Shown here piece by piece: positions 1 through 64,000 of a DNA stretch of 64,000 bases. Each line of letters starts with the position of its first letter. The stretch's first letter is position 1. Made by a program: the position numbers and the translations under genes. The notes below the pieces were generated by a model. It was not told the DNA's origin. It made no database searches and saw only the letters and a list, made by a program, of their open reading frames with translations. The stretch lies in the NCBI RefSeq assembly GCF_963668475.1, contig NZ_OY764544.1, positions 124,001 to 188,000 on the forward strand. Direction: 5' to 3'. The DNA comes from an uncultured Methanospirillum sp. GTDB lineage: Archaea; Halobacteriota; Methanomicrobia; Methanomicrobiales; Methanospirillaceae.

Positions 1-2
1 AA

Positions 3-203
3 CTTACTATCCAGGGAGATATTCCTGGTGGTTCACCAATATCGTTCAAGATCTATGATGCACAGACCGGCCAGGAGCATGTGGCAGAAGTGAAGGATCA
101 GAACGGCCAGTGGGTTAAATCATATCCATTCACAGCCGGCAGTGATGTCGTTCTTGATCTTCGTACCACTGGCATTATTCCAATGGCAGTGAACTCATCA
201 TAA
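3..203 (+). CDS. C-terminal end of a protein cut by the window edge, probably exported
   Basis: The frame is open from the left edge and ends at TAA 201-203, giving 66 residues. The visible part has a beta-rich, Gly/Asp/Ser pattern (QGDIPGGSPISFKIYDAQTG near its start) like carboxypeptidase-regulatory-like or Ig-like surface domains that occur in exported methanogen proteins. No catalytic motif is visible and the N-terminus is missing, so the function is unknown. A T-rich stretch at about 209-230 follows the stop and may help end transcription before the next operon. Confidence 0.7.
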   Translation, partial: LTIQGDIPGGSPISFKIYDAQTGQEHVAEVKDQNGQWVKSYPFTAGSDVVLDLRTTGIIPMAVNSS

Positions 204-307
204 TCAACTCCTCTTTTTTGTCTCTTCTTTTCCGGCGTTTCTGATATTTTTTATCGCCTCTCACCTCAGTGTTGAAAAACATTTTCAATATGTAATGCAA
301 ACTTTAC

Positions 308-327
308 TTTGTAGAATTACCTACAAA
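308..327. promoter_or_regulatory. Inverted repeat upstream of the MoxR operon, candidate operator
   Basis: TTTGTAG (308-314) and CTACAAA (321-327) are perfect 7-base arms around a 6-base centre. The element lies 45-64 bases before the moxR ATG, in the only sizeable gap before the operon. Its position suits a dimeric DNA-binding regulator or a promoter-associated site. The function is inferred from symmetry and position only. Confidence 0.35.
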
Positions 328-371
328 TTACTCCGTTATTACCCTAACTTAATCGAATATCAGGTGAATGC

Positions 372-1358
372 ATGAACGAAGAGATCCTTGCGCTTACAAA
401 GGAAGCTAAACAATACGCAGACCTCCTCATTCCACTCCGGGATGAGATCTCACGGGTAATCGTCGGTCAGTGTGAAATCGTCGATCGTCTTGTTATTTCT
501 TTAGTTGCTGACGGTCATGTCCTGCTGGAAGGAGTTCCGGGTATAGCAAAAACACTGCTTATCAAGACACTGGCTCAGGGTATTGATGCGTCATTCTCAC
601 GAATCCAGTTCACTCCGGATCTGCTTCCTGCGGATATCACCGGTACAAAAATATTCAATCAGCAGAGTTCATCATTTTCAACTGTCAAAGGCCCTATCTT
701 CAGCCAGTTTGTTTTGGCAGATGAGATAAACCGTGCACCTCCAAAGGTTCAGTCTGCATTACTTGAAGCCATGCAGGAACGACAGGTTACAATTCAGGGA
801 GAAACCTTCAAACTCCCATCACCATTCTTCGTACTTGCAACCGAGAACCCGATTGAACATGAAGGAACTTATCCGCTCCCAGAAGCCCAGATGGATCGGT
901 TCATGTTCAAGATCATCATGGGTTATCCTTCAAAAGCAGAGGAGGTAACAATCCTTGATCGGTTTACTGAAGGGATAAAGATCACACCACAACCGGTCAT
1001 CACAGCTGATACGATTCTCTCAGTTCAGCAGTTCCTTCCAAGAGTGTATGCAGATGTGGAGATCAAGAATTATGTTACATCGATTGTAGATGCAACCAGG
1101 AATTCTGAATGCTATGGTCTTCAGCTGGCCGATTACATTGCTTATGGAGCCTCACCTCGTGCAACAATTTTCCTGGTGCTTGGAGCAAAAGCACATGCTC
1201 TGCTCCGTGGACGAGGGTACGTGGTTCCGGAAGATGTAAAGGCGATTGCTGCTGAGGTTCTGCGTCACCGTATCATTCTCACATATCAGGCAGAAGCAGA
1301 CGGAGTGACAACCGATTCTGTCATCATACAGATTCTCAAGAATGTTCCGGTACCCTGA
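372..1358 (+). CDS. MoxR-family AAA+ ATPase
   Basis: This is a 328-residue cytoplasmic AAA+ ATPase of the MoxR/RavA type. These act as chaperones that assemble or activate partner VWA-domain proteins. Walker A is GVPGIAKT at residues 54-61 and Walker B is VLADEINR around 114-121 with Asp117 and Glu118. The family signature ENPIEHEGTYPLPEAQMDRF follows at about 160, with the C-terminal lid after it. The ATG has AGGTGA about five bases upstream. A DUF58 gene starts 15 bases after the stop and a VWA gene follows, which is the standard MoxR-DUF58-VWA order. The client is presumably the VWA protein encoded two genes downstream. Confidence 0.95.
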   Translation: MNEEILALTKEAKQYADLLIPLRDEISRVIVGQCEIVDRLVISLVADGHVLLEGVPGIAKTLLIKTLAQGIDASFSRIQFTPDLLPADITGTKIFNQQSSSFSTVKGPIFSQFVLADEINRAPPKVQSALLEAMQERQVTIQGETFKLPSPFFVLATENPIEHEGTYPLPEAQMDRFMFKIIMGYPSKAEEVTILDRFTEGIKITPQPVITADTILSVQQFLPRVYADVEIKNYVTSIVDATRNSECYGLQLADYIAYGASPRATIFLVLGAKAHALLRGRGYVVPEDVKAIAAEVLRHRIILTYQAEADGVTTDSVIIQILKNVPVP

Positions 1359-1373
1359 AGGAGGAGTGAACAG

Positions 1374-2264
1374 ATGCCAGCATGGGAAGACCCTGTTGAA
1401 CTGGTCAGGCTCATCCGCTCGGTTGATCTTATCACGCGGGCACGGGTGACCGGTCAGAAGGCAGGTGTTCACATCTCGCTCTTTAAAGGGCAGGGAATAG
1501 AGTTCTCTGAAATCAGGGAATATATACCTGGGGATGATATCAGGGCTATTGACTGGAAGGTCACTGCCAGGTACGGTATTCCATATGTTAAGGAGTTTAC
1601 TGAAGAGCGGGATCAGACTTTTTATTTTGTAATCGATCTTTCTGGTTCGCATTCCTTCGGTAGCAAAATGAGTAAGTACCGGATGATGCTGGAGATCTAT
1701 GCGAGCCTGGTGTTTGCAGCGGTACGATATCATGATCGGGCCGGGCTGATCATAGTAACAGATCAGGTTGAACGATTTATTCCCGCACGAAGTGGCAGGG
1801 CTCATGCTGTCCACCTCATTCATGAGGTTATTAACCATGAACCACAGAGTTCCGGATCAGACATCAGGCCTGCACTTCATCATATCCTTACCCGTCTTCG
1901 GAGAATGGCTTCAATCATTCTTATTTCAGACTTCTATATGCCTGATTTTTCCCGTGAACTCGGTCAGCTCAGGAAACACCACGAAGTGTATGCAATCAGG
2001 GTGTCAGACCCACGAGAGTCGGATCTTCCAGACGTAGGTCTTATTGAACTTGAGGATGCAGAAACCGGCGAACAGATTCTCATTGATACATCAGATGAGC
2101 AGTTCCGGTTAGATTATCTGAGGGCAGTTGAAGAAGTGGAAAAGAGGACTGCCGGTATCTTCAAAAAATGTCATGTACCAATGGAACTGGTCAGAACATC
2201 TGATGACTGGTTTAGTCCTCTGCAGCGCCTCTTTGCAGATACACCTATGGCGGGGGCACGGTAA
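1374..2264 (+). CDS. DUF58 domain protein
   Basis: This is a 296-residue soluble protein of the DUF58 family, which has a VWA-like fold and nearly always sits beside MoxR ATPases. The diagnostic block EYIPGDDIRAIDW lies at about residues 48-60, followed by a FVIDLSGSH strand resembling a MIDAS loop near residue 85. AGGAGG lies ahead of the ATG. Its stop overlaps the next ATG (TAATG), so the two are probably translationally coupled. In known systems DUF58 proteins are thought to link the ATPase with membrane VWA proteins; the exact role here is not known. Confidence 0.93.
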   Translation: MPAWEDPVELVRLIRSVDLITRARVTGQKAGVHISLFKGQGIEFSEIREYIPGDDIRAIDWKVTARYGIPYVKEFTEERDQTFYFVIDLSGSHSFGSKMSKYRMMLEIYASLVFAAVRYHDRAGLIIVTDQVERFIPARSGRAHAVHLIHEVINHEPQSSGSDIRPALHHILTRLRRMASIILISDFYMPDFSRELGQLRKHHEVYAIRVSDPRESDLPDVGLIELEDAETGEQILIDTSDEQFRLDYLRAVEEVEKRTAGIFKKCHVPMELVRTSDDWFSPLQRLFADTPMAGAR

Positions 2265-3214
2265 TGGCAGGATTTTATCATCCTGAATGGCTTGCTCTGC
2301 TGCTCGCACTTCCTGCCATATATTACTGGTATCTTCGTGAAACCAGGAGAAAAAAACAGGAAGCTATGGTCTTCTCCCATATCGGGTTCATGAAGACTGC
2401 TCTTGCCGGTAGAACAGGTTCGTCAAGGCCCCGGATACTTCTCTTTATTGCACTTGCTGCCCTCGGCTGTATCATCATCGGGCTTGCTGATCCCCACATT
2501 CCTCTCGAGCAGGCAAAGGAGGGGGTCAATGTCATCCTCGTTATGGATGACTCCGGAAGTATGCAGGCGACCGATTACAAACCTACCAGGCTTGAGGCAG
2601 CCAAAAATTCAGCCGGTCAACTGATTCGCCAACTTGATGACAAGGATTATGTCGGTGTAATCACGTTTGAATCAGGAGCAACGAGTGCAGCATACCTCTC
2701 TCCTGATAAGGATCGGGTTCTTGGCAAATTGAAGTCTATCGAGCAGAAAGATGGAGCAACCGCTATCGGTGACGGGCTTGCTCTTGGTATCGATATGGCT
2801 GAGTCGATTCCAAACCGGAAAAAGGTAGTAATCCTTCTCTCTGATGGAGTTAATAACGCCGGTATAATATCGCCGGATCAGGCAACTCAGTTTGCAAAAG
2901 ATAAGAATATACAGGTATTTACTGTCGGTCTAGGATCTGATCAACGTGTCATACTCGGGTATGACTGGTTTGGAAATCCGCAATACGCTGATCTGGATGA
3001 AGATGCTCTGAAGAAGATCGCAGCAGAGACCGGAGGAAAGTACTACAAATCAGTCAGCGACCGGACACTTTCGGAGATCTATACAAACCTGAATAAAGAG
3101 ATCAAACGTGAAAAAGAGGAGACCAGTATTAAGGACTGGTTCTTTGTTATCGCCATGATTCTTATGATATCCGAAATTGTGCTCAGATACGGAAGACGGA
3201 GGATCATTCAATGA
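2264..3214 (+). CDS. Membrane-anchored VWA domain protein, BatA-like
   Basis: This 316-residue protein has two N-terminal membrane helices (about residues 7-24 and 57-75), then a von Willebrand A domain, then a C-terminal helix at about 291-308. The MIDAS motif is intact: DDSGS at 95-99 (Asp95, Ser97, Ser99), followed by a conserved Thr/Asp region. This layout matches BatA (Bacteroides aerotolerance family) proteins, which bind a metal and work with MoxR and DUF58 in envelope stress or assembly. It overlaps the upstream gene by one base and the downstream gene by four (ATGA). Confidence 0.92.
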   Translation: MAGFYHPEWLALLLALPAIYYWYLRETRRKKQEAMVFSHIGFMKTALAGRTGSSRPRILLFIALAALGCIIIGLADPHIPLEQAKEGVNVILVMDDSGSMQATDYKPTRLEAAKNSAGQLIRQLDDKDYVGVITFESGATSAAYLSPDKDRVLGKLKSIEQKDGATAIGDGLALGIDMAESIPNRKKVVILLSDGVNNAGIISPDQATQFAKDKNIQVFTVGLGSDQRVILGYDWFGNPQYADLDEDALKKIAAETGGKYYKSVSDRTLSEIYTNLNKEIKREKEETSIKDWFFVIAMILMISEIVLRYGRRRIIQ

Positions 3215-4173
3215 AGTACATAGTTGCAGCCATCTTCATTCTGGTTACCTTTGCTGCATATCCTGCTCTTGCCAGTGATGTCACTCTAAAATCCAGTCAG
3301 AGTGAATATACCTTTCCGGCTGGAGAAGAGGCAAGGGTTCCGTTTGTTGTTGAGAGTTCATTTCCAAAGACCAATGTAGGAACACTGGAGTACACGCTGA
3401 CCAGAAAACAATCCCAGGGAGGAGTGTCATTTTCCCAGTCCAGCTCTCATTCACAGTCATTTCCTATCAGTCCCGGGAGCTCACAGAATGCAATAACTTT
3501 GAGTTCAGATGATCCTGCAGTCTTTGAAGTGATCCTGGCAATGCATTACCGTGATAGCGGTAAGGATTATGTCTCAACTCTCCCGCCATTCAATGTGCAG
3601 TTTGTACCTAATAAGTCACAGCAGCAGGGTCCACAAGGATCTTCACAGACATCACAGTCGGCTGGTAATGCTGATTCACCGTTAACCTCCAGTACACGTG
3701 AAGAAAAACCAGCTGCTCAGAGCCAGAGTTCTGATCCCTTTGATGAGATGGATCGGCAGATGAATGCGATGCAGCAGCAGAATCAGCAGATCATGCAGCA
3801 AATGCTCTCGAGTCAGGGGGCGTCATCAGGTTCCGGTAGCCGCTCACAGCCACAGAATGCTCAGCAAGCATTACAGAATAATCAGATGAATGCTGAGTCC
3901 TCTGCTCTTCAGAAGCAACTGGCACAGGAGACGAACCAGAACAAGAAGGATCAGCAGGAGTTACTGGACAACCTTGATAACGATCCTCTGGTTTTAGAAA
4001 TGAAACTGATCCTTGAAAAAAGTGGGTATCAAAAGAAAAATTATCAGGTCAGGCCGGATGAGAACCAGAATGGTACATTGATTTCATCGTATGAGAATAA
4101 GTCGGGCCAGATTGTTAATATTCAGGGTAATATTCAGAATGGTTCTGTTACTGAGGTTGACCTATCATGGTAA
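3211..4173 (+). CDS. Exported Gln/Ser-rich protein of the Bat-like operon
   Basis: This 320-residue protein has a clear signal peptide (about residues 1-21, ending PALA/S). The N-terminal half is beta-rich. A low-complexity Gln/Ser/Asn linker spans about 130-240. The C-terminal segment from about 262 reads MKLILEKSGYQ and ends with strands SGQIVNIQGNIQNGSVTEV. That C-terminal module resembles the N-terminal region of the next protein, so the two adjacent genes appear to share a duplicated domain. The position after VWA suggests the place held by BatD/BatB partners in bacteria, but no BatD similarity is evident. Function unknown. Confidence 0.85.
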   Translation: MKYIVAAIFILVTFAAYPALASDVTLKSSQSEYTFPAGEEARVPFVVESSFPKTNVGTLEYTLTRKQSQGGVSFSQSSSHSQSFPISPGSSQNAITLSSDDPAVFEVILAMHYRDSGKDYVSTLPPFNVQFVPNKSQQQGPQGSSQTSQSAGNADSPLTSSTREEKPAAQSQSSDPFDEMDRQMNAMQQQNQQIMQQMLSSQGASSGSGSRSQPQNAQQALQNNQMNAESSALQKQLAQETNQNKKDQQELLDNLDNDPLVLEMKLILEKSGYQKKNYQVRPDENQNGTLISSYENKSGQIVNIQGNIQNGSVTEVDLSW

Positions 4174-4970
4174 CAAACAAAGTTTCTCTTTTTAACTATG
4201 AATGCCATCAATTATTATTTTTTGGACTGTTCATTAGTTTTACAGTCTTCCTCATCCCTATTGGGAATGCTGATAGTACTACCCAAAATAGTGGACCAAT
4301 CCCCCAAATTCTTGTGAATAATAGTACTTACAATCAACTAATCAGTAATCTAGAGAAGGCAGGATATTCTCCAGGGGGTGGCTCAATGAAGATGACCTTG
4401 ACTGAAATACTGATTGATGAGCACTATAATACCACGGAGGGGAAGAACACGACGATCTCCTCGGTCATCAGGAATGGCACTGTCGAATCGGTGACAGTTA
4501 AAAAAGAAGATGAGGCCCCTCTGGGATGGTACATCGGGATCATCCTGCTGATTATCCTGATCTCTCTCTGTTGCTGGGCAGGATACCGGTATTACCAGAA
4601 ACAGAATATCCAACCGGATGAAGAACCTCCAGTTACTGTAGAACCTGTTGACATCAGGAAAGTAACTGAAGAATACCTGACAATGGCTGAAGCAGCTATC
4701 AAAGATGGAAGGATTAAAGATGCCTATGTCAGTTCAGGTCAGGCACTCAGGTTCTTAATCTCCCATACCAGGGGCTCCGGGTCAGCCGATACAACCGAAG
4801 AGATTCTCACACTCGCCCGGAAGAAAGGGATAGACACCGGCATGATCTCCCGAATCCTTGATCGTTGTATGATGGTTGAGTATGCCCGAAGTGAGGGTTC
4901 ATCAGATGAGGCGATTGGTTTTATCGGTGATATCAGATCATTTGTCTCTGAAAATCTTCCAGACGAATAA
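4167..4970 (+). CDS. Single-pass membrane protein of the Bat-like operon
   Basis: This 267-residue protein has an N-terminal hydrophobic signal or anchor (about 11-33). An extracellular module at about 48-115 resembles the C-terminus of the preceding protein (LEKAGYSP, then TTISSVIRNGTVESV). A strong transmembrane helix lies at about 119-140, followed by a charged cytoplasmic helical domain at about 160-265. That tail (ALRFLISHTRG, then TTEEILTLARKKG) recalls the DUF4129-type tails of MoxR-linked membrane proteins, but this is only an impression. It overlaps its neighbour by seven bases. It could connect the extracellular modules with the cytoplasmic ATPase machinery; that role is inferred. 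Confidence 0.82.
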   Translation: MVTNKVSLFNYECHQLLFFGLFISFTVFLIPIGNADSTTQNSGPIPQILVNNSTYNQLISNLEKAGYSPGGGSMKMTLTEILIDEHYNTTEGKNTTISSVIRNGTVESVTVKKEDEAPLGWYIGIILLIILISLCCWAGYRYYQKQNIQPDEEPPVTVEPVDIRKVTEEYLTMAEAAIKDGRIKDAYVSSGQALRFLISHTRGSGSADTTEEILTLARKKGIDTGMISRILDRCMMVEYARSEGSSDEAIGFIGDIRSFVSENLPDE

Positions 4971-5071
4971 GTCGCATACTGTTCACCTTTTTTCTATCAA
5001 TTTTTCGATTTTTTCTTTTTGAACCATCAGATATATTGCACGTAAGACTGAGACCTTCAATCTGTAACGAT

Positions 5072-5257
5072 ATGTCTGAAGATTATTCACGCTGTCAGGT
5101 ATGCGCAAACTCATCAATCGATATGCAGATTCCGGGGTGCTACCTGTCTATAGCCTGCAGCGAACACGCAGAAAAAAGCATTTTGCCCATGGTACCGGGT
5201 GAGAAAAAAGAGTGGGGTTCCTGCAATTCCTGGCGGTTTGTTGGAGGAGAAGAATAA
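5072..5257 (+). CDS. Small cysteine-rich protein
   Basis: The ATG at 5072 gives 61 residues with five cysteines (CQVC near the N-terminus, then three single Cys) and several Met and acidic residues. A TTG at 5036 would add 12 residues but gives no better ribosome site, so the ATG is preferred. It ends three bases before the ATG of the DUF2207 gene and carries that gene's GGAGGAG site in its last codons, so the two are likely cotranslated. The Cys spacing could bind a metal. No family recognised. Confidence 0.55.
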   Translation: MSEDYSRCQVCANSSIDMQIPGCYLSIACSEHAEKSILPMVPGEKKEWGSCNSWRFVGGEE

Positions 5258-5260
5258 GAA

Positions 5261-7090
5261 ATGGGAGAGATTCGTCAGCTGGCGGTGGTTATCATCGCCG
5301 CTGTTATCATTGGAGTATCCGGGTTCTGGTTGGGTGGACTAATTGCCTCATTATTTGAAGGTGACCTGGTTGTAACTGATTATCATTGCTCCTGGTCATA
5401 TGATGGAAGCCTGAATGAGTCATACCAGTATGCAGTAAAATCAGATGGTGCTTACCGGAGTCTGAACCGGGTGTTCAATATTCCTGTCAGTTTTGGTTTG
5501 TCAGGAACTACACCTGTTCAACTGATTCAATCAACAGTTCCACCTGGTGCCTACTCATATCTGAAGGATTACACCGGAACAGTCCATATGGACGGAGCCG
5601 GTAAAGCTGATCAGGATCTTATCAGGAATCATGCCAGCGATAATGAAGCCGGTGCGTTCAAACCTGATTACTATACAACCGGAACCTGGCCAGTTACATA
5701 CTCGTGGATCATCTCCCCGCCGGTTGAGCGTGGAACAGATGCCGATCATATCAATATCGATCTGGCAACAGATCATGTTCCATACAAATCTGTTACAATC
5801 ACGATCCCCGCTGATCGGGTAAAGCAGGTTTTTCCTCACCCGGCAGGGATGAGAGTGACAAAGACCGGTGACTCGTATGTAATAACCGGAAGTGCATCAG
5901 GAGATGTTCCTCTCGGATTTGAACTAGTACTCGATCGCGGAACCGGTGATACGATTCACGGCAGAATCAGCGACCTTGGATCTGTCAGTATAACAGAGAA
6001 GACAAACGCTGCAAATCCCTGGTTCGCAGGGCTGCTGACATCCACTCCGGCCATCGCATACTTTGGATCAATCTGTCTGCTTGTCTGTATCCCTGTTCTG
6101 CTTCTTATCATCTGGTACCGAAAAGGGCGGGAAAAACCATTCACAGTTCCAGAACACCTGAGTGTCGTCCCTGATCCCACACTTAAGCCATGGATGGTGA
6201 ACCTGATCTTTGAAGGTGATCCAGAAGAGTTCGGCAAAGAAGGCCTCTATGCAACACTACTGGATATGCACAGGCATAAATTCATCAGAATTGATGAAAA
6301 ACCTGACAGTAAGGATCTGATCATTACCATTTTGAAAGAAGAGTCACCTGATGCATATGAGCAGACGGTCCTTAATTCATTAAGTAGGATCTCATCAGAC
6401 AACGTGATAGATACCGGGTCACTAGCATCGATGGCAGAAACAGCCAATTCTGACACTTCAGTCAGAACGACACTTCTTGCATACCAGCAGGAGATTCAGT
6501 CACTCACCTCGTACTCCAGTTCCTACCTTGAGTCTCACTATATCGAGGACGGACGCGGGTATCTTCTTCCCCTTCTGATATTCCCTGTTATCTGGTTCCT
6601 GCTCTCAATCTTTGCTGCCATTGCCGGGAGTGATGGTCCGGTAGGATTTGCAGCAACCATCATGGCCGGGGCAGCATTCCTTCAGGGGCTTGTTGCCATG
6701 CTTTTTCCGGCAACCCTCTTCGGTAGATGGAAGGGAGATACGTATGCAGAAAAACTCAGGTGGGACTCGTTCAGATCCTTCCTTTCTGATTCGGCATTAA
6801 TACGTCGGTATGCTCCATCTGATCTCTCGATGTGGGGGGAGTGGCTGGTGTACGGCACTGCCCTCGGTGTTGGTGATCGGGTGGTGAGAACGATGCAGGA
6901 TCTCGAGGTGAACCTGCCTGAGTTTACTTCATCCTCTGGTTCTGCCATTTTTGCCCCGGCTCTGTTATCCACTGCATTCATGCCGGTGACCACATATTCT
7001 CCACCGTCCTCAGGGTCCGGGTTCAGTGGCGGAGGAGGAGGATTTGGAGGTGGTGGCGGTTTTGGTGGAGGTGGAGCTGGAGGGTGGTAA
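5261..7090 (+). CDS. DUF2207 family membrane protein with glycine-rich tail
   Basis: This 609-residue predicted membrane protein has an N-terminal helix (about 7-30), an extracellular beta-rich DUF2207 domain (about 35-250), a helix at about 260-285, a cytoplasmic segment, two further helices at about 430-452 and 457-482, and a final tail of about 20 residues that is almost all Gly and Phe. The tail and topology are typical of DUF2207 proteins in archaea and bacteria. Their role is not established. GGAGGAG precedes the ATG. It closes the MoxR/VWA region and may belong to the same surface system. Confidence 0.88.
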   Translation: MGEIRQLAVVIIAAVIIGVSGFWLGGLIASLFEGDLVVTDYHCSWSYDGSLNESYQYAVKSDGAYRSLNRVFNIPVSFGLSGTTPVQLIQSTVPPGAYSYLKDYTGTVHMDGAGKADQDLIRNHASDNEAGAFKPDYYTTGTWPVTYSWIISPPVERGTDADHINIDLATDHVPYKSVTITIPADRVKQVFPHPAGMRVTKTGDSYVITGSASGDVPLGFELVLDRGTGDTIHGRISDLGSVSITEKTNAANPWFAGLLTSTPAIAYFGSICLLVCIPVLLLIIWYRKGREKPFTVPEHLSVVPDPTLKPWMVNLIFEGDPEEFGKEGLYATLLDMHRHKFIRIDEKPDSKDLIITILKEESPDAYEQTVLNSLSRISSDNVIDTGSLASMAETANSDTSVRTTLLAYQQEIQSLTSYSSSYLESHYIEDGRGYLLPLLIFPVIWFLLSIFAAIAGSDGPVGFAATIMAGAAFLQGLVAMLFPATLFGRWKGDTYAEKLRWDSFRSFLSDSALIRRYAPSDLSMWGEWLVYGTALGVGDRVVRTMQDLEVNLPEFTSSSGSAIFAPALLSTAFMPVTTYSPPSSGSGFSGGGGGFGGGGGFGGGGAGGW

Positions 7091-7223
7091 CCAACCATTT
7101 CTCGCCATACCTGCTTCATTGAACCACGTTCTCTTTTTTCTCTGACATATGTTGAGGCCGGAAGACCGCAAAGACCTTTGTATGGTCAGGTCTAATTAAT
7201 AAAGGAATTTTTGAGGGGTATCC

Positions 7224-10200
7224 TTGCGAGAAGTCACCAGTAGTTATGTTGCAAAAGAGATCGAGACCTCTGTCCGTACATTCTGGACAAAGAACTCGAT
7301 CTACAGCAGGGTGAAAGATCAGAATAAAGGGAAGAAACCTTGGTTTTTTGTTGACGGTCCTCCGTATACAACCGGAAACATTCACCTGGGAACTGCCTGG
7401 AATAAGCTCCTCAAGGACAGTATTCTCAGATATCACCGGATGCTGGGATATGATGTTACTGACAGGGCAGGATATGATATGCATGGACTGCCTATTGAGG
7501 TCAGAGTTGAACAGGAACTCGGGTTCAAGAGCAAAAAGGATATTGAAGCATACGGTATCGAGACCTTCATTGAGCGGTGCAAGCAGTTTGCAATCTCGAA
7601 CAAAGAGACTATGTCTGACCAGTTCCGGTCTCTCGGAATCTGGATGGACTTTGACAATCCGTACCAGACAATAACACCAGATTATATCGAGGCAGCATGG
7701 TGGGCATTGAAGAAGGCACACGAGAAAGACCTTCTTGAGCGGGGCCACCGGGTAGTAAACTGGTGTCCACGTTGTGAGACAGCCATCGCAGACTCTGAAG
7801 TCGAATACTGGGACGAACAGGACCCCTCACTCTTTGTCAAGTTTCCGATTACTGATAAATCCGATGAATACCTGGTTATCTGGACCACAACTCCCTGGAC
7901 ACTTCCTGCAAACGTGGCAGTTGCTGTTGATAAGGACTTTGTGTACGCCAGGGTTGCAGCCGAGAAGGAGGGAAAGACCGAGTACCTCTGGATAGCAGAG
8001 TCGCTGGTAGAGGAAGTACTCAAGAAAGGGCGGTACCAGGACTTTTCGATCCTTGAGAAGAAGACCGGGAAAGAACTTGAAGGAACCAGATACACTTCCC
8101 CACTGGCTGATCTTGTCCCACATCAGAAAGAGATCGATCACCGTGTCGTCATTGCCGGATTTGTTGAGATGGACAACACCGGAATGGTACACATTGCACC
8201 AGGCCATGGATGGGACGATTATCTCCTCGGTGTTCAAGAAGGACTTGATGTCTTCTGTCCGGTAGACGGTGCCGGCCTTTACACAAAAGATGGCGGTGCC
8301 TTTGCCGGGAAGTTTGTTCGTGACGCAAACACGGAGATAGTCGAAGCACTAGGCAGTTTTCTTCTGGCACGCAAGAAGATCACTCACCGGTACGGGCACT
8401 GCTGGAGATGTAAGACCCCGATCATCTACCGGGCGACCGAGCAGTGGTTCATCTCGATCCCGAAGATCAAGGATCAGATGCTTAGCGAGATAGCAGCTAC
8501 GACCTGGTACCCCGACTGGGCTGGAAGTGCAAGATTCCATGACTTTGTCTCAGATGCCCGCGACTGGTGCATCTCCCGGCAACGGTACTGGGGTATCCCG
8601 ATTCCTGTCTGGGAATGCAGCGAGTGTAGCCAGCAGATGGTCTTTGGCACCATGGCTGAACTTAACAAGGCAGCCGGATCGAACCTGACCGATCCGCACC
8701 GGCCATATGTGGATACGATCACAATACCCTGCTCCTGTGGAGGAACGATGCACCGGGTTGAGGACATTTTTGATGTCTGGTTTGACTCTGCAATGGCATC
8801 ATGGGCAACAATAGGATACCCGGGGAAGACCGAAGAGTTTGAGAAACTCTGGCCTGCTGACTTTATTCTTGAAGGACAGGATCAGACCCGTGGATGGTTC
8901 TACTCACAGCTTGGTGCTTCTACTATAGCATTCAACCGCTCGCCGTACAAGCAGGTGCTCATGACCGGTTTTTCACTTGATGCAGATGGTCGGAAGATGA
9001 GCAAAAGCCTTGGCAATGTGGTAAGTCCTGAAGAGGTCGTCGAAAAGTTCGGCGTCGATGTGCTTCGACTCTACCTGCTGTCATCAAATGCCCCATGGGA
9101 AGATCTCAAGTTTAACTGGGAGAGTGTCTCAACAGTCAACCGAACCATAAACATCCTCTGGAATGTGTACCGGTTCCCACTCCCGTATATGATTCTTGAT
9201 GACTTCACTCCATCATCTGCCGGAGGAGTCTGGAATCATGATTTCATTACACGTTCCCTGCGGGAGATGCCCGATGAGGATCGCTGGATCATCTCCAGAA
9301 TCAACACTGTTGCTAAACAGATCACTGCTGATATGAAGGAGTATAACCTGCATCGCCTGAGCAGGTCACTTCTAAACTTTGTACTTGAGGATCTCTCCCG
9401 CTGGTATGTTCAGATCGTGCGTCCCCGGATGTGGCTGGAAGAGGATTCTCTTGATAAGAAGTACGCATATGAGACGATCTACTACTGTATGCGAACCATA
9501 TGCCGGTTACTTGCCCCCTTTGCTCCACACATCGCAGAGGAGATCTATGGGAACCTCAGACTTGAAGGAGATCCAGTATCTGTTCATATGCTCTCCTGGT
9601 ACTCAGGAGAAGAACGACTCATTGATCTCGATCTTGAGACCCGGATGGGTCTGATCCGGTCGTTTGATGAAGCAGTTGCAAATGCACGACAGACCGGAAA
9701 ACGGAAACTTCGCTGGCCGGTAGGGACTGTTACCGTCGCAGCAAGAAATGATATGGTCGGGAAGGCCTTTGGCAGCATGTATGATCTGGCATGCCAGCGT
9801 GCCAACGCCCGGGAGATCGTTGTCATTTCAGGCCAGTACGATAAGATCCTCTGGAAGGCAGAACCGGTAATGAAGAAGATCGGCCCCTCGTTTGGAAAGA
9901 TCGGACCACAGGTGAAGGCTCTTATCGAAGGTGCTGATGGAACCGAGATGCGGAGGCAGATTGCAGAGAAGGGATCGTACACTCTTGCAGGTCCTGAAGG
10001 TGATATCTCGATAACAACTGAGCACGTGATGTTCACTGAGGTAATGCCTGAAAATATATTCTCTGCAGAGATGAGTGATGCAGCCGTCTTTGTAGATGTA
10101 ACCCTGACTCCTGATCTCGAGGCAGATGGATACACACGAGAGATCATCCGGAGAATTCAGGAGATGCGCAAGCAGATGAATCTGAATGTCGAGGAGATGA

Positions 10201-10412
10201 TTGATATCGATGTTATCGTGCAGGATGCCCATCTCTATAAACTGTTGACCAAAACCTGGCAGGAGACAATTAGCAAAGAGGTCAGGGCAACATCGCTCGT
10301 GATTCATCAGGACAGTGGATCACGTGACACATCACTCTGGCAATTGGATCGTGACTGGGATATTGAAGGTGTCATGGTCACCATCGGCATCTCAGTATCC
10401 AATAAAAAATAA
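7224..10412 (+). CDS. ileS: Isoleucyl-tRNA synthetase
   Basis: This 1062-residue class I aminoacyl-tRNA synthetase attaches isoleucine to tRNA-Ile in the cytoplasm. The HIGH-type motif is HLGT at residues 54-57. The class I GWFYSQ region and the KMSKS motif at 591-595 are intact. A CP1 editing insert (TTPWTLPAN near residue 221) and the C-terminal anticodon-binding region are present, and full length matches archaeal IleRS. The start is TTG at 7224, with GAGGGG a few bases upstream and no better ATG. The gene is a single transcription unit with its own upstream gap. Confidence 0.97.
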   Translation: MREVTSSYVAKEIETSVRTFWTKNSIYSRVKDQNKGKKPWFFVDGPPYTTGNIHLGTAWNKLLKDSILRYHRMLGYDVTDRAGYDMHGLPIEVRVEQELGFKSKKDIEAYGIETFIERCKQFAISNKETMSDQFRSLGIWMDFDNPYQTITPDYIEAAWWALKKAHEKDLLERGHRVVNWCPRCETAIADSEVEYWDEQDPSLFVKFPITDKSDEYLVIWTTTPWTLPANVAVAVDKDFVYARVAAEKEGKTEYLWIAESLVEEVLKKGRYQDFSILEKKTGKELEGTRYTSPLADLVPHQKEIDHRVVIAGFVEMDNTGMVHIAPGHGWDDYLLGVQEGLDVFCPVDGAGLYTKDGGAFAGKFVRDANTEIVEALGSFLLARKKITHRYGHCWRCKTPIIYRATEQWFISIPKIKDQMLSEIAATTWYPDWAGSARFHDFVSDARDWCISRQRYWGIPIPVWECSECSQQMVFGTMAELNKAAGSNLTDPHRPYVDTITIPCSCGGTMHRVEDIFDVWFDSAMASWATIGYPGKTEEFEKLWPADFILEGQDQTRGWFYSQLGASTIAFNRSPYKQVLMTGFSLDADGRKMSKSLGNVVSPEEVVEKFGVDVLRLYLLSSNAPWEDLKFNWESVSTVNRTINILWNVYRFPLPYMILDDFTPSSAGGVWNHDFITRSLREMPDEDRWIISRINTVAKQITADMKEYNLHRLSRSLLNFVLEDLSRWYVQIVRPRMWLEEDSLDKKYAYETIYYCMRTICRLLAPFAPHIAEEIYGNLRLEGDPVSVHMLSWYSGEERLIDLDLETRMGLIRSFDEAVANARQTGKRKLRWPVGTVTVAARNDMVGKAFGSMYDLACQRANAREIVVISGQYDKILWKAEPVMKKIGPSFGKIGPQVKALIEGADGTEMRRQIAEKGSYTLAGPEGDISITTEHVMFTEVMPENIFSAEMSDAAVFVDVTLTPDLEADGYTREIIRRIQEMRKQMNLNVEEMIDIDVIVQDAHLYKLLTKTWQETISKEVRATSLVIHQDSGSRDTSLWQLDRDWDIEGVMVTIGISVSNKK

Positions 10413-10553
10413 TTTTTCGTATGTAATTTTTCTGGAAATGTCGGTATTCTCCTGATATCAGCATAGTATCTGTCCTGACAATTTCATCTTTGCCTACGAG
10501 TATGATCGATTTATATAGTAAAAAGAGGTAATCAACCCTAGCAAGATGAACGT

Positions 10554-11126
10554 ATGGTATCTGGAATGAATACTATGAACTTACAATCTGTAATCCTGGT
10601 ACTTCTGGGTGTTCTGTTTTTTATCATCGCTCCTGTATCAGCAATCGATTACTCTGCCTGGAAAGATATTACCGTAAATGAAACCCCGATGAATCATTCT
10701 TCCAATACAGTATATTCGATGAAAATTCCTCCTGGAAACTCAATTCTGATTGAAAATACCAATATCGGTCCGTTAACAAATGTATTTAACAAAAATAATC
10801 CTGGGTCCAGGATATCAATAGTGGTAAGTAATAATCCGACAGGTCTAAAACTGGATTCCACTGCTTCACGTCAGTTCCTTGATAAGTTCATGCTTGGTGC
10901 AAAGATCTCATTGATTTATGGTGATCAACCACAGTTCCTGAGTAATGGCGGAGTGATGGTTTATGGTACAAGCGGTGACAAGACCCTCGGAATCTATATC
11001 CTGAGTACAGACAAAAAGATCATCATCGTGACTGGTTTTTACGATTCGATGCAGGATGCCAAGGCCGGAGTAGAAACGCTGGGTATGCTTGCAGGATCAA
11101 TTCAGATGGTAGTCCCTGCCCTCTAA
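10554..11126 (+). CDS. Exported protein of unknown function
   Basis: This 190-residue protein has a strong signal peptide: hydrophobic stretch at about residues 11-27, cleavage probably after VSA. The mature part is beta-rich with Asn-linked glycosylation-type sites and no cysteine. Later starts at residues 5 and 8 are also possible. A TATA-like box (TTTATATAG, 10511-10519) lies about 35-43 bases upstream. I recognise no family. Proteins of this size with this kind of signal peptide are common in Methanomicrobia. Confidence 0.75.
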   Translation: MVSGMNTMNLQSVILVLLGVLFFIIAPVSAIDYSAWKDITVNETPMNHSSNTVYSMKIPPGNSILIENTNIGPLTNVFNKNNPGSRISIVVSNNPTGLKLDSTASRQFLDKFMLGAKISLIYGDQPQFLSNGGVMVYGTSGDKTLGIYILSTDKKIIIVTGFYDSMQDAKAGVETLGMLAGSIQMVVPAL

Positions 11127-11807
11127 CCTGTAATCTCTTTTTCTCTACTGTTTTTAAGAACTGTGGCTTTTTATCCGGCAGGTATCGACAACATGTAAGT
11201 CGTATAAGATGATCCGGTTACTGACGACTGGACAGAAGAAGCAGGGAAGAAGATTGTAGAATTGGATAAAAAATATGGTGAATGTGGAAGTTATTGCAGG
11301 ATTTCAGCGCCTGTTCTTGTTTGCACCAGGTGCATGTGCTGACTTTATGTCCTGCTGTTCTGAAACCGGAGCCTGAATATTCTTTGCTCCGGACTCATTC
11401 TTGGTGTTCTTCTTTGACATTAATTTCATCTCGTTCTATTCGAACTTTCAATGAACCTTATAGTTCATCTACATCTTTCTGTTGCCCGCAGCAGCGTATA
11501 AAGTTTCGCCTGATTGCCGATTCAAATACTTTATCAAATCGGTTTAAACGTATCATTAACAAAGTTATGGCGGTTTTTTGTAATTTTGTATATGCATACT
11601 TGTAATTTATGAAACACTCGTTAATTTCGTCCTCTCTTTGCCTATGGCGCATATTGGTTTCGTCTGGATATTTTTCAGAGCAATTTGATAGAGCATTCGG
11701 GTAATATAGGCAGACAGTCACTCCATTCTGTGCCTCTCTGTATCCACCGAACAACTATATACTAATCCTCGGTATTATGCAGTATCAACTCTGTGGAGGG
11801 TATGTAG
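11127..11807. other. Apparently non-coding stretch with one possible gene remnant
   Basis: No convincing gene is seen. A frame at 11208-11342 reads as a plausible peptide (DDPVTDDWTEEAGKKIVELD, then KYGECG) but has no start codon and is preceded by a stop, so it may be a remnant of a lost gene. The rest is AT-rich. Near the right end a TATA-like ACTATATACTAA (11753-11764) lies about 45 bases before the next ATG and is its likely promoter. Confidence 0.4.
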
Positions 11808-12596
11808 ATGATAAAAAAATGGGTGCAGGTGATTCTCATCTGCCTGGTCATCCTCATGTGTGCTACGGTTGTGACGGCCTTTCCATACCGGAGTCTTCCG
11901 ATTCTAACCGGACTTGTCATTGGAAGCACTTCAGATCCGGGAATTAGTTCCAGTCTTTCACTTTCAACCAGTACTAGTATTATTTCATCGGGTACCTCGG
12001 GAACAACCCAGTCTGGTTCTCCATCCGGTTCTTCGAGCAATATCCTGAAGGCTGAAATACCTGAACAGTGGCAACCGGGAGTGAGGGAGGGTGTCTATTA
12101 TGATCCACTCTCAAAGACCTCATGGATCTATGACAGAATTCTGAAGAAATACTATTGTCCGGAAAAAGGCTGGCTACTTATCGGTGAGTATACCACGGGA
12201 TCTACACCACGGCTGATTCGGCAGTTTTACTATGATCCTGCTGATGTGGTTTTCATATCCATGAAGAATGGTGAGAAGATACAGGTAAACCAGAATGGAA
12301 TTTATGATCCTACAAGTATCTCGCCGTCTGTCACTCCCAAGCCTGTTGTTCAGCCACAACAGACCGGTTCAACGACTATACTCATGAGCCCTGAACCTGT
12401 GGCTTCTGGAAGCAGTAGTCAACAGACAGCAGATCCCTGTCTTGTTCAATGTTCTGAATGCCCTGGTGGCACGTGCAGGGATTGTAATCAGAATGGTATC
12501 TGTGATGACAGTGAAGGGGCAACGGTAACTCCTACTCCGACCGGAGGAATGAGTGAGTCTGCCCAGTCAGGCATTCTGTTCAAGAAAGATCTCTGA
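11808..12596 (+). CDS. Exported protein with tyrosine-rich and cysteine-rich motifs, paralogue of the 16989-18380 gene
   Basis: This 262-residue protein has a signal peptide (about 1-25) and a Ser/Thr-rich stretch. A Tyr/Trp-rich module at about 87-165 follows (VYYDPLSKTSWIYDR, KKYYCPEKGW, QFYYDP). It ends in a Cys cluster (DPCLVQCSECPGGTCRDCNQ) running into an Asp/Asn-rich ICDDSEG and a TPTP tail. The same module and Cys cluster occur in the same order in the 463-residue protein at 16989-18380. The Cys pattern could form disulfides or hold a metal, and the NQNGICDDSEG part resembles a calcium loop. GGAGGG lies ahead of the ATG. Function unknown. Confidence 0.8.
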   Translation: MIKKWVQVILICLVILMCATVVTAFPYRSLPILTGLVIGSTSDPGISSSLSLSTSTSIISSGTSGTTQSGSPSGSSSNILKAEIPEQWQPGVREGVYYDPLSKTSWIYDRILKKYYCPEKGWLLIGEYTTGSTPRLIRQFYYDPADVVFISMKNGEKIQVNQNGIYDPTSISPSVTPKPVVQPQQTGSTTILMSPEPVASGSSSQQTADPCLVQCSECPGGTCRDCNQNGICDDSEGATVTPTPTGGMSESAQSGILFKKDL

Positions 12597-12849
12597 ACTT
12601 CTTTTTTTCTGACCTGAAGGATAGAGTAGAAACAATGAATCTTCTGGTTAGGCATAGTATAACTATTCCAGAACTGCATCAGGCATCTGAATTTTCTCAC
12701 CTGACCCGGTCATATGAGCAAGTCCGGTCCTTATATTTCAAAACAGATCATGGATCAGATTACTGTGAGATACTCAGTGTTTGTCAAATTTGGCAGATGA
12801 CTAATCCACATCAGGGTCATTGAGAATCATTGAGAAAGTACAAAAAAGG

Positions 12850-13566
12850 TTAGGTGTTCTGTATCGGGTTGGTACCAACCGGATTTGTCACCCGCTTGTC
12901 AGAGGTCTGACTGGTATCAACATTCCAGCTAAGCTGAGGCATGTCCATGAGGGCATCATCCTCTTCGGCTGTCAGGTTTGCTCTGACTTTGGTTCCGGTG
13001 AACGGTCCCCAGGTTCCGTCAGCATAGGCAAAGACACCATTCAGAGAAGTACTATTATCAAACGTTATCTGTACGGCACCTGCCTGATACGGTGGCCTGT
13101 ACTCGGGTGCCTCCCACCAGAATCCGTCCATGACTGGCGAATTGTTGGATGAGAAGTTACCCTGCATGTATCCGTTGTTATCCTTCACCTTGTATGATGC
13201 ACGGATGATATCGTCACCTGTCAGGCGGACCGTGAGGTTCCCGAGCAGATCCGTCTTCCATACTCCTGATACATCAGCGATCTGGGTGCCATTGGCCCAC
13301 CAGCCTGTCCAGAAATTTGATCGTGTGTAAGAACTGAAATAATCCGAGTACAAACCACCGAACCAGTTCGGACCCCAGCCTCCTCCTGATGATGAAGAAT
13401 GTGATTCACTCTGCTGCTGGTAACATCCTCCTCCAAAGAAGTTCCAGTCGCAGCCAGAAGATGACTGATAACTATCCTGCTGTGACCACCATGCGGCTGA
13501 TACTCCGCCAGCGGTCATTACGATGAGAATCATCGTAATTCCTAAACATACCCACAACCTGTTCAT
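12850..13566 (-). CDS. Exported Ser/Gly/Trp-rich protein of unknown function
   Basis: This 238-residue protein has a signal peptide (about 1-24). An aromatic and Ser/Gly-rich region with two Cys (about 25-95) follows. The next domain is beta-rich (SGVWKTDLLGNLTVRLTG, later TWGPFTGTKVRANLT) and resembles a lipocalin-like or META-like barrel used for small ligands in exported proteins. That resemblance is weak. It lies in the same orientation as the subtilase gene upstream of it, about 45 bases away, and could be its distal operon member. Family not recognised. Confidence 0.75.
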   Translation of the reverse strand: MNRLWVCLGITMILIVMTAGGVSAAWWSQQDSYQSSSGCDWNFFGGGCYQQQSESHSSSSGGGWGPNWFGGLYSDYFSSYTRSNFWTGWWANGTQIADVSGVWKTDLLGNLTVRLTGDDIIRASYKVKDNNGYMQGNFSSNNSPVMDGFWWEAPEYRPPYQAGAVQITFDNSTSLNGVFAYADGTWGPFTGTKVRANLTAEEDDALMDMPQLSWNVDTSQTSDKRVTNPVGTNPIQNT

Positions 13567-13611
13567 ACCCGATAATGATGGTTCTGTCTTAAAAATATTT
13601 GGTTATGATCA

Positions 13612-16600
13612 TCATATGTGAGAATGCGAATAAGCCTTATCTGCCTCCTGTTTCTTTCCAAGCGCAGTATATGCATTACCAAGGTTTGTCCAGGCAACAT
13701 CGTATGAATTATCTATCTGAATGGCATTTTGGTATGCCTGAATTGCCCCTTCATAATCTCCTGCCAATGATAGGGCATATCCTTTGTTGTTCCAGGTGAA
13801 TGCATTTCCAGGATCCAATGATAATGCTTTGTCATAATGTTGAATTGCCTGGTTGAAATTATTCGCGCGCGTTTCGATATTAGCTGCTTTAACCCAGGCA
13901 TCTGTAAGTGACGGATTGATTGTGATGGCCTGGAGATAAAGTTTCAGTGCCTCATCACTCCTACCCGATTTATCCATTGCAAAAGCCAGGTTAGTCAGGC
14001 TGTGTGTATCATCTTTGTCAATCGCGAGAGCTTTCTGGTACGCTGAAATAGCCTTTTGGTACTCGGCGAGGTCAAGCAGATAGATGTCACCGAGAGTGTA
14101 CCACAGGATGATAGATTCAGGATAAAGACTCAAAGCCTCATTGGCAGTAGCAATCGATTCATCACTCTTTTTCATTTTTGAAAGAGAGAGAACCTTTAGT
14201 CTCCATGCCTGGAAATTTGTCGGAGACGTATCAATGGCCTTGTCCATCAATGCCACCGCTTCTTCGTATTTTCCCTTACCAAAGAGAGAGAGGCCCTCAG
14301 TAAGGAGATCCTCTGGATCTGGAGGCCTGATAGTGGATCCTGAACTCACCGGACTGTCCGGTATGATGGACGAACCGGAATATTTCAATGGCAACTCATC
14401 TGTAACTCCCGGTAACACTGAATAGGCAGCATCACATAACCCGTCCCCGTCAATGTCAGGACAGGTCTGCGAGAATCCTTTCCCATCAGCCAAAGCCCAG
14501 ACATTTCCGCCGGTATACGGTCCACCAACTATGTTTGTACCCTGGGATTTTTCACCGTTCCAGGCATAATTAGGATTAGCACCCTCCTGGATGTTCACAT
14601 TATTCTCATTCTCAAGATAGTTGTCTGAAATAAGATTCACTTTTTCAGGTGTGACACTGCCAGAAATGAGGATACCTTCACCAGTATTTCCTGCAATTCT
14701 GTTCTGACTTACGATATTGCGTCCCGATGGCTGGAACATGATACCGCTGATCTTGTTCGATAGTACAGAATTATTGGTAATCGTGTTTGTGTCTGAATAA
14801 TAGAGATTCAATCCTCGGAGATTTCCAGTCAGAGTATTATCAGATATCAGGTTCTCTGAACTCTCTTCCAGGTAAATTCCTGGTGGTGAGTTCTGTTCAC
14901 AGATATTGTTGTTGATCGAATTTTTCAGTGAGGATTTCAGAACAATCCCACCATTTCCATTACCTGAACATCCATTTTTCTCGATAATATTTGATGTGGA
15001 TCCTCCCTTAAGCAGAATACCTTCCTGGTGACTGAGAATTACAGAATTGCCGGATATCCGGTTATTAGACACTTTGTCCAGAACCATACCGATGAGGTTT
15101 TTCTTTAGATCGTTTGTGCTAATGACTGAGTCGCTGGTTCCTTGATCCATCACAAGGCCATACTGTGCATTCCCGTTAATTGTGTTCTTTTTTACATCTG
15201 CATGCGATACCCCTGACAGGATCATCCCGATGGTATTATAGGGTAAACGACAGGAATCTATCACCAGACCATCGGTATTTCTGGCTGAAATTCCCACATA
15301 TGTTCCCATCACGGCGAGATTCTTTATGGTTATATTCTTAAGCCTGCTCTGATCAGGGGATTCAATCACAATTCCACGTTGAAGGGGGGGAGATTCAAGT
15401 CCGAACTGTACCGCAAATCCTTCGATCTGGTGATCTGTTCCATCCAGCGTGACATCAGAAGAGGATATCCTGATGATGGTTTCTGAAGAGTCAAGAATAT
15501 CTGATCCAAGGGTATATTCACCAGGCTCTGTTATTTCAACAGAACCTGTGATTACAGAGGAGGTTCCTGTTTCTTCAACTGGTGGTTGCGTAGGAGTGGG
15601 GACCGTTGTCCGAGTCGGTGTTGGTGTGATTGTCTGTTGTTGGGTTTGGTTTGCCGAAGTGTTATGCAGATATTCATACATCTTTACTGCATTTGGAAGG
15701 CCGTACCCGTACACAGGGCTCCATCCCTGCTGATCGAATGGAGTCGCAGTCTGGAACATGGCTTCCTTCATACGTTCCCCGGGTGTCTGGGGAAACAGGC
15801 TCCATACAAGGGCTAATAAGCCGGCGATATGGGGAGCTGCTGCACTGGTTCCGGTAAATGGTGAAGGAAATTTTCCGGCTCCTGAAACTTCGATAGAGTT
15901 GAGCCCTGAAATATCAGGCTTCTTTCGCTCTATCTGTGTTGGATACGCAATGGTAACCTCGCCCTGTGATGAAAATTTTTCAATAGTCGGAGACTGAACT
16001 GCAGGAACCGCTGCTACAGATATCACCTCATCCACTGCTGCCTGGCCGATGATAGAATCTGATGAAATCATGTATCCCTCTGGAATGGAAACCAGATTCT
16101 TGTCGATCTTCAGAATCAGTTCAAGAAGCTTCGGTTCTGCCTCTTCTGTCTTTTTTACCCTGATCTCAGCCTTCAGTGGTTTGTCTCCGATGTACTGATA
16201 ATATAATTTTTCAAGTGAACGTTTTTCTCCACTCTCCGTTCGTTCACTTACCGCGATCTCTGCTCCTGTCTGGCGATCATAAAGATACAGACTGTACGGG
16301 TTTTGACGCTGCTCATACGAATCATCCCATTCAAGGATAGTTCCCATAAAACCGCCTGAGTTCATATCAACCGGAATGCCCGGAGATCCATTGAACGAGT
16401 TGAAACCACCACCTGCATCGGTGAACATCCCCTGGTAATGCAGTTGCCCATTGTTTCCAGCTGCAGAAACAAAGAGCAGGTCTGGATGTTGAAGGAGGAT
16501 CTCTTTCAGATGAACTGCACTACGTCCGTCTTCAAAGTACGGAATCTCAAGGAGTCCGACATCATCAACAATAATGTTGCATCCAGCCGCTACAAGACTG

Positions 16601-16992
16601 TCAATAGCTTCTGAAAAACTGAGATCATTATCACCTGAATCTGCATAATAGAGCGAAGCGTTTGGTGCCAGGTCATGAATGATCTCGAGCATTGCTGTTC
16701 CTTCATCCATCTTACCGGTTTTCAGAACATGGACATCAGCAGAGAGATCGCCGGTCTTCTGGGCATCTGCAAGATGTTTCACCCCGTTTGAGATGACACC
16801 TACTCTGATCCCTTGTCCATCTCCTCCGGTAAGATTTCTCAACTGGTCGGTCTTCAGGATCTCATCTCCGGCAGTTGTGACACTCCCGATTGCGGAGACC
16901 GGAGAGATAATGTAGAGAATGCAGATGATGAGTATGATAAGCCAGATCTTTTTCAGGTAACCTTGTTGTAAGGATACCAAAGAGATGGTCAT
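13612..16992 (-). CDS. Exported subtilase-like/NosD beta-helix/TPR fusion protein
   Basis: This is a 1126-residue protein. An N-terminal membrane or signal helix (about 15-34) precedes an S8 subtilase-like domain (about 50-440). The serine box GTSAAAPHIAG is intact (Ser383), as is the oxyanion SAAGNNG (Asn180). The expected Asp position reads VISNGV (Asn69) and the expected HGT reads EGT (Glu97), so the classical Asp-His pair is missing. Thr/Pro linkers lead to a right-handed parallel beta-helix (about 485-850, NosD/CASH type). About 870-1126 is a run of TPRs. The start overlaps the upstream gene by four bases (ATGA). It may be an adhesin or scaffold, or a protease with altered chemistry. Confidence 0.9.
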   Translation of the reverse strand: MTISLVSLQQGYLKKIWLIILIICILYIISPVSAIGSVTTAGDEILKTDQLRNLTGGDGQGIRVGVISNGVKHLADAQKTGDLSADVHVLKTGKMDEGTAMLEIIHDLAPNASLYYADSGDNDLSFSEAIDSLVAAGCNIIVDDVGLLEIPYFEDGRSAVHLKEILLQHPDLLFVSAAGNNGQLHYQGMFTDAGGGFNSFNGSPGIPVDMNSGGFMGTILEWDDSYEQRQNPYSLYLYDRQTGAEIAVSERTESGEKRSLEKLYYQYIGDKPLKAEIRVKKTEEAEPKLLELILKIDKNLVSIPEGYMISSDSIIGQAAVDEVISVAAVPAVQSPTIEKFSSQGEVTIAYPTQIERKKPDISGLNSIEVSGAGKFPSPFTGTSAAAPHIAGLLALVWSLFPQTPGERMKEAMFQTATPFDQQGWSPVYGYGLPNAVKMYEYLHNTSANQTQQQTITPTPTRTTVPTPTQPPVEETGTSSVITGSVEITEPGEYTLGSDILDSSETIIRISSSDVTLDGTDHQIEGFAVQFGLESPPLQRGIVIESPDQSRLKNITIKNLAVMGTYVGISARNTDGLVIDSCRLPYNTIGMILSGVSHADVKKNTINGNAQYGLVMDQGTSDSVISTNDLKKNLIGMVLDKVSNNRISGNSVILSHQEGILLKGGSTSNIIEKNGCSGNGNGGIVLKSSLKNSINNNICEQNSPPGIYLEESSENLISDNTLTGNLRGLNLYYSDTNTITNNSVLSNKISGIMFQPSGRNIVSQNRIAGNTGEGILISGSVTPEKVNLISDNYLENENNVNIQEGANPNYAWNGEKSQGTNIVGGPYTGGNVWALADGKGFSQTCPDIDGDGLCDAAYSVLPGVTDELPLKYSGSSIIPDSPVSSGSTIRPPDPEDLLTEGLSLFGKGKYEEAVALMDKAIDTSPTNFQAWRLKVLSLSKMKKSDESIATANEALSLYPESIILWYTLGDIYLLDLAEYQKAISAYQKALAIDKDDTHSLTNLAFAMDKSGRSDEALKLYLQAITINPSLTDAWVKAANIETRANNFNQAIQHYDKALSLDPGNAFTWNNKGYALSLAGDYEGAIQAYQNAIQIDNSYDVAWTNLGNAYTALGKKQEADKAYSHSHI

Positions 16993-18380
16993 GATGTTAG
17001 ATCTCCTATCTTGGAGTTTTTCAGATCCAGGGGTTTTATGGATGAATCAGAAAGATCTGAGAGCGAACTGGTTTTTATCGCATTAATATATTCCACCGTA
17101 CAGAACCCTTGATTCTTTGAATTTGTATTGGCAGACCAGGTACTTTGGTCTGAATCAATAACCGTGTAAGATCCTTTCTTAAAAATCGGTTTCTCATTAC
17201 CAGAAGTTTCAGGAATGGCAGTCCATCTGGTATTCGGCACTCCGTCTGTTCCCTTTTCACCGGTGGCCTGCCAGGGTCCGTACATTGTTCCATCTGAACC
17301 CTTGACCCCGATGGTTCCCGGAGCGGAGACACCCTGGCCGTTATTCCAGTGATATGTGGAGATGGACAGAATCTGAACATCTGAGTCAAAAGTTATCAGA
17401 GTGGGTGACGTTGGATTGTTCATCACAGCATCGGTGTTCTCATTGGTCCAGGTTGATCCCATCTTCATTGCCAGGATAGGTGCCTGTGCTGTTTCGCTGA
17501 TTCCGCCCTGAGAAACAGGCGTCTGTGTTGGCTGGACAATGGGCTGGGGTGCTTCACTCTGGCCACTCTGATGGCTGGTAACACTTGGTACCGGTTGTAC
17601 CAGACCCTGAGGATTTTCACTCTGGCCCCCGGTCGACGTTGTTCCCGAAGTACCAGATTCTATCTCATCGCAGATCTGGTTGTGGTTACAGTCACGACAG
17701 TATCCGTCTGGACAATCCTGGCAGGTAACAAGGCAGGGATCATTATTGAGTGCACCAGAGTCTGAACCGCTGATTCCTGTCTCGTCAGTCTCCTGGGGTA
17801 TAGGAGTTTTCGTATAAGTAGGTTTTATTGTCCTGGCCGGAGTCTGGGTCTGTGTAGGTTGAATGGCCTCCATTGTACTGGGATTGATGGATTGCCCGGT
17901 TTCCATATCGATGAGGCTTATGGATCGGGGATCATAGTAATATTGCGCAACAATCCGTGCTGGTTGTATGTCAGAAAAACGGGTAACCAGATACCATTCC
18001 TTATCTTTACAGTAGAATTTCCTGATGACCGAATCGTATCTCCAGTATGTTCGTGATACCGGGTCATAATACAGACCGGTTTTTGTGTCTCTGATCCAGC
18101 GTTCAGGTGGTTGTTCCTGAATTCGTGGAGGTACAGAAGTACTGATAGAAGGATCATTACCATCTGAAGGTGTATACGAGACCACTTTGCTAGAAGAAAT
18201 ACCAGATACAGATGTGCCTGACTGAGATATGGTGAGTGGTGCATCAGTATCAGATATGCCGGGATGATCCCCCTTGACCAGATCTGTAAGGGTCTCGGCT
18301 GATATCAAAGACGATGCTGTGACAATTAGTAAAAAAAGACCAATTAATGGCATTAATTTTCTGATACTATCTGTTCTCAT
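16989..18380 (-). CDS. Exported Cys-rich/Tyr-rich protein translationally coupled to the subtilase-like gene
   Basis: This 463-residue protein has a signal peptide (about 1-28). Its Tyr/Trp-rich module (LYYDPVSRTYWRYDSVIRKF, then YYDPRS) and Cys cluster (DPCLVTCQDCPDGYCRDCNH) are both shared with the 262-residue protein at 11808-12596. An extra C-terminal beta domain at about 310-440 (YHWNNGQGV, GTIGVKGSDG, GPWQATGEKG) may bind ligands. GGGAGG lies ahead of the ATG. The stop overlaps the subtilase ATG, so the two exported proteins are probably made together and may act as a pair. Function unknown. Confidence 0.85.
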   Translation of the reverse strand: MRTDSIRKLMPLIGLFLLIVTASSLISAETLTDLVKGDHPGISDTDAPLTISQSGTSVSGISSSKVVSYTPSDGNDPSISTSVPPRIQEQPPERWIRDTKTGLYYDPVSRTYWRYDSVIRKFYCKDKEWYLVTRFSDIQPARIVAQYYYDPRSISLIDMETGQSINPSTMEAIQPTQTQTPARTIKPTYTKTPIPQETDETGISGSDSGALNNDPCLVTCQDCPDGYCRDCNHNQICDEIESGTSGTTSTGGQSENPQGLVQPVPSVTSHQSGQSEAPQPIVQPTQTPVSQGGISETAQAPILAMKMGSTWTNENTDAVMNNPTSPTLITFDSDVQILSISTYHWNNGQGVSAPGTIGVKGSDGTMYGPWQATGEKGTDGVPNTRWTAIPETSGNEKPIFKKGSYTVIDSDQSTWSANTNSKNQGFCTVEYINAIKTSSLSDLSDSSIKPLDLKNSKIGDLTS

Positions 18381-18596
18381 ACTTCATCCTCCCTCGTATG
18401 AAGAGGGGATATTCGCTGGTGAGTATTTAACAGTGCCGTAAATAATGAGCATATGCAGGATGCCTATATCTATTATTCAAACTCCAATGTTTTTGTGATA
18501 TAATTAGAAATTTATTATTATAATCGAATATTTGTAGATCTTTTCTCCTGATTTAGATATGTTTAAATAATTCACAACTCACTACAATCGTATCTC

Positions 18597-19937
18597 ATGG
18601 ATGGTATCACTATGAACAGGTTTTGTAGTCTGGAAGTACTGATGATTGTCCTGCTTGGATTTCTGATCAGTATAACTGGGCAGGTTTCAGCATTGAATGC
18701 ACAGTTTATGATGAAACCTGTTCAGGGACAGGCCCCGCTTACGGTGTTCTTTGTCGATTCCTCTTCCGGGGCTCCATCGGACTGGCGTTGGGACTTTGGT
18801 GACGGTTCAACTGGAGAAGGAAGACAAATTATACACACTTACCTCCAGCCTGGGAAATACACGGTTTCAATGACCGTTTTTGATGAATCCGGTTCAGATA
18901 CCAGTACTCTCCCTGATGCCATTTTTGTGGTGAATAATCCCTTTTACTCATCGATTCCTGTAGTACCTGGAATAAAACCATCCTTTATGGCAGATTTCAA
19001 GGTCAGTACACGATCCGGCACAACACCACTTCAGGTCCAGTTCACTGATCTCTCTAGTGGAGATCCAACTGCATGGAAATGGGAATTTGGAGACGGAGAT
19101 ACAGATTCTGTTCAGAATCCGGTTCACATCTATACAAAACCTGGAACTTATCCGGTCTCACTCTCGATCAGTAAAGAAGGAAGTACCAGTTCAAAGGAGG
19201 AGAAGAATTATATCTCTGTGTCTGAAGGGCAGAGAGCCGCTTCCATGAATACCGTAACTTCCAATCAGACCAGTGAGCAGGCATCTGGTACTGAATATTC
19301 TCAATCATCTACTTCTGTTCCTCTGCAGGCTACAGGAACTCCTGTATCTTTGACATCAGCCAGTTCTGCTACAACCACTGATTCATCTTCATCAGGTGAG
19401 AAGTACTCGTTGCTGAACAGGCCGCTGATCGACTTCTATAACAAAACTCAGGCATTATTTGAATTCAGCCCCTCTGGAACACAAGATCTCCTTACCATCA
19501 GTACAAACCCGGTAACAGTAAAGGTGGGAAAACCATTTGTATCTGTAATCTCCGGGAAACCCGGAGAAGATGTTTATATCTGGATTGTTGTCCCGGAGAA
19601 TGTCGCAGATTCAGATAATCCGATCATCCCGTTTTTTGAAGGTAATCAGAGTGACATAATGAGAGATTATCCAACCGGTCCCTACCAGATAGGGGCGTAT
19701 ATTCCCTCCGGGGAAGGTGAGGGAATCTCCCTGAAATCTCTCATCCCAACTGATTCTGTCTATCAGGGGACTACTTCTTACGGGCAGATCAGGCTTAATC
19801 AAACCGGAAAAGGTATAATCTCATGGGAAACTACTGGTACAACTCCTGGAAAGTACTTCATCAGGGCAGAGTCAAAGAGTGTTGAGGCATCATCTGCAAA
19901 TATACAGACTGCAGCCGCCTCATTAATTGTATTCTGA
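18597..19937 (+). CDS. Exported protein with two PKD domains and a C-terminal surface domain
   Basis: This 446-residue protein has a signal peptide (about 8-32). PKD domain 1 (about 35-117, WRWDFGDG) and PKD domain 2 (about 130-203, WKWEFGDG) are followed by a Ser/Thr-rich linker. A C-terminal domain at about 295-445 resembles the DUF3821-type domain of Methanomicrobiales surface proteins; this assignment is from memory. PKD domains are extracellular beta modules for protein or carbohydrate contact. A start at 18612 is equally likely, because the first codons contain GGATGGT that could serve it. A TATA-like GTTTAAATAA lies at 18560-18569. It is transcribed divergently from the Cys-rich gene. 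Confidence 0.9.
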   Translation: MDGITMNRFCSLEVLMIVLLGFLISITGQVSALNAQFMMKPVQGQAPLTVFFVDSSSGAPSDWRWDFGDGSTGEGRQIIHTYLQPGKYTVSMTVFDESGSDTSTLPDAIFVVNNPFYSSIPVVPGIKPSFMADFKVSTRSGTTPLQVQFTDLSSGDPTAWKWEFGDGDTDSVQNPVHIYTKPGTYPVSLSISKEGSTSSKEEKNYISVSEGQRAASMNTVTSNQTSEQASGTEYSQSSTSVPLQATGTPVSLTSASSATTTDSSSSGEKYSLLNRPLIDFYNKTQALFEFSPSGTQDLLTISTNPVTVKVGKPFVSVISGKPGEDVYIWIVVPENVADSDNPIIPFFEGNQSDIMRDYPTGPYQIGAYIPSGEGEGISLKSLIPTDSVYQGTTSYGQIRLNQTGKGIISWETTGTTPGKYFIRAESKSVEASSANIQTAAASLIVF

Positions 19938-19983
19938 AAAAACCTATTTTACTTCTTTATTTCTGCACCTAATAAGATCCAAA

Positions 19984-21090
19984 CTATCCCGTTGAAAACC
20001 GGTTCCTGATATCATGGGGTGAGAGGGAAATATTTGGTGCAGTACTATTGCCTGGTTCAATAACCACGTGAATAAACCGGGGCCCCTCCGGAAGACTACT
20101 CCAGGCAGCTTTGAGTTCTTCTGCTGAATGTACTTTTATTGTATGAATAATTCCATTAGCCTTCGCAATTAGTTCGAGATCAATCGTCTGATATGCAGGT
20201 GAGCACTGGTCTCCGGTACTTCCATATACCCCGTTGTCAAGGCACACGATGGTTAGATTTTTCGGATTTGTGGCAGTTACAACTGGGAGGATGGCAGTTC
20301 CGAGCAGGCTACCGTCACCATCAAGTACAATGACCTGATCGCTGGTTACCAGGGAAATTCCGAGACCGATTGGTGTCGCCTGGGTGTATGATCCAAGCAT
20401 GTAGAAATTTCTGTCACGATCCCGGGCAGCATAGAGTTCCTTTGATGGGACTCCGATGTTTGAAACAACAAACTCATTTTGTAATAGTTCTGCTATCGTG
20501 TTGATAGCATCTGCCCGCTTCATCTCCGGCTTTTTGAATTCACCGGTGTAGGTTAAGGATGTTCGCCGTTCTCGTGGTTGAAACTGGCATCGTTTAGCAG
20601 GGGCATCTCCCTCCCAGACCTGTGGAGATATCAGGGCAACGTGGGGCCGACGTTTCTCATATGCATCATTAATCACATCTTTGATCTTGTGGATGTCTTC
20701 TGGTGTGAGAATTCGTGTATACGCGATCCCATAGAGATCAAGAAGGTCTGGAATCTTTTCGTTAAACGGGATCTGAGCTGCAATCTTCTCCTGATAGTAT
20801 CCCCGCCAGCTTGCAAGAATGGGGAGAGGAAGACCATATAACGCTGGCAGCGTCAGAAGAGCATTGAGAGAATTACCAAGTCCTGAACTCTGCATCTGAA
20901 GGATGCATCGTGCATTCATGAGAGAGATACCAGAACAGACACCAACTCCATCTTCTTCACGTGAGATGGTAATGTACCTGAACTCATCCTCAAGTACCAT
21001 ACAAAGATCTTTTGTCCTGTCGCATGGGAGAGAGACGACATACTCAATCCCTTCGGTGTGCAAAATCCGGGCAACCTGTTCCTCATACAT
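19984..21090 (-). CDS. comDE: Sulfopyruvate decarboxylase, fused alpha and beta subunits
   Basis: This thiamine-diphosphate enzyme converts sulfopyruvate to sulfoacetaldehyde and CO2, a late step of coenzyme M synthesis. In Methanocaldococcus the subunits ComD and ComE are separate; here both are one 368-residue chain. The alpha part (about 1-165) carries the Glu pair of SREEDG (45-46), expected to activate the cofactor. The beta part (about 188-368) carries the ThDP/Mg motif GDG at 258-260 with Asn286 downstream. It is the last gene of a six-gene overlapping operon and overlaps cysteate synthase by eight bases. Confidence 0.94.
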   Translation of the reverse strand: MYEEQVARILHTEGIEYVVSLPCDRTKDLCMVLEDEFRYITISREEDGVGVCSGISLMNARCILQMQSSGLGNSLNALLTLPALYGLPLPILASWRGYYQEKIAAQIPFNEKIPDLLDLYGIAYTRILTPEDIHKIKDVINDAYEKRRPHVALISPQVWEGDAPAKRCQFQPRERRTSLTYTGEFKKPEMKRADAINTIAELLQNEFVVSNIGVPSKELYAARDRDRNFYMLGSYTQATPIGLGISLVTSDQVIVLDGDGSLLGTAILPVVTATNPKNLTIVCLDNGVYGSTGDQCSPAYQTIDLELIAKANGIIHTIKVHSAEELKAAWSSLPEGPRFIHVVIEPGNSTAPNISLSPHDIRNRFSTG

Positions 21091-22354
21091 ATCTGTTCAC
21101 CCACTCTTTCACGAACTGGATAACTTTTTCGCTCTCGGTATTCTGAGTAACTTCGAGATCAGGTATATGAACGTAGGTCTTCATTTCGCTATGGATTCTC
21201 TCGTATCCTCCACCTGTAATAGCCAGAAGAATACTCTCGTCTTTCCTCATTACTCCTGATTGCACGGCCCTGATAAGTCCAGCAACACAGACTGCAGCTG
21301 CGGGATCAAGGTCAATACCCTCCAGATCTTTGAAATGCCCTCCAGCGGCTTTTGCTTCTTCTGTTGTTGCTGTGGCCATCAGCCCGTCTGTTGCAGTCAG
21401 GGCATCGAAAACACCTCCGGAGATTCCATATGGGGGTACACGGTTGGTGAGTACATCTGCGTATACCTGGGATATTGCATCTTTTGGATCTTTCATATCA
21501 TCAGCAATAATTTCCCGGCGTCCAGCCTGATACGCATTCGCCATCGGAATAAATGGCTCGTTCTGGATTAACAGCAGACGTGGAAGGTGTGATCCGAATC
21601 GGCCATCTTCAACCAGCCTCATTGAGGCTTCCCATGCTGCAATTCCTCCGGTTCCGCTTCCAACAGCCTGAACGTACCAATCAGGAAGGTGATCCATGGT
21701 CACTGTCCCTTCGAGCATCATAGTACCCATCCCATCCCGGCGTGCAACATTTTTTGCACCGCCCTCCGGATATACTCCGGGAAGTGTGCAAATCATGTTA
21801 CCCAGGTTAATGGCGTCTGTATAATCGCCATCAACAGTTATGAGGAGGAGATCATCTGCTGGTGTACTAGTCCATATCCTATCTCTGGCTTTTGCCGGAA
21901 CAACAACGATTACTGGTTTTCCGGTCTTAGTTGACACCTCGGCAAATGCCCTTCCAGTATTACCGGCCGATGCAACAAGGATCACACCTTCGGCCCTTTC
22001 TGCCAGCCGCACCATGGTTGGCAAAGCCTCGAACTCCTTGAATGATCCACTGGTGACATATGCGTTACGTTCTGGCCAGTACCCGGCAAAGGCTATCCAT
22101 AGATCCGTCAGACCAAGTTCACGTGCTAGACCTGAACTTTTGTAGCAGATAGGACCAGACCGGGTAGGGAGATTACCATCAACCGGAAGCCAGTCAGCAA
22201 ATCTGAATAAACCTGGAAGATCGCGGATAACCAATTGCGACGTCGTGTATTCAGCCCTGATAAGCCCTGAGCAACCCGACGGACAGGTCAGCTGATATGT
22301 ATCAGGAAACCTCATACCACATACCGGGCAGAATAACTGATATCTTGAAGTCAT
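21083..22354 (-). CDS. Cysteate synthase, PLP-dependent
   Basis: This 423-residue enzyme of the threonine-synthase fold makes L-cysteate from O-phosphoserine and sulfite. That is the entry to coenzyme M in Methanosarcinales and Methanomicrobiales. The PLP lysine is Lys106 in SGSFKEFEA. The phosphate-cradle loop SAGNTG is at 129-134. An N-terminal zinc-ribbon-like group (Cys9, Cys12, Cys24, Cys28) is present. True threonine synthase is the main alternative, but position directly ahead of comDE, with an eight-base overlap, makes cysteate synthase much more likely. It overlaps the upstream marker-16 gene by four bases. Confidence 0.92.
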   Translation of the reverse strand: MTSRYQLFCPVCGMRFPDTYQLTCPSGCSGLIRAEYTTSQLVIRDLPGLFRFADWLPVDGNLPTRSGPICYKSSGLARELGLTDLWIAFAGYWPERNAYVTSGSFKEFEALPTMVRLAERAEGVILVASAGNTGRAFAEVSTKTGKPVIVVVPAKARDRIWTSTPADDLLLITVDGDYTDAINLGNMICTLPGVYPEGGAKNVARRDGMGTMMLEGTVTMDHLPDWYVQAVGSGTGGIAAWEASMRLVEDGRFGSHLPRLLLIQNEPFIPMANAYQAGRREIIADDMKDPKDAISQVYADVLTNRVPPYGISGGVFDALTATDGLMATATTEEAKAAGGHFKDLEGIDLDPAAAVCVAGLIRAVQSGVMRKDESILLAITGGGYERIHSEMKTYVHIPDLEVTQNTESEKVIQFVKEWVNRYV

Positions 22355-23577
22355 AACCAGAACTCTCCTTTTTGAATCAATTTCTTCATCTGTCTGCAGA
22401 TCTTTTCGCCCCTCTGTCGGTCAGATTGCCGAAGCACAATCGGAATATTTCCTTCAGGGAGAGCGAGTGAACCGAAGTCTCCCGTGTATACCGTTCCCCT
22501 GCAGAGGTGCACACATGTACCGCAGGTAAAGCAACGTGCATGACTGATCTCTCCTGATTCCCTGATGGCATCAACAGGACAGGATTTTTTTACTAGACAT
22601 GGGTCACATCTGATACATCCGGCTGGATCATATCTGATGGTCCGTGCAGTTCCGCTCCAGACCCGATCGTACGAACTGCATGATATCTGCTGCCTATCAG
22701 CGATGTCCATTACCGGCATCGCGATAGTGGCATCTCTGATCAGAAGTGAGGAGATAACTGATTCATCAACAAGGGGAATCGCTGTACCGATACTTGTCAG
22801 GCATTCCGGTCCGGCAGATGTGAGAAATCCGCCGCAATAATCAGGATCCATGGCAGCCATCTCTCCATGAACCGCAATGTTTGGACGCATATTACTGCTC
22901 CGGGTTCCCTGGCCGATAACATATCCAACTCCTCCATTGACCAGAATGGGTGTTCCGGATGAGAGGAACCGCAGTGTTGGATCATTTTCTATTGGATTTA
23001 TTTCACCACATCCGGAAACCGTCGCCTCATTGCTCTTTCCAGCTAGTGGATTTGCTGAGAAGATTGTACTCACCGGTTTTTCAGATCTGTTGATGATCGC
23101 TGTATAGTTTTTAAAAGCACTTCGGGTGGTAAAGAGCCGTGCATGGGGCAGATCATGGCCTGAAATATCGGCCTGATATGGTCTACCTTCTGCAGTAACT
23201 TCAACATGGAGTTCCTGATCAGCGATGATGTCCCTGAAGAGGTGTCCTCCTCCATAGGTTGGAGGAGCATGTGCCGTTCCGTACACGATGAGATCAACCA
23301 GCCCGAGACGTTCATTTGGGCATGGTCCAGGAATTGCCGGAACACCATTCAGGGTTACGGTGTCAGCACGAAGAAATGTTCCAGGAGGGGAAACGGGAAC
23401 TGAAAGGACAGCATAGGTGCCTGACATAACCCCACATGTTCCACAAGTAACAACATCCACATCCCTGAGAAGTTTATCAGGTTCCCTTTCATCGACCTGC
23501 TTCTTGAACTCACTTGCAGTGAGAACCACAGCACATTTGTTCCTGATCCGTTCTCGGATCTCGTCCAGCCTGGTCAT
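22351..23577 (-). CDS. Methanogenesis marker 16-type metalloprotein (DUF39 plus ferredoxin domain)
   Basis: This 408-residue protein has a DUF39 domain over about residues 1-310 and a two-cluster ferredoxin domain at the C-terminus (CIRCDPCLVKKSCPVDA and CFTCGTCVHLCRG). DUF39 proteins are related to the enzyme that turns aspartate semialdehyde into homocysteine with sulfide. A CGTC pair at residues 45-48 could be the reactive or sulfur-carrying site. The DUF39/4Fe-4S layout matches what is called methanogenesis marker 16, whose function is not established to my knowledge. It is coupled to cysteate synthase and to the Fe-S gene by four-base overlaps, which suggests a role in sulfur transfer. 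Confidence 0.85.
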   Translation of the reverse strand: MTRLDEIRERIRNKCAVVLTASEFKKQVDEREPDKLLRDVDVVTCGTCGVMSGTYAVLSVPVSPPGTFLRADTVTLNGVPAIPGPCPNERLGLVDLIVYGTAHAPPTYGGGHLFRDIIADQELHVEVTAEGRPYQADISGHDLPHARLFTTRSAFKNYTAIINRSEKPVSTIFSANPLAGKSNEATVSGCGEINPIENDPTLRFLSSGTPILVNGGVGYVIGQGTRSSNMRPNIAVHGEMAAMDPDYCGGFLTSAGPECLTSIGTAIPLVDESVISSLLIRDATIAMPVMDIADRQQISCSSYDRVWSGTARTIRYDPAGCIRCDPCLVKKSCPVDAIRESGEISHARCFTCGTCVHLCRGTVYTGDFGSLALPEGNIPIVLRQSDRQRGEKICRQMKKLIQKGEFWL

Positions 23578-24317
23578 TGAATCCTGATATCCTCTACCCG
23601 TACATGGAGCCCGTTCTTTGTGCCCATGACCATATTCACGACACCTGTATGCCCGATATTCATCATGCAGAAACCTGGAAGAAACCGCATTCTCTTTCCA
23701 AATACCGGCTCATTCCTTGAAGGGATGGCGATTCCTTCAAACCCTATCATATGATATGCTTCCAGATCTTTTACCTCACGTCCCCGTGAATATGCAGGTC
23801 CGACTACATGGCCGGTAATAAGTCCGGAGACTTTACTTGCCGTGATGACCTGCACTACATGCTGCACAGGGCAACCTGCTCCCATCGGTCTTCCGGTGAT
23901 GATGTCGCCTGACTTGATCTCCCACCGTTCAACCATATCCGGCCTGAAGGGAAGCAGAAATTTTCGTGCTGAAAATTCACCCGGGAGCGGGAGAAGGATA
24001 AAATCTAGCGGATTTCCAAGAATATCTGTATCTGGAATCTGGTCCAGATTCCGTGAAGGAGGAACGCTGCTGATGTTTTGTTGTTGGTAGTCTGGTGAAG
24101 AACCGGATGAAGAATCTGTTTGATAAAAGGGACAGTCGACCATTCTTGCTGTACCGGCTGAGATCTCATCCATAAATGCCGTACAGGATTTGTGTCCGCA
24201 TGCCCCGCAGTCACGACCGGGTGGAGTCCAGATTGAAGGTTTTGTAGTCAGCTTTCCTCCCTGGTCTGATTTTCCTGTCAGATTACTCACCTCTGAAGAG
24301 GTAATCAGCTCCGTCAA
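23574..24317 (-). CDS. Fe-S domain protein of the coenzyme M operon
   Basis: This is a 247-residue protein. The N-terminal motif DCGACGHKSC, with a later DCPFY, gives Cys37, Cys40, Cys45 and Cys62. That pattern is the Fes/PF04060 type that binds a 4Fe-4S cluster in corrinoid Fe-S proteins and related electron carriers. The rest (about 85-245) is a beta-rich domain with GAGCPVQHVV, HVVGPAYSRG and GFCMMNIGHTGVVN that I cannot assign. It overlaps the upstream NTPase gene by 35 bases and the downstream gene by four. It may pass electrons or a cluster to the DUF39 protein; that is inferred from context. Confidence 0.8.
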   Translation of the reverse strand: MTELITSSEVSNLTGKSDQGGKLTTKPSIWTPPGRDCGACGHKSCTAFMDEISAGTARMVDCPFYQTDSSSGSSPDYQQQNISSVPPSRNLDQIPDTDILGNPLDFILLPLPGEFSARKFLLPFRPDMVERWEIKSGDIITGRPMGAGCPVQHVVQVITASKVSGLITGHVVGPAYSRGREVKDLEAYHMIGFEGIAIPSRNEPVFGKRMRFLPGFCMMNIGHTGVVNMVMGTKNGLHVRVEDIRIQ

Positions 24318-25008
24318 GTTTCCTGATAACGCCGAAGTGGTTCTGCCAGCCGATAGATGTCTTTCCTATACATACCGTACAGACACCGAGTGGAGGTATC
24401 CCCCTGAGTGTGATAGATTTTGAATCCGTCACCTCCGGCCCTTCACTGATCGCCCTGATCAGGAACCGAAGCCCGGTCCCTTGGATGGCATTCGTCTCAA
24501 CGATCTCGATCCCGTTACTAATCCCTTTTATCTTCTCTCTGAAGACCTCTTTTTCGGCCTGGGTCACAAGATCGATTCGTGTGACCACAGCAATATCAGC
24601 GAGTGCTATCATCGGGGCCATCTTGACTGGAGAATGAATTCCTGATACAGCCGACAGGACAACGATGCCGAGTGACTGGGTGGTATATGGTGTGCAGCGA
24701 AGACAGAGCCCGGCACTCTCTACGATCAGAAAATCTGCGTTCTGTTCTGCTGCCCAGGTGATAGCGTCATCCATCACCATGATTCCTGCATGATCTGGAC
24801 AGAGGTCTCCGGAGTATACTTTCTTTGTCGGAATGTTGAACTCGGCAGCGAGTTCCTCATCCTCTGTTGCGATTACAACATCGATCTTCAGGTATGCGAA
24901 CCGCTGCTCGGGCATTGATCTTATGATCTGTCTGATAACTGCAGTCTTCCCTGTAGAAGGAGGCCCGGCTACTATGATAAACCGCATCAGATCAGGCCGG
25001 AACCGCAT
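24283..25008 (-). CDS. P-loop NTPase of the HypB/CobW/UreG type
   Basis: This 241-residue protein has Walker A GPPSTGKT at 15-22, an ESAGLCLRC segment in the switch region, and a TRIDL motif near 154 that resembles a guanine-recognition loop. C-terminal cysteines occur in GVCTVCIGK near 211. Enzymes of this class use GTP to place metals into nickel enzymes or cobalamin systems, and the Cys pairs would fit metal or cluster handling. It overlaps the ABC ATPase gene by 17 bases and the Fe-S gene by 35. I infer a maturation role for an enzyme of this operon; the client is unknown. Confidence 0.82.
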   Translation of the reverse strand: MRFRPDLMRFIIVAGPPSTGKTAVIRQIIRSMPEQRFAYLKIDVVIATEDEELAAEFNIPTKKVYSGDLCPDHAGIMVMDDAITWAAEQNADFLIVESAGLCLRCTPYTTQSLGIVVLSAVSGIHSPVKMAPMIALADIAVVTRIDLVTQAEKEVFREKIKGISNGIEIVETNAIQGTGLRFLIRAISEGPEVTDSKSITLRGIPPLGVCTVCIGKTSIGWQNHFGVIRKLDGADYLFRGE

Positions 25009-25771
25009 TCGTGATCAATTCGCCTGCCCTGATCATCTCCCTGACACGGGCGATTGCAGCGTCGTACGCAAGCATCTGCTTGAGAGCTGACTGCTCTGAT
25101 CCATTCGGAGTGATAACTTTTACGACTGCACCATCCTGCATAACGATCCGGCGGTCAGAGAGGAGAGAAACAAGAGGATCATGGGTTACAAAGAGCAGAG
25201 CCTTGTGGTACTGGCGTAGTGCGTCAATAACCCGGTCTTTAAAAATTCCTGCATTCTCCACTTCATCGAGCAAAATAATCGGGGTATTTGAGATGAGAAT
25301 AGCATCAGCAACCATGAGTGAGCGGGTCTGCCCTCCAGAGAGCTGTGTCATCCTGACCTTCCGGCGAATAGCCTCCCCGGTAAACTGGTTTGCAAGTGAA
25401 ACCGTCTCATCTATCAGATCCTGACCCTGATATCCCCGTGACTTTGTATGCATAAGAAGGAATTCTTCAACAGTGAGATCACAGAGGCATCGTGTATTCT
25501 GGGTTATCATTGCCACCGGCTTTCTTGCAGGATCCCTGATGAAATGTTCAGGAGGCACCTCTCCGTTCACCAGAATCTGCCTGCCGGTGACTGTGTCCCT
25601 GCTGGCAAATATCTCGATATCATTGATGAGGGCACTCTTTCCTGATCCGGTCGGGCCAACGATGGAGATTGTATCCCCTGGTTTTATTCGAATCTCATCA
25701 AATCCCTCAGATACTCCATTTCTATTTGTACCAGATAGGATGGTTATCTCATGAATGATATCTTCAGGCAT
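24992..25771 (-). CDS. Soluble ABC-type ATPase, first gene of the coenzyme M operon
   Basis: This 259-residue ABC ATPase has Walker A GPTGSGKS (39-46), Q-loop QNTRCLC (91-97, with two Cys), signature LSGGQ (144-148) and Walker B ending LLDE (Glu170). No transmembrane partner is encoded nearby, so a transporter role is doubtful. Soluble relatives include methyl-CoM reductase component A2 and SufC-like cluster assembly ATPases. It is about half the size of A2, which has two ABC domains. No Shine-Dalgarno site is seen before the ATG. The Cys pair in the Q-loop is unusual and could link nucleotide state with a metal or sulfur species. Confidence 0.85.
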   Translation of the reverse strand: MPEDIIHEITILSGTNRNGVSEGFDEIRIKPGDTISIVGPTGSGKSALINDIEIFASRDTVTGRQILVNGEVPPEHFIRDPARKPVAMITQNTRCLCDLTVEEFLLMHTKSRGYQGQDLIDETVSLANQFTGEAIRRKVRMTQLSGGQTRSLMVADAILISNTPIILLDEVENAGIFKDRVIDALRQYHKALLFVTHDPLVSLLSDRRIVMQDGAVVKVITPNGSEQSALKQMLAYDAAIARVREMIRAGELITNAVPA

Positions 25772-25861
25772 ATAGGGGAAGATAGAACTACTAACAATAA
25801 GATGCTTTTGCCTACTTTTAAGAAAATGTGGCGCTTAATACAAACATTATATCTATAAATA

Positions 25862-25873
25862 ATACAATTGTAT
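25862..25873. promoter_or_regulatory. Perfect palindrome between TATA region and start of the HTH regulator
   Basis: ATACAATTGTAT is a perfect 12-base palindrome lying four bases before the ATG at 25877. A TATA-like run (ATTATATCTATAAATA, 25847-25862) sits just upstream, so transcription should begin at or near the ATG, giving a leaderless or near-leaderless message. A dimeric repressor here would block RNA polymerase. The regulator gene and the divergent coenzyme M operon share this 105-base gap, so both could be controlled. No binding evidence is available. Confidence 0.45.
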
Positions 25874-25876
25874 TGT

Positions 25877-26365
25877 ATGTTCTCTCGGGCAATCTTCAGA
25901 CAGGAGTTTAAACAGGCACTTGAAGAGGCACTGGATAGGAAACAGATAAGCCTGAAAGAGCTAGCAGAACTTGCGAAAATCCCCGTTGCAACAATCTACA
26001 AGATCACATCAGGTGAACGTGACCCCCGCCTCTCCACAGTGCGTGCGATCGTCCAGGCGCTTGAGCCATTTGACCAGGATACAATTGCGATCATAGCTGC
26101 CAAGTTCCTGCTTGATGAGATTGGCAATCAGACGATCTCTCTTGACGGGAAGAAATATCGGATCAAAGGATATCCGGCTCACACCATGGAAGATTGCATC
26201 GTAGCTGCTGTCCGGGCAGAAAAAGAGGGAGCAGCAGGACTTATCTGTGCTCCAATCCTGGCTGCCCTTATCGAGCGGATCGTTGATATTCCTGTTGTTA
26301 TCTTAAAACCTGATATCTCTTCATACGAAGAGGCTATCAAATCCCTGACACGCCAACTTGAATGA
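25877..26365 (+). CDS. XRE-type HTH transcriptional regulator with PrpR-N-like C-terminal domain
   Basis: From the ATG at 25877 the protein is 162 residues. A TTG nine bases upstream lies inside the palindrome and is less likely. An HTH of the XRE/Cro type spans about residues 8-62 (SLKELAELAKIPVATIYKIT). The C-terminal half has the pattern AVRAEKEGAAGLICAPI, then IPVVILKPD, resembling PrpR-N sensory domains that bind small ligands. It is divergent from the six-gene coenzyme M operon and is the best candidate for its regulator. No Shine-Dalgarno site is visible. Confidence 0.85.
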   Translation: MFSRAIFRQEFKQALEEALDRKQISLKELAELAKIPVATIYKITSGERDPRLSTVRAIVQALEPFDQDTIAIIAAKFLLDEIGNQTISLDGKKYRIKGYPAHTMEDCIVAAVRAEKEGAAGLICAPILAALIERIVDIPVVILKPDISSYEEAIKSLTRQLE

Positions 26366-26445
26366 TAAGAATGATAAGCCGTGATCTGAGGTTATCAGAT
26401 CATGTTTTTTAAAAAAAAGGAATCGAATTTACGGAATAATTTTTT

Positions 26446-26901
26446 TTAATCGAACTTGCTGGCAAGAGTGCCGGTCTTGTTTGCTTCTTCAAGAAGTTTC
26501 GGGTACATCTCATTTATCTTGGTAACACATGAACCGCATGAGTTGGTGAGGGTTGAATACTCGGTCAGATCTGTCTTAAAGATCTCTGTTGAGTTGATGA
26601 ACTGGCTCCTGACCGGGGTAACCTTCTCTGAGAGTTTATACTCGTTGATCTTTTTTACAAAAGCATCAATTTTTTCTATCTGCTCTTTGTTCACCGTCTG
26701 TAGCGTGGACTCGTTGCCGTTGAAGAATCCGTCCTTCATGATGTCCGGAATTGAGCTCAGTAACGGGAGCCCTTCCTTTGTTATATCGGTGATGAACTTT
26801 GTATCGTCACCGGAGAGGGTATCTGCAGCACTGGCTGGAAGAACACCCATACATATCAAAAATACTGCGATAATTAAGAGAGACCAAATAGATCTGTGCA
26901 T
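26446..26901 (-). CDS. Exported helical protein of unknown function
   Basis: This 151-residue protein has a signal peptide (about 1-26, ASAA). The mature part is all-helical with one CGSC pair at about 122-125, which could form a disulfide or bind metal. It has the feel of a four-helix sensor or cytochrome-like bundle, but there is no CxxCH heme site. It lies 70 bases upstream of a chemoreceptor gene in the same orientation and could supply a ligand-binding partner, although the receptor itself is cytoplasmic. Confidence 0.75.
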   Translation of the reverse strand: MHRSIWSLLIIAVFLICMGVLPASAADTLSGDDTKFITDITKEGLPLLSSIPDIMKDGFFNGNESTLQTVNKEQIEKIDAFVKKINEYKLSEKVTPVRSQFINSTEIFKTDLTEYSTLTNSCGSCVTKINEMYPKLLEEANKTGTLASKFD

Positions 26902-26971
26902 TATCGAATGTATGGATTGATAGTCTATAATTCTTGTGTCCGATAAGGGGAAATCGGGAAGATTACCTCAA

Positions 26972-29900
26972 TCACTTCTTCTGAAGTTTGAACCTGTCTG
27001 CCTGAACTCTCAACCGACTGGCAAGGTCTGCAATATCATGGGATGAATGAGCAATCTCTGAAGTAGATGTACTTGCTTCTTCCACGCTTGCAGAGACCTC
27101 AACCATCCGTTCCAGGTTTTCAGAACTCTCACTGCTGAGCATATCGATACCCTTCATAACCTGCTCCATGAGTTCACGCTCCTCGCTGGTTGCCCGGGTT
27201 ATCTTTGCCATCTCATCAGTGATCTCTCCGACCACCTGTGTAATACTGCCAAGAGCACTGATCGTCTGGCTTACACTGTCGATACCTGATTGAATCTCGG
27301 TATACTGGAGCTGAATGGATTCAACAGTCTCACCAGAACTTTTCTGTATCGAGTGGATGAGTTCCTCAATCTGTCCGGTTGCGACCTTTGACTGCCCGGC
27401 AAGGTTCTTGACCTCCTGTGCAACAACAGCGAACCCACGTCCATGCTCACCTGCCCGGGCGGCCTCTATTGCGGCATTGAGAGCGAGGAGGTTCGTCTGA
27501 CTTGATATATCAGAAATCATCCTGACGATCTTATTGATCTCAAGCATCCGGGTGTTCAGTTCAGTGATCTGATCCATGCTCTTCGCACTGATCTCTCCGA
27601 CAGCTGACATCTTTTGTTCAGCTTCTCCACCAAGACGTTTCGCATCTTCTCCCTGCTTTGATGCGAGCTCTGCCTGTCCCATAAGGCTCTCGACCGTTGT
27701 GCCGATCTCACCAACTGATAATGAGAGGGTCTTTACCTCTTCAGACATGTGAAGAGTCTGATTCATCTGTTCTCTGGCACCTGAAGTAGAACCCTGAACA
27801 CGATCAAAAACACTGGTAATTATTGCTCTGATGGCATCGGTCCTGGTCAACGTCTGACCTGCTGTGTCTGAAAGACTCGTTATTGATCCCTCAAGTTCTG
27901 ATAATACTGTATTGATAGCGGTCAGGGCTGTATTGTAGTCTTCCTTGATCCGTGCAAGCGGATCATCTATTGAGGATGATGTAATCCTGGTAAGATCTCC
28001 GACAGCCATCTTTGCCATGGCATCTTCGAGTTCTTCGGCACTTTTGGCAAGGGCTTCAGATTTCCCCCTGGCATCGTCAAGCAGGCGGGCGACCTCCTGT
28101 TCTTTCTCCTTTCTTGTAGTGATGTCGTTGTACACTATCAGGAAGTTTTCCAGTGTTCCGGACCTGTTATGGATTGGGATCCCATATTGCTCAAGTGTTC
28201 GCAAGCCGATAGGGAATTGAATTGTAAGTTCACCGTACGTGGGTTTCTGATGGGTGATCAGTTCACGCAGACCGGTTCCTGAGTGTTCAATAACCTTTAT
28301 TCCACAGGGGTTTGTTCCGATGAGCTGCTCCCTGGTGAACCCGGTAAGGCTGATGTATGAATCATTGGTGACACGGATGTGTTGTTCCTCATCCACCAGC
28401 AGAATTGGCATAGGGAGTTGCTGCACAATAGTATTATTAAGGTGCTCCAGTTCTGCTAATTCCTGCTCGCCTTCCTTGCGGTCTAGATATGTTTTGAGCA
28501 TTTCTGCAAGCGAATTGATGAGATTTCGTTCTTCGAGAAGAAATGGCCCTTCATGCTCCTCAGGAGAGTCTTTGAGATAGACAATTGAGATTACTCCTTC
28601 TGTGCCTCCTTTTGTCCTGAACGTTGCTTCCTGTTTCCATCGTGTCTCCTGATAATTGGAAGTCTTTGCAAATTTCCCGGCATAAGAGATCTGAGCAGCG
28701 GTGATCTCGGGATATTGCCATCCTGGAGGGATCAATTCTGCTATTTCATGCAGAACCTGAAGGGTATCTTTGTTGTCGTCCTGGATGAGTGAAGCAGTTG
28801 AGTAAAAGAGTTTCTGCTCTTTCACTCTTTCTCCGAGATCATGCATCCGGGTTGCCAGCTCTTGTTCGTTCTCTTTGCGATCTATAAACGTCTTGAGCAT
28901 CTCTGCGAGCGAGTTAATGAGATTCCGCTCTTCAAGGAGGAATGGTCCTTCATGTTCCTCAGGACACTCTTTAAGGTACACGACAGAGATAATGCCCTCC
29001 TCTCCAGACCGGGTTATGAATCTTGCATCCTGCTTCCACCTGGTATCAACATAGGATGTTGTATTTACGACATTTCCCCTGTATGTTATCTGTGCTGCCG
29101 TGATCTCAGGGTACTGCCATCCCGGGGGAATAAGTTCTGCAATCTTCTGAAGTACTTCAGGGACATCTTTTGTGTCATCCTGGATGAGCGATGCGGTTGA
29201 GTAGAAAAGTTTCTGCTCTTTAACTCTCTCACCGAGATCATGCATCCTGATTGCAAGCAACTGCTCATTCTCTTTCCTGTCGATGAATGTTTTTAGCATC
29301 TCGACAAGCGAGTTGATTAGATTTCGTTCTTCCAGGAGGAATGGCCCTTCATACTCATGTTTCTGCTCTGAAAGGTATACCACCGAGATGACACCTTCTC
29401 CTCCAGATTTGGTCTTGAACTTTGCTTCCTGTTTCCATCGTGTCTCCTGGTAGGTTGGTGATTTTGCGACATTTCCTCCATATGTAATCTGTGCAGCGGT
29501 GATTTCCGGGTACTGCCATCCCGGAGGTATCAGTTCAGAAATTTTCTGGAGTACTTCCGGAACATCCTTACTATCATCTTGGATGAGCGATGCGGTTGAG
29601 TAGAAGAGTTTCTGCTCTTTCACTCTCTCACCGAGATCATGCATCCGGGTTGCCAGTTCCTGCTCATTCTCTTTCCTGTCAAGAAATGTTTTGAGCATCT
29701 CTGCGAGCGAGTTAATGAGATTCCGCTCTTCAAGGAGGAACGGCCCTTCATGTTCAGATGGACATTCCTGTAGGTATACTACCGATATTGAACCGTCAAC
29801 CCCGTGCTGAGTCCTGAATTGTGCCCTTTGGATCCATGGGGTTTCGATATAATTCTCAGTTGAGTACATTGCAGAATCATACCTGATAGAAGCGGCTGTG

Positions 29901-30571
29901 ATATCAGGATACTGCCATCCTGGAGGAATCAACTGGACAATATCTAGTAGAACTTCATCAGCAGGACGTGAATCATCCTGAATGAGTGATGCAGTTGAAT
30001 AGAACAATTTCTGCTCTTTTACCCGTTCGCCATAGTCGTGAAGCAGTTTCTGTCTTATCTGCTCTGCCTCATCCTGTGCTGAAACCCGGATGGTAATATC
30101 CTTGAAGATCAGGATGATCTCATTAACCTGATCCTTCTCACAGGGAACCCTATTGGTATATTGATCAAGGACTTTTCTACCTGCAGGAAAGTCTATGGCG
30201 ATAAATCCGGAGCCATCAGAATCCTGACCCGGGACCTCTGATACTGCAGTCTGATAAATGGATGGTATCGCTTCACTGAGTGGCCGATTTATCAGATCTC
30301 CTTCAGAGAGACCACTCATAGTGATAAATGAGGGATTTACTGATAGTATTTTGTATTGATCATCGGTGATGATAATCGGTTGCGGACTTGATCCAAAGAC
30401 CGCCTCCATCCTTTTACAGGTCTGTTCTCTTGCTTCAAACTCGCATTTAAGGTCATGAATCTTTTCGGTGAGGACCGGATCATCTGTCAAAGTGCTCTGC
30501 AAGATAAGTTCATCTGATAGGGTTCCATTTTTCAGATGAGTAAGTATTTTTGACAATGCCTGAGAGTCCAT
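26972..30571 (-). CDS. Soluble methyl-accepting chemotaxis receptor with four tandem sensor repeats
   Basis: The ATG at 30571 with AGGTGG five bases upstream is preferred over an upstream GTG, giving 1199 residues. PAS domain 1 is at about 60-160. Then come four consecutive copies of a 133-residue GAF-like unit, each opening with [19 protein letters not shown] (first residues 182, 315, 448, 581). PAS 2 (about 700-815), a HAMP-like segment, and a complete signalling domain with the receptor hairpin ([20 protein letters not shown]) follow. There is no membrane helix, so it should sense cytoplasmic cues. Signalling would require CheA and CheW; a cheW gene lies at 42165. Confidence 0.93.
28433..30028 (-). 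repeat. Four head-to-tail 399-base coding repeats inside the chemoreceptor
   Basis: The codons for ERVKEQ occur at 30011-30028, 29612-29629, 29213-29230 and 28814-28831, exactly 399 bases apart each time. Each unit contains [10 protein letters not shown], a variable stretch with one or two Trp, a VISVVYL strand, and [15 protein letters not shown]. Units 2 to 4 are closer to each other than to unit 1, as if they arose by recent duplication. The unit resembles the GAF-like region that precedes kinase or GGDEF outputs in other sensors. Confidence 0.9.
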
Positions 30572-30834
30572 AGAAACCACCTATAATATATGTAACACAA
30601 CGCAACTATTATATTATATTTCATAGAACTTAAGTTCCATGGATATGATAGGCGGCTAAAGCGCCGATATTTTATGTGACCATAGTAGTGAATTGAATTT
30701 TCTCTTCGAATTAAAAAATATCGCTCATATCAGTCATTCTCATTGATCACCAATATCTACTGAAAAATCTGACCGGAGTATTGTATGGCATATTTTTATA
30801 TGTCGAATGATGTGTTGTAAGAATAGTGGTAGGG

Positions 30835-31750
30835 ATGAATATCAGAATCAAGTCTCTGATTGTGAGAGCCACTGGCTTTATTTTCATTATCCTTTTATTT
30901 GCCAGCTATGCGTTTTTTATCTGGATTCATAATACAAAACTCTTGAAAATGAACCGGTATCCAAGATCTTAAAGAGTCGTTATCAACAGATCGCTACCGA
31001 TCTCCAGGCCATGGATCATCTCCTTCGCGGGTATTTAGGATGGAATGATTCCTAAAAATATGTAGAGACTCCCGTGGATTCATACCTTTCAACGAATTCT
31101 CATTATGAGTTCCTTGGATCAGCGGGCTTGATGGAATAATCAGTCTTGGCGATCATGATGCTCTGATCCCAAGTGAGCCCATCCTGACCGATTCTTATGA
31201 GGGACCAGCACAGGGAACGATGCATTCTCTCATATGGCTCGACTCTCGGTATCTGAACAGACTCACATCTACTCTTGATCAACAGATTTATTATTCCAAA
31301 TATCCGGTGCCAGCACAAGAGAAGATGTAGCTCCTGACTTGTATACATCATATTTTTCCTATATCCTGATGCAAATGTGACAACCAGTCTGGTAACCAAT
31401 ATCAATTCCCTATTCGTATTTGCTGACGTGCTTCTGGAAAAGGTCTTCTTAAATTTCATAGATAAATCTATGAGACATGGCGGTCTGATCACCAGGATCA
31501 CCATTGTTGGACGCGTTGAATCTGATGATTTCATCTGATCTAAGGTAATAATGGATCAGGTATCTCCTTTGAAGAGAAAGAAAGATTTTTACGAGGAATA
31601 GGCAAAAATATCGGGATAGGGCTCTTTTTTATCAGAGAGATCCTTTCCATCACATCAAACATGATTACTGAGAACGGGGTACCAGGAAAGGGAGCCGGAT
31701 TTGAGATGGTCATACCTGAAGGGAGGTACAGGATAGGAAGAGATGAATAG
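30835..31750 (+). pseudogene. Decayed CHASE4-type sensor histidine kinase
   Basis: Pieces of one membrane histidine kinase lie in order but in different frames with stops. An ATG at 30835 opens a membrane helix (FIFIILLFASYAFF) and stops at about 30970. The frame then shifts to TLENEPVSKILKSRYQQIAT and GYLGWNDS, a CHASE4-like extracellular region, with a stop at 31051. Near 31390-31530 there is a HATPase-like piece (FADVLLEKVFLNFIDKSMRH). The last piece reads GIGKNIGIGLFFIREILSIT and ends EMVIPEGRYRIGRDE at TAG 31750, matching the G-box end of kinases. Several frameshifts and stops make it non-functional. Confidence 0.82.
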
Positions 31751-31805
31751 GAGAATATACATGATTCGTATCTGTTAAGTCAGTATCACCCCAATTCTAT
31801 ACCGC

Positions 31806-32990
31806 ATGAAGGTCCCGTTGACCGAACTTACTGACCGGTTAACCCGGTTCCGGGCTCGTATGGATATATCCTGTCCGGACTGGGAGATCGCGGTTATCGT
31901 AGGCAAAATTCCATTATATTATTTCACCGGAACTATGCAGGATGGCATCCTGCTCATTCTCCAGGGAAGCGATGCTGTATTCTGGGTCAGACAGAGTTAT
32001 GAACGAGCCCTTGATGAATCACTTTTCCCGGATATCAGGAAGATGAGGAGTTACAGGGATATCGCTGCCGGGATGGGTCAACTCCCATCAACAGTATATC
32101 TCGAAACCGGGATTATGACTCTCGCCCAACTCAACCGAATTCAGAAATATCTTCCTTTTACTGATATCAGATCGGTCGATGATCAGGTTTCGGCCGTGAG
32201 GGCAGTGAAGAGTCCGTATGAACTCGCTCTGATGGAGCAGGCGGGAGAGATCCATCGCGAGGTACTTGAAGATTGCGTACCTGAGATGCTCAGAGAGGGT
32301 ATTGATGAAGCATCTCTGACCTGTGAACTCTTCTCCCTGATGGTAGAAAAGGGACATCAGGGGATCATCAGGTTCGGGATGTTCAACGAGATGCTGCTCG
32401 GGCAGATCGGGTTTGGAACCAACTCAATATATCCTACCTGTATTAATTCCCCTGGCGGGATTTATGGCCTGCATCCGTCAACACCCCTTATGGGAAGTCG
32501 GGATAGAAGATTAACCTCCGGAGACCTGGTAAATATCGATATCGGGTGCGGGGTCAAAGGATATCAGACTGACAAGACGATGACCTATATGTTCGGTGGC
32601 CCGATTCCTGAAGATGCCATAACTGTCCATATGAAATGTGTGGAGATTCAGGATGAGGTTGTTACCCGCCTTGTACCTGGTGCAGTTCCCTCAGAGATCT
32701 ACCGGGATGTAATACATGAACTTGATTCATCTTTTCTTGAAAATTTCATGGGATTTGGAAAACACAGGGTGAATTTCCTTGGGCATGGAATCGGGCTGTG
32801 GATAGACGAACTTCCGGTAATTGCTGAAGGATTTGACGAACCACTACAGGAAGGGATGGTTCTTGCCCTCGAACCCAAGAAAGGTGTGCCTGATGTAGGT
32901 CTCGTAGGAATAGAAAATACTTTTATGGTCACTCCTGGTGGTGGGAGATCCATTACTGGTACAAGCAAAGGCCTGATTGAAGTATGGTAG
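31806..32990 (+). CDS. M24 family metallopeptidase, Xaa-Pro aminopeptidase-like
   Basis: This 394-residue protein has a creatinase-type N-terminal domain (about 1-140) and a pita-bread catalytic domain. All five metal ligands are visible: Asp245, Asp256, His327 (GHGIG), Glu356 (LALEPKKG) and Glu370 (GIENT), as in two-metal aminopeptidase P and prolidase enzymes. There is no signal peptide, so it should act in the cytoplasm on proline-containing peptides. The exact substrate cannot be told from sequence. It starts 55 bases after the kinase remnant and is followed by a strong hairpin inside a dispersed repeat. Confidence 0.92.
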   Translation: MKVPLTELTDRLTRFRARMDISCPDWEIAVIVGKIPLYYFTGTMQDGILLILQGSDAVFWVRQSYERALDESLFPDIRKMRSYRDIAAGMGQLPSTVYLETGIMTLAQLNRIQKYLPFTDIRSVDDQVSAVRAVKSPYELALMEQAGEIHREVLEDCVPEMLREGIDEASLTCELFSLMVEKGHQGIIRFGMFNEMLLGQIGFGTNSIYPTCINSPGGIYGLHPSTPLMGSRDRRLTSGDLVNIDIGCGVKGYQTDKTMTYMFGGPIPEDAITVHMKCVEIQDEVVTRLVPGAVPSEIYRDVIHELDSSFLENFMGFGKHRVNFLGHGIGLWIDELPVIAEGFDEPLQEGMVLALEPKKGVPDVGLVGIENTFMVTPGGGRSITGTSKGLIEVW

Positions 32991-33062
32991 GTACTGATCT
33001 TCAATAGGTCAGTTCTACTCCGATGGTCATCGTTCAGATGGACAAATTAGGTTTTTTGGCTT

Positions 33063-33135
33063 CCTTTTTGCATGAAAAAGTCCTTTTCACCAGTCCTACC
33101 TGGGGCCCCCAACGGGACACCGTTGGGGTTTTTAT
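33063..33135 (-). repeat. Dispersed structured repeat, copy A
   Basis: The minus strand of 33063-33135 matches 55905-55976 with only a few differences over about 70 bases, and a third diverged copy is at 42676. It holds a perfect 9-base hairpin (CCCCAACGG 107-115 and CCGTTGGGG 120-128 of 33000-33199) with a four-base loop, a GGGGCCCC palindrome, and a second hairpin TGAAAA/TTTTCA. On the plus strand the first hairpin is followed by TTTTT, so it could also end transcription of the peptidase gene. Confidence 0.85.
33107..33133 (+). terminator. Hairpin followed by T run after the M24 peptidase gene
   Basis: A 9-base GC-rich stem (33107-33115 with 33120-33128, loop GACA) is followed by TTTTT at 33129-33133. 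This looks like an intrinsic terminator, although in archaea the T run alone is usually the main signal. It is part of repeat copy A. Confidence 0.5.
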
Positions 33136-33184
33136 GTCCTCTCATTTGACTATATTTTTATTATCCGGTGTAGAAATGTAAATA

Positions 33185-33379
33185 ATGAGTCCTGAATTGA
33201 TTAAACCGGAGAATGTTCACGAAGTGTTGGTAAAGTCCAGTGAATATTACCAACTGAAGAAGAAACTTACAAAGGGTATTTATCAGCCTGTTGTCCGCTA
33301 CATCGATGGAAAGGTCCGCACCGGTATCGTTGTAGGGCTTTCCAACAATCTTCGTGTATTAGTTGCTGTTGCTGAGTAA
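33185..33379 (+). CDS. Small conserved-looking hypothetical protein
   Basis: This is a 64-residue basic protein with the pattern YYQLKKKLTKGIYQPVVRYI followed by GKVRTGIVVGLSNNLRVLVAV. The second half is a tight beta hairpin, similar in feel to small SH3-like or transcription-associated barrels. There is no strong Shine-Dalgarno site, but a TATA-like TGACTATATTTTTA lies at about 33148-33161. I recognise no family. Codon use and composition look like those of a real gene. Confidence 0.6.
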   Translation: MSPELIKPENVHEVLVKSSEYYQLKKKLTKGIYQPVVRYIDGKVRTGIVVGLSNNLRVLVAVAE

Positions 33380-33534
33380 TTCTGGCAACATTCTGATATT
33401 TTTTTATCACATTCCTCACTATGACAACTTGATCTATTCTTTTTTTAATATAAATCCTGGAGATGGGATCCTCTCTTTCGTACAGAAACCATCTTACCAT
33501 TGTAAGTCCCAGAAGGTATCTGGGTGGGTAATGG

Positions 33535-34905
33535 ATGTCGTCAGACTTGAATATCTGTAGTGATGCTGATCTTCGTAAGCGGGCAGAACAACGTCTTCAA
33601 TCCCAAAAAAAATCTGCTTATACAAAAGATGAGAAGGATGATGCATATCATGATCTTCTCATCAGGTTGTATGAACATGAGATCAGGGGTGAAGATCTGC
33701 TGCAGAGTATCAAGGAGATAGAGGCCGAACTCCGGCATTATGTGGACCTCTATTACCATGCACCATTTGCCTACCTGACTCTTGATGAAAAGGGAATAAT
33801 AATTGAGTCTGATGATCAGGTATCAACAATTCTGCACCAAAAGCAGGATCAGATACTGGATCATCTGTTTCAGAACTTCCTTGTTGAAGATGACCACTCC
33901 CGATTTGGTGCATTTCTTATGCATATTCTAGACTCCCGGGAGATCGGATCGTGTGAGGTGCATCTGGATGATAAATCTATAACTGGCAAGTTGATCAGGT
34001 GTACCGGAAACATGGTTTACCACCCTCAACGAAGATCACATGTCTGGCTTATTGTCATAATACCGATCAGTCAGCCTGATAATACTAATATCCGTATTCA
34101 CAGCAGAGAAAATATCAGTTTTTTTGCTGATCTTGTTGAACATACCTCTCATCCATTTGCGGTTGCATTTCCCAATGGACAGATTCGCATGTGTAATACC
34201 TCATTTGAGGCATTGCTTGGATATACCTCTGAAGAATTGTCAACTCTGGACTGGGCACGTGATCTCACTCCCAGTGAATGGAAAGAGCATGAACTCTCCA
34301 TGCTCAAAAAACTTCACCGCACAGGCAGACCTATTCAGTATGAGAAAGAGTATATCAGAAAGGATGGGACCCGCATTCCTGTTGAACTTTTTGTTCATCT
34401 GGTCACTGATGATCGAGGTAATCCCCAGTACTATTACTCGTTCATCTCTGACATATCAAAAAGGAAAATGTCCGAGTTACGTCTGAAAGAGAGCGAAGAA
34501 CGGTTTAAGCAGCTTGCAGAGCACGTCGATGAGGTCTTCTGGTTTACATCCCTGAACCCGGAACGTGTTCTGTATGTAAATCCTTCTTTCGAACAGATTT
34601 GGGGAATTTCATCAGATGAACTCTATGCTGATCCCAGAATCTGGACCGACCGGATACATCCGGATGATAAAAATCGTGTCCTTAATTCTTTTTCTGCATG
34701 GATAACAGAGAAAATTCCCAAATATGATGTTGAATATCGTATCTTCAACAAAGAAGGAAAGCTCAAATGGATCCATGATAAAGGTGCTGCCCAGGTAAAG
34801 GAGAAAGGTATCGTTATTCAGGTGAGTGGTATTGCAAAGGACATTACGTACAGGAAACTTAAAAACATGACGAACCAGCAGAAAAAAACATTCCTCGAGA
34901 CATAA
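33535..34905 (+). CDS. PAS-domain protein without an output domain
   Basis: This 456-residue soluble protein begins with a charged coiled segment (about 1-65). Three PAS domains follow at about 68-185, 200-320 and 325-447. The latter two contain typical PAC ends (FISDISKRKMSE and GIAKDITYRK). No histidine kinase, GGDEF or HTH follows, since the chain ends ten residues after the last PAC. It may be a sensory adaptor that pairs with a separate kinase, or the 5-prime part of a kinase that lost its 3-prime end. The downstream DNA shows no kinase remnant. Confidence 0.85.
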   Translation: MSSDLNICSDADLRKRAEQRLQSQKKSAYTKDEKDDAYHDLLIRLYEHEIRGEDLLQSIKEIEAELRHYVDLYYHAPFAYLTLDEKGIIIESDDQVSTILHQKQDQILDHLFQNFLVEDDHSRFGAFLMHILDSREIGSCEVHLDDKSITGKLIRCTGNMVYHPQRRSHVWLIVIIPISQPDNTNIRIHSRENISFFADLVEHTSHPFAVAFPNGQIRMCNTSFEALLGYTSEELSTLDWARDLTPSEWKEHELSMLKKLHRTGRPIQYEKEYIRKDGTRIPVELFVHLVTDDRGNPQYYYSFISDISKRKMSELRLKESEERFKQLAEHVDEVFWFTSLNPERVLYVNPSFEQIWGISSDELYADPRIWTDRIHPDDKNRVLNSFSAWITEKIPKYDVEYRIFNKEGKLKWIHDKGAAQVKEKGIVIQVSGIAKDITYRKLKNMTNQQKKTFLET

Positions 34906-35019
34906 TCTCTGATTACTCAATTATCCTGGATCATAGGAAACCTTATTTCTTCGTTCGAATGGTGAACCAACTCTATAGGATATTTGATCTGCTTTGCGTA
35001 GTGTTTGCTTATAATAGGA

Positions 35020-35670
35020 ATGACAAGTTCTATTCCAGATATGGGATTCTTATTCAATCGCTCACGCAACATATGCAAAAATAATCCAGATGATGATATC
35101 GAAGATTTTAACTCCCTATTTGAGATTAAAGCACTAGATGATCTGGATCCCTGGGAAGAAGAAGAAAGGGAGATCTTTGATAAGCCATCAGAATCCTCTT
35201 CAAAATCCTCTTTAGATTCAGCCAGTCAGGTACAGGAACCTGTAGATGTTCCTGATGAAGATGTATCAATTGAGACTGTGACTGCGAGTGATGACTCATC
35301 AGACAAGGTTTCTACATCTGTCGTCCCTTCTGTTGAAAAAATATCAGCGAAACCTCTTGAAGAGTGTTCGCAGGATCTGGCGATAAAGCCCGATGGGCAG
35401 GCTGATACCCTGGTTGAAAAGACTTCCATGCAGGGAGCAAAATCACACGAAAAGAAGGGCGTTACCTGGAACAACAAAGGTGTAGCCTTGAGTCGTCTGG
35501 GAAAGTATTACGAGGCCATCGAGGCATATGATCAGGCTCTGCAGATTGATCCCGAGTACTCCAGTGCATGGAACAACAAAGGTGTTGTTCTGAGTCGTCT
35601 GGGAAAATACCACGAAGCACTCGATGCCTTTGATCGGGCTCTGAGAATTCGTCAGGTCATCAGATCCTGA
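35020..35670 (+). CDS. TPR protein with acidic linker, 3-prime end probably frameshifted
   Basis: The ATG at 35020 gives 216 residues; a TTG at 35005 is also open. An N-terminal segment with two Cys leads to a long acidic Ser/Glu/Asp-rich linker (about 40-145). Two TPRs follow (TWNNKGVALSRLGKYYEAIE and AWNNKGVVLSRLGKYHEALD). The second stops abruptly after DRALRI with RQVIRS and a stop. The other frame just beyond reads DPEHNKCLDTL, which is how a further TPR would continue. The gene therefore seems to have been shortened by a small insertion or frameshift. TPRs mediate protein contacts; the partner is unknown. Confidence 0.7.
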   Translation: MTSSIPDMGFLFNRSRNICKNNPDDDIEDFNSLFEIKALDDLDPWEEEEREIFDKPSESSSKSSLDSASQVQEPVDVPDEDVSIETVTASDDSSDKVSTSVVPSVEKISAKPLEECSQDLAIKPDGQADTLVEKTSMQGAKSHEKKGVTWNNKGVALSRLGKYYEAIEAYDQALQIDPEYSSAWNNKGVVLSRLGKYHEALDAFDRALRIRQVIRS

Positions 35671-37154
35671 GCACAACAAGTGTCTGGATACCCTTATTAT
35701 CTTTTTTCAGAGCTGGACAGATATCCTTCTTTAGTTACTCCCTGTATGGTTTCATCCGGATTGTTGTGACGTCTTCTAATATTGTTACTCAAATCCGGAT
35801 GGGGTTTTGTATTATATATTGGTTCATGCTCTTCCTACCAGTCTGCCCGCACCAAAAATCAGTTGGTTGTTCCTTTCAACCGATAGGACTTCTTGATCTT
35901 AAATACTGACACGAGAGAATGTGAGTACTCTTTCCATGAGAATCTCATGATTGAGTAATAATTTGAAGCCAGAGTACCTGAAACAAAGCATCATAACCAT
36001 ACTATCCAGCCTATATGTGTAATACAGTTAACCAGAACTCCCCAGTATCCAATCCACCACTAATGCATTTCAACCTTTCTGGTTTGATTATATCACATAT
36101 TCTTGCGACAGGTACCTGATTCATTCGCTAACCGAAAGAACAGTCGATCCAATCCAGGGGAAGGACAATCCTTCCTTTACCTTATTAGTCAGCCCGAGTC
36201 TGCCCATCTATTATGTGATGTCCTGGCGGTCTTTATTGACCTTCCGTTCTCATCACTACTGATCTGGTGTTTTATGCAACTATCTGATTGTTTCTTTCTT
36301 ATATACAAGTGACCCGGATATACTGTGCTCTCTCATGGAAATACCTGTGATTGAGTAAAATAAGAGAATTTGGCATATTGTGTAACCGCGTTTATAATCT
36401 CATTATTCCTGTTTCTCCAGGATAGTGATATTTGATGAACACCACCAGAAGCAGAACGAGGTACACTCCCGCGACATCCTATTCATATACGGTATGCCAC
36501 TTTCACATGTATGCGATGTAACAGCAAACCACTCCCCGGGAAGGATTTATCCTTCCCTTTGCAAGAATCAGAAAAAATTGAGATAAATTATCGTTCTACT
36601 CAGGTTCTATTCTGTCGTATTTATCTTTGAGTTTTGTTCACGCTCGGGATCTTCTATTATTGATCTGTGCCCTGTGTAAACCGGTTGACCACTTCATCAT
36701 ACATGCCAAACTATCACGCTCTGAAGTCTGGCATGTAATTCCAGTTCCTCCCGTCATGGGAGAGTTAGACAGAAAAATCCAGGTTTTTCAATCCGGAATC
36801 ACGATATCCGAAACATGCTGCAATACCATCTCTCAATGTTCCAGCCGAAAACTGGTGTAATGCCCATTCCTGCTCGATATGACGGGCTACGTGCCTGATG
36901 GCAGGGATAATATCTGCCGGATTTTCCCATAGACTCTTGTCAGCAGGGTATGATGGTGTAGAACTGAACTCTGTACTAATTGAACTGATAAGAGTGCTGA
37001 CTGCCTCCTGCTGATCATGTGTGAGCACTGTCTTCGAATCCCGGATTATATCTTCTGTGTTGGTTTTTTGCTTATCTGTAATCCGGATCTCATGTGTTCC
37101 TCTTCCATACCTATATGTGAGTGGGAGTGTACTTCATCACAAAAGGTGGGTTCC
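35671..37154. other. Long apparently non-coding region with two similar hairpin-bearing halves
   Basis: About 1.5 kb with no gene I can support. Two segments about 380-400 bases apart share weak similarity: a CTC..TGATTGAGTAA block near 35920-35965 and 36320-36360, then a hairpin with the same core. Hairpin 1 is GGAAGGA/TCCTTCC at 36159-36175 and hairpin 2 is GGGAAGGA/TCCTTCCC at 36538-36557. A minus-strand frame at 36765-37028 (87 residues) has a gene-like helical pattern but no ribosome site or family. The first part may hold a remnant of the truncated TPR gene (35655-35735). Confidence 0.4.
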
Positions 37155-38366
37155 ATGAATGGTCAGATGTATGTTATTATTCTCAGTATCCTTCTTCTGA
37201 TCTCTCATTCAACTGCTCTTCCCTCTCCTGATGTATGGAAGACCTCTGTTGTCGGACAGTTCTCCAGCCTCTCTAAAAGCGAGGTTGATTCATTCATCAA
37301 TCCTTTCATAACCTACAACATGAGCAGAGGTATTGTGGTGGTCCTTGTGGACCGGGATGGATATACCTGGTACTCATACGGAGGGCCAGATACAAGAACT
37401 GGAAAAATACTTGATAATACCACACTCTTTGATATTGGCTCGGTATCCAAAACGATGACCGGACTTCTTATGGCAGATTCGGAGATGAATGGTGGGTACA
37501 ATTTCTCTGCTCCTGTGAATTCATGGCTCGGTGATGAGTATGCACTTCCCGGGGAGGAAGGAGTAGAGATTACCGGAATCGATCTTGTCACTCATCGTTC
37601 AGGTCTTCCAAGGACACCTGAAAAGTTTTCAGCGGTAAACCCGGCTGATTCAGAGGCTGATCAGATCGAAGACTCAATGCAGTATTTCCAGACGATGACA
37701 ACTGATGATACGTACCGGGAGATTGCAAACAGTTCTCTTCTCGCCCCACCAGGATACCAGTATCTCTATTCAAACCTTGGTGGTGCAATAGCAGGGGATG
37801 TAGTCTCACGGGCTGAGAATATTTCATACTCCCGGTTACTGGCAGAAAAAATTACAGAACCACTAGGGATGACAAGTACCGGAGCATCATGGTCGTCTGA
37901 TGATCTCGACCGACGTGCAACCGGATACAGGGCCTATGCATACCCGACAGATGAGGCACGTCTCATCAGATTCAACGAATTCTGGACTTCTTCCGGAGGA
38001 ATTCATTCTGATGCAGATGATATGGCGGTGTTCCTGGCAGCAGAACTTGGACTGATCGATACACCTCTGTCAAGTGCCATTGCAAAAACCCATACTCCCC
38101 TGGCAGTTGCTTCAACCGGTCCTCCACTTCTTGAGCAGGGGATCTTCCTGGATATCCTGCATAACCGGGACGGAACGATCATCCTGAAAAAAGCAGGAGA
38201 GACAAACGCTCATCAGGCTGATATTGCATGGAATCCGGATATGAAGGTCGGTGTGGTTATCCTGTCAGATACCGCAAACATAGGAGGAATTCATGTTGAA
38301 GAAACTGCCATCGCCCTGCTTGAGAGGATGCAGGTTAAGAAGGTAAACCAGAAGAATGAGCAATAG
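37155..38366 (+). CDS. Exported serine hydrolase of the beta-lactamase/PBP4* family
   Basis: The ATG at 37155 with AAAGGTGGG just upstream gives 403 residues and a clean signal peptide (about 1-21). An upstream ATG at 37017 would add 46 unlikely residues. The catalytic SxxK is SVSK (Ser96, Lys99) and the second motif is YSN at 205-207. A third motif of the KTG/HxG type is not obvious near HQAD at about 384. The family includes esterases, D-aminopeptidases and penicillin-binding proteins. Methanogens lack murein, so an esterase or peptidase role at the cell surface is more likely. Confidence 0.88.
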   Translation: MNGQMYVIILSILLLISHSTALPSPDVWKTSVVGQFSSLSKSEVDSFINPFITYNMSRGIVVVLVDRDGYTWYSYGGPDTRTGKILDNTTLFDIGSVSKTMTGLLMADSEMNGGYNFSAPVNSWLGDEYALPGEEGVEITGIDLVTHRSGLPRTPEKFSAVNPADSEADQIEDSMQYFQTMTTDDTYREIANSSLLAPPGYQYLYSNLGGAIAGDVVSRAENISYSRLLAEKITEPLGMTSTGASWSSDDLDRRATGYRAYAYPTDEARLIRFNEFWTSSGGIHSDADDMAVFLAAELGLIDTPLSSAIAKTHTPLAVASTGPPLLEQGIFLDILHNRDGTIILKKAGETNAHQADIAWNPDMKVGVVILSDTANIGGIHVEETAIALLERMQVKKVNQKNEQ

Positions 38367-38983
38367 ATGTCAATACCAGTCCTGTTCAGTGAAATTATTG
38401 AATGAGATTCACTTAAGTTTCTGCATGAAACCATATGGTTACCCATTTTCCTGGCATGCGACTGATATCCAACAGTATAACACACTGATCTGCTGATTTT
38501 TCATATACCGCTTTGAATAATATCTTTTTCAGGCATTCATGGTCATGTATAGAAATTCATATTAACCAGGAGATAACTACTGTTCCGAAAGGGATGTACA
38601 GGTTCTCTGAAGGTACCTGAACAATGGTCTGCCAGATGGCACTTTGTGTCAGTTTCTATGAGAGTAATTCGTCTGACCTTGTCCATGATTCAGATCTTCA
38701 TATGTGTCGGGTTGGGCCTCTTTTTTTATACTTCTCACAAAAATATTATATAAAAACTTTGGCATTGGCGCCATTACCCAACTTTATTACTATTCTCCCG
38801 ATAAAAGAATAGATTTGTACTATTTAGAATGCTGAGCATACCGGAAATAATTGAGGTTTAAATTATTTCTGACAAATACTTTGTTCGCATTCTATTGTAG
38901 CAGGAAATGCGTACGGAATTTAAAAATTCGTATTACCATTCCATTCTGCATGGGTGGGTTTGCAGAACCAGTCAGGGACTACC
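38367..38983. other. Intergenic region ahead of the PAS chemoreceptor
   Basis: Over 600 bases without a supported gene. TATA-like TTATATAAAAAC at 38745-38757 is the best promoter element. It is followed by a palindromic TTGGCGCCA-like sequence near 38766-38774. Short frames here lack ribosome sites and family resemblance. An AT-rich leader leads to the chemoreceptor start. Confidence 0.4.
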
Positions 38984-41900
38984 ATGGTTGAAAAACATAC
39001 TGCCGTTATCGGCTCTCAGGATACTGCATCGCTTCAGAAGATCATCGATTCAATACCATCGGCAACGTTGATTATTGATCCAAAAGGGGTATTCGTTGAC
39101 TGCAACAAGGCAACACTCCAGATTTTTAACGCTTCCAGTCGAGCGGATATTGTTGGAAAACCACCTGCCATTCTTTCTCCGCCAAAGCAGAGGAATGGCA
39201 AGGATTCCGATGCCGAATGTGTCAGACTTCTCCAAAAAGCCCATGAAACTGGATCGGTCACGTTCTATTATGATCACCTGACTCTGAAAGGGAAGTTGTT
39301 TCCTGCCAAAGTATCTCTCAGTGAGATCGAGTACGAAGGCAACCAATGTCTGATGTGCACTATTACTGATATGACCGGGCAGGTCAGAGTCGAAGAGAAT
39401 GAAACTCTTATTTCGCAGAATCCATACGCAATGATAACTCTGAATCCTGATATGACTATAGCGGATGTAAATCCTGCATTTTCACAGATATCTGGATATA
39501 AAAAAGAGGACTGGATAGGAAAAGGTCTGAGTGATTTTAAGATCATAAAGCGGGATGGACCGACAGTGCAGGATGCACTTCGGACTAAATATACAGTTTC
39601 CGGAAAGATCATCGTTGACTTTCCAAATGGGATCAAAAATATGCAATATTCATATGTCCCGGTCTTTGATGCTGATGGTGAAGTTATTCTGATTTATGAT
39701 ATCTTTGCTGATCTCACCGAGCTCGTCCAGAAGGTCAACGAATCGAATTCATTGATCTCTGAAAACCCAGCTTCCATCGTGAGTATGGATACATCCGGTA
39801 ATATTCTCTCTGTCAATCCAGCTTTTCAGGATTTATCCCGGGTTTCAAAAGAGAAACTCCTCGTTATGAATCTGCAGGAGTTCAATATACTGGAGAGGGA
39901 TGGACAATCTCTAAAAGAAATAATCATATCAAAAAAGCCTTCAAAAGGGAGGTTGGTTGTTGATTTTGGCTGGGCGGTTAAGACGCTTGATTTCACATAT
40001 ATCCCGATACTGGATGCGAATGGTATTGTAGCCAGCATGGTTGCGATGTACCTTGATGTCTCGGATCAGGTTGCATACGAAGATGAGATTGCGAAATTTA
40101 TTCACGAGAATCCTCATGCAATCGTTACTATGACACCTGATCTGAAGATCACTGACGTTAATCCCGCGTTTTCAAAAATTATGGGGTATAAGTATGAAGA
40201 AATTACAAATATGAGACTGAGTGATCTCAAGGTTCTTGAGCGTAATGGCGGAACGGTAAAGGACAGTCTCCAGAGTAAAAATCCTGTTTCTGGAGCAGTT
40301 ATCGCCGATACCCCGGCAGGAATCCGTCACCTAGCGTATGTCTATGTACCAATCCTAGATAAAAAAGGCGAAGTGATCAAGTTCCTTGAAATATTCTCCG
40401 ACCTGACTGAACAGAGGAACCTGATCGCATACTATGAATCGATCCTTGATGCTGTGCCTCTTCCGATTCATGTCACCGATAATGACATGAAATGGACGTA
40501 CATGAATAAACCTTTTGAGAAGATTCTCATGAATAACCGGGTTATTCAGGATCGTAAATCTGCATACGGGTTGCCATGTTACACAGCTAATGCCAATATC
40601 TGCAAGACGAATGAATGCGGTATCCATAAACTCAGAACAACCGGAAAGAATGAGACCTTCTTTGAATGGATGGGTGCTTCGAATAAACAGACCACTGCAC
40701 CGGTTGTTAATGCCAGCGGAGAAACTGTCGGGTATGTTGAGACTGTACAGGATCTGACCGAACAGATAAGGCTGATTGAGTTTTTACAGAAAGAGGTGGC
40801 TCGTCTTTCAGAAAATATTGTGAAGTTAAGCAACGGCAATTTTGATCTGAATCTGAAGATGACGGCTTCAGATCAGTATTCAGAGAAAGCAGAAGTGATG
40901 TTTGAGGAGATTAACACAAGCATATCAACCCTTATTACCGCTCTGCATAATCTGATACAGGATTCAGATGACCTGGCATATGATGCAACAAACGGGAATC
41001 TGAAGGCACGTGCAAATATTGAAAGGCACAAAGGAGAGTTCAAAAAGATCGTGGAAGGTTTTAACCGGACTCTTGAAAGTGTCATTCAGCCGATAGACGA
41101 ATCGCTCCGGGTTTGTGAGAACTACGCCTCGTATGACTTCACGGCCCGGTTCTCTTCTTCCCTTGAGGTCAAAGGAGACTGGATTCAGTTTAAGAACGCA
41201 TTGAACCATATTGGAGTGAGTGTCTGTGATGTGATACACATGATCACTCAAAATGTCAATGATCTTGCAACCAGTGCTGAAGAGGCCCATGTCAGCGTTG
41301 AAGAAGTGGTTACCGGAGCACAGCAGATTGCAACTAGTGCCGGAAAGGTCAGTCAGAATGCTGATCAGGGAGAAGACGGTATTTCACAGGTACTCAAAGC
41401 GATGGAGGACCTCAATGTAACGGTCAGTGCTGTGTCGCAGAAGGCAGAGTCAGTCTCCATTGCCTCTGATGAAGCAAATAATCTGGCTAAAGAGGGTATC
41501 AGTCTTGCACATGAATCAGAAAAAGCGATGGAAGATATCACCACCTCTGCCAGGGAGGTTGATACCATAGTAACCGGTATTAACACACAGATGGATGAGA
41601 TCGGAAAGATCGTCCGGCTGATATCAGACATTGCCAACCAGACCAACCTGCTTGCTCTCAATGCAGCAATTGAGGCAGCCCGGGCAGGAGAAGCAGGGAG
41701 AGGATTTGCCGTTGTTGCAGCCGAGGTAAAATCTCTTGCCCAGGACTCACGAAAGTCAGCAGAAAATATTGAGGATATGATTGCAGCACTTCAGACAAAG
41801 GCTCAACTGGCAACCGAGGCGATGGGTAAGTCCACAAGAGCAGTGCAGGATGGCAGTTCAGCACTTGAACAGACACTCGGAGCTTTCAATAAGATTGCAC

Positions 41901-42160
41901 ACACTATTGAAGATATTAACCGTAATACAGTAGAGGTTGCATCTGCATCTGAAGAACAGGCTGCATCGGTTGAAGAAGTGACTGCCAGTATCCAGGAGGT
42001 TTCAAATCTTGTGCAGAACACCTCGCATGAAGCAGGTGATGCTGCTGCGGCAACACAAGAGGCAAGTGCTTCAATCGATGAGGTGGGACGGATTATGAAT
42101 GGTGTAGTCGGTATTGTGGAGAATATCTCCCGTGAGATTGTCAAGTTCAAGGTAGCATAA
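38984..42160 (+). CDS. Soluble chemotaxis receptor with repeated PAS domains
   Basis: The ATG at 38984 has CAGGGA upstream and gives 1058 residues; a GTG at 38954 is possible. An N-terminal PAS is followed by three closely related PAS units (about 140-490), each beginning with an ENPxAxxxM pattern. A fifth PAS carries three Cys (532, 540, 545; C-x7-C-x4-C) that could hold a cofactor. Two HAMP-like segments (about 620-790) precede a complete signalling domain with hairpin [20 protein letters not shown]. There is no membrane helix. cheW starts four bases after the stop, so receptor and adaptor are cotranscribed. Confidence 0.92.
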
Positions 42161-42164
42161 TTCC

Positions 42165-42677
42165 ATGAGTGAAACTGAAGGTCTCTCGAAGAATTCCAGG
42201 AAAGCGATATCAGAGACGGAAGAAGAGATTCAGATCGTTGAATTTCTTCTGGGCAATGACAAATTCGCTATCAACCTCTTTGATGTGAAAGAGATCGTGG
42301 AATATACCAGGATCACACCACTTCCCGGGAGTGGTCAGTATATTAAGGGGATTATCGATCTGAGGGGGGAGATCACCACTATCATCGATCTCAAAGCTAA
42401 GATGAGTATTACATCCTCAACTGCCACCCTTGAACAGTCAAGAATAATTGTCATTGACAGTTCGGTGACTAAAGGAAAGACTGGAATTTTAGTTGACGAC
42501 GTAACAACAGTCCTCTCGATTCGCGAATCCCAGATAGACAAGAAGATCAATGAGGGAACAGATTCGCAATATATTCTCGGAATTATCAAGCATAATGTTG
42601 GAGATCGTGAATCAGAAAAGACCGAACTTGTTATCTGGATAGATGTTCCCGGGCTATTGCGGGATATGGGTCAGTAA
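42165..42677 (+). CDS. cheW: CheW chemotaxis adaptor
   Basis: This 170-residue CheW adaptor would couple receptors to the CheA kinase. Visible features are the IVEFLLGNDKFAINLFDVKE start of the fold (about 24-43), TPLPGSGQYIKGIIDLRGEI (about 51-70), and DDVTTVLSI with the closing strand GIIKHN. An N-terminal charged tail of about 20 residues is unusual but short. It directly follows the PAS receptor gene and probably serves it. No cheA lies in this window. Its last codons run into repeat copy B. Confidence 0.93.
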   Translation: MSETEGLSKNSRKAISETEEEIQIVEFLLGNDKFAINLFDVKEIVEYTRITPLPGSGQYIKGIIDLRGEITTIIDLKAKMSITSSTATLEQSRIIVIDSSVTKGKTGILVDDVTTVLSIRESQIDKKINEGTDSQYILGIIKHNVGDRESEKTELVIWIDVPGLLRDMGQ

Positions 42678-42722
42678 AAACCCCGGCGGTGCCCCATTGA
42701 GGGTCCCAGGTAGGACTGATGA
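42676..42722 (+). repeat. Dispersed structured repeat, copy B, left part
   Basis: This stretch matches copy C (55910 onward) from AAAAACCCC through CCCAGGTAGGAC with about seven differences. It stops at the TA target site of the IS630 element. Beyond the element, 46361-46377 continues the repeat, so the insertion split it. The 9-base hairpin is weakened here by two mismatches and two G-U pairs. Confidence 0.75.
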
Positions 42723-42773
42723 TATACTAAGCGACGGAATACTTTATTAATAATGCCTGATGAATAATACTCT

Positions 42774-43344
42774 ATGCGTAGGTTAACCGTAATTAATGCC
42801 CAATCAATGGTAAATTTGCTTCAAAATGAAATTCATAGAAATGACGAGTCAAGATATGATCACCGTTTGCACGGAGTATTACTCGTTGCTTTGGGGTACT
42901 CTTGCTCTGAATCAGCCAAAATGTTAGGCCATACTGTCACTACGATAGAAAACTGGGTAAATCGCTTCAATAAAGGGGGATTCAATTCATTAAGGGATGA
43001 AATCCATACTGGACGTCCCCCTTCTCTCTCTGAACCTCAATTGAATGATATTCGTAAAGATATTGCTCAGGATCCTAAAAATTTAGGGTATGATCAAAAT
43101 CTCTGGGATGGAAAACTTCTAAGTCATCACATATTACTCCAATATGGTATCACTTTAAGCGTAAGACAATGTCAAAGACTCTTTCATAAAATGGAATTTA
43201 GACAGAGAAAACCACGACCTATCAGTTCTAAAGTTGATAAAAAGAAACAAGAATGTTTTAAAAAAACTACGTCAGAAGATTCAAAGCGGGAAATATGAAG
43301 TATGGAGCACAGATGAATGTCACTTCCAGCAAAATGGAACGAGA
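42774..43344 (+). pseudogene. IS630 transposase, N-terminal part
   Basis: A 174-residue frame from ATG 42774 carries the winged HTH region (SCSESAKMLGHTVTTIENWV). At a run of seven A (43260-43266) the frame changes: the DDE part continues in the next frame as KLRQKIQSGKYEVW and reaches TDECHFQQNGTRC, where the first catalytic Asp lies. The coding sequence is then cut by the IS21 insertion after 43344. The A7 step could be programmed frameshifting or a simple error. Confidence 0.88.
43340..43344. repeat. Target duplication of the IS21 element, left copy
   Basis: CGAGA at 43340-43344 is repeated at 45875-45879 on the other side of the element. Joining the flanks through one copy restores the IS630 reading frame across TRCRMWIPK. 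Confidence 0.88.
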
Positions 43345-43451
43345 TGTATTCGCTCATCCAAAATTGCTCAGGTTCGCTCATTCAATTTTGCTCAGCCCTA
43401 AGTGCAATGTCATCATCCAAGTATAAAAATATCACTCCGAAGAAAAACACA

Positions 43452-43530
43452 GAAGGGAGGTGGCCTCGCCCCCTCCCTTCATCCCTCCCCTGAGTACGAT
43501 AGGCTCGGTGGGATGGATAAACATCCCACC
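43452..43530 (-). terminator. Two perfect hairpins after istB
   Basis: GAAGGGAGG (43452-43460) pairs with CCTCCCTTC (43472-43480), and GGTGGGATG (43507-43515) pairs with CATCCCACC (43522-43530, loop of six). They lie between the istB stop at 43553 and the element's end. They may stop transcripts entering or leaving the element or protect the mRNA end. Confidence 0.5.
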
Positions 43531-43552
43531 TTCGCGAGGAGAGGTTATCAAG

Positions 43553-44272
43553 TTAGGATTTGCTGGACCTTCTTCTATAACTCGAACCATTCATATTGAC
43601 AACAATTGCTCGATGGGTGATCCGGTCAAGCAGAGCAGCGGTCAGAGTTTTATCATGGAACACTTTTATCCATTCAGAAAACGGTAAATTCGTTGTAATC
43701 ACCGTACTAAGTATCTCATATCTTGCAGCAAGGATCTGAAACAACAACTCAGCTCCCTCCAAATCAAAGGTTATGTAGCCGAGTTCATCCAGGATAAGAA
43801 TATCAATCTTCTTAAACTGCCTCATCAAGAGGGTGAATCTCCCTGCTCGTTTTGCTTCAAGCAATTCATTCACCAACCCCGCTGCCGTTTTAAAAATTAC
43901 TTTGTAGTTATTCTCACATGCACAAACTCCTGTTGCAATAGCCATGTGAGTCTTTCCGGTCCCAGAATTACCAATAAACACAACATTTTTCGTTTCCTGA
44001 ATAAAGTTGAGTAGTTTTAGATCCTGCAGAATCCTTCTCCCATCATCAGGTAATGCCTCTACTGACAACTCATCAAATCTCTTTTGAGTAGGAAATCCTG
44101 CCAGTTTTAGTGTTCGTATCTGACGGTTTGTCATCCTGATTTTCAGTTCGAATTGACAAGCGTTTGTCAGAATAGAAATTGTATCCGGATCAGAACCACA
44201 CTGCTCCTGGATAAATTGGTAAACACCGGCAATATGGAGTTGTTTACACAGATCTTCTAGTTCCGGCGTCAT
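43553..44272 (-). CDS. istB: IstB-like helper ATPase of IS21
   Basis: The start at 44272 overlaps the istA stop (ATGA), giving 239 residues. Walker A is GNSGTGKTH (about residues 93-101) and Walker B is ILILDELGY (about 153-161), as in the DnaA/DnaC-related IstB ATPases that choose the target and activate the transposase. The sequence is complete and shows no frameshift. Confidence 0.94.
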   Translation of the reverse strand: MTPELEDLCKQLHIAGVYQFIQEQCGSDPDTISILTNACQFELKIRMTNRQIRTLKLAGFPTQKRFDELSVEALPDDGRRILQDLKLLNFIQETKNVVFIGNSGTGKTHMAIATGVCACENNYKVIFKTAAGLVNELLEAKRAGRFTLLMRQFKKIDILILDELGYITFDLEGAELLFQILAARYEILSTVITTNLPFSEWIKVFHDKTLTAALLDRITHRAIVVNMNGSSYRRRSSKS

Positions 44273-45747
44273 GCTGTACACTCCATCACCTGATCATATA
44301 CAGTGAGATCCGGCTCCTGTACATCGATCATATCAAATCTTTCTAATGACTCAGTGACCGGAGAAGGAGTATTATTTAAAATCATTCGAATTGTATCATA
44401 TCCCGGTAGAATATGGTTTTTCTGTAGTTTTTCAATTGCAGAAACCAATTGAGGTACGGTACATATGGCAGTCAGGTTAAGTATCTGAATGAATTCCAAC
44501 GGCTTTTCCTTGTAATGCGATTCAAAAAGATTTTGAAGAGCAGGAGGAGCCTGTTGAATAACTTTTGAATGTTGAAGGGATCCCGGTTTTCTTTCAAATG
44601 TTTTCAGGAAATGGCAAATATTGAGAGAGTACTGCCCTTTCACATACAATCTCTGGTGTGATGTGATCAATTCAGAGCCAGATAGGAGATCTATCTGTTC
44701 CTGAGAGATTTTGAGCAGAATGTGTTTTTGACGATAGGTATCAGGAACTGAGTAATAATTACGGTCAAAGGTTACAAATGAATACTTTGAAATTCGGGCT
44801 AATTTAGTTAGTACGTTCGAATAATCAAGAGATGGAAGCGAAAACATAGATTTCTGTTCATCCTTCAAAGCCTCAATGGGAGTCTTGTCCCTTCGATATA
44901 CGTTTTTACTATTTATTTGCTCAAGAGATGCAATGAGCCACTCCTGAGCTTCTTGGATTGACTCAAATGATGTCCGTTCTCCGAATGCATTCCTTCTGAT
45001 ATAACTGACGCTCTCTTCATCTGTTCCCTTTTCATGCGGAGAAGCCGGATTACATACTTCATAGGAATAGCCGTAATGAGATGCAAATTGAAGGTATGTA
45101 TCCTGGAACTTTTTCCTTGAATAGTCATAGACTGCTCTAAGATTGTCATAATAGATGTACCGCGGAACAGACTGAATCTCGGTAAAGAACTGAATATGGG
45201 CATCGATAACTTCTTGCTGGGTTTCATGGTAATACAGTCGGGCGAATCGGAATAACGAGTAGGTCAGGACCATGACTGCCATGGATACTTTCGTCCAGAC
45301 TCCTTTGATTTGAAGACTGACTTCACACCAGTCAAACTCTGCTCGATAACCGGGTTCTGGCTCCTGGAGAATATACACTTCTCGTGAAGAATGGGATTTA
45401 TTCCATGAGGATATGAGTCGTTTGACGGTAGCATAACTGATCGAGTAACCGGTTTGAGTAACCTGATCAAAGATCTGCCGTGCATTCATCCTCTGTTTTC
45501 TAGGACGGGTCAGGTTTTGTTCGAGGAGAGTGTGGATGTGGAGCAGGATTTCATCTGTCACAACCCGAGGAGGTTGAATTATTTTACGATTTGAAGGAAG
45601 GATCTCATCCCTAAGTCCGGATCTAACCTCATTTACCCGGAGAACATACTTCTTGACCGTGTTACGAGAGATGTGGAACTCTCGTGCAACCTGGCTATAT
45701 GAGCCGCATCTATTGTAAGATGCAACGATTTGTTGGATCTCTGCCAT
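44269..45747 (-). CDS. istA: IstA-like DDE transposase of IS21
   Basis: The ATG at 45747 has GAGGTG seven bases upstream and gives 492 residues; an upstream start at 45819 is less likely. It has an HTH (GSYSQVAREFHISRNTVKKY, about 15-34). The rve/DDE domain includes EFDWCEV (Asp near 141), YYDNLRA (Asp near 200) and a conserved Glu in HEKGTDEESV (about 235-244). A C-terminal Mu-transposase-like barrel follows. The length is typical of IstA. It likely binds the CGCTCAT repeats at the element's ends. Confidence 0.94.
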   Translation of the reverse strand: MAEIQQIVASYNRCGSYSQVAREFHISRNTVKKYVLRVNEVRSGLRDEILPSNRKIIQPPRVVTDEILLHIHTLLEQNLTRPRKQRMNARQIFDQVTQTGYSISYATVKRLISSWNKSHSSREVYILQEPEPGYRAEFDWCEVSLQIKGVWTKVSMAVMVLTYSLFRFARLYYHETQQEVIDAHIQFFTEIQSVPRYIYYDNLRAVYDYSRKKFQDTYLQFASHYGYSYEVCNPASPHEKGTDEESVSYIRRNAFGERTSFESIQEAQEWLIASLEQINSKNVYRRDKTPIEALKDEQKSMFSLPSLDYSNVLTKLARISKYSFVTFDRNYYSVPDTYRQKHILLKISQEQIDLLSGSELITSHQRLYVKGQYSLNICHFLKTFERKPGSLQHSKVIQQAPPALQNLFESHYKEKPLEFIQILNLTAICTVPQLVSAIEKLQKNHILPGYDTIRMILNNTPSPVTESLERFDMIDVQEPDLTVYDQVMECTA

Positions 45748-45879
45748 CGTTTTCACCTCAAATATCCACCTCACATACGGAGGGGATTTATTCGTTCTAC
45801 TTAATAAATGGGTGATCAAAAACGAATGAGCGCGGCCTTATAAAACCCTGATCAAGATCCAATGAGCGTTAACACGAGA

Positions 45880-46356
45880 TGCAGGATGTGGATTCCTAAA
45901 GAGATCAAAAATCCCACTGTAAAACAAGAACCGACCCGACATAAAATAAGCGTTTTCGGAACTGTCAATAATAACGATGGAAGATTTGTGTATAGCATCA
46001 ATCCGGTTTTTAATGCCCAAACTTTTCTTGAACACTTAAAGCAAGTAATTCAATTTCGGGCCAAGAAAAAGAAAATTTTACTCATTATCGATAACGCAAG
46101 ATACCATCATGCGATATTACTGAAACCCTGGCTTGAAGAAAATAAACGGAAAATAGAACTCTTCTTTTTACCACCATACAGTCCGGAGTTGAATCCCGTA
46201 GAATTAGTTTGGAAGGAAACTCGGTATTCTGAAACACATAATCGCTATTTTCCATCCCTACAATCACTGTCAGGATCCATTACTGGGGTATTTGAAAAAT
46301 GGAGTATGCCTAATGACTCATTAAGATCATTATGCAAAATTAATTATGTCGTTTAG
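45880..46356 (+). pseudogene. IS630 transposase, C-terminal part
   Basis: The frame continues from the left part as RMWIPKEIKNPTV. The second catalytic Asp lies in ILLIIDNARYHH and the final acidic residue in LNPVELVWKETR. It ends at TAG 46356, two bases before the element end. An ATG inside the IS21 end could express this piece, but it lacks the DNA-binding region and the first catalytic Asp and would be inactive. Confidence 0.88.
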
Positions 46357-46358
46357 TA

Positions 46359-46380
46359 TAGAACTGTTTCATACAGGATC
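46359..46380 (+). repeat. Dispersed structured repeat, copy B, right part
   Basis: After the TA duplication, GAACTGTTTCATACA (46361-46375) lines up with GGACTTTTTCATGCA of copies A and C. Together with 42676-42722 it rebuilds the repeat once the IS630 element and one TA are removed. It is evidence that the repeat was already present when the IS630 arrived. Confidence 0.7.
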
Positions 46381-46530
46381 ATCCCTCATTTTTCGCGGCT
46401 CTGACCAAACAAATCCCATATTTTTTGAAAAAGATAAATCGGCAGCCTCATATATTTGTAAATTTAACTCCTAATTCAGTCGGACTGTCATCGATGCCCG
46501 CATTTTGAATATCATATTTCGAATAGTTCC

Positions 46531-48735
46531 ATGACTCATCAAACTGAAGAGGAGCGGACTCAAATTCTTCATTCTCTGGAAGGAGAAGATGTCTGCATCT
46601 CCATATCAGCGATTGCCTCAATAACCGGGATGAACAGGCATACCGTAGCCCGGCATCTTGACTCACTGGAGATACTTGGAAAAGTGAGGAAACTCGATGT
46701 TGGACGTGCGAAAAAGTACCTGCTTGTCAAAAAAATATCTGAATACAGTCTGATGGATATTAGTTCAGATCTTATCCTTGTCCTTACACCAAATCTGACA
46801 GTCCAGTATCTGAATAAAGCAGCAACCCGGCATTTCATGACATCACTGCACGAATGCATTGGAAAAAATATCAATGCTCTTCACTTTTCTCTGCTCTTGC
46901 ATGATGAACTGATACAGATACTCGATACATTTTCATTCGAAAACCCGGAAAAAATAACTGTGCAGGATGAGCATGGTTTCTGGTTTGAGATAACCATTCT
47001 CGGATTATCACTTCTTCAGGCCCCGAATCAGATAGCGATCATCTGTACTGATGTTACTGAGAAGAAGAGGTCAGAGGAAGCACTCAAAATAGCTCAGGAA
47101 AAATACAGTTTTGCATTCCATGCATCACCAGACGGGATTGTGATGCGGGAAATTTCCACCGGAGAGATACTCGAAGCAAATCCGGCATACTGTACATTGA
47201 TCGATTATTCATGGAATGACATTATTGGAAAGAGTTCTATAGGTCTTGGATTTATTGAGTCAGCTGATTTTCGGGATAAGCTCCTCAGAAAAATCACTCA
47301 AAATACAACTGGTCAGCATCGATATGAATTACAGGTCCGCAGGCAATCCGGTGATGTTATTGATGCATCCTGCTCTTCAAGCATAATTCATGTATCCGGT
47401 CGGGACTGCTTACTAACTGTTATACGGGATATAAGCGAACAGAAAAAAGCCGAAGAATCTATCCGCAAAAGTGAAGAGTTATACCGGTTGCTTGCCGATA
47501 ACACCGAGGATGTCATCTGGACACTGGACCCATCAGGATGTTTGTTTACGTATGTCAGCCCTTCAATTGAACGCCTCTTAGGGTATCGTCCTGATGTAGT
47601 TCTAAATATTCATCCCCAGGATATAATGACACAGGCATCATATACCCGGATGAGAGTTAAACTCCCCTATTATATAAAGTTTCAAGCAGAGGGGAGAACT
47701 CCTTCATACTGCAGGCTTCGAATCCAGTATATCGCTGCAGATGGGAGAATAATTCCGACAGATGCTGCCATCACCTTTATCAAAAGTTCTTCCGGAGAGA
47801 TAATCAGGATTTTAGGAGTATCGAGAGATATCTCATTACATCTTGAGATGTCTAAAAAATTACAAAAAAGTGAGCATCATTACCGGGTACTGGCTGAGTC
47901 TGTCAAGGATGTTGTCTGGATCATAGACTCTGTATCCCGGGTATTCAGGTATATAAGTCCGTCAGTTACCGGATTGCTTGGCTGGACACCTTCAGAGATC
48001 TGTCAGAAATGTGTTGATGAGATTATTTCTCCAGATATGCTCTCATATTTTCTAGAAATATGTGCTGATCGCCACCGGGAATTTCTCGATTCAAATATAA
48101 CGCGATATTACACTGATGAATTAAAAATACTAACAAAAACCGGAGATGTAATCTGGAATGATATCATCTCTCACACCACCAGAAATGAAGAGACCGGTGC
48201 TGTTGAGTTCATTGGGATATCCCGTGACGTTACCGAAAAGAAGAATACCCATCTGGAACTAGCCAGCAGTGAAGCATATTTACGACTGATTTTAGATAAC
48301 ATCCGGGACGTTATCTGGATTTTAGATCTTACTTCCCTGGTTTTTACCTATGTCAGCCCTTCTGTCACGAAACTCAGGGGGTATCACCCGGAAGAGATTG
48401 TAGGTCATTCACTGGATAACCTCTATTCCCGGGATATTTATGCTGAAAATGATATTGGACCCATAAAACTAGATGAACAGATCAGGGCATTTGAATCAGG
48501 CGATGATTCTGCACGATATCGGCGATTCTTTGTCATCCTCAAACATCGTAATGGACATCTTATTGATGTTGAAGAATCGATCTCACTGATCGCAGGACCT
48601 GACAGGAAAGTCACTCATATCATCGGAGTCTCTCGTGAAATTTCTGAAAGTGATGATCTCATCCGTTCTCCGAATTCTATCGTTTCTTCCTTTTCAGATC
48701 CGGAGAGATCCCGTCTTACATCTGGTAACGTTTGA
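46531..48735 (+). CDS. Winged-helix protein with five PAS domains
   Basis: This 734-residue soluble protein has an N-terminal HTH/winged helix (about 8-70, SISAIASITGMNRHTVARHL). Five PAS domains follow at about 72-180, 185-310, 315-440, 447-575 and 580-715, with PAC ends such as TVIRDISEQKKAE. The domain order suggests a DNA-binding regulator controlled by PAS sensing, a type seen in methanogens. No kinase domain is present. There is no Shine-Dalgarno site before the ATG. It starts about 170 bases after the IS630 insertion. The last two PAS units are similar to each other and may be duplicates. Confidence 0.88.
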   Translation: MTHQTEEERTQILHSLEGEDVCISISAIASITGMNRHTVARHLDSLEILGKVRKLDVGRAKKYLLVKKISEYSLMDISSDLILVLTPNLTVQYLNKAATRHFMTSLHECIGKNINALHFSLLLHDELIQILDTFSFENPEKITVQDEHGFWFEITILGLSLLQAPNQIAIICTDVTEKKRSEEALKIAQEKYSFAFHASPDGIVMREISTGEILEANPAYCTLIDYSWNDIIGKSSIGLGFIESADFRDKLLRKITQNTTGQHRYELQVRRQSGDVIDASCSSSIIHVSGRDCLLTVIRDISEQKKAEESIRKSEELYRLLADNTEDVIWTLDPSGCLFTYVSPSIERLLGYRPDVVLNIHPQDIMTQASYTRMRVKLPYYIKFQAEGRTPSYCRLRIQYIAADGRIIPTDAAITFIKSSSGEIIRILGVSRDISLHLEMSKKLQKSEHHYRVLAESVKDVVWIIDSVSRVFRYISPSVTGLLGWTPSEICQKCVDEIISPDMLSYFLEICADRHREFLDSNITRYYTDELKILTKTGDVIWNDIISHTTRNEETGAVEFIGISRDVTEKKNTHLELASSEAYLRLILDNIRDVIWILDLTSLVFTYVSPSVTKLRGYHPEEIVGHSLDNLYSRDIYAENDIGPIKLDEQIRAFESGDDSARYRRFFVILKHRNGHLIDVEESISLIAGPDRKVTHIIGVSREISESDDLIRSPNSIVSSFSDPERSRLTSGNV

Positions 48736-48873
48736 TTTTCATTAATCAGATGTTGAGGTTACGATACTTCAATTTTCTGTATTATCAGCCTGAGTATTGA
48801 CGATTCAGATGGGTATCTGTAGATCTGATAATGAAATAAGGCAAAAAACTTATGAAGTTATATTTTTTCAGAT

Positions 48874-49038
48874 ATGAGACCAGTAGACAAGAAGCATTTG
48901 ATTAAAATGAGGGATTTAACGTCCATTCCCCTCTTCCTTCAAAACAAGGCAATCGGACTGATAATGGAAACTCATAGCAACTTTAATTTTCACATTATTT
49001 GGCTTGAGATGCAGAAGAAGATCTATCAGGGAGTGTAA
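48874..49038 (+). CDS. Possible small protein, 54 residues
   Basis: An open frame from ATG 48874 to TAA 49036-49038 encodes 54 residues with a mixed hydrophobic and basic pattern (HLIKMRDLTSIPLFLQNKAI). A TATA-like TTATATTTTTT at 48859-48869 lies just ahead, too close for a normal leader unless transcription starts inside the frame. It is convergent with the kdpD-like gene and fills the 320-base gap after the PAS protein. No family or ribosome site was seen, so this is a weak call. Confidence 0.3.
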   Translation: MRPVDKKHLIKMRDLTSIPLFLQNKAIGLIMETHSNFNFHIIWLEMQKKIYQGV

Positions 49039-49055
49039 AATAATCGGGTTGATGT

Positions 49056-51005
49056 TTATCCCCTGTCAAACCGTTCAATCGCAAGTCCTGTAAGATCAGC
49101 AAACAATTCAAGCATCCGTCCCTCCTCCGGAGAGATAACACCTTCAACCTCTTCAGGTTTTACTCCGAGGACTCCCAGGACTTTTTTTCTGCTTCTGATT
49201 GGAATAAACCGCAACCGCGAGGCATGAAGAGTATCTGTATCGTACCCGACAATATCATTCTTTGAAAATGCCCATTGTGCAACTGAAATCTCATTATCGG
49301 TAATATGGAGATTGTGGGATGAACTGCTGACCATCAGGGAGTTGTTATGTGGATTGAGAATGACTGCCTGCCAGTTAAAATTCTCCTCAACTTTGAGAAT
49401 TACCGCAGATAATACTGATTTTAGATCAGATGCCCCTGCAAGGTTTTTTGCAAGCCTGTACAGAGCTGCATTCTCCTGTTCACGGGCATGAGCTGATTTT
49501 GCATAATCCTGAGTTTTGGAGATCAGGATGCTGATAACTGTCCCAACCAGGATCATGCCAAAGAATGTAATAATATATTGTGTGTCTGATACTCTGAAGG
49601 TGTAATAAGGAGGGACTAAAAAGAAATCAAACATCAGAACGCCGATAATTGATGTGAAAACTGCAAGATATAACCCCCTTCTGAAGGCTGCGATCACCAC
49701 TACCATCAGATAAAACATAATGAGATTTGTCTGTGAGATGTAATTCTTCAAAACATCTCCGAAGATGGTGACAATGCCAACAAGGATCAGACTTTCAAGA
49801 TATTTTCCTGGTAGTGTTACCGGGAGGATTGAGTCATCAGAATACGAAATACTCTCCCTTTTTTCATCACTACTGCTGATCACATACACATCGATCTCTC
49901 CGCTCTTGTGGATCATCTGATCCACGATCGACCCGAATATGAGTTCTTTCCAGCGTGATCTCAATGTTTTACCGATTACTATTCTGGTAATATTATGTTT
50001 TTTTGCATACTCGATCAGGGTATCAGGAATATTGAGTCCGAAGATCGTCTCTGTCTTCCCTCCAAGACTCTCTACCAGTTTAATAGTCTTATAGATCTGT
50101 TCTTTTGCAGAGTATGATAACCGGTGATGCATTGGCGTCTCAACATACACGGCTCTCCAGTCGGTGTTTAACCGATCGGCCTGACGTTTTGTAGTCCTGA
50201 CAAGTTTTTCAGAAAGAGGACTTGGACCGATAGAGACGAGAAGATGTTCAGATACCGGCCATGGACCTGGAATTGATCTGGTCTGCATGTACTCAAGCAT
50301 CTGGGTATCAACCCGGTCTGCAGTCTTGCGAAGAGAGAGTTCACGAAGAGCAAAGAGATTTCCTTCATTGAAGAACTGTTCAATAGCACGGGTAGCCATA
50401 TCAGGAACATAGACTTTTCCTTCTGCAAGTCTTGTTCTCAATTCTGCAGGAGGAATGTCCATAAGTTCAATCTCGTCTGCCATGTCCACGATGCGGTCCG
50501 GGACAGTTTCATGAACGATTATTGACGTAATTTTCGCAACAACATCGCGTACGCTCTCAAGATGCTGGATGTTGAGTGTAGTGTACACATCGATTCCTGC
50601 TGCTAATAGTTCCTCAACATCCTGGTACCGCTTTGTATACCTAAATGAAGGAGGATTGGAATGAGCCAGTTCATCGACAAGGACAAGGGACGGATGAGCC
50701 CTGATGATTGAATCGGTATCCATCTCGTACAGGATTGTTGATTTGTATGGAATCTCTGCACGCGGGATGATCGGTAGTCCTTCTATCAGGGCATCGGTAT
50801 CAGGTCTTCCATGAGTCTCCACATATCCGATTCTGACATCAATCCCTTCTGCAAGCCGCTCATGTGCAGCCTTGAGCATCCCGTAGGTCTTCCCTACACC
50901 TGCTGCATACCCGAGAAATATTTTGAGTTTTCCTGCCTTTTCTCTCGTCTCTTCTTTCTGAATTTGAGAGAGGAGGAGATCAGGATCGGGTCGGCCATCA
51001 TCCAT
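49056..51005 (-). CDS. KdpD-like sensor without histidine kinase
   Basis: This 649-residue protein has the KdpD N-terminal domain with Walker A GYAAGVGKT (about 32-40). A universal-stress-protein domain (about 240-370), a four-helix DUF4118 membrane region (about 400-500) and a GAF domain (about 510-645) follow. Bacterial KdpD is near 890 residues and ends in HisKA and HATPase domains; both are absent here. No KdpE gene is beside it. It starts five bases after kdpB. Truncated KdpD proteins are known in some cyanobacteria, so it may sense K+ or turgor and act through direct contact rather than phosphotransfer. That role is inferred. Confidence 0.92.
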   Translation of the reverse strand: MDDGRPDPDLLLSQIQKEETREKAGKLKIFLGYAAGVGKTYGMLKAAHERLAEGIDVRIGYVETHGRPDTDALIEGLPIIPRAEIPYKSTILYEMDTDSIIRAHPSLVLVDELAHSNPPSFRYTKRYQDVEELLAAGIDVYTTLNIQHLESVRDVVAKITSIIVHETVPDRIVDMADEIELMDIPPAELRTRLAEGKVYVPDMATRAIEQFFNEGNLFALRELSLRKTADRVDTQMLEYMQTRSIPGPWPVSEHLLVSIGPSPLSEKLVRTTKRQADRLNTDWRAVYVETPMHHRLSYSAKEQIYKTIKLVESLGGKTETIFGLNIPDTLIEYAKKHNITRIVIGKTLRSRWKELIFGSIVDQMIHKSGEIDVYVISSSDEKRESISYSDDSILPVTLPGKYLESLILVGIVTIFGDVLKNYISQTNLIMFYLMVVVIAAFRRGLYLAVFTSIIGVLMFDFFLVPPYYTFRVSDTQYIITFFGMILVGTVISILISKTQDYAKSAHAREQENAALYRLAKNLAGASDLKSVLSAVILKVEENFNWQAVILNPHNNSLMVSSSSHNLHITDNEISVAQWAFSKNDIVGYDTDTLHASRLRFIPIRSRKKVLGVLGVKPEEVEGVISPEEGRMLELFADLTGLAIERFDRG

Positions 51006-51009
51006 TATC

Positions 51010-53115
51010 TTATCCCATGCCTGTCAGAACTAGAATGAGATCTATTATCTTTATTCCTATAAACGGAGCGATGACTCCGCCACCTCCATAGATGAGGATG
51101 TTGTTTCGCAGTGCTTCATCCGCGGAGAGTGGTTTGTAGGTAACTCCCCGGAGGGCAAGGGGGATCAAGGCGATGATGATGAGAGCATTGAATATCACGG
51201 CAGAAAGGATAGCCTGATGGAGATCCATGATATTGAGAGCAGCGAGGGCAGGGTATGTCCCGACAAATGCTGCAGGAATAATTGCGAAGTATTTCGCGAT
51301 ATCATTCGCAATACTGAACGTTGTCAGGGCTCCTCTGGTCATGAGCAGTTGCTTTCCGATCTCCACAATCTCGATAAGTTTGGTCGGGTTACTGTCAAGA
51401 TCAACCATGTTTGCTGCTTCACGTGCCGGTTGTGTACCGGTGTTCATAGCAACAGCAACATCTGCCTGTGCAAGGGCCGGGGCATCATTGGTGCCATCAC
51501 CTGTCATGGCAACGAGACGCCCACCTTCCTGATACTCACGAATGAGACGAAGTTTGCTCTCCGGTGTAGCCTCGGCCAGAAAATCATCAACTCCAGCCTC
51601 TGCAGCAATGGTTGCAGCGGTAAGACTGTTGTCACCGGTTATCATGATCGTCTTGATCCCCATGTGACGAAGTTGAGCAAATCTCTCTTTTATCCCTCCT
51701 TTTACGATATCTTTCAGGTAGATTACACCGAGGGCTTTTCCATCCCGGGTTACTACCAGCGGAGTTCCCCCGGTTCTCGATATCTCGTCTACTTTAGAGA
51801 TGAGATCATCAGATACTTGAGTCCCCTTCTCTTTCATAAAATTGTAGACGGCTTCTGCTGCACCTTTTCGGATCTCCCTGCCGTTTACGGTAACACCGCT
51901 CATCCGGGTGTGGCTTGAGAATGGAATAAACTGCATCTCCGGAGAGTCGTCATGAGCACCGACTGTCCTTCCCCGGAGCCCATACTCGTTTTTGACTAAA
52001 ACAACAATACTCCGACCTTCCGGAGTCTCGTCAGCAAGGGATGCGAGTTGTGCAACTTCAGCGAGTTCTGAAATCTCTGTCCCATCAACCGGAATGAGCT
52101 CTACTGCCTCACGGTTTCCAAGAGTGATCGTTCCGGTTTTATCAAGAAGGAGGACGTCAACATCTCCGGCAGCCTCGATGGCCCGCCCTGAAGTAGTAAT
52201 CACATTTCTTCTGATGAGCCGGTCCATCCCTGCAATTCCGATAGCACTGAGAAGTCCGCCGATAGTTGTCGGAGCAAGACATACGAGCAGAGCAATCAGG
52301 ATTGTGACACTGACCACCGTCCCTGTTCCCGCCGCCCTGACACTGTAGAGCGAGAATGCATACAGGGTGGCACAGACACAGATGAAGATCACGGTCAGAC
52401 TGATGAGAAGGATATTCAGGGCAATCTCATTTGGAGTCTTTTGCCGCTTTGCCCCTTCGATGAGGGATATCATCTTGTCAAGGAATCCTTCTCCCGGGTT
52501 AGCTGTCACCCTGACAATTAGCCAGTCTGAAAGTATGGTCGTCCCGCCAGTTACGGCACTCCGGTCTCCTCCCGATTCTCTGATAACCGGTGCACTCTCT
52601 CCGGTAATGGCACTCTCATTCACCGATGCTATTCCCTGGACAATCTCCCCATCAACCGGAATGACATCCCCGGCTGTAACATAGAAGAGATTGTCTTTCT
52701 GAAGCATGCTTGATGAGACCTCTTCTACCATTGAATCAGTCGGAGGAGAACTCTGTCCAAGCGTGTACTGATCCGGAAGACGCTTAGCAAGTGTATCCTG
52801 TCTCATCTGACGCAGAGCCTGAGCCTGGGCTTTTCCCCTTCCTTCAGCAAGAGCCTCAGCAAAATTAGCAAAAATAACCGTGAACCAGAGCCAGAGTGAG
52901 ATCATTCCAATGAACCAGGCCGACTCATCACTCAGGTTGAGGAGGGCCATAATCCAGAAGATTGTGGTCAAGGCACTTCCGATCTCAACCACGAACATGA
53001 CCGTATTTTTTGCCATGAGCCTGGGATCGAGTTTGATCACCGACTCCTGTATTGCTTTGAGATAGAGATCACGGGAACTGGTTGAACTCCGGGCATTGCG
53101 AATTGGATCAGACAT
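51010..53115 (-). CDS. kdpB: Potassium-transporting ATPase subunit KdpB
   Basis: This 701-residue P-type ATPase is the energising subunit of the Kdp K+ pump. It has the actuator TGES (171-174), the phosphorylation motif DKTGT (Asp325), the nucleotide domain, the hinge [11 protein letters not shown], and the membrane motif CLAPTTIGG near 279-287. Length matches the family. It overlaps the kdpC-kdpA fusion by eight bases. It works with KdpA, which conducts the ion, and with KdpC. The gene is complete. Confidence 0.96.
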
Positions 53116-55519
53116 GCATCAGACCTCCCTGCATGAGAAATTCTGCAATCGGGCCAAGGGCAAGGGCAGGAAGAAAACTCAGGACTCCTACGCTTACAAT
53201 GACAAAGACGAGCCAGATAATAAAGAGTGGCCGGTGATCCTGCAATGTTCCCCCGGATTGCGGAACAATTTTCTTTTGTGCGAAAGACCCGGCGAGGGCT
53301 AACAGGAGTATCAGCATTGGGAATCTTCCTACAAACATCTCAAGGGCAAGAGCCAGGTTGTAAAACAATGTGTTTGCACTGAGCCCTCCAAATGCACTCC
53401 CGTTATTCCCAACAGCCGAGGAGAATGCGTATAAAACTTCAGAGAATCCATGGGCCCCGGGATTGAAGATAGAGGAAGTTCCTGCATCTGTGACCACTGC
53501 TATTGCAGTACCTACGAGGATGGCAACTATCGGGATGAGGATGATGATGGCTGCCAGTGTCATCTCTGGTGGTTCGATCTTTTTTCCAAGATATTCCGGG
53601 GTTCTGCCCACCATGAGCCCTGCGATGAACATAGCGATGATGACATACACAATCATCACTCCAAGGCCGGATCCGACTCCGCCAAAGACGATCTCTCCGA
53701 ACTGAATCATCATGAGTGGGATCAGTCCTCCAAGTGGAGTAAACGAGTCATGCATAGAATTTACTGCACCACATGAGGTCGCTGTGGTCGCCACTGCAAA
53801 GAGGGTACTATGGACTATTCCGAATCTGACCTCTTTTCCTTCCATATTTCCTCCAGACTGGAGGGCTCCTGGAGATTGATCAATGCCGGGATGTAATAAG
53901 AGTGGGCTGCCGCTCTGCTCTGCCCAGAAACAGATACCAACAAGAGGGATGAAGATGATGAGCATCGCGATAAGCAGGGCTACTCCTTTCTTTACCGATC
54001 CGACCATGCTTCCGAAGGTATAACAGAGTCCTGCCGGAATGATCAGAAGAGCAATAATTTCAAGAATATCTGAGAGAGGCGTTGGGTTCTCATATGGGTG
54101 GGCAGAATTAGCGTTAAAATATCCGCCGCCATTTGTTCCAAGTAACTTGATTGCAATCTGTGAAGCTGCCGGTCCCTGAGGGATAACCTGGGTTATTGCA
54201 ACTGTGGACCCATTATCTGTGAGTGGATCGAGGAGTTGAACTGTAGCAGGTCCGTTAAAATTCTGAATTGTTCCCTGTGATACCAGGATGAGAGAGAAGA
54301 TGATGCTGAGTGGAAGGAGAATCCAGATACTTCTGATCAGGAGTACCCAGAAGTTTCCGATGGATCCAGCCTGTTTACGGGTAAACCCATAGATGAGGGC
54401 AACAAGGACTGCCATTCCGGTTGCAGCTGATAGGAAATTCTGAACTGTTAATCCCAGCATCTGGGTGAGGTAACTGAGAGTTGTCTCTCCTGCATATGCC
54501 TGCCAGTTTGTGTTGGTTGTAAAACTGACTCCAGTGTTGAGTGAAAGATCCGGAGCGACTGCACCAAGGTTCAGGGGATTAAGAGGAAGGTAATGCTGGA
54601 TCTGCTGGAGGATGAACACGACAATAATGCCAAGAATGTTGAAGATCATCAGTGCAAAGGCAAATGTCTTCCAGTCCATCTCGTCATCGTTCTTAATTCC
54701 CGCCCTGCTTAAGATCCAGGATTCAGATCTTCGAAATACGTTGGTGCCTGAGCCAGTTCCCTGGTAGATATGAACCATGTATCTTCCAACCGGAATAACC
54801 AGCGCAACCAAGAGAACAAAAAAGATAACGAACTGAAGCCAATCTGAAGCTCTGATTCCAAGGATGATTGGGGTTTTTTCAGAAATTTTTGTTGACAATG
54901 AGCTCGTGAGTTGATTGTTTGGAGATTGGTATGAGTCAAGGTCCTGGTTTAGTGATAGAACATTGATTCTGCTCTCACCAAGGACTCCAAACTGTGGGTT
55001 CTGGATATGCTGGTTCACAAGTCCGGTCAGTATACTGGTATCGATCCCCCGTGCATTGGCAACTCTTGGAATCTGATAGTACGCAGAGGCTACACTAATA
55101 TCAGGGTCTAAACCACTCGCTGATGTTGTGACGAGATCCACTGGGATAAGGTCTGTGGCCTGTAGCGATCTGGTTTGCATCTCCAGAACAGATGAGGTAA
55201 CCCGATCAACGAGTGCCGGATTAGTTGGTCCATAATTAGAGCCAGATGAGAGACTCGAATTATACGATGGTGATGTAGCAGAGAGCCTTGACCAGAAGTA
55301 CTTTTCTGAAGTAAACGGCTGCCCTATAAGGGCAGATCCTGCATGATGACCATGGAGATCAAAAAGACTGCCATTCGCCTGCCAGGGGAAGAAGATCATG
55401 GCAAGGCCCGTTACCAGAAGTGGATAGATGATCCCGGTGATGATTGTAAGCAGTACGAAGATAACAATGGCAGGCCTAATCTGCCGCATGAAAGATTGGT
55501 TTTTTTGATCGAGATGCAC
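53108..55519 (-). CDS. KdpC-KdpA fusion subunit of the Kdp potassium pump
   Basis: This is an 803-residue single chain. KdpC is first (about 11-197), with one membrane helix (17-43), [10 protein letters not shown] and [14 protein letters not shown] 20-residue Ser-rich linker follows, then full KdpA (about 222-803). The four filter-type loops of KdpA are visible: [35 protein letters not shown] and [10 protein letters not shown]. In bacteria KdpA and KdpC are separate with order A-B-C; here C is ahead of A. The KdpC periplasmic domain and the KdpA N-terminus should both face outward, so fusion is topologically sensible. The GTG at 55519 or ATG at 55489 may be the start. Confidence 0.95.
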
Positions 55520-55531
55520 TCAAATCAACTC

Positions 55532-55560
55532 ATGTCGAGAAATTATTTAATCTGCGACAT
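55532..55560 (-). promoter_or_regulatory. Putative kdp promoter with inverted repeat around the TATA element
   Basis: ATGTCG (55532-55537) and CGACAT (55555-55560) are perfect 6-base inverted arms enclosing TTAAATAATT (minus strand of 55541-55550). That AT box is centred about 27 bases before the GTG start, the right distance for an archaeal TATA box with transcription starting at or near the first codon. A regulator binding the arms would cover the TATA box and shut off kdp. The role is inferred from sequence only. Confidence 0.5.
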
Positions 55561-55904
55561 ATCTTGGTTTTCTCGATCGTGATTAAAATCTTTCCCATCT
55601 CTGTAAAATAGCCAATGTAAAAATGAGGAATCCCCTTTTATTTTTGACATTTTAAGGATGGTTCTTCCAGAATAAAAACCGCGGCTAATAATCATTGATA
55701 CACCATTCTCTCCCCATTATTCAAGGGCATACAATGGATCCTACCCGGAAGAGAATAGTATGGAGGTCAATGATTTCTTAATCCAAACTATATAAGAATC
55801 TGCTATTCAATTGTAAAATGAGATGTGGTCCATCTTCAAATCATGATGAAGGATAGAGATATTGGAAAACTGCCTAAGAGGTACGTACTCATCCTTCGGA
55901 TTTA
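55561..55904. other. Intergenic stretch upstream of kdp
   Basis: No gene is supported. A TATA-like AACTATATAAG at 55787-55797 points rightward, but the following frames are short or continue through repeat copy C without family resemblance. The region may carry an unannotated short transcript. Confidence 0.35.
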
Positions 55905-55976
55905 TAAAAACCCCAACGGTGCCCTGTTGGGGGCCCCAGGTAGGACCGGTGAAAAGGACTTTTTCATGCAAAAGAA
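55905..55976 (+). repeat. Dispersed structured repeat, copy C
   Basis: It is near identical to the minus strand of copy A over about 70 bases. The hairpin is CCCCAACGG (55911-55919) with CTGTTGGGG (55924-55932), where one G-C pair is replaced by G-U, so the stem is kept. One frame reads KNPNG and then GAPGRTGEKDFFM in both A and C. It lies 13 bases after the stop of the minus-strand exported-protein gene, with the stem and A/T run placed as a terminator would be for that gene. Confidence 0.85.
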
Positions 55977-55988
55977 GAGGGGTATCTA

Positions 55989-56810
55989 TTACACCCGTAA
56001 CCCCGAGACGTATCCAAATGACTTCTGGAAGTTCTTTATTCCACCACTTACTGTGGATATATCTTTCCAGGTATTTGTGGCTGATGTCTTGTTCCAGTTG
56101 TCTCCGGTTGTGTCCCTGGCCTCCATGATACTGCCTGCAAACACGGTCTTTACAATTCCTTCAGCATACCCTGAGCCTGAGTTTGTATCAGGAGTCACTG
56201 CTATCTGGTAATTGAGGGCAGCTGGAACATCTTTCGTATCTGCAACAGATCTGAGGCCTCCTTTTGAGGATATCTGGGCACTGTTTACATTTATCAGGCT
56301 GCTCTTTGCAGTAACGATGTTACAGAACGAAGGCATCTGTGACTCGTCTCCCCGTGAGAAGACACAGCGTATGTTACCATCCGTATCTTCACCGTTTCCT
56401 GCTACAGAGAGTGTATACTCCTCTTCACCTACAAGATGGGATCCGTCAACACTTGCATATGTCAGTACCTTCTGGGTCTCAAGGTTATACATTCCTGAAG
56501 ACTGATCTCCTGAATTGAAATCAACCCGTTTGTTCATCATGAGGTGTCCGCCGTTGGTCATGGTTGAATCATGATAACTGACATCAGCAACAGACTGTCC
56601 TGCGCCTAACATTCCGGTTGGTATCGATCCTGGAGAAGCCAGAGTCCAGGAAAACATTGTACTGTCAGAGACAAATCCCACGACATCAATGACAGTGGTA
56701 ATGGATATCATCTGATTTTCTGGTGTCTGGTTCGGCAGCCAGTCTGCCGAAACCCCTCCTGTAACCAGAAAAAGAGTGACCACCCCAAGTATTGTAATAT
56801 TTCGCATCAT
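55989..56810 (-). CDS. Exported beta-rich protein of unknown function
   Basis: From the ATG at 56810 (or the adjacent one at 56807) with AGGGGAT just upstream it has 272-273 residues. Farther upstream starts add residues unlike a signal peptide. The signal is at about 1-22 (GGVSA). The mature chain is rich in Ser, Thr, Gly and Asp with two Cys (about 176 and 190). The strands repeat in a way seen in methanogen surface proteins. No catalytic motif or named family was recognised. Repeat copy C follows its stop. Confidence 0.78.
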   Translation of the reverse strand: MMRNITILGVVTLFLVTGGVSADWLPNQTPENQMISITTVIDVVGFVSDSTMFSWTLASPGSIPTGMLGAGQSVADVSYHDSTMTNGGHLMMNKRVDFNSGDQSSGMYNLETQKVLTYASVDGSHLVGEEEYTLSVAGNGEDTDGNIRCVFSRGDESQMPSFCNIVTAKSSLINVNSAQISSKGGLRSVADTKDVPAALNYQIAVTPDTNSGSGYAEGIVKTVFAGSIMEARDTTGDNWNKTSATNTWKDISTVSGGIKNFQKSFGYVSGLRV

Positions 56811-56951
56811 GCATCCCCTGTCTGCCCACCAGACAAACAATGAATAATTCGAATCAGGGATGTTAATATGTTTTCTATAGATCTGGTGGATCAAATATGA
56901 TAGTTGAGAAGAGATCAGTCCGTGTAAATTGAACTAAAAAAGCGATTTTTA

Positions 56952-58169
56952 TTATGATTTGGTCTTCATCTCAATAATCGGACCTGCCATCTGGTTTACA
57001 AATCGACCGATCTTCGTCCATGAATACTGATCATCATTCTTCTTAACGGTCCAGAAATCGATGTTTGCAAATTTTCGATCTCCTGAATCGGTCAATGAGG
57101 TGTAGCCTGAAACTCCGTAAAAGTGACATGCATTATCTAAAAATATTGGCCCTTTTTCTGTAACTCCGGGGCTCATAATTTCTGTTAGTGCAGCAAGCTG
57201 GACTGCATCATTGATGACAACTGCATAAGGAGTGGCCTTAATTCCGGTAGCATTCTGCAGACGTTTAGAGAATTCCATGAACCTAGGCTCATTCTCCATC
57301 TCGCCATAAATTGTTGCAGTAAAATTTGTCTTTGTTGCGAATTCTGCTGCATTCTTTTTCTTTAGGACCGAGTCAGAGAGGGCGATACCATCAGTTCCAA
57401 ACCATGGAACAGAACTGAGTACCAGGTTTTGCGATGCTTCCTCGAGAAGATCAGCAACTTCATCAAAACCAATCGCCAGAACAGCAGTGCCGGTCTTCTT
57501 ATCTACTGAGTGAACAGATTCTGCTATCTTATCGACGGTCGAATTAAAGGAGTTCGTTCCAGGCTCATAATAGACTGGAGTGGTCAATGTATAGTTGCCT
57601 TTGGTGGAGAGATTACTGACCAGTTCTAATAATTCCTGCCCATATACATCATTTCGAACAACTGGAATGATAGTAGTGTAGTTCTGCTTCTTAAGCAGGC
57701 CCATTATTCCCTGGGCCTGAAAGATGTCATCCGGACAGAGTCTGAAAATTGTGTTATCCTTACTTGAGATGCCCGGTGTTGTACTTCCGAATCCAATCAG
57801 TATTGTTCCAGATTCATTTGCTGTTGTCTCAAGTGCTTTCATCTCTTCTGATGTTAACGGCCCGACGATGCAATGGATACCATCCTTGATCATCTCTGTA
57901 CCGAGTTCTTTGGCAATAGCCGGATCTGTTTCGGTATCAACAATCCGTACCTGAACCTGATATGGTAGTTTAAGATCTGAATATTTTGCGTTCAGATCTT
58001 CGGCTGCCATCTCCATAGCTGCCTTATACGAAGGACCCTGAGCAGATCCATTCCCGGTTAGGGGAAGAAGTCCACCGATGACTATTGTCTGTGTCTGGTT
58101 TTCAGCCAGGACTACACCACATAGTAGCAGTGAACAGGTTAAAATGAAAATTAAACGAGAAAGATCCAT
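56952..58169 (-). CDS. Exported solute-binding protein, LivK/Peripla_BP_6 type
   Basis: This 405-residue protein has a signal peptide (about 1-22). A two-lobe receptor-family ligand-binding fold follows: IVIGGLLPLTGNGSAQGPS opens the domain, with GPLTSEEMKAL, VRNDVYGQEL and a later VINDAVQLAAL. Relatives bind branched-chain amino acids, amides or urea for ABC transporters, or act as sensory receptors. No permease or ATPase gene lies nearby and there is no lipobox Cys, so it is an orphan binding protein here. The ligand cannot be told. Confidence 0.88.
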   Translation of the reverse strand: MDLSRLIFILTCSLLLCGVVLAENQTQTIVIGGLLPLTGNGSAQGPSYKAAMEMAAEDLNAKYSDLKLPYQVQVRIVDTETDPAIAKELGTEMIKDGIHCIVGPLTSEEMKALETTANESGTILIGFGSTTPGISSKDNTIFRLCPDDIFQAQGIMGLLKKQNYTTIIPVVRNDVYGQELLELVSNLSTKGNYTLTTPVYYEPGTNSFNSTVDKIAESVHSVDKKTGTAVLAIGFDEVADLLEEASQNLVLSSVPWFGTDGIALSDSVLKKKNAAEFATKTNFTATIYGEMENEPRFMEFSKRLQNATGIKATPYAVVINDAVQLAALTEIMSPGVTEKGPIFLDNACHFYGVSGYTSLTDSGDRKFANIDFWTVKKNDDQYSWTKIGRFVNQMAGPIIEMKTKS

Positions 58170-58554
58170 ACATTATTTTTATTTTCTGGTGGTTAAAGGA
58201 TTATTATTCGATTGAAAATATTTTTCTACAGTCTTATTTGGATGATATTCAGTGTTGACAGGTCACCATTGATCGCGTATGATCTGGACACTGTTGATAA
58301 TGGGTATCACTCTCCTGATTATTGATGATCATACATTTTTTATCTATACATGTATCCGGATTCTATAGAGAGACTTGATGGTAACCATACCATTCGGTTT
58401 TTAAAAACCATCCTTGCCCTTCTTTACCACCGGTTCGTCTGTATGATAGGAATAGAATCATACCAATTTTTCCGTAACCACTGCATAGGTAATGGTTAGA
58501 AATTTCGTTCAAGCATGAAGATTGTTGTATCTGTATCCAAAGGAGACTGGTAAT
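58170..58554. promoter_or_regulatory. Divergent promoter region with several palindromes
   Basis: Between two divergent exported-protein genes. It holds a perfect 14-base palindrome GGTTTTTAAAAACC (58396-58409), an inverted repeat GTATGAT/ATCATAC (58441-58447 with 58457-58463) and ATACATGTAT (58346-58355). The first contains a TATA-like core in both directions. A shared regulator is possible. No gene is supported here. Confidence 0.4.
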
Positions 58555-59388
58555 ATGAAACATATAATCACAGGATTGATACTTGCTATTCTGTGCGTTG
58601 GTTGTGTTATGGCAGCTGAAGACAGCCTGGGCGTATCTGGTGAACTGAATGTCACTCAAAACGAGATCTGGACCATGAGTCCGGAGGCTGCTCTTGCATT
58701 AGAAAAGACATATGCAACAGATATCAGGTGCGTAGATCAGACCTACCGGTATCTGAAAACCGGTGATCAAACCGCTAAAAAGGATATCCTTGATGCGATG
58801 TATGATTATAATGGAACTGTCAGTACATGGCTCAATACGGTAGATAACTCAACCAGACAAAGCCCGGAGGCCACTGCTGATAGAAAGAGATCATTTGCGG
58901 CATGGACCGAACTGAATCAGACCCTTGTACAGATATTATCCACCATTGATAGGAATGAGACGGTTGAATCCGGCCTTCTTTACATATTCGAGAATTCCAG
59001 CTGGACTCACTTACAAACCTTTGATACATTGATGGATTATGTCGATGAAGACTCCTTTGATCAGAACACGTCGCGGATCGAACTATATTTGATCCTGATG
59101 AATGGGCTCATTGTTCCTGATGCATATGAGATGACCAAAATCTCTGAAGAGAAACAAAGGTTCTCATCTCTGATGAACTCATTTGATGAAAAGATAAAAT
59201 TGTATGAGTCACGGTTCCCTGATGTAAAAACGAATGAACTGAAAACCGTGAAAACGGATCTTGTCACGAATGCAGATCAGGTATTCTCCTTGGTAGATGA
59301 AGGAAAAGAGATCCCTGCAGATACTGCCCTTCAGCTGCATGATCTTTCAGACAATATCTGGTTGAACTTTTCAACTATATCAGGTTGA
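58555..59388 (+). CDS. Exported helical protein of unknown function
   Basis: The ATG at 58555 with AAAGGAGA upstream gives 277 residues; a start at 58522 is less likely. A signal peptide (about 1-20) is followed by a long all-helical, acidic mature chain with one Cys (about 49). The pattern resembles a ligand-sensing four-helix bundle or an extracellular chaperone. No family recognised. It sits between two solute-binding proteins. Confidence 0.78.
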   Translation: MKHIITGLILAILCVGCVMAAEDSLGVSGELNVTQNEIWTMSPEAALALEKTYATDIRCVDQTYRYLKTGDQTAKKDILDAMYDYNGTVSTWLNTVDNSTRQSPEATADRKRSFAAWTELNQTLVQILSTIDRNETVESGLLYIFENSSWTHLQTFDTLMDYVDEDSFDQNTSRIELYLILMNGLIVPDAYEMTKISEEKQRFSSLMNSFDEKIKLYESRFPDVKTNELKTVKTDLVTNADQVFSLVDEGKEIPADTALQLHDLSDNIWLNFSTISG

Positions 59389-59559
59389 ACACGACCTGTT
59401 CATACCCTTTTTCACCTTTTTATCGGGTACACGTAAATTATTGGTTTGAGGTCTATCTTCTCCTGATTGAAGAACCTGCGTTTTATTTTTTCTTGAGGTC
59501 AAATAAAAATACTTATGTGATCTCAAATTCTCAATATTATCATCCATCAGGAGATTTTC

Positions 59560-60504
59560 ATGTATATCGAAAGGATTTTTTTGGGAATACTCGTAATTTT
59601 ACTCGTATTCTCTGTACCTATGGTTTTTGCAGATCAGAATACATCTATTGCGCAGCAGGACAGGCTTCAGGAGATTCTATCCCGGGGCACACTGGTTGTA
59701 GCTATCAATATTGATCTCGCATCTGATTTCAAAGTTAACAACGAAACGGCACGCGATCCAGAATCAAAATGTTCTGATCTTCAGTATGCTGAAAACCAGG
59801 TGAGCGGATATGATGTGCAGATCGGGTCCCAGGTAGCAAAAGAACTTGGAGTTGACTCCTGTTATGTCCCCACAAACAGTTCTGAACTGAAGAACACGAA
59901 ATGGGGGGATAAGTGGGATTACTACACAGACTTCTATATGACAAACGACCGTCTGAAATGGTTATATTTTGCACAACCGATATTTGCAGTTTCATCATCT
60001 TTTTACATAAGGGCCAACGATACCATTGTCTCCAACATCTCTGATCTATCTGGAAAGAAAATAGGGGCATATGTTCAGTCTGCCCAGACCAGTTACCTGA
60101 ATAATAATCTCACCATGGTTGGAACTGTCAATGATAATCCTGTCAAAGATCCAACGATCGTAGAGTATGCTCAGGATTCAGATGCAATCAATGATCTTGT
60201 ATCAGGAAAAGTTGATGCACTTTTGTTCCCTGATACAGACATGAATAATGTGATTGCAAACGGGACTCCGATCGTTGCCCTGAAACCCTATGCATTTATG
60301 GGATATTCCGGGATCGCAGTTGAGAAAGGAGATGGTAATTCTACAGTTTCTTTTGTTGAAAAACTGAATGATATCGTTCAAAAGATGCATACCGAAGGAT
60401 TTCTGTCATCCATCTACATGAAAACGTACAATCATGATCTCAGCAAAGATGCACAGTCTTTTGATATCTCATCCCTTCATCAGTTCAATGAAAGTTCGTC
60501 TTAA
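59560..60504 (+). CDS. Exported solute-binding protein, family 3
   Basis: This 314-residue protein has a signal peptide (about 1-24, VFA). A family 3 binding fold follows, opening RLQEILSRGTLVVAINID. The lobe motifs YDVQIGSQVAKELGV, the FAQPIF strand and LSGKKIGAYVQSA are visible. Such proteins bind polar amino acids or opines for ABC import, or act as receptor domains. Two Cys (about 68 and 92) could form a disulfide. No transporter genes are near. The ligand is unknown. Confidence 0.88.
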   Translation: MYIERIFLGILVILLVFSVPMVFADQNTSIAQQDRLQEILSRGTLVVAINIDLASDFKVNNETARDPESKCSDLQYAENQVSGYDVQIGSQVAKELGVDSCYVPTNSSELKNTKWGDKWDYYTDFYMTNDRLKWLYFAQPIFAVSSSFYIRANDTIVSNISDLSGKKIGAYVQSAQTSYLNNNLTMVGTVNDNPVKDPTIVEYAQDSDAINDLVSGKVDALLFPDTDMNNVIANGTPIVALKPYAFMGYSGIAVEKGDGNSTVSFVEKLNDIVQKMHTEGFLSSIYMKTYNHDLSKDAQSFDISSLHQFNESSS

Positions 60505-60586
60505 TTTCTCCTTTTTATCTGTGTTTCGGGTTCTGATTTTCTCATTGAGAGATTCAATGTTTTGCATCAAAAAGAGTTTTATCTGG

Positions 60587-62452
60587 TTAATTTTCAGTTG
60601 AGTTTGTAACCAGTGGATCACTGTATACCTGCTTTCCTTCCAGATATGTTGCGACTACGTGAGCCTTGTTGATATCCTCTGGCTGGATTGTAAATAGATC
60701 CCTGTCAATGACGATGATATCTGCAAGTTTCCCGGGCTCAATTGTCCCTGTACTGTTCTCCATGAAGTCGGTATATGCACCGGTATAGGTGTAGGCTTCG
60801 ATAGCATGTTGTAGATCAATCCGCTCCTCAGGTCTGTAAGGCTTTTTGTACGGTGAATCAGAGGGAAGTGGAAGCCTTGTTACTGCCGTTCTGATACCAT
60901 CGAGAGGATTGAATGTCAGGTAATCGGTTCCTACTGGCCAGTCTGATCCAAATGCGACCGGGATGTCATTATCCATGAGCGTTTTGAGTGTGTACATGTG
61001 CTCGGCACGATCGCTGCCGAGGTATGGAAGAGAGACATTTCTGAAGTTATTATCATAGTAGAACCAGTTCGGTTGCAGAGATGCAACTATTCCAAGAGAT
61101 TTGAGTCTTGGGATATCAGAGGAGTTGATCAACTGGATGTGTGATATCTTATGTCTGGAATCCCTCTTTCCGTTCTCATCTCTGGCATTCTCATATGCAT
61201 CAAGGCATAGTCTGACGGCTCCATCACCGATAGAATGAATATCTACCTGGAATCCTTCCCTGTCCAGAGTTCTTATCATCTCATCAAACCGGGAGACGTT
61301 CCAGTTTATCATCCCCTTTGTCTCAGGTTGATCGGTATATGGAGAGAGGAGATATCCGGTATGCCCTTCAACAACACCATCCAGGAACAGTTTTCCGGTT
61401 TCAAGTCTGAAGAGACCTTTTGTGTCCTTGAGATTTTGTATTGATTTGAGTTGATGGTCGGAGGTATTTGCCAGCCTCGTATTCAACGTGATATCATTAT
61501 TTTGACTGGTTTCATTATCCAACGGGTACGAACTGAAGATGTCCTGTTCCAGTTCCATCAGAGCGATCTGCTCAGTCCCGAAGTTTGGAACTGCGACCAT
61601 CTCTCCAAATATCCGGACCGGTAGTCTCCCCAGATTCTCCAGGTGTGAATAGGCTAGGATCATTCCGGGTGTCAGGGCAGCATCATCTGCTGTTGTTATT
61701 CCATATGCTGCAGCCTTGGGAAGGATATCCATTACCTTCTCTTCGATCTCGGTCGGAGTGAGAGGAGGTACTTTGTTGGTGACAAGATTCGATGCTGCCA
61801 TCTCTCTGAGGACTCCGGTTGGGTCTCCACTGGCATCATGTTCTATCTTTCCACCTTCGGGATCAGGTGTGTCAGCAGTAATTTCCCCGACCTCAAGTGA
61901 TTTAGAGTTCACCCAAGATGCATGACCATCAAATGATGTCAGAATTACCGGTTTGTCCGGGATCACAGTATCTATGACTGCTTTATCAGGCCCGGTCTCA
62001 TTGAAGATATAATAATTCCACCCAAATCCCCGGATAACATCAATATCAGGATGTTCAGAATAGTAGTCAGCAAGAAGTTGCTGAACCTCGCCTACAGAGT
62101 GGCATGCCGAGAGATTTACCCCGAATGTCAGCTCTGCAGATGCTCCAAAATGAATATGTGAGTCGATGAATCCTGGTAATACCATCATTCCTGCAAGGTC
62201 ATGGACAACGGTTTTCGGTCCGATATACTTCTTGATATCACTGCTTGAATTTATTGAAAGGATTGTATCTCCTTTTATTGCAACTGCTTCCCTGGGATTT
62301 TCAGACCAGTTCGTTCCAGGTTCTACAGTATATACTGAACCATTCAGCAGGACGGTGTCTGCATACTGATCTGCATAGACCGGGAGCGTGGAATAACTGA
62401 TTGCGGCAAAGAAAATAAGTAGAATGATATACAGGGTACTCGGTTTCGACAT
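60587..62452 (-). CDS. Exported amidohydrolase of the YtcJ-like family
   Basis: This 621-residue protein has a signal peptide (about 1-27) and an amidohydrolase family 3 barrel. Metal-binding features are HIHF (about 98-101), VDIHSIGD (about 405-412), ISHIQ (about 439-443) and a SDWPVG Asp near 506. The C-terminal strand GTIEPGKLADIIVID is typical of the fold. Members hydrolyse amides or related bonds with zinc or iron; the substrate is not known for most. Export is unusual for this family but occurs. It is convergent with the family 3 binding protein. Confidence 0.88.
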   Translation of the reverse strand: MSKPSTLYIILLIFFAAISYSTLPVYADQYADTVLLNGSVYTVEPGTNWSENPREAVAIKGDTILSINSSSDIKKYIGPKTVVHDLAGMMVLPGFIDSHIHFGASAELTFGVNLSACHSVGEVQQLLADYYSEHPDIDVIRGFGWNYYIFNETGPDKAVIDTVIPDKPVILTSFDGHASWVNSKSLEVGEITADTPDPEGGKIEHDASGDPTGVLREMAASNLVTNKVPPLTPTEIEEKVMDILPKAAAYGITTADDAALTPGMILAYSHLENLGRLPVRIFGEMVAVPNFGTEQIALMELEQDIFSSYPLDNETSQNNDITLNTRLANTSDHQLKSIQNLKDTKGLFRLETGKLFLDGVVEGHTGYLLSPYTDQPETKGMINWNVSRFDEMIRTLDREGFQVDIHSIGDGAVRLCLDAYENARDENGKRDSRHKISHIQLINSSDIPRLKSLGIVASLQPNWFYYDNNFRNVSLPYLGSDRAEHMYTLKTLMDNDIPVAFGSDWPVGTDYLTFNPLDGIRTAVTRLPLPSDSPYKKPYRPEERIDLQHAIEAYTYTGAYTDFMENSTGTIEPGKLADIIVIDRDLFTIQPEDINKAHVVATYLEGKQVYSDPLVTNSTEN

Positions 62453-62780
62453 GCTAGGTAAATGAAGGGATTTTTGATATAAGAGGTACTCTGTGTAGTA
62501 TGGATAATCCCTTTGTTTTCATGAGTTCATCTTCTCAATGAACCGGATTCTGTATGAGACGTATCTGTCTAAATCCGGTTATATTTGTTGTATATAATGA
62601 TTTATGGAGGTAATCTGATACAGGAATATTTTATTATTATAGATCTATATATTATTAGAAACCATTAATCACCTTCGTTTTTCTTTTGAAATGCTTTTGA
62701 ATACCATATCATGAGAAAATCTTTGTTTGTTTGATTATTCAGGATATGATTGTATAACACCAAAAATACGTGAACATACT
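62453..62780. other. Intergenic region with a palindromic AT-rich site
   Basis: No gene is supported in about 330 bases. ATAGATCTAT at 62639-62648 is a perfect 10-base palindrome next to ATATATTATT, so this may be the promoter for the alpha/beta hydrolase or for the divergent amidohydrolase. A TTG at 62727 would extend the hydrolase upstream, but without a clear ribosome site. Confidence 0.35.
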
Positions 62781-63485
62781 ATGATCATTAATAGATTCAA
62801 TATTGGAACGATTCCCGCTGTATTATGGGGAGATACATGTGATAAAATTCTGATTGCAGTTCATGGATACCTCTCTCATAAGGAAGATATCGTGATACAA
62901 CTCCTGGCACGTGAAGCAACTGATAAAAGTTACCAGGTATTGAGTTTCGATCTCCCGGAACACGGGGATAGAAGAGCCGAAGATATCCCTTGTAAGGTGC
63001 AGTTCTGTATCCGGGATCTTGCAGAGGTCATGAGATTTGTAAAAGAAGAGTGGAAGGAAATCAGCCTGTTTGCATGTAGTATGGGTGCGTATTTCAGTCT
63101 ATTGGCATATAAGAATGAGCCATTGAACAAGGCTCTGTTCCTGTCACCGGTGGTTGATATGGAACGGATCATCAGCAACATGATGACCTGGTTTCAGGTA
63201 ACTCCCGGACGTCTGCAAAAAGAACAGACCATCGACACACCAATTGGCCAGAAACTGTATTGGGATTACTTCTGTTATGTGAGAGACCATCCGGTTGATA
63301 CCTGGAATGTCCAGACAAGTATTCTGTATGGTACAAAGGATGAGATCTGTGAGTCTGACACAATCAGGGCGTTTACAGAAAAATTCCATTGTAATCTCAC
63401 GATTATGGAGAACAGTGAGCATTACGTTCATACCAAAGAGCAACTTAAGGTATATTCTGACTGGTTACAAACCAATATGCGGTAA
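62781..63485 (+). CDS. Alpha/beta hydrolase
   Basis: The ATG at 62781 gives 234 residues; the TTG at 62727 would add 18. The strand/loop VHGYLSHKED begins the fold. The nucleophile elbow is ACSMGA (Ser near 102), a variant of GxSxG. An acidic residue in DEICESD and the final His in NSEHYVH complete a likely triad. There is no signal peptide, so it is cytoplasmic. It could be an esterase or thioesterase; the substrate is unknown. Confidence 0.82.
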   Translation: MIINRFNIGTIPAVLWGDTCDKILIAVHGYLSHKEDIVIQLLAREATDKSYQVLSFDLPEHGDRRAEDIPCKVQFCIRDLAEVMRFVKEEWKEISLFACSMGAYFSLLAYKNEPLNKALFLSPVVDMERIISNMMTWFQVTPGRLQKEQTIDTPIGQKLYWDYFCYVRDHPVDTWNVQTSILYGTKDEICESDTIRAFTEKFHCNLTIMENSEHYVHTKEQLKVYSDWLQTNMR

Positions 63486-63635
63486 TATTCGGTAATCTTC
63501 AGAATCCAGAATCTCACGTTTTCAGAAGGGTCCTTAATGTTCTCCTGAATGAAACTATGCAGGGTTGAATAACAGATGCATGACAATGTTCTCAAACAAT
63601 GTACTGGAATTCATAGTGCCGGTGAGGTCTGATCT

Positions 63636-64000
63636 ATGGCAGATGGTCAATCGTACTTTTTACTGATGTTACTATCATCAATTCTGGTGAACTGGGTGTT
63701 TCCGTACCCGATGCTCATCTCTGCACCGGTTACCTACATTGGGATAGTCTTCATCATTTTCGGGATATCGGTATGTTACTGGGTTCGCTCAAAATTTCTA
63801 CAGAATAAAACAACACTCTCACCATTTGAGACCCCCTCTGTACTTGTGACAACCGGACCGTTTCAATTCAGCCGGAACCCGGTTTACCTTGGTATGACAT
63901 CTATTCTCCTTGGAACCGCTCTATTCATGGGTTCTGGTATTCCATTCATATCCCCCCTTCTGTTCATCGCAATAATTGAGATCCTGTTTATTCCAATCGA
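63636..64000 (+). CDS. Isoprenylcysteine methyltransferase-like membrane protein, partial
   Basis: The frame begins at ATG 63636 with GGTGAGGT upstream and runs past the window edge (121 codons seen). Three membrane helices are visible. The motif GPFQFSRNPVYLGM is diagnostic for the ICMT/phospholipid methyltransferase family, which uses S-adenosylmethionine at the membrane. The C-terminus with the rest of the active site is outside the window. The substrate in archaea is generally unknown. Confidence 0.88.
   Translation, partial: MADGQSYFLLMLLSSILVNWVFPYPMLISAPVTYIGIVFIIFGISVCYWVRSKFLQNKTTLSPFETPSVLVTTGPFQFSRNPVYLGMTSILLGTALFMGSGIPFISPLLFIAIIEILFIPI

What the first reader, a model, noticed from the sequence alone, without database searches (positions are those of the whole stretch)
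19984..25771. Six-gene overlapping operon joins four uncharacterised proteins to coenzyme M synthesis
Cysteate synthase and ComDE are known CoM enzymes. Directly upstream, each overlapping the next by 4 to 35 bases, are a marker-16 DUF39/ferredoxin protein, a separate 4Fe-4S protein, a HypB/CobW-like NTPase and a soluble ABC ATPase with a Cys pair in its Q-loop. Unbroken overlap implies coordinated, perhaps stoichiometric production. Cysteate synthase needs sulfite and DUF39 proteins handle sulfide, so the four could form an ATP/GTP-driven sulfur-delivery or Fe-S assembly module for CoM. This is the best candidate in the window for an undescribed system.
Basis: partly seen in the sequence, partly recalled or inferred. 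Interest (0 to 1): 0.85.

Follow-up and report, generated by a model that had tools for sequence, protein, structure and literature searches.

The report
Coenzyme M operon with metal-handling trio
A methane-producing archaeon keeps its genes for making coenzyme M in one six-gene operon; three of the six are known enzymes of that pathway, and the other three look like an energy-driven metal-handling unit that usually travels with the pathway but whose task nobody has yet shown.

Summary
The six overlapping minus-strand genes are real and conserved. The reading of them is only partly right. The 'uncharacterised' marker-16 protein is ComF (MMP16), which published genetics identify as the main coenzyme M synthase, so three of the six genes are known CoM enzymes. 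The remaining trio is an orphan ABC ATPase, a UreG/HypB-like GTPase and a COG2000-type 4Fe-4S protein. Its colocalisation with CoM genes is already in print, with role unknown. New here: (1) GTPase and Fe-S protein occur in the same 37 of 80 selected genomes. (2) The trio sits mostly with cysteate synthase (47 of 53 trio genomes), but also in one operon with ComA-ComB-ComC, so it is not specific to the cysteate route. (3) Trio and ComF are separable both ways: four near-complete genomes of one genus read ABC-GTPase-FeS-CS-ComDE without ComF, while a Methanoculleus locus keeps the CoM enzymes with only a relic of the trio. (4) The GTPase has seven invariant Cys/His residues, and a paralogous GTPase-ABC pair sits beside heavy-metal-chelation or solute-binding genes. 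Most likely the trio loads a metal onto the Fe-S protein to support CoM synthesis; this is inferred. The ABC 'Cys pair' is not conserved.

The parts
24992..25771 (-). orphan ABC-type ATPase (259 aa), first gene of the operon; Walker A GPTGSGKS, LSGGQ, no permease gene in the operon
   Evidence: (PF00005 58 bits); Cys pair not conserved
24283..25008 (-). UreG/HypB/CobW-like GTPase (234 aa from the homologue-supported ATG at 24987), invariant CPDH, CLRC and C-terminal CxxC...H
   Evidence: (PF02492); model pLDDT 84, Foldseek best hits UreG and HypB
23574..24317 (-). COG2000-type 4Fe-4S protein; probable start GTG at 24290; N-terminal FeS domain (C-x2-C-x4-C-x16-C) and a beta-rich C-terminal domain with invariant Cys/His
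   Evidence: (PF04060); C-terminal fold not identified; the COG2000 label comes from PMC12068725
22351..23577 (-). MMP16 / ComF, coenzyme M synthase (COG1900/HcyBio domain plus 8-Cys ferredoxin domain)
   Evidence: TIGR03287 529.5 bits; PF01837 323 bits; alignment A1
21083..22354 (-). cysteate synthase
   Evidence: TIGR03844 620.1 bits (cut-off 324.9)
19984..21090 (-). ComDE, fused sulfopyruvate decarboxylase
   Evidence: TIGR03845 and TIGR03846 over cut-off
25868..26365 (+). divergent HTH_3 (XRE-type) regulator with weak PrpR_N-like C-terminal similarity; relatives sit divergently beside the same operon, with or without the trio
25772..25867 (.). divergent intergenic region with perfect palindrome AATACAATTGTATT just upstream of the regulator start; TACTATAGTA-type palindromes upstream of the regulator in L098, L101, L105, L110, a different one in L049, none of 10 bases or more in the region for L033, L072, L073, L086, L113, L114 (candidate operator)

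Best explanation
A coenzyme M operon. SHOWN by family membership and by published work on relatives: cysteate synthase makes cysteate, ComDE makes sulfoacetaldehyde, and MMP16/ComF turns it into CoM. INFERRED: the other three genes are one accessory module. The UreG/HypB-like GTPase holds a transition metal at its switch-region CPDH/CxRC site and releases it on nucleotide hydrolysis to the COG2000 Fe-S protein, whose C-terminal domain has an invariant 2-Cys/2-His set besides its 4Fe-4S cluster. The orphan ABC ATPase drives docking or transfer between them. The loaded Fe-S protein then feeds the pathway, most simply as a sulfur or electron carrier for the COG1900 enzyme (ComF, or L-ASST where ComF is lost). 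The GTPase-ABC pair is a reusable engine: in paralogous loci the Fe-S client is replaced by a DUF364 heavy-metal-chelation protein or a solute-binding protein.
For: Seven GTPase Cys/His positions invariant in all rows with letters there (42/42 to 44/44). Four cluster Cys plus C149, H153, C217, H223 of the Fe-S protein invariant in 61 of 61 rows, some rows being repeat assemblies. UreG and HypB are the top structural matches, and CPDH aligns with the UreG CP-H motif. GTPase (339 bits or more) and full-length Fe-S protein (176 bits or more) in the identical 37 of 80 genomes. Ten paralogous GTPase-ABC pairs keep CPDH, CxRC and CxxC; 6 of 10 are followed by DUF364 proteins and 4 of 10 preceded by SBP_bac_6 proteins. 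All four genomes with two MMP16 copies over cut-off hold one of them beside a trio without CS there; the other copy sits with CS and ComDE, without trio in three (G289, G226, G179) and with a second trio in G246. A cysteine desulfurase lies between GTPase and Fe-S gene in G009. A degraded trio in one genome without CS and MMP16 (G003).
Against: No biochemical evidence. GTPase score for the HypB equivalog is 52 bits against a cut-off of 121.2, so metal, nucleotide and client are unknown. Five of 26 selected genomes without MMP16 keep the trio, one of them (G182) without cysteate synthase either, and G261 has a second, lone trio with no CoM gene beside it (L169). Many CoM-makers lack the trio. 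No fold was identified for the C-terminal domain of the Fe-S protein, so its Cys/His set being one metal site is untested. The cysteine desulfurase insertion is absent in the related G039.
Confidence: 0.34

Rival explanations
1. The trio is an ATP/GTP-driven electron injector: the ABC ATPase and GTPase power transfer of low-potential electrons through the Fe-S protein to the ferredoxin domain of ComF, whose reaction needs 2 or 4 electrons.
For: Published stoichiometry of the ComF step needs 2 or 4 electrons (PMC12068725 Introduction); the FeS domain is that of the CFeSP large subunit and RnfB; trio and MMP16 lie together without CS in the extra MMP16 loci.
Against: Trio kept without MMP16 in G056, G285, G261, G290; 22 of 54 MMP16 genomes of the selected 80 lack the trio. 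The GTPase metal motifs are unexplained.
Confidence: 0.2
2. The trio delivers sulfur: a persulfide on the Fe-S protein is handed to ComF or L-ASST, taking the place of free sulfide.
For: Cysteine desulfurase inserted in the G009 operon; the published ComF mutant is a CoM auxotroph only without sulfide, so sulfur supply matters; extra Cys residues in the Fe-S protein.
Against: No sulfurtransferase or rhodanese domain in the trio; a desulfurase was recognised in one locus only, and neighbours were not typed in most loci; a separate sulfur-trafficking protein, MA1715, is already known for L-ASST (paper Discussion).
Confidence: 0.2
3. The trio serves the sulfite-consuming first step common to both routes, for example as part of a sulfite source; that source is stated as unclear in print.
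For: Of 53 trio genomes, 50 have a sulfite-fixing enzyme, CS 47 or ComA 3; trio kept with CS when MMP16 is lost; sulfite source unclear (PMC6286981 passages).
Against: 19 of 55 CS genomes lack the trio; trio deleted from CoM operons of two Methanoculleus loci with CoM genes kept (the L110 relic is weak); nothing in the trio resembles a sulfur oxidoreductase.
Confidence: 0.1
4. The trio has a task outside CoM synthesis and is only co-regulated with it, for instance metal supply for methanogenesis at large.
For: G182 keeps an intact-looking trio with no CS and no MMP16 in the genome, and G261 has a like lone trio besides the one in its CoM operon; in 11 of 36 genomes with a trio-less MMP16 locus, many of them Methanothrix-type, the Fe-S gene lies elsewhere.
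Against: 36 of 37 trio genomes carry CS in the selected 80; only 8 of 169 MMP16-negative genomes among 294 have the Fe-S protein at E 1e-30.
Confidence: 0.12

Closest known systems
CoM biosynthesis gene neighbourhoods of Chadwick et al. 2025 (PMC12068725, Fig 2 legend)
   Same: MMP16/ComF and other CoM genes with an ATPase, a 'Ni2+ binding GTPase' and a COG2000 Fe-S protein
   Different: That legend leaves the trio's role open. Here it is shown to be separable from ComF in both directions, to occur with ComABC, and to have a paralogous GTPase-ABC pair with other partners. The paper's S1 figure and table were not seen.
UreG / HypB nickel-chaperone GTPases
   Same: Fold (Foldseek E 2.3e-11 to UreG 4hi0), P-loop, switch-I CP-H type motif, switch-II cysteine region
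   Different: Below both equivalog cut-offs; extra CxxC...H C-terminus; gene partner is an ABC ATPase and an Fe-S protein, not hydrogenase or urease genes
L-ASST (MA1821-MA1822), homocysteine-forming COG1900 enzyme
   Same: Same catalytic family (PF01837) and use of a ferredoxin partner; the own genome has a second PF01837 gene at G000:C1:3121814-3122827 that fits this type
   Different: MMP16 has its ferredoxin domain fused and scores far over the TIGR03287 cut-off; the paper names two subunits only for L-ASST
Corrinoid Fe-S protein large subunit and RnfB FeS domain
   Same: N-terminal 4Fe-4S domain of the COG2000 protein
   Different: Match ends after about 45 residues; the C-terminal domain was not matched to either by the searches run

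Membership tests
MMP16 / ComF (TIGR03287) | score over the curated cut-off, full-length | tested here: met
   529.5 bits against 363.95, profile 1-390 of 391
MMP16 / ComF (TIGR03287) | fused 8-Cys ferredoxin domain | tested here: met
   C321, C324, C327, C333, C349, C352, C355, C359 present and invariant in the 13 rows of A1; C324 is His in 11 of 81 rows of a wider set
MMP16 / ComF (TIGR03287) | CoM synthase activity | not testable with these tools
   shown genetically for the M. acetivorans homologue (PMC12068725), not for this protein
cysteate synthase (TIGR03844) | score over the equivalog cut-off | tested here: met
   620.1 against 324.9
ComDE sulfopyruvate decarboxylase | both subunit models over cut-off in one chain | tested here: met
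   TIGR03845 208.8/147.95 and TIGR03846 235.2/221.5
HypB (TIGR00073) | score over the equivalog cut-off | tested here: not met
   52 bits against 121.2
UreG (TIGR00101) | score over the equivalog cut-off | tested here: not met
   27.7 bits against 204.2
CobW/HypB/UreG nucleotide-binding superfamily (PF02492) | score over the gathering cut-off and matching fold | tested here: met
   48.2 against 20.7; best Foldseek hits UreG and HypB
CobW/HypB/UreG nucleotide-binding superfamily (PF02492) | metal binding coupled to GTP hydrolysis | not testable with these tools
   motifs only: invariant CPDH and CxRC, aligned with UreG CP-H
ABC transporter (importer or exporter) | partner transmembrane permease in the operon | tested here: not met
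   none of the six operon proteins has a permease domain in Pfam; permeases elsewhere not excluded
SufC Fe-S assembly ATPase / component A2 | family model over cut-off | tested here: inconclusive
   neither is among the best 25 of 164 NCBIfam families shown for the ABC protein
COG2000 Fe-S protein | PF04060 4Fe-4S domain plus conserved C-terminal domain | tested here: inconclusive
   PF04060 35.2 against 23 and a full-length family with 8 invariant Cys/His, but no COG library was on hand; the label is that of PMC12068725

The most novel reading that the evidence does not exclude
A UreG-like GTPase and an orphan ABC ATPase form a two-NTPase metal-insertion engine with swappable clients (COG2000 Fe-S protein, DUF364 protein, solute-binding protein). 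In the CoM operon it builds an undescribed metal-plus-4Fe-4S carrier that supplies the sulfur or electrons for the last step of coenzyme M synthesis and can work with either COG1900 enzyme.
Probability: 0.25. Interest if true: 0.82.

Novelty: new variant of a known kind. Interest (0 to 1): 0.5.

Why it matters
How sulfur, electrons and sulfite reach coenzyme M is still open, and ComF mutants behave differently at different sulfide levels. A conserved energy-using accessory module beside ComF, separable from it and lost or gained naturally in related genomes, gives a direct genetic handle on that question. The partner-swapping GTPase-ABC pair, if it is a metal-insertion engine, would be a new arrangement among metallochaperones.

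Tried and rejected
Tie to cysteate synthase: first supported (36 of 37 trio genomes in my selected 80, Fisher p about 1e-7), then rejected as exclusive after L065/G320, G170 (same assembly as G324) and G330 showed the trio with ComA and no CS. In G330 ComA is in two pieces on two contigs, each below the cut-off; in G170 the ABC gene lies beyond the contig end. The 80 genomes were chosen by me from the 294 (54 MMP16-positive, 26 negative), not drawn at random; the genomes behind loci were also my choice; all are phylogenetically related, so the p-values are only descriptive.

How the 53 are made up: 37 of the selected 80 plus G261, G290, G226, G289, G246, G179, G011, G170, G047, G320, G330, G339, G340, G341, G343, G344; repeat assemblies G323, G324 and G342 left out. 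In G011, G047 and G339 only the Fe-S gene was seen, not the whole trio. Neither route was found in G182, G047 (70% complete) and G343 (a MAG labelled Nitrospirae). The 13 ComA genomes are six of the 80 (one of them below the cut-off) plus G320, G321, G322, G170, G328, G329, G330; G325 repeats G035.

Tie to MMP16: among CS genomes of the 80 the trio is about as common without MMP16 (4 of 7) as with it (32 of 48).

Hits dropped before counting: GTPase matches of 45-58 bits (HypB-like), the 230-260 bit paralogues and the degraded 177-bit G003 copy; Fe-S matches under 40 bits (domain-only).

My guess that L055 carries ComABC beside the trio was wrong: those genes are SufC, an unassigned protein and NadA. 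A draft statement that the other MMP16 copy never has a trio was wrong for G246, which has a trio at both loci. A draft statement that ComF works without the trio in M. acetivorans was withdrawn: I did not test that genome for the trio.

Q-loop Cys pair as an Fe-S or sulfur site: rejected, not conserved. MMP16 cysteines do not separate trio from non-trio loci, apart from weak leanings such as C190 (44 of 44 against 30 of 37).

Fold of the Fe-S protein's C-terminal domain: Foldseek gave no match under E 0.001 and VIA-align best Z 5.1; the domain was not modelled alone; left open.

No handle that I could recognise lay in Methanobacteriota (Methanococcales, Methanobacteriales), and one search drew only the own order, so their trio status is untested here. 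Literature: (COG2000, methanogen, coenzyme M) found only PMC12068725; and the 8 papers listed gave nothing on the trio; nothing beyond these searches is claimed about what is in print. PMC12713407 (passages), PMC3146512 (abstract start and passages) and PMC10579272 (passages) did not discuss the trio in what I saw.

Recalled, from no call: that contig lengths 2542943 and 2820858 fit Methanoregula boonei and M. formicica and 3179916 fits Methanocella arvoryzae; that component A2 has two ABC domains; White 2019 on ComF (seen only as cited in the papers read). The 2957635-base contig of G019 equals the M. paludicola size printed in the PMC3146512 abstract.


Full report
WHAT IS THERE. ORF-level overlaps are 17, 35, 4, 4 and 8 bases; with homologue-supported starts the GTPase begins at 24987 (4-base gap after the ABC gene) and the Fe-S protein at a GTG at 24290 (8-base overlap). 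Curated models place three genes firmly in coenzyme M synthesis: MMP16 (TIGR03287, 529.5 bits), cysteate synthase (CS; TIGR03844, 620.1 bits) and fused ComDE (TIGR03845 and TIGR03846). The other three are an ABC-type ATPase without a permease in the operon, a CobW/HypB/UreG-type NTPase, and a protein with a PF04060 4Fe-4S domain. The nearest named MMP16 is 82% identical, in a Methanospirillum hungatei MAG; the own genome is one 3,926,859-base contig.

WHAT IS ALREADY KNOWN. Marker 16 is not an uncharacterised protein. Chadwick et al. 2025 (PMC12068725; abstract, Introduction, first part of Results, sections 10 and 12 and passages read) show that the M. acetivorans MMP16 mutant is impaired without CoM and is a CoM auxotroph without sulfide, and assign MMP16 as ComF. 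The Fig 2 legend of the same paper states that an ATPase, a Ni2+ binding GTPase and a COG2000 Fe-S protein are often colocalised with CoM genes with unknown role. So the association in the finding is in print; the trio's task is not, as far as reach.

CONSERVATION OF THE TRIO. A scan of species genomes with 13 aligned MMP16 proteins found 328 relatives, of which the best 80 were kept as named loci. In 43 of 80 the Fe-S gene is present, beside GTPase and ABC genes (ABC beyond the contig end in L034 and L062; a short GTPase match in L064): 28 loci with FeS-MMP16 co-directional (the window's type), 14 with CS-ABC-GTPase-FeS-ComD/E convergent to MMP16 (Methanolobus, Methanohalophilus, a Methanomassiliicoccus MAG, some Methanothrix-type MAGs), 1 convergent only. 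In 80 Halobacteriota genomes that I selected from 294, the trio-type GTPase (339 bits or more) and the full-length Fe-S protein (176 bits or more) occur in the same 37. In all 294, the Fe-S protein is in 76, of which 68 have MMP16 over cut-off; the 8 exceptions are G056, G182, G261, G285, G290, G039, G241 and G047. Of 36 genomes behind the 37 trio-less MMP16 loci, 11 have a full Fe-S gene elsewhere, one a partial copy, one only a relic.

NOT SPECIFIC TO THE CYSTEATE ROUTE. In the selected 80, 36 of 37 trio genomes have CS and none of 6 ComA genomes has the trio. Extending the search overturned an exclusive link: locus L065 reads ABC-GTPase-FeS-MMP16-ComA-ComB-ComC-ComDE (ComA 314.5 bits, cut-off 280; the ComB- and ComC-like proteins score below their equivalog cut-offs), and its genome G320 has ComA and no CS. 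G170 (GTPase-FeS-MMP16 at a contig end) is the same, and G330 has FeS-GTPase-ABC with ComA split over two contigs. In sum, of 53 distinct trio-bearing genomes searched for both routes (Fe-S gene alone seen in 3 of them), 47 have CS, 3 ComA only, 3 neither. Seen the other way, the trio is in 36 of 55 CS genomes of the selected 80 and in 3 of 13 ComA genomes; relatedness is not corrected for.

SEPARABLE FROM COMF IN BOTH DIRECTIONS. In genus g4 (same family as the window), G056, G285, G261 and G290 read ABC-GTPase-FeS-CS-ComDE with MMP16 missing from between Fe-S gene and CS (10 bases between Fe-S stop and CS in L113), and none has MMP16 over cut-off. Each has a single PF01837 protein, like the L-ASST-type copy of the own genome. 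G182 of the same genus has a trio with no CS, MMP16 or ComDE beside it and no CS or MMP16 in the genome; G261 has a like lone trio as a second copy; G177 has no Fe-S gene and no CS. Conversely, in Methanoculleus sp. FWC-SCC1 (L049) a stretch coding 31 residues at 84% identity to the Fe-S C-terminus lies between the divergent regulator and MMP16-CS-ComDE, and no other full Fe-S gene is found in that genome; L110 has a weaker 23-residue relic (61%, E 7.5e-4). So the trio was deleted there while the CoM genes stayed. G003, without CS and MMP16, keeps a truncated GTPase and a split ABC gene. All four genomes with two MMP16 copies over cut-off (G289, G226, G246, G179) have one copy beside a trio without CS (convergent in G179); the other copy sits with CS and ComDE, without trio in G289, G226 and G179 and with a second trio in G246. 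The module is an accessory, not a core enzyme, and seems able to move with MMP16.

WHAT THE TRIO LOOKS LIKE. The GTPase model (pLDDT 84) matches UreG and HypB best. C70, H73 (CPDH), C102, C105 (CLRC), C210, C213 and H224 are invariant (numbering of the 241-residue ORF), and CPDH aligns with the UreG CP-H motif. The Fe-S protein has an FeS domain like that of the corrinoid Fe-S protein and, besides the four cluster cysteines, C149, H153, C217 and H223 invariant in 61 of 61 rows (some of them repeat assemblies), in a beta-rich domain of unidentified fold. The ABC protein is ordinary in its motifs; its Cys pair is confined to the window's closest relatives.

A REUSED PAIR. Ten loci in nine of the 80 genomes, two of them in the own genome (G000:C1:1458880-1459554 and 1472042-1472722), carry a paralogous GTPase-ABC pair without the Fe-S gene. 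All ten keep CPDH, CxRC and CxxC; 6 are followed by a DUF364/DUF4213 'putative heavy-metal chelation' protein and 4 are preceded by an SBP_bac_6 protein; Peripla_BP_2 solute-binding genes lie near three of them, with weak matches near two more. This points to metal handling by the pair and to exchangeable partners. It is an inference from neighbourhood.

REGULATION. An XRE-type regulator is divergent to the operon in the window and beside the ABC gene in L033, L072, L073, L086, L098, L101, L105, L113, L114, L118, L168 and L170; it stays beside MMP16 where the trio is gone (L049, L110). Palindromes lie in the shared upstream region of six of the 13 regions looked at, counting only those near the regulator start. 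In these Methanomicrobiales loci trio and CoM genes thus share one control region.

MECHANISM AND CONFIDENCE. I commit to metal loading of the COG2000 protein by the GTPase, powered or gated by the ABC ATPase, in support of the sulfur or electron supply of CoM synthesis (0.34). Electron injection (0.2), sulfur delivery (0.2; a NifS-type desulfurase is inserted in the G009 operon but not in related G039), sulfite supply (0.1; source stated as unclear in PMC6286981, passages) and a task outside CoM (0.12; lone trios in G182 and G261) remain. Shown: gene identities, conservation, co-occurrence, separability. Inferred: everything about activity.

VERDICT. What is left is a real open problem with new constraints and a natural deletion series to test it. 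Interest 0.5.

Noticed in passing
G000:C1:1458880-1459554 and 1472042-1472722 (own genome, outside the window; L121, L122): Two paralogous GTPase-ABC pairs beside Peripla_BP_2 genes; one with a radical SAM protein (Cys spacing Cx5Cx2C, read by eye) and a DUF364 heavy-metal-chelation protein, the other with an SBP_bac_6 protein.
   Followed up: partly
L049 9870-9992, L110 5034-5102: Relics of the COG2000 Fe-S gene between the divergent regulator and MMP16 in Methanoculleus loci whose CoM genes are otherwise kept.
   Followed up: yes
L113, L114, L168, L170 (G056, G285, G261, G290): One genus has lost ComF/MMP16 from the operon but keeps trio, cysteate synthase and ComDE; natural ComF-less lineages that may rely on L-ASST or on CoM uptake.
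   Followed up: partly
L169 (G261) and L115 (G182): Lone trios, with no CoM gene beside them, in the same genus.
   Followed up: partly
L119 6965-8128 (G009): NifS/IscS-type cysteine desulfurase gene inserted between GTPase and Fe-S gene of the trio.
   Followed up: partly
window 26972-30580 (-): 1202-aa chemotaxis-type protein with four similar tandem repeats of about 140 residues ([20 protein letters not shown]...), seen in the translation.
   Followed up: no
L078: A contig labelled 'Nitrospirae bacterium' MAG carries the ABC-GTPase-FeS-MMP16 cassette with scores like those of the Methanosarcina loci; probably a misbinned archaeal contig.
   Followed up: no
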